In this document: one piece after another, positions 1 through 33,915 of the stretch
How positions within the stretch are numbered: the stretch's first letter is position 1
Layout: each line of letters begins with the position of its first letter
Assembly: GCA_944391325.1 (NCBI GenBank)
Contig: CALXTC010000003.1
Location: 1-33,915 of the forward strand
Source of the DNA: an uncultured Candidatus Saccharibacteria bacterium
GTDB lineage: Bacteria > Patescibacteriota > Saccharimonadia > Saccharimonadales > Saccharimonadaceae
Reading direction: 5' to 3'
DNA: 33,915 bases
Program-made: the position numbers and the translations under genes
Notes under the pieces: generated by a model
Database searches by the model: none
Told to the model about the DNA's origin: nothing
The model's input: only the letters and a program-made list of their open reading frames with translations

Positions 1-2
1 TA

Positions 3-935
3 GCCTGTGTCAAGATTGGTAAGAAACCCCAAATCCAAATCAATGGCTCAGATAGTTATGCTAAGAATGGCTTCACTGGTGGTAACTATACCGACATTGC
101 CATTAATACCAACCGTGGCTCTTACTCTCAGTATGGCTTACTAACTGGTAGTAATGGTTCCATTACTAACTTTGGTACTGCTGGCTATACCAATATCTCT
201 AACACCAATAAGACCAAGGCCTGTAAACTAGCCTATGCCAATACTACCGGTTTAACCAACGCCAACTGTAGCCTCCTTGGCAAAGCTGGTATTAACAGAA
301 CTATCTCTATACCAACCAAGATGAATGCTGGCAATGTTGTGTCTACCGAACTAAATGTTGGTGATGTTGGCGCTGGCGGTAGCAACCTAGGTAACGCCTA
401 CTACCGGGCTAATGGTGATCTGGAGATTCATGGCACACTAAAAGAAGGCAATAGAATAACCGTCTATGTTGATGGTAATGTCACCATTACTGACAACATA
501 GATACCGTCAATGGTGAGACTGGTCGCTATGACGCATTATCCCAAATACCCAGCCTGACCCTTGTAGCAGCCGGTGACATTAGGATAAGTAGCAATGTCA
601 CATTAGTTAACGCTAACCTTGTTGCTATGAATGGTAGCCTACATACCTGCTATAACGCTACCAATGAAGACCTAGGCCTAGTTAGTAAATGCTCTAACAA
701 ACTCAAGATTAATGGTGCTGTCATATCCAAGAACTCTCCCAAGCTACTCCGTACCTTTGGCTCAGGCAACACATCTAACTACACCAGCCAATGGGATGCC
801 AACACTACTTCCTCTACCTCCGAATGGTTCAACTACACCCCTAATAGTTGGTTGGTACCCAATGTTGGCAGTATGAACAGTGCCATAACTGGCTACAACA
901 CAGCCAGCATAAGTGACCTGCCGGCTAGGTATTAA
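3..935 (+). CDS. Partial secreted/surface protein, C-terminal 310 residues
   Basis: The frame is open from base 3 to a TAA at 933-935, so the gene starts upstream of the window and the ATG at 321 is only internal. The product is rich in Asn, Thr, Ser and Gly. Its middle has repeated short beta-strand-like segments (VYVDGNVTITDNI, then GDIRISSNVTLVNANLVA), which suggests a stacked beta structure. Several Cys residues are scattered through it. The C-terminus ends in SISDLPARY, and from memory similar hydrophobic-Pro endings occur in large secreted CPR proteins found near pilin genes. No catalytic motif is visible. Its coding strand is pyrimidine-rich, unlike the housekeeping genes downstream. 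It is probably an extracellular or envelope-anchored structural protein or adhesin; the specific function is unknown. Confidence 0.75.
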   Translation, partial: ACVKIGKKPQIQINGSDSYAKNGFTGGNYTDIAINTNRGSYSQYGLLTGSNGSITNFGTAGYTNISNTNKTKACKLAYANTTGLTNANCSLLGKAGINRTISIPTKMNAGNVVSTELNVGDVGAGGSNLGNAYYRANGDLEIHGTLKEGNRITVYVDGNVTITDNIDTVNGETGRYDALSQIPSLTLVAAGDIRISSNVTLVNANLVAMNGSLHTCYNATNEDLGLVSKCSNKLKINGAVISKNSPKLLRTFGSGNTSNYTSQWDANTTSSTSEWFNYTPNSWLVPNVGSMNSAITGYNTASISDLPARY

Positions 936-980
936 GATGTGGAATAATAACGATATCATGTTACGCTAGCAATATGAAGA

Positions 981-1181
981 GTGTTGACGTTGGCACAGAA
1001 AAGAAAAATTACGCGAGGTAAAAAGTCAAAGCACGTCCAGCAATTGGCCGGTGGGGCTAGCGTGGCATGCGTCGGCTTTCTACAGGCTACAGCCGACGAG
1101 ACTGTGGCTGATAAAGCCACTAAATCCGACGAGGCAATTTTGCTAGAGGAAATTCGCGATCTACTAAAGAAGCAAAAATAG
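981..1181 (+). CDS. Small orphan protein with MscL-like C-terminal helix
   Basis: A 66-residue basic protein. Residues 1-20 are rich in Lys and Arg, residues 22-36 are a weakly hydrophobic Gly/Ala stretch too short and polar for a sure membrane helix, and the C-terminus is SDEAILLEEIRDLLKKQK. That tail closely resembles the C-terminal cytoplasmic helix of the MscL channel (LLxEIRDLL), which forms a pentameric coiled coil, but neither MscL membrane helix is present. The start is uncertain: GTG at 981 and TTG at 990 are both in frame and neither has a good ribosome site. A possible extended -10 (TGtTACGCT, 959-967) points at an ATG at 974, but that ATG is in another frame and gives only a 15-codon ORF. 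Function unknown; the tail may be an oligomerisation module. Confidence 0.55.
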   Translation: MLTLAQKRKITRGKKSKHVQQLAGGASVACVGFLQATADETVADKATKSDEAILLEEIRDLLKKQK

Positions 1182-1201
1182 CAAATCAGTTATTTAAAGT
1201 G

Positions 1202-1234
1202 GCGCTAGCCAATTAGAAACGCTAGTGCTTTTGT
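1202..1234 (+). terminator. Intrinsic terminator before the P-type ATPase gene
   Basis: GCGCTAGC (1202-1209) can pair with GCTAGTGC (1221-1228) in an 8-bp stem with one G-U pair and an 11-base loop, followed by TTTTGTT. It lies just after the small orphan gene, and its T-tract runs into the next gene's -10 box. Confidence 0.6.
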
Positions 1235-1251
1235 TATAATATTCAATAGGA
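1232..1251 (+). promoter_or_regulatory. Extended -10 promoter, near-leaderless ATPase mRNA
   Basis: TGtTATAAT occupies 1232-1240. The expected start of transcription, about 7 bases after the hexamer, is near 1247, leaving about 4 bases before the ATG at 1251. There is no room for a Shine-Dalgarno site. Confidence 0.6.
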
Positions 1252-3788
1252 TGGGTAAACACTATTACAACAAAACTGTTGCAGAAACATTGGCCACTAC
1301 CGGGTCGTCGCTTAATGGCTTGTCGCCGACTGTGGCTAGACGACGCTTGCGTCGCGATGGTGCAAACGAGGTAAGGGTAGCTGGCATTCCGTTATGGAAG
1401 CGAATTCTACAGCCATTTGCCAATGTAATGGTTTTGGTTCTAATTGTAGCGGGCTGTTTGAGCCTTTGGCAGGAAAGCTATGTTGATGCAATTATTATTT
1501 TTGCCATTATCATGGCTAGTGCCATTGTTGACTGGGCGCAGCAATACTCAACTAGTCGAATTTTGCGAAGCCTTAGGGAGAGAGAGGTTGAACATGTTGA
1601 TGTAATTAGGGGTGGCGAAACGATGTCTGTATCAGCGGAGTCACTAGTAGTTGGCGATGTTTTTGATATCTACGAGGGGCAAAGGGTACCTGCTGATGCT
1701 CGGGTTATCAATGCAGTAAACCTACATGTAGATGAGTCAATGCTTACTGGTGAGAGCATGTCTGTTCGTAAAACGCCAGGTGAGCTACGTGGCGAGAAAG
1801 AAGTCTACGACCAATCTAATATGTTGTTCAGTGGTTCATTTGCTGTGGCTGGTAGTGGCCGCGCCGTGGTAGTGGCGACAGCAAATAATACCGAATTTGG
1901 CAAGCTGGCGCAGCTGGCTGGCGATACCAGTATGGATTCACCGATTCAGAACAAGATTGATCGCTTGATACGCTGGGTGATTGTCGGTGTCTTGATATTG
2001 GCGATTATTGTTTTCGGGCTAGAACTACTACGTGGTGAAACGTTAATTGACTCGTTGCAGTTTGTTCTAGCCTTTGCGGTCAGCGCTGTTCCAGAGAGTT
2101 TGCCAATTGCTATTACGGCGGTCTTAGCGTTAGGCATGCGGCGGATGGCTGCGCATAAGGCTCTAGTTCGTAATATGCGGGCAATTGAAAACATTGGCTT
2201 AACGACAGTAATTGCCACGGACAAGACTGGTACGTTAACAGAGAATAAGTTGCGTGTCCAATCGACTTGGTCGCCGCGTTTTAATGATGAATCATTCGCA
2301 CTGCAAACTTCATTTGCTTTAAACACTAACGATAAGGGGGCAACAAACGACCCGCTGGACCAGGCAATTTTAAACTATCTGCGCAGTCGAAAGGTGGATG
2401 ACCCATCGCGAGTGACTCAGGCGGAGCGTATTCAAGTTTTGCCGTTTGATTATCTCTTGGCAATGAGTGGTAACGTCTGGCGTTTTGGTCGACGATACGC
2501 GGTGTATGTTAAGGGCGCCCCTGAAAAAGTTCTGGCTAGATGTAAATTAACCAATCTACAGTTAAGGAAAGCTAACGATCAGCTGGGCGAGTATGCCGGG
2601 CGTGGCTATCGCGTAATCGCCCTGGCAAAATACGAGCGTTCGACACCAATTCATAATCTTAGCGATATTGAGCAATCCGGCCTAGAATTTCTAGGTTTTT
2701 TGGCGGTGGCTGACCAGTTGCGGCCCAAAATTGAGTTGGCTGTATCTACGGCTCAGGCGGCTGGTATTCGTATTTGTATGATTACTGGCGATCACTCTGA
2801 AACGGCCTACAACATTGCTGAAACTGTTGGTATTGCCGATAACCGTGGCCAGGTCTATGATAGCCACAAACTAGCTAAATTATCACCTGACAACTTAGCA
2901 AAGGTTGTGGAAACAACTAGAGTATACGCCCGCGTAACGCCAGGCACTAAGCACGCTATTTTAAGCGAACTAAACAAAACTGAGATTACGGCAATGACTG
3001 GTGATGGCGTAAACGACGTACCAGCTCTAACGCAGGCACATGTCGGCATTGCAATGGGTTCTGGTTCAGCTATTGCTAAGGACGCTAGTGATATCGTCCT
3101 ATTGGACAACAACTTTCGCTCTATTGTTGTAGCGGTTAAGGAGGGGCGAACGATCGTTGCTAACATTCGTCGAATGCTAGTGTACTTGTTAGCGACTAAT
3201 GCCGGGGAAGTGCTAGTAACGCTTGGAGCATTAATTATTGGCTTACCGCTACCATTGGTGGCTGTCCAGATTTTATGGATTAACTTGGCAACGGACACTT
3301 TCTTGGTTATACCGCTGGGGGTTGAACCACCTCGTGGCAATGTTATGGAACATGACCCTGATGATCCAGAGGCGCCAATCCTAAATGGCTATATGGTTGG
3401 CCAGATGATTGTTTCAGCTATGACTATTGCGGCGATATCGCTAGCGGTGTTTGCCTATTTCAATAGTGTCCATGGTCTGCATTATGCACGCAGCGCCGTC
3501 TTTCTGGTTTTGATTGTTATTCAGTGGGTTAATGCACTATTGATGCGTGGGCGTGAGTCGGTTGGCAAAATTTTACGGGTTCGTAACCATACGTTTACTA
3601 TGGCGATTCTGGGGACAATTGCCCTACAGGTGATTGTTTTGATTGTGCCCGTATTTCGTCAGGCCTTGCATGTTGACTATTTGCATAGTGACGCAATTCT
3701 AGCCTGTATTATATCGGCTGTCGTCGCCTGCATAATTATTGAGACCTATAAATGGTGGTCGCGTCGCCACGAATATAAAAGGAGATAA
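1251..3788 (+). CDS. P-type cation-transporting ATPase (P2-like)
   Basis: An 845-residue membrane pump with every hallmark of the P-type family. These are an N-terminal cation-ATPase domain, the actuator motif TGES (166-169), the phosphorylation motif DKTGT with the aspartate at about 324, the nucleotide-binding KGAPE motif, MITGD, and the hinge TGDGVND (about 583-589). Membrane helices occur at about 55-95, 240-290 (with PESLP where calcium pumps have PEGLP) and in the C-terminal third, where NLATDTF matches the ion-site region of helix 6. The overall form resembles calcium/sodium-type P2 ATPases. The transported ion cannot be fixed from sequence by eye. The stop codon lies inside the ribosome site of rmuC, so the two genes are probably co-transcribed. 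Confidence 0.93.
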   Translation: MGKHYYNKTVAETLATTGSSLNGLSPTVARRRLRRDGANEVRVAGIPLWKRILQPFANVMVLVLIVAGCLSLWQESYVDAIIIFAIIMASAIVDWAQQYSTSRILRSLREREVEHVDVIRGGETMSVSAESLVVGDVFDIYEGQRVPADARVINAVNLHVDESMLTGESMSVRKTPGELRGEKEVYDQSNMLFSGSFAVAGSGRAVVVATANNTEFGKLAQLAGDTSMDSPIQNKIDRLIRWVIVGVLILAIIVFGLELLRGETLIDSLQFVLAFAVSAVPESLPIAITAVLALGMRRMAAHKALVRNMRAIENIGLTTVIATDKTGTLTENKLRVQSTWSPRFNDESFALQTSFALNTNDKGATNDPLDQAILNYLRSRKVDDPSRVTQAERIQVLPFDYLLAMSGNVWRFGRRYAVYVKGAPEKVLARCKLTNLQLRKANDQLGEYAGRGYRVIALAKYERSTPIHNLSDIEQSGLEFLGFLAVADQLRPKIELAVSTAQAAGIRICMITGDHSETAYNIAETVGIADNRGQVYDSHKLAKLSPDNLAKVVETTRVYARVTPGTKHAILSELNKTEITAMTGDGVNDVPALTQAHVGIAMGSGSAIAKDASDIVLLDNNFRSIVVAVKEGRTIVANIRRMLVYLLATNAGEVLVTLGALIIGLPLPLVAVQILWINLATDTFLVIPLGVEPPRGNVMEHDPDDPEAPILNGYMVGQMIVSAMTIAAISLAVFAYFNSVHGLHYARSAVFLVLIVIQWVNALLMRGRESVGKILRVRNHTFTMAILGTIALQVIVLIVPVFRQALHVDYLHSDAILACIISAVVACIIIETYKWWSRRHEYKRR

Positions 3789-3794
3789 ATTATT

Positions 3795-4856
3795 GTGATT
3801 TTGTATATTACTATCGGCGTGTTGAGTGTATTGGTTATTGTACTGGTTGTGGTTGTGGCTAAGCTGTCGGTTGGCGGGCGAAAAAATAATGATTACTTGC
3901 AGACTGATCTAATCAACCTACGCCAGGAGGTGGCTGATTTAACGACAACCCTAAATCAGACATTAACTGATCGTATGGACAAAACGCAAAGCTCTATGCA
4001 GTTCCAACTACGCCAGTCATCGGCTTTAATCAATGATGTTAGTCGTCGATTAACTAAGCTGGACGAAACGAATAAGCGCGTTGTTGATGTGGCTGACGAG
4101 CTGAAAACGTTGCAGAATGTTTTGCAGAATCCAAAGCAACGTGGTGTGTTCGGGGAATTCTATCTAAACTCAATTCTGGATAATGTATTGCCGCCAGGGC
4201 AATGGCGGGCGCAATACAAATTCCGAGATGGCGAAATTGTTGACGCAGTAATTTTTCTGGATAAAAATCGAATATTGCCAATTGATTCTAAGTTTAGTCT
4301 AGAAAATTACAATCGCTATATCGAGGCTAAGGACAAAGAAACTAAGTCCAAGCTGTTGACGCGGGTAAAAATGGATCTAAAAAATCGAATTGATGAAACA
4401 GCCAAATATATTCGGCCCAACGAAAACACAATGGATTTTGCCTTTATGTTTATACCTAGCGAGAGCCTGTATTATGATTTGCTGATTAGTAATGTGGGGC
4501 AGGGTGGTTCATCGCGTGACCTGATTGAGTATGCCTTTCGGGATAAGCGAGTAATTATTACTAGTCCGACTAGCTTTATGGCTTACCTAGAAACGGTTCT
4601 GCAGGGTTTGAGGAGCTTGCAGATTGAGGAGCAGGCTAAGGAAATTCAAAAACGAGTAGCCCAATTAGGCGTGCATATTGCTAAATACGACGAGTATATG
4701 AGTAAACTAGGTAATAGCCTAGGTACCACTGTTAACCACTTTAATAATGCCTACAAAGAGTTTGCTAAGGTCGACAAGGATGTGGTAAAAATCGCCAACG
4801 ACGGCAGCCAGTCGCGCATTTCGCCAGAGCCAGTTGATCGACCCAATGTTAGCTAG
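3795..4856 (+). CDS. rmuC: RmuC-family DNA recombination protein
   Basis: A 353-residue protein with an N-terminal membrane helix (about 2-24), a coiled-coil segment (about 35-110) and an RmuC nuclease-like domain. The domain contains GVFGEFYLNSIL, then ILPIDSKFSLENY, which carries the acidic and lysine residues of the PD-(D/E)xK-like core. RmuC proteins limit inversions at short inverted repeats in E. coli. The chosen start is GTG at 3795 because AGGAGA (3780-3785) lies nine bases upstream, overlapping the end of the ATPase gene. The C-terminus (RISPEPVDRPNVS) is a short polar tail. The family assignment is secure; its role in this organism is inferred. Confidence 0.88.
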   Translation: MILYITIGVLSVLVIVLVVVVAKLSVGGRKNNDYLQTDLINLRQEVADLTTTLNQTLTDRMDKTQSSMQFQLRQSSALINDVSRRLTKLDETNKRVVDVADELKTLQNVLQNPKQRGVFGEFYLNSILDNVLPPGQWRAQYKFRDGEIVDAVIFLDKNRILPIDSKFSLENYNRYIEAKDKETKSKLLTRVKMDLKNRIDETAKYIRPNENTMDFAFMFIPSESLYYDLLISNVGQGGSSRDLIEYAFRDKRVIITSPTSFMAYLETVLQGLRSLQIEEQAKEIQKRVAQLGVHIAKYDEYMSKLGNSLGTTVNHFNNAYKEFAKVDKDVVKIANDGSQSRISPEPVDRPNVS

Positions 4857-4862
4857 CGTCTG

Positions 4863-4887
4863 TGCTATAATAGCCAGTAGCACTATG
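4863..4887 (+). promoter_or_regulatory. Extended -10 promoter of the large surface-protein gene
   Basis: TGcTATAAT at 4863-4871 predicts a transcript start near 4878. The first in-frame ATG after it is at 4885 (leader about 7 bases). If translation instead starts at TTG 5053, the leader is about 175 bases and contains the palindromic elements. Confidence 0.6.
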
Positions 4888-7827
4888 GCCTGGTGGAACA
4901 AAACCAATAAAAACCTAGTAGGGGGGGGTAATTCCCAGAACCTAAACCAACGGTTTAGTTTTACCTCCCCTACTAGGAAAGGTAACTTACAAGGACGACC
5001 GCAGAATAACCGGCATTCTCTACACCTTGCCTCCCCTGCTAGGGGAGGTGACTTGCATCGCAAGTCGGTGGGGTTTAAAACCCTCACTATCGCTTGCTTA
5101 GCCTTAGCCCTCATTAGTACCATCTCCCTCAACATCATCAGAACCTACTCCATCAATAACACTCGGACTAATGCTCTAGGCAATGCTGCCTCAGGCATAA
5201 CTACCCAAAGTGCTAGCGATGGTAATGCTCTAACTGGCCCCGCATCCATCTCTCTTAAACTATCCCCAGTTACCACCAATACCACTAGTAACCCAGATAA
5301 CGGCTCAGCTCTCGTATCGCTTAGCATACCAGCCGATGGTGGCATTGCTGTTGGTGGACACAATATTACTATTAATACCAACAGCCCTAGTGGCTGGTAT
5401 ATGACAGCCACTGCTAATAGTAATGATGGTACGACTAATCTAGTTAATACTAATGACAACAGCAAGGTTATTCCAACACTACCAAATACTGTCACTATTA
5501 AAAATGCAACCAAACTAACAGATAACACCTGGGGTGTGGCATTGCCATATGGTGATTGGCTAGCTGCTGGTTATTACAATGACGAGGTAGACTACTTATC
5601 TAACGATCAATCCACTTTAGCTAACACAGTCTGGACGTCAATGGACCATATCAACAGCTTGTTGGACGATGAACGTGGCATTGCCTCGCAACAAGCCACC
5701 GGTCCAGCTACTCGCCATATCTACTATGGCGTCCGGGTAGATAAACCAGACAAACTATTAGCCGGCGACTACCAAATAAAGGTCACCTATACCGCCACTG
5801 CCATCCTCCCACCAGCCCCAGAACTAACCAAACTAGTCCTTAATGACTCAGTCCAACAGAACCAAACCAGTGAGTTTGCCATAGAGGGTACTAACCTAGA
5901 TACCGTCTATGATGTCTGGATAGACTATAACGACAATGGCATAGAAGATGCTAATGAAAAGGCTACTAATGTCACTACCTATCCCAATACCGACAAAGCC
6001 GGTACCATCATCTCCTTTACTAATCCCAACCCAACTAGCAACACCGTCTCACCTGGCACCTATGATGTCTATGCTGTTAGTCAAGGTGGTACCTCCCAAC
6101 CCCTAACTGATGCCTTCATTGTCCAAGAACAATCTACCTGCCGTAATGGTGATCCTAATTCAGACTGCCAAGTAGACATAGATGACAATATGATCCCCAT
6201 CTACTATGCCGGTAATAACACAGATGGTTCTGCTATATGGAAAGTAGCCAATGTTAACAACCCAGGTGAATGGTATGACTATACTAAGAAGCAGTGGGCT
6301 AATGCTGTCACTGTCCAATCCGGCAAACTCACCACCTACAAGAACAAACCGGGTACAACCATTAACAACAATGATGTCCTCGGCTACTGGGTCTACATCC
6401 CTAGATACGCCTATGAAGTCCAACGTCCTAATGCCATAGACAGAGTAGTCACTGATGAATACCCATTACCAGACAACAAGGTAACTAACAACTACAATAG
6501 CCATTCCATTAGAAATGAATTCTCCATTCACTTTGAAAAAGCCGCAGATACTAAGAAAACACCTGCTGAAACATGTAACACCCTAAACATAACCAGACCT
6601 AACCAAATGTGGGCTAATGGCACACCAACAGCAGAAGCCGGTCCAGACAACACTAACATCCTAGCCAAAGACTACCGTACTGGTTGTGCTGCTCCAGGCA
6701 ATACCAATGGTCAAAACAGCACGACCATCTCCAGGCTATATACCGATGCCACTACCCAAACAGGAACTAACACTACAGCCAACAATACCACCTGGGCTAC
6801 TCACCCAGCCTTTACATTCGGCAACACTGAATTAAACGGTCTCTGGATTGGTAAGTTTGAAACCACTGGTAAGGTTAATACCCCAACCATTAAGCCTAAC
6901 CAACATGCTAATACCTATGAATATGTTGGTACATTCTATACTATGGCCAAGTATATTGGAGTGCTTGATCCTAGAAATACTGGCGGCAATAATGTTAGTG
7001 GACTTAGTGCAAATTCTCACCACTTGGATAGTGCCACAACCCACATGATGAAAAATTCAGAATGGGGCGCAACCGCATATTTATCTTCGTCAAAATATGG
7101 AGCTGGTACTAACAATGTTCTTATAAATGCGGCTTATCCATCGGCTAGCTCAGATCAAGACGGCACACTGTCAGCATATGGAATTACGGGTTGTGGTCCA
7201 TATGATGACATAAATATCACACTCCGTTATTCTGATGGTGTATCTCTCGGGTCGAATATAATCGAATCACCAAATGCTTGCTCTAATGATTCTAAATTAG
7301 GGCTACAACGTGCATATAATGGCGATATCGGTCAATTAGCCAGCACGACTAATAACGTCTATGGCGTCTATGATATGTCTGGCGGGTCTTCTGAGTATGT
7401 TGCCGCAAATTTGACAAATACCAATACTGCGTCAACTGCTGGTGCTAGCAGTCAGTATTTTGTCTATGGCGTGGGTGAGCCATATGTTGATTTATATTAT
7501 GAATCAACTGGCGGATTTAATGTTGCTTCAAAGTGGTCGTATAGCTCTAGTTCACAGGCTTATAATAACGAAGCTTGTACATGGGCTACTTGTGGTGGTG
7601 ACGCTATCCATGAGACAAAAAGATACCAGGCTGTGTCTGGTAGTTCGCAATCATGGGGCAATGATACGGCTTATTTTCCGTATGGTGCGTTTAGATGGTT
7701 TCATAGAGGCGGCACTGCTGGTCATTCGGGAGGAGGTGCTGGTTTATTCTTTATGGGGCCAGAGTCCGGTATTCGATGGAACTCTTATGCTGTTAGGGCT
7801 GTTTTATTATCCTTTTCAACATCCTAG
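4885..7827 (+). CDS. Large surface protein with C-terminal lectin/FGE-like domain
   Basis: A 980-residue protein if started at ATG 4885, which follows the -10 box; the in-frame ATG at 4834 lies upstream of the promoter. Residues about 66-85 form a signal anchor. Then come an Asn/Thr-rich beta region (GHNITINTNSPSGWYMTAT), an IPT/TIG-like segment ending PGTYDVYAVSQGGTS, and a C-terminal half from about residue 430. That half has the landmarks of the lectin-fold formylglycine-enzyme-like family: YWVYIPRYAYEV, HPAFTFGNTELNGLWIGKFE, MMKNSEWGATAYLSSSKYG, VYGVYDMSGGSSEYV, and a final FRWFHRGG ... SYAVRAVL. It is probably displayed on the cell surface and binds a ligand. Base and codon use shift near 6950. 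The true start is uncertain: TTG 5053, five bases after GGGGAGG, also gives a good signal peptide. Confidence 0.85.
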   Translation: MAWWNKTNKNLVGGGNSQNLNQRFSFTSPTRKGNLQGRPQNNRHSLHLASPARGGDLHRKSVGFKTLTIACLALALISTISLNIIRTYSINNTRTNALGNAASGITTQSASDGNALTGPASISLKLSPVTTNTTSNPDNGSALVSLSIPADGGIAVGGHNITINTNSPSGWYMTATANSNDGTTNLVNTNDNSKVIPTLPNTVTIKNATKLTDNTWGVALPYGDWLAAGYYNDEVDYLSNDQSTLANTVWTSMDHINSLLDDERGIASQQATGPATRHIYYGVRVDKPDKLLAGDYQIKVTYTATAILPPAPELTKLVLNDSVQQNQTSEFAIEGTNLDTVYDVWIDYNDNGIEDANEKATNVTTYPNTDKAGTIISFTNPNPTSNTVSPGTYDVYAVSQGGTSQPLTDAFIVQEQSTCRNGDPNSDCQVDIDDNMIPIYYAGNNTDGSAIWKVANVNNPGEWYDYTKKQWANAVTVQSGKLTTYKNKPGTTINNNDVLGYWVYIPRYAYEVQRPNAIDRVVTDEYPLPDNKVTNNYNSHSIRNEFSIHFEKAADTKKTPAETCNTLNITRPNQMWANGTPTAEAGPDNTNILAKDYRTGCAAPGNTNGQNSTTISRLYTDATTQTGTNTTANNTTWATHPAFTFGNTELNGLWIGKFETTGKVNTPTIKPNQHANTYEYVGTFYTMAKYIGVLDPRNTGGNNVSGLSANSHHLDSATTHMMKNSEWGATAYLSSSKYGAGTNNVLINAAYPSASSDQDGTLSAYGITGCGPYDDINITLRYSDGVSLGSNIIESPNACSNDSKLGLQRAYNGDIGQLASTTNNVYGVYDMSGGSSEYVAANLTNTNTASTAGASSQYFVYGVGEPYVDLYYESTGGFNVASKWSYSSSSQAYNNEACTWATCGGDAIHETKRYQAVSGSSQSWGNDTAYFPYGAFRWFHRGGTAGHSGGGAGLFFMGPESGIRWNSYAVRAVLLSFSTS
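4914..4977. repeat. Palindromic repeat element, copy 1, inside coding sequence
   Basis: An outer inverted repeat pairs CCTAGTAGGGGGGGGTAA (4914-4931) with TTACCTCCCCTACTAGG (4961-4977), with one extra G and one mismatch. An inner hairpin pairs CTAAACC (4942-4948) with GGTTTAG (4952-4958). The frame stays open through it, encoding a low-complexity stretch ahead of the signal anchor. Confidence 0.7.
5029..5088. repeat. Palindromic repeat element, copy 2, inside coding sequence
   Basis: Three consecutive hairpins: CCTCCCC (5030-5036) with GGGGAGG (5042-5048); ACTTGC (5051-5056) with GCAAGT (5060-5065); and GGGTTT/AAACCC centred near 5077. The first hairpin shares the CCTCCCCT.CTAGG core with copy 1. 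Elements of this style (short GC-rich arms, CTCCCC...GGGGAG) are usually extragenic in other bacteria. Here one is translated in frame (ASPARGGDLHRKSVGF) directly before the signal anchor. Confidence 0.65.
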
Positions 7828-7890
7828 TGTGCTGTAAATTCAAACTATATCAAGACGATGAATGTAAAATTACAATTACAACATTATCTA

Positions 7891-7923
7891 AAAAGTCTCT
7901 GGAGCAAAGATCCAGAGACTTTT
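7891..7923. terminator. Bidirectional terminator between convergent genes
   Basis: AAAAGTCTCTGGA (7891-7903) is a perfect 13-bp inverted match to TCCAGAGACTTTT (7911-7923) around a 7-base loop, giving a U-tract on either strand. It separates the surface-protein gene from the convergent aquaporin-like gene. Confidence 0.9.
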
Positions 7924-7948
7924 ATCCAGATGTAAACTTAGCTAGTCT

Positions 7949-9010
7949 TTAGTCCTCGATAGCCTTGGTGTTTTCAGCCTCGTTCTTGCTCATTATCTTG
8001 TAGATGGCAAAACCGATGGTTGCGCCTAGAATGCTGCCAATGATATAAACCAAGATTGGCCACATAAATGCCTGGACACTACCCCAACCGAATACGCCCA
8101 TAGTGGCGGCGATAGCTGGGTTTAGAATGGCTGTGCTACCAGCAATTAGTAGACCAGCGATTAAGCTGACACCCATGGCTAAGCCAGCGGCTACCTTGCT
8201 ATCCTTACGCTTGACGTAGGCATAGGCTGCGCCAACGCCCACAACGATTGAGCCTAGGATTTCAGCAAGTAGAGCAACCCATTCCTTACCCTCGGTTAGT
8301 TGGTTGTATTGGAATAATTCTGGAGCCTCCTTGCTAATACCTAGCTGGGCAGCAATGGTATCAATACCACCGTAAGTTTCTACCCACTGATCGTAACCAC
8401 CATATTGCTCTAGGGCTTCCTCGGTGACGCCGGCGCTTTCGACGCCCTGGCGAACTGTTGCCTCGTAATCATAGCCAGCGTTGTTGATGCCGGTTAGGAT
8501 AAAGAAGGCTAAAATTGCACCTAGAACCTGGGCGACAATATAGGCAACGGCCTTGACGCCATTAATCTTGCGGTTAATCCACTGAGCCAGTGTGATGGCT
8601 GGGTTGAAGTGTGCGCCGCTAATACCAACAAATGCAATGACCATAGCAACTATCGCTAGTGCAATGCCGATCAAGCCGTAGTAACTATTGTTAACTAGAC
8701 GAATAAACACAGCCGTAATTACAAATGTGCCAATTAGCTCGGCAATTAGTGCAGCTGGATTTAGAGCGGCCAATTTATCGCTCAGAGTTAGTTTCTTTTT
8801 GCCGTTTTTGTCGACGGTCTTGTCGATAACGGGTGCTTCAACCTCAACGACTTCAACAACCTCTTCGACTACGTCTGGTTCGGTACTGTTAATCTTGTCG
8901 GCAACCTCCTCGGCCTTGACCTTGGCTGCTTCTGCCTTGGTCTGTTTGGCTGACGCAGGCTTGGTAGACTTCTTGCTAGAAGTAGAGCGCTTGCTCTTCT
9001 TTGTAGCCAT
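7949..9010 (-). CDS. MIP/aquaporin-like channel with long cytoplasmic tail
   Basis: A 353-residue protein. Residues 1-80 are a charged Lys/Ala/Ser/Glu-rich tail unlike ordinary aquaporins. The rest has six or so membrane helices with two half-helix NPA motifs: GAHFNPAIT and, near the C-terminus, AILNPAIAATMG. The second NPA lacks the following Arg that forms the selectivity filter of most aquaporins (NPAR), so the pore is probably unusual. About 65 acidic, Tyr-rich residues are inserted between helices 3 and 4. The family normally passes water, glycerol or small neutral solutes; the substrate here is unknown. The start ATG is supported by AAGGAGGG six bases upstream. The gene is monocistronic between a bidirectional terminator and its own promoter. 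Confidence 0.88.
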   Translation of the reverse strand: MATKKSKRSTSSKKSTKPASAKQTKAEAAKVKAEEVADKINSTEPDVVEEVVEVVEVEAPVIDKTVDKNGKKKLTLSDKLAALNPAALIAELIGTFVITAVFIRLVNNSYYGLIGIALAIVAMVIAFVGISGAHFNPAITLAQWINRKINGVKAVAYIVAQVLGAILAFFILTGINNAGYDYEATVRQGVESAGVTEEALEQYGGYDQWVETYGGIDTIAAQLGISKEAPELFQYNQLTEGKEWVALLAEILGSIVVGVGAAYAYVKRKDSKVAAGLAMGVSLIAGLLIAGSTAILNPAIAATMGVFGWGSVQAFMWPILVYIIGSILGATIGFAIYKIMSKNEAENTKAIED

Positions 9011-9016
9011 TTATGT

Positions 9017-9076
9017 CCCTCCTTACATTAATAACTTACCCTGGTAATTTTACATCAAGGTGTAATTATCTTGCAA
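9017..9076 (-). promoter_or_regulatory. Promoter and ribosome site of the aquaporin-like gene
   Basis: On the minus strand, TTGCAA (9076-9071), an 18-base spacer and TAAAAT (9052-9047) form a sigma70-type promoter. A leader of about 30 bases carries AAGGAGGG (9024-9017), six bases before the ATG. It is a clear leadered, Shine-Dalgarno gene. Confidence 0.65.
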
Positions 9077-9124
9077 GTGGTTAAACTGACTATTTAATGA
9101 ATTGCACTGACCTATGGCTGTCGT

Positions 9125-9139
9125 TATAATATGCCTATG
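9125..9139 (+). promoter_or_regulatory. -10 box placed for a leaderless start at 9137
   Basis: TATAAT at 9125-9130 abuts ATG 9131 and lies six bases before the in-frame ATG at 9137. Normal spacing puts transcription start exactly on 9137, so that second ATG is the preferred start. Confidence 0.55.
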
Positions 9140-9370
9140 TCTATTATTTATAATGATACTCAGGAAAAAAGCGAGCTACAGCGTAAGATTACGGCAGAAT
9201 TGCGCGCCAAACAGGAGGCAGCCTCGTCAAATGAGGTCAAGCAATCACTAACAAGTTTTGATGATCCCGATTATAGTCGAGAGATTAAACTATCTAAAAC
9301 TACCATCTGGGTTATCATTTTGGCAGTTGCCGCGTTGTTAGCGGTGTTGCTATATATGATGGTTAGATGA
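9137..9370 (+). CDS. Small tail-anchored membrane protein, unknown function
   Basis: A 77-residue protein if started at ATG 9137 (79 from ATG 9131). Residues 1-50 are polar and charged with a helical, Lys/Glu/Gln-rich section; a single membrane helix (about 54-74, TIWVIILAVAALLAVLLYMM) sits at the C-terminus, followed by VR. This is the layout of a tail-anchored protein with a cytoplasmic N-terminus. It is the only gene in the window ending in TGA, and an in-frame TAA follows two codons later within a tandem 9-base repeat. It precedes another small membrane protein and pheS. I do not recognise a family. Confidence 0.65.
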   Translation: MSIIYNDTQEKSELQRKITAELRAKQEAASSNEVKQSLTSFDDPDYSREIKLSKTTIWVIILAVAALLAVLLYMMVR

Positions 9371-9379
9371 GTTAGATAA
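9362..9379 (+). repeat. Tandem 9-base repeat at the TGA stop
   Basis: GTTAGATGA (9362-9370) is followed directly by GTTAGATAA (9371-9379). The duplication supplies an in-frame TAA immediately behind the only TGA stop codon in the window. Confidence 0.8.
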
Positions 9380-9407
9380 TAAGTAAACTGTGTGTATAGG
9401 ATAAGAG

Positions 9408-10052
9408 ATGGAAAACAGTGGTGAGATACATATAAATAAACAACGTCGCCAGATATGGCGCCGGGTGATAGTCGGCTTGTTGCTGGTAATCGTTGTTGTT
9501 GCGGGAATTGGATTGTGGCGTTTCATTGACGCGACTAAGGCAGTCAACGATTACATTGCATCAGTTGACCGACAATATCGGGAAATTTCTGACGGTGGAA
9601 ATATTGATCAGGTTAATGTTCAGCTGCCATCAGTCTGGTTGGGTCAGCTACTTAGTCCAAAGTATCGCCGAGCTGTTGAATTGGATCAAAATTACCAGCA
9701 GTTAATTGACCGATTGCGTAATTACACGCTGACGATGCGAGCTCATAATGAACTGGTTGACAAGTTTAATGACGGTATGCAGGGCAACGAAATTCTAAAT
9801 AGCGACGTTTTAGAGTTGGCAATTCAGTTACGAGATGTGGTTCAGAAGCGTTATCCTGAGCGAACTAGTGAAATCGCTGCTCTAACTGAACTATGTCAAA
9901 TTATTGCCAGTAATACCAATTTTACTGATATCAGTGGCGACGTTAATAAGGTGCTGCATAGCAACGATAAATGGTTAAGTGAGGAACGTGAGGCGATTGA
10001 GGCGATGCGCGTGGAATTTCAGGAATCGATTAATTCACTTAATCAGCACTAA
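9408..10052 (+). CDS. Single-span membrane protein, unknown function
   Basis: A 214-residue protein with a short basic N-terminus (KQRRQIWRR), one membrane helix (about 18-41) and a long helical outside domain (about 45-214) rich in Gln, Asn, Asp and Leu with heptad-like spacing. The positive-inside rule puts the C-terminal domain outside. No catalytic motif or known repeat is visible; in outline it resembles LemA or septum-associated helical proteins, but no signature supports a name. The start ATG 9408 has a poor -10-like box (TAGGAT, 9397-9402) rather than a Shine-Dalgarno site. It is followed by the pheS promoter, so it is not clearly part of the pheST operon. Confidence 0.7.
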   Translation: MENSGEIHINKQRRQIWRRVIVGLLLVIVVVAGIGLWRFIDATKAVNDYIASVDRQYREISDGGNIDQVNVQLPSVWLGQLLSPKYRRAVELDQNYQQLIDRLRNYTLTMRAHNELVDKFNDGMQGNEILNSDVLELAIQLRDVVQKRYPERTSEIAALTELCQIIASNTNFTDISGDVNKVLHSNDKWLSEEREAIEAMRVEFQESINSLNQH

Positions 10053-10075
10053 GCCACTCAGACGAACCAGGCGTG

Positions 10076-10094
10076 TGCTATCATATATGATATG
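10076..10094 (+). promoter_or_regulatory. Extended -10 promoter, leaderless pheS
   Basis: TGcTATCAT (10076-10084) ends seven bases before ATG 10092, placing transcription start on or one base before the A of the ATG. No Shine-Dalgarno site is present. Confidence 0.6.
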
Positions 10095-11120
10095 AAAATT
10101 GACGACGTGCGAGACCTGTTGATGGGTCGTCTGTCTGAGCTAAAAAATCCTCATGATATTTTAAAGGCACCAGAATTAAAGGCATTGCTGGGTCAAATTA
10201 AGGATGTACCATCGGATGAACGGGCAAAGTTTGGTGCGGCTGTTAATTCGTTGCGCCAGGAGTTAAAGCAACAAGCTGATCAACTGACTCAACAAGCGGA
10301 ACAAGCGGCGATAGTACCACTAGATGTCACTGCGCCATTTGACGATAGTAACGAGCAGAAGGTTGCTGGTCGGCCAATGCTGTTGCCAGTCGAACAGGCC
10401 ACATTACATCCGCTAACTGTCGAGACCAAACAGTTAGTTGACGTATTCACTAGGATGGGCTTTGTCTGTGAGGAGTCGCGACAGATCGACGACGACTTTC
10501 ACATGTTCAGTAGCCTAAACTTTCCACCGAACCATCCGGCACGAGACGGCTATGATACCTTTCGTACGGAAGAGGGTTATATCCCGCCTGCCCATACAAC
10601 GGCAATGGAAAATCGTGTGTTGTCGGCCGGTCGGCAACAATTAGAGAATGGTGGCGTGATTGCCCATATTAGCTATGGTCGAGTGTTTCGTAATGAAGAT
10701 GCCGACGTAACGCATGACCACACTTTTAATCAATTCGAGGGTGTTTATGTTTCTAGAGACGCCACCTTGGGTCAGATGCTAGGTATGTTAAAAGACTTCT
10801 TCGAGACATATTATGGCCAATCGCTAAGGATTAAGACCCAGCCAGGCTATTTCCCATTCACCGAGCCAAGTTTGGAGTTTCAGATTGAAAAACCAGCGGC
10901 ACTTGGTGGCGGTGGTAAAGGTGGCGAATGGCTGGAAATGCTGGGTTGCGGCATGTTGCATCCAAATGTTCTGAAGGCGGCTGGTATCGATCCAACTAAA
11001 TATCAGGGCTTTGCCTGGGGTGGCGGCTTAGAGCGACTAGTGATGCTGAAATATGGTATCGAGGATCTTCGTCACTTTGAATCTGGCAAGTTGGCATTTC
11101 TGAGGAAGTTCAGGGGGTAA
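10092..11120 (+). CDS. pheS: Phenylalanyl-tRNA synthetase alpha subunit
   Basis: A 342-residue class II synthetase subunit. An N-terminal helical, Gln-rich tRNA-contact region (about 1-85) is followed by the catalytic core: FPPNHPARDGYDTF (motif 1 area), GRVFRNEDADVTHDHTFNQFEG (motif 2, with the Gln and Glu of the phenylalanine pocket), FTEPSLEFQ, GCGMLHPNVL and GFAWGGGLERLVML (motif 3). The usual LLRTHTS string reads IPPAHTTAM here, so the Arg before the conserved His-Thr is lost; other key residues look intact. With PheT it forms the alpha2-beta2 enzyme that charges tRNA-Phe. Two bases separate its stop from the pheT ATG, indicating an operon. Confidence 0.95.
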   Translation: MKIDDVRDLLMGRLSELKNPHDILKAPELKALLGQIKDVPSDERAKFGAAVNSLRQELKQQADQLTQQAEQAAIVPLDVTAPFDDSNEQKVAGRPMLLPVEQATLHPLTVETKQLVDVFTRMGFVCEESRQIDDDFHMFSSLNFPPNHPARDGYDTFRTEEGYIPPAHTTAMENRVLSAGRQQLENGGVIAHISYGRVFRNEDADVTHDHTFNQFEGVYVSRDATLGQMLGMLKDFFETYYGQSLRIKTQPGYFPFTEPSLEFQIEKPAALGGGGKGGEWLEMLGCGMLHPNVLKAAGIDPTKYQGFAWGGGLERLVMLKYGIEDLRHFESGKLAFLRKFRG

Positions 11121-11122
11121 AG

Positions 11123-13657
11123 ATGATAATTTCAGTAAATTGGCTTAAAAAGTATTTACAATCAGATGTCGACATTGATGAGCTAACGAACTTAATTGGG
11201 GCAAGGCTGGTAGAAATTGAGAGTGTCACCAATCTAGCCGAAAAATACCAATCACCAGTTATCGCCAAAGTAGTTGAGTGCGTAGCACATCCTGATAGCG
11301 ATCATTTGCATGTTTGCCAGATTGATGATGGCGGGGTAGTGAATGATGCGCCGCGGAATGATGACGGATATATTCAGGTAGTTTGTGGTGCACCAAATGT
11401 TCGTAAAAGTTTGATGGTTGCATGGTTGCCACCAGGGTCGATTGTCCCAGAAAGTTATGGCACATCTGATGAGTTTAGCCTGAGTAGCCGCAAACTGCGT
11501 GGTGTGATGTCGCATGGTATGTTAGCCAGTCCTCGCGAGCTGGACCTATGGAATGAACACGAGGGCATCATGGAAATTTCTGGCGATATTGCTAAGCCAG
11601 GAATGAAACTGTGCGACTATCTGCAACTAGATGATTATTTGCTAGAGGTTGAAAATAAAAGCTTAACTCATCGCCCCGATTGTTTTGGAGTAATTGGCTT
11701 TGCCAGAGAAGTGGCGGCCATTATGGGTGGGTCAGCTAGAATACCAGATTGGATTAATAATTTGGATGGCGACATAACTAGCGACGAAGTGTCGGTTGTC
11801 CCCTCCGTCAAAATTGTCGATAGTTCACTGTGCTCACGATATGAATGCATAGTCCTAGACAATGTTGACAGTAGTCGCAACCTGCCCGACGATCTACGAA
11901 GTCTGATCGGGCGCGTTGGCGTCAACTCGATTTCAGCCCCAGTAGATATCACTAACTACCTGATGCTGGATAGCGGTCAGCCACTTCACGCCTTTGATCT
12001 GGATAAGGTGATGGAGGTTTCGCCGACTGGAGCAGCCGATATAGTGGTCAGGGCGGCAGCTAAGGGTGAAACACTCGAGCTATTGGATGGTCGCACTATT
12101 AATTTGGACCCAGCAGATATTGTGGTGGCTGTTGGCGACCAGTCGAACAGTGTGCCGATTGCGTTGGCCGGGGCTATGGGTGGTATGGCTACGGAAATTA
12201 CTCGTGGGACGAAGCGAGTTCTATTAGAAAGTGCTACGTTCGATCTGTATCACTTACGTGGTACTCAGTTCCGTCATGGTGTCTTTAGTGAGGCGATTAC
12301 TCGTTTTACTAAGGGGCAGCCATCTCCTCTGACTCGCCCTGTGTTGTTGCAGGCTGTTCAGATGCTTAAGGACTATGCTGGCGCTAAAGTAATTAGTGAC
12401 ATTGCCGAGGACTATCCATTAAAACCGGTGAAAACTGAATTTGAGATTCCCGTTGCTCGGTTTACAGACGTGCTTGGTTGTTATGATGATTCGGGTAAAG
12501 TATCCGCCTATAGTAGCGACATGATTGTCGAGACGCTGACTAATTTGCAGTATAGTGACGTGTCGGTTAAAAATGAATCAGTTAAGGCGGTGGCTCCGTG
12601 GTGGCGAACCGACCAGCACATTGCTGAGGACGTCATTGAGGACATCGGTCGAGTGACAGGTTTTGATAACATCGCACCAGACTCACCGCTACGTCGCTAC
12701 GTTGCAGCCCCATACAATCAACTATATGAACGACAGATGTGGCTGCGTGATCGATTGTGTAAGGCTGGTGGCAACGAGGTGATGTCTTATTCGTTTATTC
12801 ATGGTGATTTGCTTGATTCGGTTCATGATGATAAGTCTCAGGCATACCGGATTGTTAATGCCATCTCGCCCGATTTGCAGTATTATCGACGTGATATTTT
12901 GCCGAGCTTGATTGAGCGAGCCAGGGATAATTTGCGGGCGGGGTATGATAACTTTATGCTGTTTGAGTTGGGCAAGGTGCATCGACGTGGTCTAATGGAC
13001 GATACGGAGCCTAATCTGCCTGCCGAACTATCTGAAGTTGCCGGCATTGTCGTTGATAAGGCTAAGCATGCTGATTCGGCACTCTATGTAGTTAAAAAAA
13101 TAGTTAATTACGTACTCAATTTGGGCGATGAGTTAAAATATGTTCGTTTGGATAAGTATTCTGGACAACTAGATAGCTCAACCAATGTTTACGAGCCACT
13201 AAGATCGGCGGTCTTACTGATTGATGGCAGATATATTGGTGTAGTTGGTGAACTAAGGAATGATGTGCGACAACGCTTTAAGTTGCCCGAGTTTGTGGCT
13301 GGGTTTAGTTTGATGTTAGGCGGGCTGTTGTCATATATTGATAGGGATATAGAGTATACACCAGTTTCTAGATATCAGGGGACTAGCCGAGACATTACTT
13401 ATCAGGTATCTAATGAGGTTGATTATGCGGATGTGTATAGTTTTACCAGGCGAGTCCTAGTTGATAAATTACCTGATCATATTGTGGCCGAAGTGTCGCC
13501 AAGAGATATTTATGCTACTAGTGATGGTAAGCGCAACATTACATTGCACATTGATTTTCACGATTTGACAAAAACAATCGATGCTAAGTTAGTTGGCAAG
13601 GTAATGGATAGGTTAGCAAAACAATCAAGCAATGAACTAAACGCACACGTAATTTAG
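11123..13657 (+). CDS. pheT: Phenylalanyl-tRNA synthetase beta subunit
   Basis: An 844-residue protein of full family length. In order it has an N-terminal PheT segment (ISVNWLKKYL), an OB-fold tRNA-binding domain (about 40-165, with VVCGAPNVR and LRGVMSHGMLAS), the B3/B4 editing region with SLTHRPDCFG and DITNYLMLDSGQPLHAFD, the B5 domain, a catalytic-like core, and the C-terminal FDX-ACB anticodon-binding domain (YQGTSRDITYQV onward). It is the partner of PheS and also edits mischarged Tyr-tRNA-Phe. An AGGGGGTAAAG stretch overlapping the pheS stop acts as its ribosome site. A strong ribosome site for the FKBP gene begins at its own stop codon. Confidence 0.96.
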   Translation: MIISVNWLKKYLQSDVDIDELTNLIGARLVEIESVTNLAEKYQSPVIAKVVECVAHPDSDHLHVCQIDDGGVVNDAPRNDDGYIQVVCGAPNVRKSLMVAWLPPGSIVPESYGTSDEFSLSSRKLRGVMSHGMLASPRELDLWNEHEGIMEISGDIAKPGMKLCDYLQLDDYLLEVENKSLTHRPDCFGVIGFAREVAAIMGGSARIPDWINNLDGDITSDEVSVVPSVKIVDSSLCSRYECIVLDNVDSSRNLPDDLRSLIGRVGVNSISAPVDITNYLMLDSGQPLHAFDLDKVMEVSPTGAADIVVRAAAKGETLELLDGRTINLDPADIVVAVGDQSNSVPIALAGAMGGMATEITRGTKRVLLESATFDLYHLRGTQFRHGVFSEAITRFTKGQPSPLTRPVLLQAVQMLKDYAGAKVISDIAEDYPLKPVKTEFEIPVARFTDVLGCYDDSGKVSAYSSDMIVETLTNLQYSDVSVKNESVKAVAPWWRTDQHIAEDVIEDIGRVTGFDNIAPDSPLRRYVAAPYNQLYERQMWLRDRLCKAGGNEVMSYSFIHGDLLDSVHDDKSQAYRIVNAISPDLQYYRRDILPSLIERARDNLRAGYDNFMLFELGKVHRRGLMDDTEPNLPAELSEVAGIVVDKAKHADSALYVVKKIVNYVLNLGDELKYVRLDKYSGQLDSSTNVYEPLRSAVLLIDGRYIGVVGELRNDVRQRFKLPEFVAGFSLMLGGLLSYIDRDIEYTPVSRYQGTSRDITYQVSNEVDYADVYSFTRRVLVDKLPDHIVAEVSPRDIYATSDGKRNITLHIDFHDLTKTIDAKLVGKVMDRLAKQSSNELNAHVI

Positions 13658-13674
13658 GGAGGAGTAGACATTAA

Positions 13675-14292
13675 ATGAGCACGCATAGTTTAACATCGCG
13701 TCGTCAACGGATTGTAATCTGGATTATTGCAATCGTTATGATTGTGGGAACAGTGGCTGGATTGATATTTATGGTTTTGGCAACTCAGGATAGTCGGATT
13801 GATCCAAACACTATTGCTCAGGATGAGTATTTAGAACAGCTTCAACAGCAACAGGAAGAGTATGAAAAACAGGCTGCTGAGGCACGCAAGAAGCTACGAG
13901 CTATCGAAGGATACGAGGATAAGGTGACAAGCTTTGACGCTAACTCAGTGACGGAGTTGGCTATCGAGACACTGAAGGAGGGTAGTGGCGCTACTATTAG
14001 CGAGAGCGACAGCCTAGAGGTCAACTACACTGGCTGGACGCCCGATGGTCAAATCTTTGATAGTACAAAATCCGATGGTGAAGACGCTAGACCACAGGTG
14101 TTTGCCCTGTCTAGCTTGATTGATGGATGGTCGGCACTGGCTGGACAAAAGGTGGGCGGTGTTTATCTACTGTCCATTCCCGCGGAGCAGGCTTATGGTG
14201 AGTCCGGCACTAGTGATGGTTCGATTCAGCCAAACACGCCGATCAAGTTTGTAGTAGAGGTATTGGATATAGATAACAGCAGCACTGAGTAA
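13675..14292 (+). CDS. Membrane-anchored FKBP-type prolyl isomerase
   Basis: A 205-residue protein with a basic N-terminus, one membrane helix (about 13-36), a Gln/Glu/Lys-rich coiled coil (about 48-80) and a C-terminal FKBP domain (about 95-203). The domain keeps VNYTGW, the IFDST pair (Phe-Asp of the active site), FALSSLIDGW with its Trp, and AYGESG with its Tyr, so it should be active. By topology the domain faces outside, where it may help fold the secreted proteins seen in this region. GGGAGGAG (13657-13664) lies ten bases before the ATG and starts within the pheT stop, so it is likely the third gene of the pheST operon. Confidence 0.92.
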   Translation: MSTHSLTSRRQRIVIWIIAIVMIVGTVAGLIFMVLATQDSRIDPNTIAQDEYLEQLQQQQEEYEKQAAEARKKLRAIEGYEDKVTSFDANSVTELAIETLKEGSGATISESDSLEVNYTGWTPDGQIFDSTKSDGEDARPQVFALSSLIDGWSALAGQKVGGVYLLSIPAEQAYGESGTSDGSIQPNTPIKFVVEVLDIDNSSTE

Positions 14293-14319
14293 ACCTCCAC
14301 GTTTATAAAGACGTTACGA

Positions 14320-14350
14320 ATGTCGCCTAGGTACGTAATCTAGGCGACAT
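14320..14350. terminator. Bidirectional terminator hairpin
   Basis: ATGTCGCCTAG (14320-14330) pairs perfectly with CTAGGCGACAT (14340-14350), followed by ATTTGG on the plus strand. It includes the last codons of the convergent phospholipase-like gene and ends the FKBP transcript. The T-tract is weak. Confidence 0.7.
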
Positions 14351-15329
14351 ATTTGGTCAGGAAGTCTTCTAATTGGGCGATGACATTTGGATCGGATGTT
14401 TCTAGGGCAACTTCCCTGGTGCCGGTATGAACGCCGATAGCAGTGAAATTGTGCGAACCGGTTAATGCTCGTTTGCTACCATCGGGCATAGTGGCAATTA
14501 TAAATTTAGCATGTAAATAGCGGGGTCGTTTATATAGATTGGGTTGCTCGGATACGGAGCGTCTAGTACCAATCATAATGTTATTGACGACGTCGGCTGC
14601 GCTGCCCTTAGGATTAAAATAAACCTTGGCCTGTTTGGCGTGCAGAATCTTGGCGAAACGTCCTGTTGGGCAATATTGTGTGACTACCGTAATATCCTTG
14701 GCCTGGCGGGCTAGTTTGACGGCGTGGTTGTAGATAACTGATTTGCCGAATAAACCGCTATCTAGTAATAGTTGGCCATATTCTGTATTAATGCAGTGAT
14801 CGCTGATGCGACGCTTTTGTGGGTCGGCTTCCTCGATGATGCGTTGCTCGGATACTAACCGTTTGGCGATGCGCTTGTCGTGCAAATGGAAGATGTAGTC
14901 AGTACGTTCTAGAACGCCGGACTGATTTAGATTGACTCCACCAAAGGAAAAAACATCGTCATCGATAATCGTCCATTTGCTATGAGTACGTCCAATCAGA
15001 TAGGGGACTCTTTGTGTGCCTAGCCAATGAAATTCGCCACCAACCTGGCTAAATTCCCGGCGCAACTGATTAGTTTCGACCATGTCCTTGCCAGCTATGC
15101 GCGATGGTAGGCGACTGGTTCGATCGCAAATAAAGGTCAGCAGGTCGACTGCGACGTGTACCTCGACGCCTCGTTCAGCAGCTTTAATAATTTCATCAAT
15201 TAAAATATCAGTCGCCTTGCCCCTGGTTAGGCTGAGGCTTATCAAATAGATACGCTTTTGTGATTTTTTGGCTAATTCAGCAGCCATTTTCACATAGTCC
15301 GTAGGCAATAATAGTTCTGGGCTACGCAT
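14340..15329 (-). CDS. Phospholipase D-like protein (two HKD motifs)
   Basis: A 329-residue cytosolic-looking protein with two PLD catalytic motifs: THSKWTIIDDD (His-x-Lys-x4-Asp, about 119-129) followed by FGGVNL, and LHAKFIIAT (about 280) followed by GSHNFT. The second lacks a clear Asp at the usual place because MPDG intervenes. No signal peptide or membrane helix is seen, whereas true cardiolipin synthases usually carry N-terminal helices. It could be a cardiolipin synthase-like transferase, a phosphodiesterase or a nuclease. The start ATG 15329 is supported by TGgTATAAT ten bases upstream. It is convergent with the pheST-FKBP operon. Confidence 0.88.
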   Translation of the reverse strand: MRSPELLLPTDYVKMAAELAKKSQKRIYLISLSLTRGKATDILIDEIIKAAERGVEVHVAVDLLTFICDRTSRLPSRIAGKDMVETNQLRREFSQVGGEFHWLGTQRVPYLIGRTHSKWTIIDDDVFSFGGVNLNQSGVLERTDYIFHLHDKRIAKRLVSEQRIIEEADPQKRRISDHCINTEYGQLLLDSGLFGKSVIYNHAVKLARQAKDITVVTQYCPTGRFAKILHAKQAKVYFNPKGSAADVVNNIMIGTRRSVSEQPNLYKRPRYLHAKFIIATMPDGSKRALTGSHNFTAIGVHTGTREVALETSDPNVIAQLEDFLTKYVA

Positions 15330-15348
15330 TGCAAGTAGTATTATACCA
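15327..15348 (-). promoter_or_regulatory. Extended -10 promoter of the PLD-like gene
   Basis: On the minus strand TGgTATAAT spans 15348-15340, ten bases before the ATG. The predicted leader is about four bases, with no ribosome site. Confidence 0.55.
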
Positions 15349-15355
15349 CTATGCG

Positions 15356-15415
15356 TTGCACCTAAATTCTGCTTGTGTTAATATTTTATTAAATACTAAG
15401 TTTTAGGGAGGGCAT
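15356..15415 (+). promoter_or_regulatory. Promoter and ribosome site of the acidic 253-residue protein gene
   Basis: TTGCAC (15356-15361), a 17-base spacer and TGtTAATAT (hexamer 15379-15384) form a promoter. The leader of about 25 bases carries AGGGAGGG (15405-15412) just before GTG 15416, which selects that start over the out-of-frame ATG at 15414. Confidence 0.6.
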
Positions 15416-16177
15416 GTGGATATTCCATCGGATAAGAATAATAAAGATGAGCCTAAATTATCTGGCGTTAGCTCGGTGCCAACGGATATGACTAGTAATG
15501 CTGGTAGCACTAACTCGTTAGACCCATTGGCAAACTTTACGCTGGGCGATAATGGTGAAAAGCTGGAGTTTAATCCAAATGAAACTATCAGCACTAGCGA
15601 TGAATCAAGTGTCGGTGGTTACACCCGAATCAAGGAAACTGCTCCTGCTGATTCACAGGTGGATTTATCGGCCACTCCAATGGGCTCTGAGGACTCTACC
15701 GCTGAGCCACCCCAGATTAATCATGAATCCGACTTTGTTATTACCGACCCCGCTAAAATGGATTTCGTTAAAACCTATACCAAGGAGTATGATGATCTGG
15801 TTGAGGCGTCTACTCATGCGGTGGAGTCAATTCTGACTTCTATTGATACTACAGTGCGTGAACATACTAATGACATTGCTATCCCCGAGGAAGCATTGCA
15901 GTTTATTGATGGTGATAAGCCAAAGGATAACAAAGTCTCGAAGTTTGACGAGGCACAGGCTATTGTCCGTTCAATTATGAGCAAGGCTAGCGAGGCTAAG
16001 AAGCAAGGCGAAGAGGCGGCCATGGAGGCGTCGCGCGTTTACGATAGTATTCAACAATTCAAAAAGGATACCCAGACTGAAATCGCCTCGATTCGCAATC
16101 GTGATGAATTTGGTCGACCCAAGGACGGTGACGCTACGGCTGGCCTAGAGATGCCGACAATTCGTCATGGTCTGTAG
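15416..16177 (+). CDS. Acidic protein with disordered N-terminus, unknown function
   Basis: A 253-residue protein started at GTG 15416 because of the Shine-Dalgarno match. Residues 1-110 are Ser/Thr/Asp/Pro-rich and look disordered. Residues about 115-235 are predicted helical with charged heptad-like stretches (SKASEAKKQGEEAAMEASRVYDSIQQFKKD). A short tail follows (GLEMPTIRHGL). There is no membrane helix, signal peptide or enzyme motif. It may be a scaffold or cytoskeletal-type accessory protein, but that is only a guess from shape. It stands alone between its own promoter and an inverted repeat. Confidence 0.65.
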   Translation: MDIPSDKNNKDEPKLSGVSSVPTDMTSNAGSTNSLDPLANFTLGDNGEKLEFNPNETISTSDESSVGGYTRIKETAPADSQVDLSATPMGSEDSTAEPPQINHESDFVITDPAKMDFVKTYTKEYDDLVEASTHAVESILTSIDTTVREHTNDIAIPEEALQFIDGDKPKDNKVSKFDEAQAIVRSIMSKASEAKKQGEEAAMEASRVYDSIQQFKKDTQTEIASIRNRDEFGRPKDGDATAGLEMPTIRHGL

Positions 16178-16199
16178 TTAGCATAATGAATTAATAGTT

Positions 16200-16231
16200 A
16201 ATGTCCCCGGTTGCGACTAGCCGGGGACATT
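16200..16231. promoter_or_regulatory. Perfect 11-bp inverted repeat upstream of ppa
   Basis: AATGTCCCCGG (16200-16210) matches CCGGGGACATT (16221-16231) perfectly around a 10-base spacer. No T-tract follows, and the right arm shares its last base with the TGcTAAACT extended -10 (16231-16239) of ppa. It could be a terminator of the upstream gene or an operator over the ppa -35 region. Confidence 0.6.
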
Positions 16232-16274
16232 GCTAAACTAGAAGTGATAACTAAGTTACGAAAGGATAGATAAC

Positions 16275-16802
16275 ATGGACTGGAATGAGGTTCTAGATGC
16301 CGGAAATGTTGATGACGGAATTATTAATGTAGTGGTTGAAATCCCAGCTGGTAGCAACAATAAGATTGAGTGGCGTCGTGACCTAAAGGTTATGTCGCTA
16401 GATCGTGTTGAACCAAAGGTTTTTGCTAAGCCGACAAACTACGGCTTTATTCCGCAGACTTTGGACGAAGATGGCGATGAGCTTGATGCCTTAGTAATCA
16501 CTGACGAGCCATTGCCAACGGGCGTTTTTCTGAAGGCGCGAGTACTAGGTGTGCTAAAGTTTGTTGATGGTGGCGAGGTTGACGACAAAATCATTTGCGT
16601 GCCAGAGGATGATCGGGAGAGTGGTAATAAAATGCAGTCAATCGATGATGTCCCTGAGCAATTAAAGAAGCAAATTGCTTTCCACTTTAACCATTACAAG
16701 GACCTAAAGAAGGCTGGTACGACCGAGGTCAAGGGTATTGATGGTTATGATGAGGCGATTGCCACTATCAAAGAGGCACAGGAGCGCTGGACTAACAAAT
16801 AG
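16275..16802 (+). CDS. ppa: Inorganic pyrophosphatase
   Basis: A 175-residue family I soluble pyrophosphatase, the normal bacterial length. VEIPAGSNNKIEW, TNYGFIPQTLDEDGDELDALV (with the DxDxxD metal signature) and the later KAGTTEVKGIDGY region align with the family; the acidic metal ligands are all present. It hydrolyses pyrophosphate from tRNA charging and nucleic acid synthesis, pulling those reactions forward. AAAGGA lies about ten bases before the ATG, with an extended -10 at 16231-16239. It converges on the rel gene across a bidirectional terminator. Confidence 0.95.
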   Translation: MDWNEVLDAGNVDDGIINVVVEIPAGSNNKIEWRRDLKVMSLDRVEPKVFAKPTNYGFIPQTLDEDGDELDALVITDEPLPTGVFLKARVLGVLKFVDGGEVDDKIICVPEDDRESGNKMQSIDDVPEQLKKQIAFHFNHYKDLKKAGTTEVKGIDGYDEAIATIKEAQERWTNK

Positions 16803-16830
16803 TCTTTTATCCCAACTAAGTAATTGGTTA

Positions 16831-16859
16831 TAAATAAAGCCCCTCAGGGGCTTTATTTA
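16831..16859. terminator. Bidirectional terminator between ppa and rel
   Basis: AAATAAAGCCCC (16832-16843) pairs with GGGGCTTTATTT (16847-16858) around a TCA loop, extended by one T-A pair. It gives U-rich tails on both strands and includes the last codons of rel. Confidence 0.92.
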
Positions 16860-18340
16860 ATCGATGATTTATCGCTCTTTCTGAGTTGAGCGCGTAATTT
16901 GGCTCTAGCGTGCGATGTAAATATTTTGTTTAGCCAATCAACGTGTGGGATAACATTTCGCCTCGTGATGACCTCGACAACATCACCTGATTTAAGTGGT
17001 GTATCAAAACGAGCGATTTTACCGTTGATTTTGAAGCCGGCGGCCTTAGCGGCGACCTCGGAGTGAACCTGGTAGGCAAAATCAAGTGGCAAAGACCCGG
17101 CTGGAAGGTCGAAAATATCATTATTGGGGGTATAAACAAAGATTCGGTCCGAGAATAGGTTGACTTTAAAGGCATCGAAATCAACCTTCTCGCCCGAGCG
17201 CAATTTGCCGGCTGCTCGTTGCAGGTCTTGAATCCAACGCAAATCTGCCGGTAGTGGGGCCAGGCCGCCTGTTTTATAGGTGTCGCTAAGCTTCTGCTCG
17301 TTGTAGTGGAATGCGGCAGCAAGACCATGTTCAGCATATTCGTGCATTTGCTCGGTGCGAATTTGAAATTCAACGATTTGCCCCTCGGGCGTTTCAACGG
17401 TTGTATGAAGACTTTGATATCCATTTGGCTTTGGTCGAGAAATGTAATCCTTGATTCGTCCGGGTAATGGTTGATAGATTTGGTGCAACAAACCTAAGAC
17501 TAAATAGCAAGTCGTTACGTCGTCGACAATAATGCGCAGGGCAATTAGATCATAAATGTCGTCAATATTTTGGTGCTTAGTTAATTTTTTATGGAGCGAA
17601 TAGACTGACTTGATTCGTCCGTCGACACGGAACTTGATTCCCTCGCGAGCTAGGCGTCGACTGACCTCTTTTTTTACATCATCTAGGTTTTGCTTACTGC
17701 GCCCAATTCTTGTTTCCAGCTCGGTCTTTAGCTTTTCGTAACGTTTCGGGGCAAGGAATTTAAAGCTAAGATCCTCTATTTCAACCCGGACGCGCCCCAT
17801 ATTTAGGCGATCGGCGAGTGGCCCAAATATCTCCAGACTCTCGCGAGCCTTCTTTAATTGTTTTTCGCGAGGTTGGAATTGTAGGGTGCGTAGGTTATGT
17901 AAGCGGTCGGCTAGCTTAATGATGATGACGCGAACGTCTGCGCCAATAGCAACTAGCAACTTGGTTAGATTGTCCTTGGTGCGAGGTAGATAGGTTGTAA
18001 TATCATCGCGACCAGCCCTAGCCTTGCTAATCTTAGTGACACCATCAACTAGCAATGCCACTTCCTTGCCAAATTGTTCCTCGACGACCTTTAAATCGGT
18101 TTGAGTATCCTCGGCAACATCATGCAGTAAGCCGGCGATAACCGTATCGCGATCCATATCCCAATTAATTAGAATGCTCGCTACGGCAATTGGATGGATA
18201 ATGTAGTCTTCGCCACTAAGGCGTTTTTGGCCAGAGTGCTTGGTTGTGGCAAAGTCAAGGGCTTTTTGTATCTTGTCATAGTCGGCGGCATCAGGAAATT
18301 TTTCGTGTGCTAATTTCAAAAAATCCTGTGCCTGCTTCAT
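16853..18340 (-). CDS. rel: (p)ppGpp synthetase/hydrolase, Rel/SpoT family, short form
   Basis: A 495-residue stringent-response enzyme. The HD hydrolase domain (about 30-190) has HS at 35-36, HDVAED at 73-78 and LADRLHNLRTL at 143-153. The synthetase domain (about 215-350) has GRIKSVYSLHKK, DIYDLIALRI, KPNGYQSLHTT and FQIRTEQMHEYAEHG. A TGS domain follows (about 392-456). Both active sites look intact, so the enzyme is probably bifunctional. The C-terminal helical, zinc-finger/RIS and ACT domains of full-length RelA/SpoT (about 700+ residues) are absent; the protein ends about 40 residues after TGS. The ATG at 18340 follows an extended -10 at leaderless distance. Confidence 0.94.
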   Translation of the reverse strand: MKQAQDFLKLAHEKFPDAADYDKIQKALDFATTKHSGQKRLSGEDYIIHPIAVASILINWDMDRDTVIAGLLHDVAEDTQTDLKVVEEQFGKEVALLVDGVTKISKARAGRDDITTYLPRTKDNLTKLLVAIGADVRVIIIKLADRLHNLRTLQFQPREKQLKKARESLEIFGPLADRLNMGRVRVEIEDLSFKFLAPKRYEKLKTELETRIGRSKQNLDDVKKEVSRRLAREGIKFRVDGRIKSVYSLHKKLTKHQNIDDIYDLIALRIIVDDVTTCYLVLGLLHQIYQPLPGRIKDYISRPKPNGYQSLHTTVETPEGQIVEFQIRTEQMHEYAEHGLAAAFHYNEQKLSDTYKTGGLAPLPADLRWIQDLQRAAGKLRSGEKVDFDAFKVNLFSDRIFVYTPNNDIFDLPAGSLPLDFAYQVHSEVAAKAAGFKINGKIARFDTPLKSGDVVEVITRRNVIPHVDWLNKIFTSHARAKLRAQLRKSDKSSIK

Positions 18341-18356
18341 TACTAATATTGTAGCA
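18338..18356 (-). promoter_or_regulatory. Extended -10 promoter, leaderless rel
   Basis: On the minus strand TGcTACAAT spans 18356-18348, ending seven bases before the ATG (18340-18338). Transcription would start at or one base from the ATG. Confidence 0.6.
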
Positions 18357-18360
18357 TTAA

Positions 18361-19446
<1,086 letters not shown>

Positions 19447-19458
19447 TTTGAGTCTATC

Positions 19459-19490
19459 GGCCTAGACCGTCACTGTGTCTAGGCCACTTT
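19459..19490 (+). terminator. Hairpin after gap
   Basis: GGCCTAGAC (19459-19467) pairs perfectly with GTCTAGGCC (19477-19485) around a 9-base loop, followed by ACTTT. It is probably a weak or partial terminator between gap and rpiB. Confidence 0.65.
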
Positions 19491-19506
19491 AGGAGATTAA
19501 TATAAT

Positions 19507-19965
19507 ATGCGTGTTTATTTGGGTGCTGATCATCAGGGATACTATTTAAAGAATAAAATTCGTGATTATTTAACTAAGAACGGATATCAGATCACCGATT
19601 ATAGTAGCGAAGAACTAAACCCCGATGACGATTTTCCACAATACGCTAAGGCTGCAGCTAGCCGAGTTGTCGACGAGGAAGATGATACGGATGTGGCGAT
19701 TCTTATCTGTGGTGGAGGCCAGGGCATGGCTATGGCAGCCAACCGAATTAAGGGCGTGCGAGCTATAGTCGCCTCATCGGTTTCTGATGCGCATTACGGT
19801 CGTAATGATAATGATGCTAATGTACTGTGTTTGCCGGCACGCATCCTGGATAAACAATGGAACGAGGCGCTGTGGCAAGATATCGTTGACGCCTTTCTGA
19901 AAACTCCATTTGCTGGGGCGGAGCGCTATATTAGGCGTAACCGTGAGCTTGACGAGCTGGCTTAA
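19507..19965 (+). CDS. rpiB: Ribose-5-phosphate isomerase B
   Basis: A 152-residue RpiB/LacAB-family sugar isomerase. It shows VYLGADHQGYYLK at the N-terminus, the active-site Cys in ILICGGGQGMAMAANRIKGVRA, and NDNDANVLCLPARIL, matching the family's HNDANVL region. It interconverts ribose 5-phosphate and ribulose 5-phosphate. The start is fixed by the family N-terminus and by AGGAG (19491-19495) eleven bases upstream. Fourteen bases separate it from the rpe-like gene, whose product would use the same ribulose 5-phosphate. Confidence 0.92.
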   Translation: MRVYLGADHQGYYLKNKIRDYLTKNGYQITDYSSEELNPDDDFPQYAKAAASRVVDEEDDTDVAILICGGGQGMAMAANRIKGVRAIVASSVSDAHYGRNDNDANVLCLPARILDKQWNEALWQDIVDAFLKTPFAGAERYIRRNRELDELA

Positions 19966-19967
19966 TG

Positions 19968-19982
19968 TAAAATACTTGTATG
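19968..19982 (+). promoter_or_regulatory. -10 box, leaderless rpe-like gene
   Basis: TAAAAT (19968-19973) lies six bases before ATG 19980, so transcription would start on the ATG. TTGACG occurs at 19949-19954, but the 13-base spacer is too short for a standard -35. Confidence 0.45.
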
Positions 19983-20645
19983 ACCATTATTGCTCCAACT
20001 ATTACAACGAATGATCCATCTCTTTATTCTCGGCGCCTAGATGACTTTTTGCGGTTTGCTCCTCGTATTCAAATCGATATTACTGATGGCCAATTTGCCC
20101 CTAGCCAGACGCTTAACTTAAATCAACTATATTGGCCAGCTGCTAGCGATCGTAATTGTGCGATAGATTTACATCTAATGATCGGCAATCCATTGAATTG
20201 GTTGGATCAGATAGTTTCACTGGTGCCAGACAAGGTAATTTTACATGCTGAATGTGTCGATGCTGCCGAGAATCTGCCCAAAATGTTCAACCATTTCAGG
20301 AAGTTTGGCATATCTCCTGGTTTGGCGTTGTTGCCTCAAACTAATGCAATGGATGTAGCGGCGTTGATTTCACTAGTTGATAGCGTGTTGATTTTTGGCG
20401 GGAGTCTAGGTTATCAAGGCGGAGTAGCCGATTTAAGCCAACTAGACAAAGTTCCCTATGTCAAACAAATCAATCAAGCAGCCACTATCGAGTGGGATGG
20501 CGGGGCAAATTTAAGTAATATTTCTACTATTGTGAGGGCTGGCGTCGACCAAATTAATGTAGGCAGTGCCATTTCGTCAGCCGACGATGTTCGTGGTGCC
20601 TATGAAGCTTTAGTTAATGCAGTAAACCAAATCGATTCGTACTAA
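19980..20645 (+). CDS. rpe: Ribulose-phosphate 3-epimerase-like protein
   Basis: A 221-residue TIM-barrel protein of Rpe length. IAPTITTND, QIDITDGQFAP, DLHLMIGNP, SPGLALLPQTN and TIEWDGGANLSN match the family in order. Of the four metal ligands, the Asp of the IDITDG strand, the His of DLHLM and the Asp of WDGG are kept, but the first His (HVDVMDG in typical enzymes) is Gln, and the usual VNPGFGGQ loop is FGGSLGYQGG. It may epimerise ribulose 5-phosphate to xylulose 5-phosphate with altered metal binding, or have drifted to another sugar phosphate. It follows rpiB directly. Confidence 0.75.
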   Translation: MTIIAPTITTNDPSLYSRRLDDFLRFAPRIQIDITDGQFAPSQTLNLNQLYWPAASDRNCAIDLHLMIGNPLNWLDQIVSLVPDKVILHAECVDAAENLPKMFNHFRKFGISPGLALLPQTNAMDVAALISLVDSVLIFGGSLGYQGGVADLSQLDKVPYVKQINQAATIEWDGGANLSNISTIVRAGVDQINVGSAISSADDVRGAYEALVNAVNQIDSY

Positions 20646-20663
20646 AGCGTCTATGGTTATTTA

Positions 20664-20681
20664 TGTTAGAATAGAGATATG
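20664..20681 (+). promoter_or_regulatory. Extended -10 promoter, leaderless pilB
   Basis: TGtTAGAAT (20664-20672) ends six bases before ATG 20679, so transcription is predicted to begin exactly at the ATG. Confidence 0.6.
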
Positions 20682-22358
20682 GACGACGAGGTAGAACGTC
20701 AAAATAGGTTTCGTGAGGTAGACGAGAATAGCACTGCGAAACGGGCGGGTATTTTGGGTGTTGAATATCTCGACCTGCGCGATAAAGATGCGACTTTACC
20801 CTTGATTAATGATGTAATGGAAATACCGGAAATGTACCGGTATCGCATGGTGCCACTGCAAAAGGGCGATTACACTCATCCGACGGTATACGGCATTACA
20901 TTATCGACGCCAGAATCGCGGTTGCGCGAACTGAATCAGCAGGCCGAGAAGAATTCCGAGAGTGTTTCGTATCGGCTAATATCGGATTCGTCATTTCGCA
21001 ATATTATGCGTCGATTTGATCCGCCTAAGGACGTTGTTTATCATAACGTGGAGATTTCGTCGGATGGCGACAGCTCAACACTAAAAAAGGTTAGTGTCGA
21101 GTTAGAGCATGTTCGACCCGACGATATTTTAAATTACCTAATTCTGCAGGCAGATAAACTAAACGCCTCGGATATTCATCTAGAAACTCAGCGAGATAGT
21201 GTGCGAGTTCGTTTTCGTATCGATGGAACGCTCCACCCAATTGCAACATTGTCGCCCAACAAATATCGTGTTTTATTTAGTTCAATTGCCAGTGCCTCTA
21301 ACCTATCGACAGCGGCCAACGAGGCTCAGTCTGGGCATATAGTTCGGGAGATCGGCGAGTTGCGTCGCTCATTCCATTTAGTTAATGACAAGGGCGAAGA
21401 GATCCCAGTTAGCGACAAAAATGATGATCATATATTAAACATGCGTATTGAAACCGTTCCGACTAGTTATGGTCAGGATGCAGTAATTCGCCTATTCAAT
21501 TTTCGCCAAGATATGTTGCAGCTGGATGTCTTGGGCTTGGATGATGTGGAGATGCGCGAATTCAAGGAAATTATTTCACACCCTCATGGTATGGTCATGG
21601 TGGTCGGTCCCACTGGATCTGGTAAATCAACAACTTTGTTTAGCATTGTGAATGCCCTAAATGATCCGACTCGTAAACTGATAACGCTAGAAGATCCCAT
21701 TGAGTTTGATATCCCAGGCGTTACGCAAATACCCGTCGATACGACTCGTGGTCAAACTTTTGCTGATAACGTTCGCACTATATTACGCCTCGATCCTGAC
21801 GTGGTGATGGTTGGCGAGATTCGCGACGTTGATACGGCTAAAACGGCAATTCAGGCCGCTATTACCGGGCATTTATTGTTGGCCACCTTTCACGCCCAGG
21901 ATGCGGCTGCGGCGTTTGCTAGGTTGGTTGATATGATTGGCATTAATCCAGTCTTTACCTCAGCCATCCGGGTAGTAATTGGCCAGCGCCTAGTTTGCAA
22001 ATTAGATCCAGATACTAAAATCGAGTATGAACCAGACGAAATGACCAAACAGTGGATTCGCAAGACCTTAGCCAACATTCCAGATGATCAAAAACCGAAT
22101 CTAGATAATATCCGGTTGTGGCGACCAGGTAAATCTGATGCAAATCCATTTGGCTATCGAGGGCGAACTGTTCTGATGGAGCAGTTGATTATGTCTGAGG
22201 AAATTGCCAGGTTTATCAGTGGTGAGGTGAAGGACGTCAACGCCGCCGCCATTGCTGCGACGGCAAAGCGTGATGGCATGATAACAATGCTACAAAAGGG
22301 CGTGCTAAAGGCCTTGGCTGGCGAAACTACGCTAGAGGAAGTTAATAGGGTTTTGTAA
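20679..22358 (+). CDS. pilB: Type IV pilus assembly / type II secretion ATPase
   Basis: A 559-residue GspE/PilB ATPase. An N-terminal MshEN-like region (about 1-140) is followed by the ATPase core: LILQADKLNASDIHLE, Walker A GPTGSGKST (about 310-318), the Asp box ITLEDPIEFDIPGVTQ, Walker B DPDVVMVGEIRD and the His box TGHLLLATFHAQD. The C-terminal zinc site of most PilB/GspE proteins is missing: the QRLVCKLDPDTKIEYEP segment has only one of the four cysteines. It powers pilin polymerisation at the inner face of the membrane. The platform protein, pilins and PilT are not in this window, so the gene is isolated from the usual cluster. Confidence 0.92.
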   Translation: MDDEVERQNRFREVDENSTAKRAGILGVEYLDLRDKDATLPLINDVMEIPEMYRYRMVPLQKGDYTHPTVYGITLSTPESRLRELNQQAEKNSESVSYRLISDSSFRNIMRRFDPPKDVVYHNVEISSDGDSSTLKKVSVELEHVRPDDILNYLILQADKLNASDIHLETQRDSVRVRFRIDGTLHPIATLSPNKYRVLFSSIASASNLSTAANEAQSGHIVREIGELRRSFHLVNDKGEEIPVSDKNDDHILNMRIETVPTSYGQDAVIRLFNFRQDMLQLDVLGLDDVEMREFKEIISHPHGMVMVVGPTGSGKSTTLFSIVNALNDPTRKLITLEDPIEFDIPGVTQIPVDTTRGQTFADNVRTILRLDPDVVMVGEIRDVDTAKTAIQAAITGHLLLATFHAQDAAAAFARLVDMIGINPVFTSAIRVVIGQRLVCKLDPDTKIEYEPDEMTKQWIRKTLANIPDDQKPNLDNIRLWRPGKSDANPFGYRGRTVLMEQLIMSEEIARFISGEVKDVNAAAIAATAKRDGMITMLQKGVLKALAGETTLEEVNRVL

Positions 22359-22371
22359 AATCTGCAAAGTG

Positions 22372-22413
22372 TGGTAGGATATAGAAAAGTTAAGGAATTC
22401 TAATTATTAGGAG
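22372..22413 (+). promoter_or_regulatory. rplS promoter and ribosome site
   Basis: TGgTAGGAT (22372-22380) is an extended -10. The leader of about 31 bases includes AGGAG (22409-22413), four bases before ATG 22418. Confidence 0.5.
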
Positions 22414-22417
22414 TGCT

Positions 22418-22936
22418 ATGAGTGATTTAGTGAAAGAGATTTCCGACGCCCAGAAAAAGCCAGCTGTGGTCGATGTCCGCAGTGGTGATACTGTTCGCGT
22501 CTATCAGAAAATTCAAGAGGGCAACAAGAGTCGTATTCAGATGTTCGAGGGCGTGGTTATTCGTACAGATCGCAAGAACTCGTCTACCAGTCGCATTACC
22601 GTTCGCCGTATTGCCTCTGGTGTCGGTGTTGAAAAGTCATATCTGTTGCATTCTCCATTGGTGGAAAAGGTCGAGGTTATCAAGCGTGGTAAGGTACGAC
22701 GCAATTATCTATCATACCTACGCAATCGCTTTGGCAAGTCGGCTCGCTTAGTCAGCAAGGCGTTTGACAAGAGCATCAATGACATCCACGATGAAGCAGC
22801 AGAGTCTGCTGAGGCTGAGGCTAAGGCAGAGGCTAAAGCTGCTGCAGAGGCCAAGGCTGCTGAAAAGGCTGCGGCTCAAGCTGAGTTGGATGCCAAGGCT
22901 GCCGAGGTGGCTGCTCGCCATGAAGAGAACAAATAG
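22418..22936 (+). CDS. rplS: Ribosomal protein L19 with Ala/Glu/Lys tail
   Basis: A 172-residue protein. Residues 1-112 are a normal L19 (GDTVRVYQKIQEGNKSRIQ, FEGVVIR, SGVGVEKSYLLHSP, GKVRRNYLSYLRN). Residues about 113-172 are an added helical tail of repeated AEAKAEA-type units, encoded by near-repeated GCTGAGGCTAAGG blocks (about 22800-22915). L19 sits at the subunit interface of the large ribosomal subunit; the tail is not part of the core fold. The 3' end overlaps the next gene's start by 17 bases, so the tail's DNA also carries the initiation region of rnhB. Confidence 0.96.
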   Translation: MSDLVKEISDAQKKPAVVDVRSGDTVRVYQKIQEGNKSRIQMFEGVVIRTDRKNSSTSRITVRRIASGVGVEKSYLLHSPLVEKVEVIKRGKVRRNYLSYLRNRFGKSARLVSKAFDKSINDIHDEAAESAEAEAKAEAKAAAEAKAAEKAAAQAELDAKAAEVAARHEENK

Positions 22937-23891
22937 TCACATAACGGTTGGTATAGATGAAGTAGGGCGCGGTCCATGGGCCGGCCCTTTATTAGTGTCG
23001 GCAGCAGCACTAGACATGTCGCAGACTTACTGTGGTCTGGATGACAGCAAAAAGCTGACTAAAAAGCGTCGCTCTGCCATGGCTATATATATCAAGCAGC
23101 AGGCCCTGGGGATAGGGCTAGGTTGGGTCGATGTTAACGAGCTGGATCAATTGGGCATGACCAAGAGTTTGAAACTTGGAGCTAGACGAGCGTTCAGTCA
23201 GTTGCCAATTAACGTACAAACAGATGCGGCTCAGATCGTTATAGATGGCAACATCCTCATGCTAGATGACTCGCGCGCAATAGCAGTGGTTAAGGCTGAC
23301 GCTAAGGTTCAGGCGGTCTCGGCGGCTTCAATTGTGGCGAAAGTGGCTAGGGACAGCTATATGGCTCAGTTAGATAGAGTCTTTCCTGGGTATGGTTTTG
23401 CTAAACATGCTGGTTATGGCACTAAACAGCATTTAGAAGCTCTTGGCCAATTGGGTGTTATACAGGGTGTCCACCGAAGTAGTTTTGCGCCGATCAAACG
23501 ATTACTCGGGGATGATACTGACAACCAATCTGTTCGTCCAGTTGAACAAACGGCTGGCCGGATTGCTGAGAGCGTGGCTGCGGAGTATCTGGCTTCTTGC
23601 GGATTTACTATAGTTGAACGTAATTGGAAGACCAAGTTGTGTGAAATAGATATTGTAGCGGTAAAGGATAAGACGATATATTTTGTCGAGGTGAAATATC
23701 GTAGCAATAATGCCTGTGGGGATGGTGTAGAGGCTATTACTGCCCGAAAACAAAAACAGATGCGGTTTGCTGCCGAGATATACCTGCATGACCACCCGGA
23801 AACTAATCGTGGCTATTCGCCAGCGCTGTTAGCAGTGTCATTATTGGGGCGTAGCCCAACTGTAGATCAACTGATTGACGTTGACTATTAA
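22920..23891 (+). CDS. rnhB: RNase HII fused to a YraN-type nuclease-like domain
   Basis: A 323-residue protein with two domains in one frame. Residues about 8-200 are RNase HII: VGIDEVGRGPWAGPL (the Asp-Glu-Gly of the active site), GLDDSKKLT, then AQIVIDG and VKADAKVQAVSAASIVAKVARD, and a YGFAKHAGYGTKQHLEAL end. Residues about 213-323 are a UPF0102/YraN domain: AAEYLASCGF, VERNWKTKLCEIDIVAVKD and FVEVKYRSN, the PD-(D/E)xK-like Glu-Asp-Glu-x-Lys set. RNase HII removes ribonucleotides from DNA; YraN proteins are putative DNA-processing factors. Upstream in-frame Met codons lie within rplS in another frame and were rejected. ATG 22920 overlaps the rplS end, which suggests translational coupling. 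Confidence 0.93.
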   Translation: MKRTNSHITVGIDEVGRGPWAGPLLVSAAALDMSQTYCGLDDSKKLTKKRRSAMAIYIKQQALGIGLGWVDVNELDQLGMTKSLKLGARRAFSQLPINVQTDAAQIVIDGNILMLDDSRAIAVVKADAKVQAVSAASIVAKVARDSYMAQLDRVFPGYGFAKHAGYGTKQHLEALGQLGVIQGVHRSSFAPIKRLLGDDTDNQSVRPVEQTAGRIAESVAAEYLASCGFTIVERNWKTKLCEIDIVAVKDKTIYFVEVKYRSNNACGDGVEAITARKQKQMRFAAEIYLHDHPETNRGYSPALLAVSLLGRSPTVDQLIDVDY

Positions 23892-23915
23892 TGTATTGTC
23901 AACTTGCTACTTCAG

Positions 23916-23959
23916 TGGTAGGATAATGAGGGCTTTTGTCAGTACCTATTGATTGGAGA
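23916..23959 (+). promoter_or_regulatory. Promoter and ribosome site of the CYTH-like gene
   Basis: TGgTAGGAT (23916-23924), the same nine bases as in the rplS promoter, precedes a leader of about 33 bases with GGAGA (23955-23959), four bases before ATG 23964. Confidence 0.5.
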
Positions 23960-23963
23960 ATCT

Positions 23964-24740
23964 ATGTTTAGGAATATCTCTAAAGTACCGGCGGTCGGTG
24001 TTCTGCCAGGGAGTGTTGTGCCTGTTCCAAACTCACAACCCAAGGTGTCGAATCGTGAGTGGATGCTGAGCCACTCGGTAGTATCAACCAAAGAGTGTGA
24101 ACTAACGGTTCTAGCAACGGAGGAACTACTTAAGGAGATTGCCCGACTGTCGGATTCGAAGCTGGGCAATGAGCGGTTGAAGCCGACGCACATTGTCGAT
24201 ATGTATGTCGATGCTGGCAAGCGACCGATTCGCGACAAGTTTCGCTATCTTCATCGTGATGGCGAGGGTGGTCAGTACTTGCGTGTTCGCAAAGAAGCGA
24301 TTAGCGATGACCCGATGGATCGAGGGCTTTGGGTCAAAACTACCGATACGTTGACTTACGACGAGTATATTGCCGAGCAACCGACCTTCCCTAACTCGAG
24401 GGGGAAGGATTTGACGGTTAGGAAGGATCGTTACAAGATCCTGGTCGACGGTCGATTGGCGCATGTCTATGTCTATCATGGTCGTCTGTGTGGTCTGGTG
24501 ACGGTATCGTTCCGTGGTCTTACGCCGAAAACGCGTGCTGAGCTGCGTGATGATATCTCCACGACGGACAACACTAAGTCGATTCATCGTCTTTGCATTG
24601 ACCCTAACGATGCTGAGGTGATGCTAAACGGATGTCGACTGGCTGGCCATTCTTATGGTGAACTTGCGGCAGATTTGGCCAACGCTGGCTACATTAAGTT
24701 GCAACCCAGGAAATTCGGCTTGCGTGATAGGGCGCGTTAG
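23964..24740 (+). CDS. Divergent CYTH-like (triphosphate tunnel) protein
   Basis: A 258-residue protein started at ATG 23964, which has GGAGA four bases upstream. The order of short motifs resembles the CYTH fold: ECEL (44-47, for ExExK), THIVDMYVD (75-83), YLRVRKE (105-111), LWVKTTD (122-128), then KDRYKILVDG and HVYVYHGRLCGLVTVSF (154-183, for KxRY..., VDxFxGxLxGL...EvEF). Several acidic residues that bind metal in CYTH phosphatases are replaced (VYVY for VDxF, TVSF for EVEF). It may bind a nucleotide or triphosphate without hydrolysing it. The last 70 residues do not match anything I recognise. The family call is tentative. Confidence 0.5.
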   Translation: MFRNISKVPAVGVLPGSVVPVPNSQPKVSNREWMLSHSVVSTKECELTVLATEELLKEIARLSDSKLGNERLKPTHIVDMYVDAGKRPIRDKFRYLHRDGEGGQYLRVRKEAISDDPMDRGLWVKTTDTLTYDEYIAEQPTFPNSRGKDLTVRKDRYKILVDGRLAHVYVYHGRLCGLVTVSFRGLTPKTRAELRDDISTTDNTKSIHRLCIDPNDAEVMLNGCRLAGHSYGELAADLANAGYIKLQPRKFGLRDRAR

Positions 24741-24759
24741 TCGTACCGAGCAAGAGCCT

Positions 24760-24784
24760 GCGGCCCCTACGGGGGCCGCTTTTC
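24760..24784 (+). terminator. Strong terminator with C(TACG)G tetraloop
   Basis: GCGGCCCC (24760-24767) pairs with GGGGCCGC (24772-24779) closed by a TACG tetraloop, followed by TTTT. It ends the CYTH-like transcript; the aminopeptidase gene converges just beyond. Confidence 0.92.
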
Positions 24785-24803
24785 ACATCTAGCTAACTCA
24801 GGG

Positions 24804-27302
24804 CTAATCTAGCAGCCGCAATAAAGCAGGCTGGTTGTGCTTGATCCAATTGATTTTATTAACTATACATTCATGTCCCATTTTAATTGAGCGAACCAGG
24901 GCTGGGTTATCGTGACTAATTGGGGCGAAGAAGGCATCAAATTCAGCCAGTTGCTTATCGGAATTTAGGTTATTCCCAGCTATCCTAATATAATCGTCAT
25001 AGCTCTTGTCGCCTCCAAATATTTCCTCTATCCAGGGCCAATTTGATTGTATCCAATGCCAGGTCATCTCACGTCCATCCTTATTGAGCAACAACCAGGC
25101 TATGAAATAAACCGTTTCCTGAGGCTTGACCAATTTAGTATTCAATGCGTCGTTCAGCAGTTGCTGAATCTGTCTTTGCTTAGTGCAGGCCGTAAGCCCC
25201 GCGCAAATATCCATGCGTAAGTCGGCATCTTGTGTGGTCGCGTATACTTCTCTCAAGTAGCTAAACGTGTCGTCGTTACCATTCTTAATGACCGATTGCA
25301 GGACTGCCGAGCGAATATCGCCGGGCATCAGCGACAGATTATCGTGGTAGTTGTTGTATTGCTGTTGACAATAACCGATGGCTGCCAGGTTACCACTAAG
25401 GGCATTTCTAGCTAATACCACGCCCAGTGATTTTTGCTCATTGAGTGTTAGCTGGCCTGTTGTTGATTTGCCAAATAGATGGGTAAATTGTTCGTTAAAT
25501 AACTGACAGGTAAACTTGTCTAATTTGCGTTGACCATCGGCGTTATCTTTATCGATAAGCATATCCAGATAATTAATCAGGCTGGACATCGTTGCTAGAA
25601 CCGCCTGGCTTGTTTCGTGTTGGGCGCCTTTTAGCAGCCTAACGGCTTGGCTAATGTCGCGCTGGCCAGATAGGGACAATAGAATCGACTCGCGTAATAA
25701 CTTGACTTTGTCCGTCGTTGATAGTTCGTCGAATGATTTGGCCAATCTGGCTAGCATGGCATCGTCGTAACTGACAATGAAGTGTGCCTGGTTGTCAATG
25801 TTTAAATGTATTAACTGATTGGGATCGGTGAGTTTAACAGTCAATTCTTTTTGATTCATAATCTCTGGTAGTTCGGCGACGTTGCTAAATAATGGGACGG
25901 GCCAGACCTTATTTTCATCCGGCTTGCCATTAGTTAGAAATTCTGTTTGCGTGAGAGTTAGGGTGTCTCCGTTAAGGCTGGCGGTAATAATTGGATAGCC
26001 CGGTCTGGTTAGCCAAGGATTCATTAGTGCCTTAACATCTAGATCACTATTTTTAGACAAAGCCTGCCACAAATCGTCGGCTACTGTGTTGCTATACTGA
26101 TGCTGCTTAAAGTAATCGGTTAGGGCGGCTCGGAAGTTTGATTCACCGATGATAGAGCGAAGCATCTTTAGGAGACGCTCACCCTTTGCGTAAACAATCG
26201 AACTGTCAAATAAGGTGGCTATTTCATCTGGCGATTTCACCTCTTGCTGAACGGACTGAACGCCTGGCACGGCATCACGCTTTAGAGCTGATGATACATC
26301 ACTGGTTTCAAATCCGTCCCAGATATGATATTGCGGGTAAATATGGTCAACAGCGGTGTGTTCCATTAAACTGGCGAAACTCTCATTAAGCCATAGGTCA
26401 TTCCACCATTTCATAGTCACTAAATTGCCGAACCACTGGTGAGAGATTTCATGGGTGATTACAGTGCTGATCGATTCGCGAGAGGCTTCGGCAGTATTTT
26501 CTGTGACCAGCATGGCTGTTTCGCGATATGTAATAAGCCCCCAGTTCTCCATGGCGCCAGCTGAAAAGTCAGGCAGGGCAACATTATCGAGCTTTGGCAG
26601 TGGATAGTCTATGCCAAAGTAGTCCTCGTAGAACTCAATTGATTTAATGGCTGTATCAAGTGCGTAATCAAGCGACTCTATTGGCTGGGCTGGTGTGGCG
26701 TAGGTGCTAACCTCGACCCCACGATTGGTTTTACCAGATCGGCTGATTAGTCGACCACCAACAAAGGCTAATAAATAGGTCGACATGCGTGGAGTGGTGT
26801 CAAATGTCCAAGTGTCGCCGTCTTTGTGCCCCGGCATGTTAGATAGAATAATCGTGTCATCGGGGTCGGTTGAAGTAATGGAGACGTCGAAGGTTGCCTT
26901 GGCTTCGGGTTCATCAATACAGGGAAAACACTGGCGAGCGTAATGAGATTCAAATTGGGTGGCAAACAGTTCTTTGTCTTGGCCATCTAACCTATATTTA
27001 CATAAATATAGACCGTTCATAGCTGTTTCATTGATACGTCCTGCAAAACTAACTGCAATGGAGGTGGCTTGCGTATCAATGGCTAGTTCATCGTCATTTA
27101 ATTGCCAAGTTGGGTGGGTTTGTTCGTCAGTGGTGACTGATTTAATTTCCAGGTCCTTGGCGTGTAGATAAGCTTTGTCAGACAGGGGTTGGCCTGTTAT
27201 GATCACTTGGCCGCTGAATTGCCGGTTTTTCTTGTCGATAGTTAGGTTTAGTTGATAATTGTCTGGCTTGAAGTAGTTAATTAAGTGCTTAATTGTGTTC
27301 AT
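24804..27302 (-). CDS. M1-family zinc aminopeptidase
   Basis: An 832-residue peptidase. An N-terminal beta domain leads into GAMENWGLITYRE (substrate N-terminus binding) and the zinc site HEISHQ...WLNESFA (HExxH plus a Glu 18 residues on). A C-terminal ERAP1-like helical domain covers roughly the last 350 residues. No signal peptide is seen, so it probably trims peptides in the cytosol, suitable for a cell that imports or recycles amino acids. The start is set at ATG 27302 because an ideal promoter lies directly before it and the upstream in-frame extension (26 residues) runs back through that promoter. It is divergent from the VanZ-RDD gene. Confidence 0.95.
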   Translation of the reverse strand: MNTIKHLINYFKPDNYQLNLTIDKKNRQFSGQVIITGQPLSDKAYLHAKDLEIKSVTTDEQTHPTWQLNDDELAIDTQATSIAVSFAGRINETAMNGLYLCKYRLDGQDKELFATQFESHYARQCFPCIDEPEAKATFDVSITSTDPDDTIILSNMPGHKDGDTWTFDTTPRMSTYLLAFVGGRLISRSGKTNRGVEVSTYATPAQPIESLDYALDTAIKSIEFYEDYFGIDYPLPKLDNVALPDFSAGAMENWGLITYRETAMLVTENTAEASRESISTVITHEISHQWFGNLVTMKWWNDLWLNESFASLMEHTAVDHIYPQYHIWDGFETSDVSSALKRDAVPGVQSVQQEVKSPDEIATLFDSSIVYAKGERLLKMLRSIIGESNFRAALTDYFKQHQYSNTVADDLWQALSKNSDLDVKALMNPWLTRPGYPIITASLNGDTLTLTQTEFLTNGKPDENKVWPVPLFSNVAELPEIMNQKELTVKLTDPNQLIHLNIDNQAHFIVSYDDAMLARLAKSFDELSTTDKVKLLRESILLSLSGQRDISQAVRLLKGAQHETSQAVLATMSSLINYLDMLIDKDNADGQRKLDKFTCQLFNEQFTHLFGKSTTGQLTLNEQKSLGVVLARNALSGNLAAIGYCQQQYNNYHDNLSLMPGDIRSAVLQSVIKNGNDDTFSYLREVYATTQDADLRMDICAGLTACTKQRQIQQLLNDALNTKLVKPQETVYFIAWLLLNKDGREMTWHWIQSNWPWIEEIFGGDKSYDDYIRIAGNNLNSDKQLAEFDAFFAPISHDNPALVRSIKMGHECIVNKINWIKHNQPALLRLLD

Positions 27303-27337
27303 AAGTGTATTGTATCTGGCGACTGTGAGACGGTCAA
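27300..27337 (-). promoter_or_regulatory. Consensus promoter, leaderless aminopeptidase gene
   Basis: On the minus strand TTGACC (27337-27332), a 17-base spacer and TACAAT (27314-27309) are followed by six bases and then the ATG (27302). Transcription start falls exactly on the ATG. This promoter has a good -35 and no TG extension. Confidence 0.7.
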
Positions 27338-27356
27338 TGAAAGTGATGAGTCGTCC

Positions 27357-27374
27357 TGATATACTAAATATATG
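27357..27374 (+). promoter_or_regulatory. Extended -10 promoter, leaderless VanZ-RDD gene
   Basis: TGaTATACT (27357-27365) ends six bases before ATG 27372. It lies about 20 bases from the -35 box of the divergent aminopeptidase promoter. Confidence 0.6.
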
Positions 27375-28592
27375 AATCAATATTTGCAGGTAATAGAGCA
27401 GGCGGCGATAATTTTCCCAATAGTTGCCCTGTTAATAACATTGCCCTATTTGATTTATAACTATCGTAAGCGTGGTTCAGTGATGAGCTTGCGAGTGGTC
27501 ATAGTTTATTCCTTTATTCTGTACCTGCTGTGTTGCTATTTTTTGGTGATATTACCGTTGCCATCGCAGGAATATGTGGCCAGCCTGACTGGTCCAACTA
27601 GTCAACTAATTCCGTTTACTTTTGTAGCAGATATAGTGCGTGAGGCTCATCTGGCTGCATCTGGTGGCCTGGACGATGCTATAAAATCAATTCTAGTTAA
27701 CCGGGCATTTTATCAGGTAATTATGAACCTGTTGATGTTTGTACCGTTAGGTATTTACCTGCGTTATTACTTCCATTGCTCATTTAAAAAGACAGTGTTT
27801 ATCTCGTTTTTGCTGTCGTTATTCTTTGAGTTAACGCAACTAAGCGGCCTATACTTTATCTATCCACGTGGCTATCGATTATTTGATGTTGATGATTTGA
27901 TGATTAATACGGTTGGCGGTGTCGTCGGTTATTTGCTAGCTGGACCATTGACGAAGTTGTTGCCTAGCCGAGCTGATATAGACCAGGCAAGTTATCGTCG
28001 TAGCCAAAAAGTTTCGTTATTGCGTCGATTGGTCGCTTTATTCTGCGATTTAATTGCCATGATGATTATCGCTGGCTTGGTAGGCATTGGCATGAATCTG
28101 TTAGGTGTACATACGCCAGACCTGGGCGTTTTAGCTTCGACTGGATTAATTCTGATTGGCTACTTCGGCGTTCTACCGTCGTTGATGAATAGCCAAACTA
28201 TCGGACACAAGCTGACTAGGCTGCAGGTGGCTAGGGTAAGGGGTGGCCCAGCCAGGTGGTATCAACATGTTGGACGGATTATTTGCGTGGGGCTGGTGTT
28301 TATCGCAATACCAGTCGGCCTGGTTTACGGTGTATTGTATATGTTGCAGATCGGCTACGTGAGTGGCGAGGGGGCGGTTGTTTTGTGCCTGGCTATAGCT
28401 GTAGCCTATGTGTTTATCATACTATTAGAGTTGGTCAGAGCTGCCATCCGTCGGCCACTATTCTACGAACGGTGGACGGATACGCGTTTGATATCTACGA
28501 CATCTATTAAGCCGCTGGTTAAGCAACAAACAATCGACTCAGCCGAGCCAATTGATGAGACTGGCGAAGCGCCAAAAAAGAGTAACGATTAA
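27372..28592 (+). CDS. VanZ-RDD fusion membrane protein
   Basis: A 406-residue polytopic membrane protein. The N-terminal half is a VanZ domain: NLLMFVPLGIYL, FFELTQL and the signature RLFDVDDLMINTVGG. The C-terminal half is an RDD domain: LLRRLVALFCDLIAM, then SQTIGHKLTRLQV. A polar tail of about 40 residues ends the protein. VanZ proteins affect glycopeptide resistance and envelope stress in some Gram-positives; RDD domains occur in putative transporters. The joined form is known in other bacteria. Its job is not established; an envelope role is likely from topology. Confidence 0.88.
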   Translation: MNQYLQVIEQAAIIFPIVALLITLPYLIYNYRKRGSVMSLRVVIVYSFILYLLCCYFLVILPLPSQEYVASLTGPTSQLIPFTFVADIVREAHLAASGGLDDAIKSILVNRAFYQVIMNLLMFVPLGIYLRYYFHCSFKKTVFISFLLSLFFELTQLSGLYFIYPRGYRLFDVDDLMINTVGGVVGYLLAGPLTKLLPSRADIDQASYRRSQKVSLLRRLVALFCDLIAMMIIAGLVGIGMNLLGVHTPDLGVLASTGLILIGYFGVLPSLMNSQTIGHKLTRLQVARVRGGPARWYQHVGRIICVGLVFIAIPVGLVYGVLYMLQIGYVSGEGAVVLCLAIAVAYVFIILLELVRAAIRRPLFYERWTDTRLISTTSIKPLVKQQTIDSAEPIDETGEAPKKSND

Positions 28593-28614
28593 TATTGTGT
28601 AAATGGCGATCGTT

Positions 28615-28670
28615 TGCTAATATAGTAGTAGCAATTCCGGCCGGCAGGTCGGACTTTTTAGTAGAAAGGA
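28615..28670 (+). promoter_or_regulatory. nusA promoter and leader with terminator-like hairpin
   Basis: TGcTAATAT (28615-28623) predicts transcription start near 28630. In the 45-base leader, CCGGCC (28637-28642) pairs with GGTCGG (28647-28652), extended by T28636-A28653, and ACTTTTTAG follows: a weak intrinsic terminator. AAAGGAG (28665-28671) then serves nusA. This layout fits attenuation, possibly by NusA itself. Confidence 0.6.
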
Positions 28671-28674
28671 GTAT

Positions 28675-29721
28675 ATGGAAGGATTAGATATTAAGCAGCT
28701 GTCCGCCACTATTCGTGCAATAGCCGATGAAAAGAATCTACCTGAGGAAACTGTTTTGCAGGCTGTCGAGGCTGCTATTGCCGCTGCTTGGCGCCGCGAT
28801 AATGGTGATCGCGATATGAATGTACGCGCTGTGTTAAACCAGAATGATGGTACGGCTAAAATTATTGTGCATTATGATGTTGTCGAGACTCCTGAGGGTA
28901 TTGGCCAAATTACCCTAGATGAGGCAAAGAAGATCGACAAAGATGCCTTGCTAAATGGTGTTATCGAACAGGAGTACGAGGCGACGAGTTTTGGTCGTGT
29001 GGCGGCGCAAACCGCTAAGCAGGTGCTGATGCAAAAATTGCGTGAGTATGAACGCGAAAGCTTGGCCAGGGAGTATGACGATAAGGTTGGCAAGCTAATT
29101 ACCGGAACTGTCGCTAGGGTTGAGCCACGCGTTGTTCGCATTGAGTTAGGCCATGGTGAGGGCATTATGCCGGCTAGCGAGCAGATTCCCGGCGAGCGCT
29201 TAATGGTTGGCAGTCGAGTACGTGTTCTGCTAAAAATTATTGACCGTGAAAGCAATCGTGGACCAACGATTATTTTGTCGCGTGCTGATCCAAACTTTGT
29301 TAAATTGCTATTCATCCAGGAAGTCCCTGAAACAGAAACTGGTGCTGTCGAGATCAAGGCGATTGCCCGTGAGGCTGGACGTCGCACTAAAATTGCCGTC
29401 TATAGTGGTAATAACGAAATTGACCCAGTTGGGACCTTTGTCGGAACCAAGGGTGTTCGGGTTCAGGCCGTTATGAATGAAATTGGCGATTCTGAAAAGA
29501 TTGATATCATCACCTATGATAACGATTCGCGTAATTATATCGCCAATGCTCTCAGCCCAGCCGAAATTGATCGGATTGATCTGGACGAAGACGAGAAGAA
29601 GGCGACGGTGTACGTGGCGCCTCAGCAACAGTCCGTGGCTATTGGCAAGCAAGGGCAAAATGTTCGGCTAGCTTCGCAGCTGACTGGTTATTCAATCGAC
29701 ATTGTTGCCGAGGGTGAATAA
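28675..29721 (+). CDS. nusA: Transcription termination/antitermination factor NusA
   Basis: A 348-residue NusA of the short type. An N-terminal RNA polymerase-binding domain (about 1-130, with EETVLQAVEAAIAAAWRR) is followed by an S1 domain (about 137-205, KLITGTVARVEPRVVRIEL, GIMP), then KH1 (about 210-280, with ETGAVEIKAIAREAGRRTKIAV, DPVGTFVGTKGVRVQAV) and KH2 (VAIGKQGQNVRLASQLTGY). The C-terminal acidic repeats found in E. coli are absent, as in most bacteria. It promotes pausing and hairpin termination. rimP, the usual upstream partner, is not adjacent. Confidence 0.96.
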   Translation: MEGLDIKQLSATIRAIADEKNLPEETVLQAVEAAIAAAWRRDNGDRDMNVRAVLNQNDGTAKIIVHYDVVETPEGIGQITLDEAKKIDKDALLNGVIEQEYEATSFGRVAAQTAKQVLMQKLREYERESLAREYDDKVGKLITGTVARVEPRVVRIELGHGEGIMPASEQIPGERLMVGSRVRVLLKIIDRESNRGPTIILSRADPNFVKLLFIQEVPETETGAVEIKAIAREAGRRTKIAVYSGNNEIDPVGTFVGTKGVRVQAVMNEIGDSEKIDIITYDNDSRNYIANALSPAEIDRIDLDEDEKKATVYVAPQQQSVAIGKQGQNVRLASQLTGYSIDIVAEGE

Positions 29722-29758
29722 ATTTTGACCAAAACTGGCGAATTGCCGAAAACGATAG

Positions 29759-29785
29759 CTGGCACTCTTGATAGTAGAGTGCCAG
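29759..29785. promoter_or_regulatory. CIRCE-like operator upstream of clpC
   Basis: CTGGCACTC, nine bases, GAGTGCCAG is a perfect inverted repeat. The HrcA-binding CIRCE consensus is TTAGCACTC-N9-GAGTGCTAA, so each arm matches at 7 of 9 positions with the same 9-base spacing. TTGATA (29768-29773), the clpC -35 box, lies inside the spacer. The same hairpin, followed by GTTTGTTATT, could also terminate nusA transcripts. Confidence 0.7.
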
Positions 29786-29806
29786 TTTGTTATTATTAAA
29801 ATTATG
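29768..29806 (+). promoter_or_regulatory. clpC promoter, leaderless start
   Basis: TTGATA (29768-29773), a 17-base spacer and TGtTATTAT (hexamer 29791-29796) form a near-consensus promoter ending seven bases before ATG 29804. Confidence 0.7.
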
Positions 29807-32326
29807 GATGCCGAGAAGCGTTTTACGGACAACGCCAGGATGGCAGTTCTTCAGGCTGAAGTGCTGGCTCATCTTAGCCAGTCTTCGTTGATTGAGACTA
29901 GCCACCTATTGTTAGCTATTGCCAACCAGGAAAACTCAGTAGGTGCCAAGGTCCTGCGAGATTTTAATCTAGACGTGTCCACCTTGCGCCGCGAGGTTGA
30001 TATAAAGCCTGGGGTAGTAGTAGCTGGCGGGACGTCAATGATGCGCTTTTCTAGGGCGATGGAATTGACCATGGAAATGGCAATGGCATTGGCTAAGGAA
30101 ATGCGTCAGGGTCGATGTGGTACGGCACATATCCTGTACGCCATCCTAAGCCAACGCCGTTCGCGTGCTGTTAAATTATTATCAGATCAACAAATAGATA
30201 TCGATAAGCTATCTGGTGAGTTGGCTAAGTATCTTGACGGCTCGTCGATGCCGGATGAGGGCTTTGAACTTGACGAGGATACTCAAGAGGAATCTTGGCG
30301 TTCGCGTTTTTCGCCAGGTCGAGGGGGTAGATTAGCGACAACAATCCTTGAGATATACTCGACCGATCTGACTAAATCGGCTAAGGACGGTAAGTTGGAT
30401 CCGGTTATCGGGCGGGATCAGGAAATTGATCGGTTGATCACGATTATTAGCCGTCGAACAAAAAATAATCCGATTCTGATTGGCGAAGCGGGCGTTGGTA
30501 AAACGGCAGTTGTCGAGGGGCTGGCTCAACGAATTGCTAGTGGTAAGGTGCCGGATTTTCTGTCGAATCGGCGGGTCCTTGAGGTTGATTTGGCGGCCAT
30601 GGTGGCTGGTACGAAATACCGTGGTCAGTTTGAGGAGCTCCTAAAATCATTAATCAAGGAAGCTGAAAAGGACGACCGAGTTATTCTCTTTATCGATGAA
30701 GTGCATTTGGTTGTTGGTACTGGTGCAGCCGAGGGTAGCATGGACGCGGCTAATTTGCTAAAACCGGCACTAGCTAGGGGCAAGATTCATCTAATCGGGG
30801 CGACGACCAATGATGAGTATCGTAAATATATTGAAAAAGATGCTGCTCTAACGCGACGAATGCAGCCTGTAGCAATTGACCAGCCAAGCGCTAAAGATAC
30901 GGTTCGTATTCTAACTGGTCTGGCACCAAAATATGAGGAATATCATCATGTTCGTGTGTCCAAGGCGGTTATCGACGAGATAGTCCGTTTAAGCGAACGT
31001 TATCTAACCGAGCGACAACAGCCCGACAAAGCCATTGATGTTTTAGATGAAACTGCCGCTCGTGTTCACGTGGCTAACGCTAATAGCGACGTAGCGAATG
31101 AGTTGAGGGATTGTCAATCTGAAATCGATAAGTTGACGGCAGATATGGAACAGGCCGTTTCCGAGGAAGATTACGAGCATGCCGCCCTATATAAAATGCG
31201 TATTAGTCAGCTAAAGGAAAAGGTTGAGACATTGCAGAGCTCGCAAACCGAAGCAGGCTATACCACCATTAAGTTGAATGACGTAGCTGCGACAGTCAGT
31301 CGGATGACTGGTGTGCCACTAGAACAACTAAGGCGCTCCGAGATAACTAAATTGGTTAATCTAGAAAAACGCTTGTCTAAACGAGTAATTGGTCAAGACC
31401 AAGCCGTGTCAGTTGTGTCGCAGGCCATTCGGCGATCTCGGGCGGGGATATCCGATCCAAACCGACCAATTGGCTCATTTATCTTCCTAGGCCCAACTGG
31501 TGTTGGCAAAACTGAGCTAGCCAGGGTATTGGCTGACGAGGTCTTTGGATCTCCAGATAGCTTAATTAAGGTTGATATGAGCGAGTTTTCTGAGCGTCAT
31601 ACTGTATCACGTTTGGTTGGGGCTCCCGCTGGCTATGTCGGTTATGATGACGGCGGCCAGCTGACCGAGCGAGTCCGTCGACAACCGTATTCAGTTGTTC
31701 TGTTCGACGAGATAGAAAAGGCTCATCCAGATGTGTTTAACGTGTTGTTACAGATTTTAGAGGACGGAGTGTTGACTGACGGTCACGGCAAGAGAGTTGA
31801 TTTCCGTAACTGCGTCATCATATTGACCAGCAATATCGGGGCAGCTGAAATGGCTAACGATGCAGTTGGCTTTACGGTCGGTCGCGATGAGCAGAGCGAG
31901 TCCTTGGCGGATGATCGCAAAGAAGTCGTTATGAAGGCACTACGCAGTTCGATGCGCCCAGAACTTTTGAATCGCTTTGACCAGATAGTAATGTTTAACA
32001 GCCTAGGACAAAAAGAGATTAGTCTAATCTTTGATCTACTGCTAGATGATTTGAATAAGCGTCTGTCGGGTAAAGGTATGGCGATGATGGTCTCACCTAA
32101 GCTAAAACGCTGGTTAATTGAACGTGGCTACGATAGCAAAATGGGCGCTCGTCCATTGCGGCGCATAATCCAAAACGAGCTAGAACGGGTGGTTGCTGAT
32201 CAGATTATCGGCGGTAAACTTCGTCGAGGTGATATAGTGCGAGCCGACTTAAAGGGTGATAAGGTTGTTCTAGTTCAACAATCAGAACATGCCTCGTCTC
32301 GCCGTTCGACGGCCAAAGTATCGTAG
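29804..32326 (+). CDS. clpC: ClpC-type AAA+ chaperone/protease subunit
   Basis: An 840-residue double-AAA+ unfoldase. The Clp N-domain (about 1-140) begins [13 protein letters not shown]. The first AAA+ module has Walker [10 protein letters not shown] and Walker [11 protein letters not shown] middle domain of about 50 residues contains a UVR-like motif ([20 protein letters not shown]), typical of ClpC rather than ClpB. The second AAA+ module has GPTGVGKTE and [16 protein letters not shown], and a ClpB-D2-small C-terminal domain follows ([14 protein letters not shown]). It feeds proteins to ClpP. ATG 29804 is chosen over the in-frame ATG at 29768 because the latter lies within the operator and -35 box. 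Confidence 0.95.
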
Positions 32327-32328
32327 CC

Positions 32329-32349
32329 TGATATAATGAATGACATATG
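32329..32349 (+). promoter_or_regulatory. Extended -10 promoter, near-leaderless radA
   Basis: TGaTATAAT (32329-32337) ends nine bases before ATG 32347, giving a leader of about three bases. Confidence 0.55.
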
Positions 32350-33699
32350 GCAAAGGCGAAAACAAAGTTTGTTTGTCAGCAGTGTGGGGCAAGCTTCCCC
32401 AAATGGGCTGGTCGTTGCGAGAACTGTGGTGCGTGGAATTCATTGCTAGAAACTACTCCAGAGTCAGTTGGTAAATCTGCTGTGTCGCGGTCATCTGGTC
32501 GCAAAATTAATGCTAAGAGAATTGGTGATGTCAAGGTTGACCAAGTAAGCAAGCGAATTGACACTGGTATCGCCGATCTAAACCAAGTTCTAGGTGGTGG
32601 CTTAATGCCGGGTGGCGTAACACTAATCGCCGGACAGCCAGGAATTGGTAAATCAACTATTTTGATGCAATTGGCGTCTTTTATCTCAAAAAGCCAGAAG
32701 GTTTTATATGCCAGTGGTGAGGAATCGGCCTCACAGGTAAAACTACGGGCTGAGCGATTAGGTGCAACTGGTTCGGACAACTTGTATTTAACGGCAACGA
32801 CCTCAGCTGATGATGTTGCAACTACAATCAGTAGTGGCGATTATCAACTGGCTATTGTTGATTCAATGCAAACTATGGCAATGGCTGAGGTGTCCAGTGC
32901 CCCAGGAACAGTGAGTCAGATTACCAATAGTGCGAATATTATTATTCGGGCTGCCAAGGCTGCTAATACTTCAGTAATCCTGGTTGGACATATCACCAAG
33001 GAGGGGTCGATTGCTGGCCCCAAGGTCTTGGAGCATCTAGTGGACGTCGTGCTAAGTTTTGAGGGTGATCGTTATGGTGGGTTTAAAATGATCCGGGCAG
33101 TCAAAAATCGCTATGGCTCTACATCTGAGGTGGCTATTTTTGATATGACCGATCAGGGGCTAAAGATTGTTGAAAATCCTAGTGCAGCTTTATTGGAGGA
33201 GCGAGCCGATACTGATGGTTCGATTGTCCTGGCAACATTAGAGGGCAATCGACCGTTGCTAGTTGAAATTCAAGCATTGGTTAATAAGAGTAATTTTGGC
33301 TATCCCAAACGGGCAGCTAGTGGATTTGATGCAAATCGCCTGACGTTGTTGGTTGCAGTGTTAGAGCGTCGTACTAAATTGGACTTATCGGACAAGGATA
33401 TTTTTATTAACGTTGTTGGTGGGCTAAAGTTAAATGATCGGGCAGCTGACCTCGCGGTCTGCATGGCTATAGCTTCGGCAGCTGCCGAACGCAAGTTGCG
33501 CGATGGGGCGGTGGTTTTTGGTGAGATTGGTCTGGGTGGAGAAATTCGTTCGGCCAGTATGCCAGAAAAGCGCATTGCTGAGGCTAAGAAGCTGGGCTTT
33601 AAGTATGCTATTGCGCCACGCAGCGCCGCTAAAAACAAGTTTGTTGTTCCAGCAACTGACTTGCGCGACGCGCTAAACCAACACCTTCATCGCAAGTAA
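32347..33699 (+). CDS. radA: DNA repair protein RadA
   Basis: A 450-residue protein of full length. An N-terminal four-Cys zinc finger (Cys10, 13, 24 and 27 in CQQCG...CENCG) is followed by a RecA-like ATPase with Walker A GQPGIGKST (96-104), the KNRYGSTSEVAIF motif specific to RadA/Sms, and a Lon-protease-like C-terminal domain (about 280-450) ending near KFVVPATDLRDAL. It promotes branch migration during recombination. It follows clpC by 20 bases, an arrangement shared with the clpC-radA order of Firmicutes, but has its own -10 box. Confidence 0.96.
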   Translation: MAKAKTKFVCQQCGASFPKWAGRCENCGAWNSLLETTPESVGKSAVSRSSGRKINAKRIGDVKVDQVSKRIDTGIADLNQVLGGGLMPGGVTLIAGQPGIGKSTILMQLASFISKSQKVLYASGEESASQVKLRAERLGATGSDNLYLTATTSADDVATTISSGDYQLAIVDSMQTMAMAEVSSAPGTVSQITNSANIIIRAAKAANTSVILVGHITKEGSIAGPKVLEHLVDVVLSFEGDRYGGFKMIRAVKNRYGSTSEVAIFDMTDQGLKIVENPSAALLEERADTDGSIVLATLEGNRPLLVEIQALVNKSNFGYPKRAASGFDANRLTLLVAVLERRTKLDLSDKDIFINVVGGLKLNDRAADLAVCMAIASAAAERKLRDGAVVFGEIGLGGEIRSASMPEKRIAEAKKLGFKYAIAPRSAAKNKFVVPATDLRDALNQHLHRK

Positions 33700-33708
33700 C
33701 CTGTAGTC

Positions 33709-33783
33709 TTGCGCGCCCTATTCATTTGGTGTATTATAAGCTTATAGATAATAGATAAATCGTAATAGCTAAACACAAAAAGG
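33709..33783 (+). promoter_or_regulatory. Promoter of the secreted-protein gene
   Basis: TTGCGC (33709-33714), a 17-base spacer and TATTAT (33732-33737) fit a sigma70 promoter. The leader is about 47 bases, AT-rich, with only a weak AAAAAGG before ATG 33791. Confidence 0.5.
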
Positions 33784-33790
33784 TACCCCC

Positions 33791-33915
33791 ATGAAACACA
33801 CTCCCCTCATCAAAGCAACTATTGCTGTGACTGGTCTAGTCACAGCATTAACCCTAGGCGTTCTTCCCGCCAACGCCCTCACCATCAACTTTGACCTAAA
33901 CGGTGTTGCTCCCGT
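33791..33915 (+). CDS. Partial secreted protein (signal peptide only)
   Basis: Forty-one codons are visible before the window ends. MKHTPLIKATIAVTGLVTAL begins a classical signal peptide: a basic n-region, a hydrophobic core (about 8-24) and a likely cleavage after PANA, before LTINFDLNGVAP. The coding strand is rich in C and poor in G, like the surface-protein genes at the other end of the window. The mature protein is not seen, so no function can be given. Confidence 0.7.
   Translation, partial: MKHTPLIKATIAVTGLVTALTLGVLPANALTINFDLNGVAP

Follow-up and report, generated by a model that had tools for sequence, protein, structure and literature searches.

The window, a stretch of 33,915 nucleotides, is the whole of contig C3 of a 623,616-base genome that was assembled in 27 contigs and is estimated to be 77.8% complete. 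Between an RmuC-family gene and an aquaporin-type (MIP) gene, it holds a plus-strand open frame of 997 aa that runs from a TTG at 4834 to 7827 (Table 1). We take the ATG at 4885 as the likely start, because the resulting M-V/A/K-W(W) beginning is common to the paralogues described below; a TATAAT lies just 5′ of this ATG (4866 to 4871). The original prediction had placed a surface protein at 6170 to 7827, which does cover the C-terminal half of the gene, but the gene itself is longer (likely 4885 to 7827). The motifs cited in support of that prediction were present where they had been claimed (WFHRGG from ~7693, AGLFF at ~7737, and YAVRAVL at ~7786). The gap between the RmuC and MIP genes is 3.1 kb here. 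Between matched ends, the two genes lie about 60 bp apart in G001, a genome of the same genus, ~130 bp apart in G004, and ~650 bp apart in G003. As judged from gene order, C3 may either have been inserted here or have been lost in these relatives.

Table 1. Features of the C3 locus (positions in the window)
Feature	Position	Strand	Remarks
RmuC-family gene	3795..4856	+	Conserved left neighbour of the putative C3 insertion point
Target-type surface protein gene, copy C3	4885..7827	+	Start common with paralogues; likely start ATG 4885
Poly-G tract (G8) in C3	4921..4928	+	36 nt past the ATG; G8 leaves C3 in frame
C3 leader with palindromic repeats	4941..5076	+	Common to C8, C19, C22, and C23
Hydrophobic N-terminal anchor segment of C3	5077..5139	+	Putative; read off the translation
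Exchangeable module 1 of C3	5914..6033	+	DNA identity 90-92% to C1, C19, and C23; 44-46% to C8 and C22
Exchangeable module 2 of C3	6154..6393	+	DNA identity 95% to C1 and C8; 58-62% to C19, C22, and C23
TaqVP-like C-type-lectin/FGE-fold region of C3	6154..7824	+	Predicted structure and structure matches
C3 C-terminal part, diverged from each of the six paralogues	6940..7827	+	Base skew and third-position usage altered
Variable-region equivalent of C3	7648..7806	+	Aligns with the G004, G016, and G013 template repeats
Aquaporin-type (MIP) gene	7949..9010	-	Conserved right neighbour of C3

A structure model of the TaqVP-like region, built from a 39-sequence alignment, had a pTM of 0.84 and a mean pLDDT of 74.9, with residues 142 to 206 and some shorter stretches below 50. 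The best structure match was TaqVP of Thermus aquaticus (PDB 5vf4; Foldseek E = 1.7 × 10−7), a variable protein of a diversity-generating retroelement (DGR), which aligned over 279 residues (Z = 20.9; rmsd 4.5; VIA-align). TvpA of Treponema denticola came second (2y3c; Z = 12.0), followed by PvdO, Mtd, and FGE-type chains (Z of about 8 to 12). The modelled C-terminal fold of C3 is thus that of DGR variable proteins, as the original prediction of a lectin/FGE-like domain of the retroelement-diversified type had it, a common fold being in itself no proof of function. As in DGR-target families, the C-type-lectin fold is combined here with variable columns at the C terminus. We set aside a reading of C3 as an FGE enzyme on the basis of the fold match, in which the FGE chains scored far below TaqVP (Z = 9.8 to 10.7). 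A Pfam scan of the C3 protein yielded no family at cut-off, and nothing usable came from Pfam and NCBIfam scans or from searching its sequence against solved structures.

Seven full-length copies of the gene were found on seven contigs of the genome, after which we name them C1, C3, C7, C8, C19, C22, and C23, and the family occupies about 20 kb. Since seven genes in one genome have the domain, its presence in C3 is not a chance match. Across 61 genomes (this one and 60 relatives), 7 had a family match at E = 10−5, this genome being one of the 7. Named collections, from which 80 of 542 loci were kept, contained the family in metagenome-assembled genomes titled Saccharibacteria, "Nomurabacteria," Bacilli, Clostridia, and others. 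No relatives turned up in IMG/VR when it was scanned with either the target alignment or the reverse transcriptase (RT) fragment described below.

Six of the seven copies carry a tract of 7 to 10 G located 36 to 59 nt past the ATG (C23, 7; C3 and C22, 8; C8 and C7, 9; C19, 10). The tracts of C3, C22, and C7 have lengths that keep the gene in frame, whereas those of C8, C19, and C23 put it out of frame, with a stop after 20 to 26 codons (states read from one assembly). When tract length was subtracted from the distance between the ATG and the anchor, the remainder was 1 in all five aligned leaders, indicating that the tract alone sets the frame. The six tract-bearing copies therefore have the hallmark of phase-variable genes, a homopolymer near the start whose length determines the reading frame. 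Long G runs are otherwise sparse: the genome holds nine runs of at least 8 G, five of them in these leaders, and 113,835 bases of the same genome contained six G/C runs of at least 7, the number and lengths matching those of the six leader tracts. A binomial estimate of 5 × 10−14 for the tracts assumes independence, which related copies do not have. Given the frame states seen, slippage in the poly-G tract probably switches the copies on and off. No poly-G tract preceded the homologues in the loci of G001, G004, G016, G022, and G026 that have a complete start; most of the G013 sequences end short of the start and so fall outside this comparison. The leaders that precede the membrane anchor in C3, C8, C19, C22, and C23 are made of palindromic repeat units, and in C22 one unit is duplicated in frame.

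Upstream of the variable region (VR), the copies are mosaics of alternative modules. In module 1, C3, C1, C19, and C23 were mutually 90 to 94% identical and C8 was 93% identical to C22, with 42 to 46% identity between the two groups. In module 2, C3, C1, and C8 were 95% identical, and the remaining pairs shared 50 to 66%. All four combinations of the two modules occur (in C3, in C23 and C19, in C8, and in C22), which requires recombination. Exact stretches in common among the copies reach 111 bp. From 6940 onward, C3 is 43 to 60% identical to the five copies compared, and the base skew changes.

Homologues in related genomes are DGR targets. In G004 (C20) and G016 (C1), a homologue of the C3 protein lies within a few kilobases of an RT, and a template nearly identical to the VR differs from it at adenines (16 of 16 and 23 of 24 template/variable mismatches, respectively, at a template adenine). 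Comparison of loci with themselves gave 20 of 23 mismatches at template adenines both in G022 (C47) and at a further G004 contig (C41). The gene order in G004 is template, bAvd-like frame (E = 0.0011), RT, and then the target on the opposite strand. Two RTs from the relatives carry IGNYTSQ and YMDD, which we take to be DGR-type motifs. Of the 80 loci from the named collections, 4 contained an RT and 3 contained an adenine-biased template. In G013, comparison with a single template on contig C30 showed that the differences favoured adenines in 14 of 17 variable segments (one-sided P < 0.05); the 17 rows exclude the template itself and a duplicate pair of the same two places (L105). The result indicates dispersed targets of one template type, and the RT adjoining the C30 template is broken.

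We then used the templates of G004, G016, and G013 as the reference for the copies in the genome under study, defining 16 signature columns in which at least two of the three templates have AAY. Across the seven copies, amino acid entropy averaged 2.16 bits in these columns and 1.17 bits in the 50 others, a level that none of 20,000 permutations reached. AAY columns ended in C or T in 15/16 cases for C8, 14/15 for C23, 16/16 for C19, 15/16 for C22, and 14/16 for C7, or 74 of 79 cells compared to 152 of 249 elsewhere. In contrast, C3 and C1 each had 10 of 16, equal to the background rate (28/50). At codon positions 1 and 2, C8 and C23 differed at 21 of 40 template-adenine sites and at 2 of 74 others (P = 5 × 10−10), C23 and C22 at 24 of 40 and 11 of 74, and C8 and C22 at 21 of 42 and 10 of 74. 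Sliding the templates by 1 to 3 codons abolished the contrast (18 slides; P = 0.038 to 0.98 overall, and 0.038 to 0.49 for C8 against C23). Inside the VR, C8 and C23 showed 2 synonymous and 18 nonsynonymous codon differences, whereas 164 of 407 codons differed upstream of it (84 synonymous and 80 nonsynonymous). Variation in C8, C23, and C22 is therefore concentrated at template-adenine sites, and the overwriting of both VRs by one shared template would explain the C8/C23 pattern. That template is not the one of C7 as C7 now stands, because the C7 and C8 backbones differ as well. C7 showed an adenine excess solely against the G004 template (P = 0.045); C19 and C1 showed none against the three relatives' templates.

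The last ~140 bases of C3 had originally been proposed as a possible diversified face. This holds for the homologues. For C3 the evidence is mixed: it lacks the AAY fingerprint there, and diversification of C3 itself is unproven. Compared with its own paralogues, C3 gave P values of 0.0025 to 0.065 at codon positions 1 and 2, a result that variation within the partner copies is enough to account for, and little adenine contrast over all codon positions (one-sided P = 0.014 to 0.45; six copies).

Neither an RT nor a template repeat lies in the window, as had been stated, but the genome does hold part of an RT. RVT_1 (PF00078) had 0 matches in this genome, and a profile of two relatives' RTs recovered what RVT_1 missed, a DGR-type RT 5′ fragment on contig C7 (27119 to 27418; N-terminal 100 aa; E = 6.6 × 10−22). 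The contig ends before the catalytic motifs. The fragment lies directly 3′ of a bAvd-like frame (E = 3.7 × 10−7; 31 bits, the Pfam curated cut-off being 40), and the two adjoin the C7 paralogue. The C8 VR, used as a DNA query against the assembly, found only C8, C23, C22, and a 14-base chance match, with no template; a template search inside the retrieved stretches of this genome found none; and a profile search that included C3 found no template for any of the seven copies in the 77.8%-complete assembly. The proposed genome-wide search for an RT and a near-copy template thus succeeded for the RT in the form of its 5′ fragment and failed for the template. The interpretation of the domain as a DGR target nonetheless gains support from the adenine-only pairs of the relatives, from the bAvd-like frame and RT fragment beside C7, and from the signature in C8, C23, and C22. 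A strong hairpin was also seen right past the C7 target stop (~9126 to 9160; L019, G000:C7). Hairpins after the target stop are frequent at DGR homing sites.

Taken together, we consider C3 to be a member of a dispersed, mosaic, apparently phase-variable family of DGR targets, with a VR that is probably either retired or supplied from a template that the assembly lacks (probability of roughly 0.8). C3 belongs to a set of seven or more dispersed paralogues for putatively membrane-anchored proteins that end in a TaqVP-type C-type-lectin domain, which would be the DGR display domain. Acting in trans, a DGR would rewrite the final ~50 codons of certain copies: the RT would miscopy a template RNA at its adenines, and the resulting cDNA would take the place of the VR. 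Recombination among copies shuffles alternative N-terminal and middle modules, and slippage in the 7- to 10-G tract would toggle copies on and off; C3 is in frame, with a VR apparently not written by the template behind C8, C23, and C22. The proteins may bind host cells or particles, and their variation may alter the ligand or escape recognition. Whether all three layers (poly-G switching, shuffling between copies, and rewriting of the binding face in trans by at least one DGR) form one device in this ultra-small CPR bacterium, with the silent C8 and C23 rewritable before expression, seems to us an evenly balanced question.

Alternatively, a second DGR template, missing from the assembly and differing in its adenine codons, could be actively serving C3 as a remote target. 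The incompleteness of the assembly, the end of the C7 contig inside the RT, and the separate base skew of the C3 C-terminal part are all compatible with this idea, as is a weak adenine excess of C3 against the three relatives' templates (P = 0.017, 0.051, and 0.023). However, the third bases of C3 in the AAY columns are at background, AAY at these columns is common to the templates of G004, G016, and G013, and template peptides from Bacilli are Asn-rich too; we regard a second template as possible but on the unlikely side. An ordinary paralogue family, shaped by duplication, recombination, and diversifying selection with no DGR acting in this genome, would fit with the missing template, with the lack of signature in C3 and C1, and with the clear occurrence of recombination. 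Such a history appears highly improbable to us, since selection or gene conversion would not pick out the adenines of other genomes' templates, the C8-C23 VR backbone is almost unchanged while half of the template-adenine sites and many upstream codons differ, and the genome contains an RT fragment.

Two further alternatives concern the leaders and the mosaic. If translation began past the tract, at an in-leader TTG (LHRKSVG...), the leader would be untranslated and the poly-G tract would not be a switch. A purine-rich context (GGGGAGGTGACTTG) lies 5′ of this TTG, and the ORF finder begins C19 and C23 there. Nevertheless, the M-V/A/K-W(W) start is common to all seven copies, C1 and C7 read through from that ATG, and the equal remainder in the five aligned leaders means that the tract alone shifts the frame, making the TTG start unlikely. 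The mosaic and the tract lengths could also be artefacts of assembling similar paralogues from short reads, as the exact common stretches (up to 111 bp) are long enough to cause a mis-join. This would be a very improbable outcome given that the alternative modules differ at about half of their bases, lie on different contigs, and occur in all four combinations.

The preferred reading of a mosaic, phase-variable DGR-target family joins elements known separately. TaqVP has a C-terminal VR, as the C3 family does; its alignment spans only the C-terminal part of the ~980-aa anchored C3 protein, and this genome has seven dispersed copies, six of them with poly-G. In T. denticola, DGR surface targets lie remote from the RT core, and some are left without an RT (PMC4891356). 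Remote surface targets are thus common to both systems; the shuffled modules and poly-G leaders found here are not mentioned for the Treponema targets in the available part of that report. Cyanobacteria carry paralogous C-type-lectin remote variable proteins genome-wide, with template homology, and these are mostly predicted to be cytosolic, unlike the present family with its N-terminal hydrophobic anchor (PMC7517822). DGRs are common in CPR bacteria (PMC8144416), and that survey states that it could not detect remote targets. Its "clade 2" DGRs share with our family a CPR-type host and C-terminal lectin-fold targets, which typically lack recognizable transmembrane segments, in contrast to the anchored proteins here; membership in the same clade is not implied. 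Poly-G contingency genes, such as those for HmbR and HpuAB, the haemoglobin receptors of meningococci, resemble the copies here in having a homopolymeric G tract within the coding frame that puts it in or out of register. Remote DGR targets (T. denticola and cyanobacteria) and CPR DGRs are already known; our literature search retrieved no paper in which DGRs were treated together with phase variation through homopolymeric tracts.

Little is settled about how CPR bacteria recognise their hosts and hold on to them, and a lectin family that takes up ~20 kb of a very small genome points to a likely contact surface. Should phase switching and DGR rewriting both operate on these genes, silent copies could be changed and then exposed. 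Two mechanisms of variation that are usually studied apart would be joined in one gene family, providing a system suited to asking how such tiny, parasitic-type cells change their adhesion targets.

Several additional observations were made in the course of the analysis. On contig C13 of this genome (L219, ~1398 to 1416; G000:C13), a G8 tract opens a 269-aa frame whose translation resembles an ABC-transporter ATPase, a possible further switch. In G013 (L111, 4239 to 5115; G013:C30), the template looks intact beside a broken, rearranged RT, and many VR copies are present in the genome, so this DGR was possibly lost recently. In G022 (L115, 4007 to 4536; G022:C8), all 13 mismatches of another template/variable pair fall at adenine, and the contig also has an RT match. 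The DGR target of G004 is very long (L067, 6590 to 15973; G004:C20): its open frame of 4422 aa adjoins its own template and RT and reads as many repeated immunoglobulin-like stretches.

Follow-up and report, generated by a model that had tools for sequence, protein, structure and literature searches.

The class I heat shock regulon of Bacillus subtilis and many other bacteria is built from HrcA and its CIRCE operator, with GroEL as the canonical HrcA co-repressor, and elsewhere among Gram-positive bacteria clpC is controlled by CtsR, in most of them, or by ClgR. Saccharibacteria live as ultrasmall epibionts and have few regulators. In the delta-proteobacteria, groESL is the sole constant CIRCE target, and sigma-32 governs the clp genes (PMC545781). 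The CtsR targets of L. plantarum also include hsp1 (PMC3842655). In the Mollicutes, which have small genomes, HrcA acts over dnaK, clpB, and lon (PMC5138195), and protease control by HrcA is thus not unprecedented. HrcA, CIRCE, and ClpC are all already known, but a regulon make-up that includes clpC is not described for Saccharibacteria in the open-access papers searched, in which we found no paper that pairs HrcA in substance with Saccharibacteria, CPR, or Patescibacteria, and none that reports a CIRCE upstream of clpC.

The window, the whole stretch of 33,915 nucleotides analyzed here, is one contig of a 624-kb assembly that is 78% complete. The region around the start of its clpC gene is organized as follows (window positions):

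28675..29721, plus strand: nusA, the upstream neighbor of clpC
29757..29787, plus strand: RNA hairpin of the CIRCE arms and their flanks, then TGTTATTATT; possible secondary nusA terminator
29759..29785, no strand assigned: CIRCE operator, CTGGCACTC-TTGATAGTA-GAGTGCCAG, a perfect 9+9 palindrome
29768..29773, plus strand: -35 box TTGATA, within the loop of the CIRCE
29791..29796, plus strand: -10 box TATTAT, preceded by TG, with a 17-nt spacer from the -35 box
29804..32326, plus strand: clpC, coding for Clp_N, two AAA modules, a UVR motif, and ClpB_D2-small

The clpC operator and promoter

The clpC product has a Walker A spacing of 336 residues, like ClpC-type proteins, and its best ClpC relatives in a species collection are in Candidatus Saccharibacteria genomes and in two labeled simply 'bacterium', from which the genome is taken to be a small, Saccharibacteria-like one and not that of a Firmicute. 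A longer reading frame starting with TTG (29768) is an unlikely clpC start because it overlaps the promoter, and ClpC homologues begin where the ATG-started protein does. Of 60 stretches examined, 43 have nusA on the upstream side of clpC.

Read directly, the repeat at 29759-29785 is ctggcactc-TTGATAGTA-gagtgccag, with arms of 9+9 bp without mismatch and a 9-nt loop. The core, GCACTC-N9-GAGTGC, is exact, and the departures from the textbook TTAGCACTC-N9-GAGTGCTAA amount to two differences per arm, placed symmetrically. The symmetric outer bases (CTG/CAG) recur at other sites, including sites in other genomes, and the published CIRCE of Desulfovibrio groESL has similar outer variants (PMC545781). 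The window contains this single match to the CIRCE pattern, and none is expected by chance (100 shuffles, even at three mismatches).

The best promoter of the region begins within the CIRCE loop (TTGATA/TATTAT), and the clpC ATG at 29804 lies 7 nt past the -10 box; the CIRCE thus lies at the promoter of a predicted heat shock gene. The original prediction had CTGGCACTC-N9-GAGTGCCAG bracketing TTGATA, with TATTAT 17 bases on and the ATG 7 later, all of which is exact on re-reading. It also attributed the spacing and core to an HrcA operator, and this holds, in that the repeat is a genuine CIRCE operator that recurs across Saccharibacteria and is a predicted HrcA target. The leaderless clpC start that it proposed is consistent with the sequence; with the ATG 7 nt after the -10 box, the clpC transcript is probably leaderless.

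Predicted HrcA targets across Saccharibacteria

If the clpC repeat is an HrcA operator, the genome should code for HrcA and carry related repeats at other heat shock genes, and both are found. The assembly contains hrcA, with grpE next after it, and both Pfam HrcA domains are above their cutoffs (PF01628, 67.5 bits, cutoff 22.2; PF03444, 23.2, cutoff 21). A generic CIRCE pattern with up to two mismatches has five palindromic sites in the 624-kb assembly, versus one for a reversed control pattern, and the five precede clpC, hsp20 (C13), hrcA-grpE, dnaK, and dnaJ (C16), all of which are heat shock genes. All five sites have the -35 box in the loop and the -10 box 17 to 18 nt further on; the ATG is 6 to 7 nt after the -10 box at clpC, hrcA, and dnaJ, and hsp20 and dnaK have leaders. 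Neither groEL nor clpP was found in this 78% complete assembly; in a genome of the same genus (G052, 95% complete), CIRCE sites are present at clpC, clpP, dnaJ, hsp20, dnaK, hrcA, and groES, the last with one mismatch.

The exact CIRCE pattern is present in 58 of 61 family genomes, and the reversed control in none of the 61. Among evaluable clpC genes of the class Saccharibacteria, 58 of 61 have a CIRCE (one mismatch at most) just upstream, made up of 46 of 49 evaluable family loci, all six best database relatives, and all six genomes from elsewhere in the order or class, outside the family. The exceptions are G038, in which clpC is ∼20 nt behind nusA with its own ribosome-binding site and lacks a CIRCE; G056, with no visible CIRCE at clpC; and G059, where both arms are altered together to give TTAGCAGTC-N9-GACTGCTAA, a symmetric variant whose loop contains TTGACA. 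A CIRCE is also upstream of clpP at 26 of 30 loci, and in a sample that started from CIRCE sites (most clpC sites being fetched separately), 63 of 65 precede dnaK, clpP, hrcA, dnaJ, groES, hsp20, or clpC.

The same search at ClpC loci of other bacteria, a few of which had little upstream DNA, gave a CIRCE in 0 of 74 at up to three mismatches. Extension of the CIRCE-clpC association to the whole phylum is unsupported; of the 14 ClpC genes that score best beyond the class, only 2 have a CIRCE, both of them in one family. Plain ClpC in other patescibacterial classes is mostly without one, with one family (f18) having a CIRCE in three genomes and another (f22) a degraded CIRCE at ClpC in two. These other classes also contain ten longer ClpC-type ATPases with a CIRCE upstream, a nonrandom sample picked for that CIRCE; four (L235, L242, L243, and L244) have an N-terminal, ClpE-like zinc finger. 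Assignment of the CIRCE-linked Clp ATPases of these classes to ClpB by length was rejected, as their Walker A spacing of 335 to 338 residues is ClpC-type.

The -35 core, TTG[ACT], is within the CIRCE loop at 116 of 129 gene-linked sites, compared with 31 expected from shuffled loops and 9 on the antisense strand. Both boxes are recognized at 121 sites, every one of them with a -35/-10 spacer of 16 to 18 nt, and the -10 box moves along where the -35 box moves within the loop. The outer arm bases vary symmetrically at 108 of 129 sites in one comparison (78.5 when shuffled) and at 111 of 129 in a second (87 when shuffled), and such variation beyond chance is the expected mark of an operator bound by a dimer. 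The ATG is 3 to 10 nt past the -10 box at 13 of 53 clpC sites, the remainder having longer leaders, and the same short distance is seen at most clpP (L185-L214) and nearly all hrcA and dnaJ CIRCE promoters. This spacing suggests that leaderless mRNAs are routine within the proposed HrcA regulon.

The operator, its overlap with the promoter, hrcA, the target set, its conservation, and the absence of CtsR are all observed in the sequences, and from them we infer that HrcA binds and represses and that heat lifts the repression. An HrcA dimer, encoded elsewhere in the genome, would bind the clpC CIRCE at normal temperature and cover the -35 box in the operator loop, excluding sigma-70-type RNA polymerase from the clpC start; direct occlusion is the simplest reading of the loop position. 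Upon heat or other protein-folding stress, HrcA would release the operator, and clpC would be made alongside hrcA-grpE, dnaK, dnaJ, and hsp20, and in relatives also groESL and clpP. It is highly probable that the CIRCE is bound by HrcA over the clpC -35 box and, with RNA polymerase blocked in this way, that the chaperones and ClpCP share one HrcA regulon; HrcA thus appears to be their common repressor in Saccharibacteria. Counted against an HrcA regulon of this kind are the compact HrcA, which falls short of an NCBIfam cutoff (see below), the clpC genes of G038 and G056 without a CIRCE, and a report that in TM7x co-culture one predicted clp protease moves opposite to most chaperones (PMC10768705).

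Comparison with known regulons and alternative roles of the repeat

The Saccharibacteria share with the class I regulon the operator core, the 9-nt loop, the hrcA-grpE cluster, dnaK and groES as targets, and, by prediction, hrcA autoregulation. They differ in having clpC and clpP as regular targets, dnaJ and hsp20 with their own CIRCE promoters, an operator built around the -35 box, and a compact HrcA. The Mollicute HrcA regulon is alike in belonging to small genomes and in placing a Clp ATPase and an ATP-dependent protease under HrcA; however, those are clpB and lon, compared to clpC and clpP in the unrelated Saccharibacteria. With the class III regulon of Firmicutes, the common element is the target genes clpC and clpP, whereas the regulator is not shared: CtsR was found in 0 of 61 family genomes in a search with a positive L. 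lactis control, and the CtsR operator, a GGTCAAA direct repeat, has no match in the window at three mismatches. CtsR control of clpC is therefore rejected. A wider possibility is that another repressor (CtsR-like, ClgR-like, or HspR-like) runs clpC and that the repeat is a relic, for which the role of CtsR or ClgR at clpC in other Gram-positive bacteria is a precedent, but the same absence of CtsR and its operator, together with selection on operator symmetry and -35 position across 129 sites, makes this very improbable. The original prediction spoke of a rewiring of clpC to HrcA; the HrcA site at clpC stands, but the Firmicute frame does not, and with CtsR absent from the lineage, rewiring can only mean that HrcA covers what CtsR does elsewhere.

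The repeat could also act as RNA. The clpC hairpin is stable (-19.4 kcal/mol, with the other four assembly sites at -8.7 to -17.4) and its stem is followed by a broken T tract; with nusA upstream, termination of read-through is possible. The proposal that the repeat doubles as the nusA terminator is compatible with the hairpin and T-rich tail, but these are not specific to clpC, because dnaK sites are equally T-rich (4.58 T's in the 8 nt after the stem at clpC sites, 4.53 at dnaK, and 4.56 at dnaJ). Taken further, the repeat might be only the intrinsic terminator of nusA and its likeness to CIRCE a matter of chance, as the well-folding stem and T-rich stretch would allow, and as would the end of nusA 37 nt upstream, with no other terminator-like site in the gap. 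This is extremely improbable and is ruled out by the genome-wide and comparative CIRCE data: the exact core and 9-nt loop occur at seven heat shock promoters, the -35 and -10 boxes are in register with the operator, the T content after the stem is no different at clpC, dnaK, and dnaJ sites, and CIRCE is kept at clpC where nusA is several hundred nucleotides off or not within the stretch examined. Termination does not explain why the repeat is there. A dual use, with the DNA serving as HrcA operator and the nusA read-through RNA as a terminator or insulator shielding clpC, is rather unlikely; it would fit the clpC hairpin being the most stable of the five, the short nusA gap (86 nt), and clpC arms above the consensus in GC, but the hsp20 CIRCE is almost equally stable (-17.4 kcal/mol) and clpC sites as a class have no T-tract enrichment.

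A compact HrcA and the role of GroEL

The HrcA protein is 244 aa long (L008:2520-3251), versus 338 model positions in the NCBIfam equivalog TIGR00331, against which it scores 175.5 bits, below the cutoff of 197.2; it is thus claimed here as a compact HrcA and not a canonical full-length one. Lengths across the lineage are ∼235 to 250 aa, the Pfam C-terminal matches in lineage genomes all start at profile position 68 or later, and the lineage HrcA is apparently short of ∼90 residues, located either between the C-terminal domains or inside them. The winged helix-turn-helix is well kept and close to that of Thermotoga maritima HrcA (1stz); a structure model has 1stz as its best PDB match, although at low confidence (pLDDT of 60), and carries no weight in the argument.

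HrcA is present in 59 of 61 family genomes, including every one of the 41 good-quality genomes. GroEL was not detected in 7 of these 41 (G007, G015, G057, G003, G006, G010, and G060), which are at least 90% complete and all have HrcA, and G007, G015, and G057 keep the CIRCE at clpC (loci L105, L128, and L119). HrcA repression is described as GroELS-dependent in lactic acid bacteria (PMC3842655), and GroEL-less genomes with a clpC CIRCE bring this dependence into question in Saccharibacteria. We tentatively propose, as a possibility falling somewhat short of an even call, that one master repressor, a shortened HrcA, governs both the chaperones and the ClpCP protease, so that the class I and class III regulons become one, and that it acts also in near-complete genomes without detectable GroEL. 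Such an HrcA could not need GroEL everywhere as co-repressor, and may sense heat itself or use another chaperone. The Saccharibacteria would then be a natural test of the need of HrcA for GroEL, and a one-repressor proteostasis regulon would provide both a concrete model, open to testing, of how they respond to stress and an evolutionary alternative to CtsR.

Elsewhere in the window, positions 4834-7827 code for a protein of 997 aa that is predicted to be secreted or at the surface and matches nothing in Pfam. The open frame at 22764-23891 codes for RNase HII and, after it, a UPF0102 (YraN-type) nuclease-like domain and is a natural fusion of two genes that are usually adjacent.
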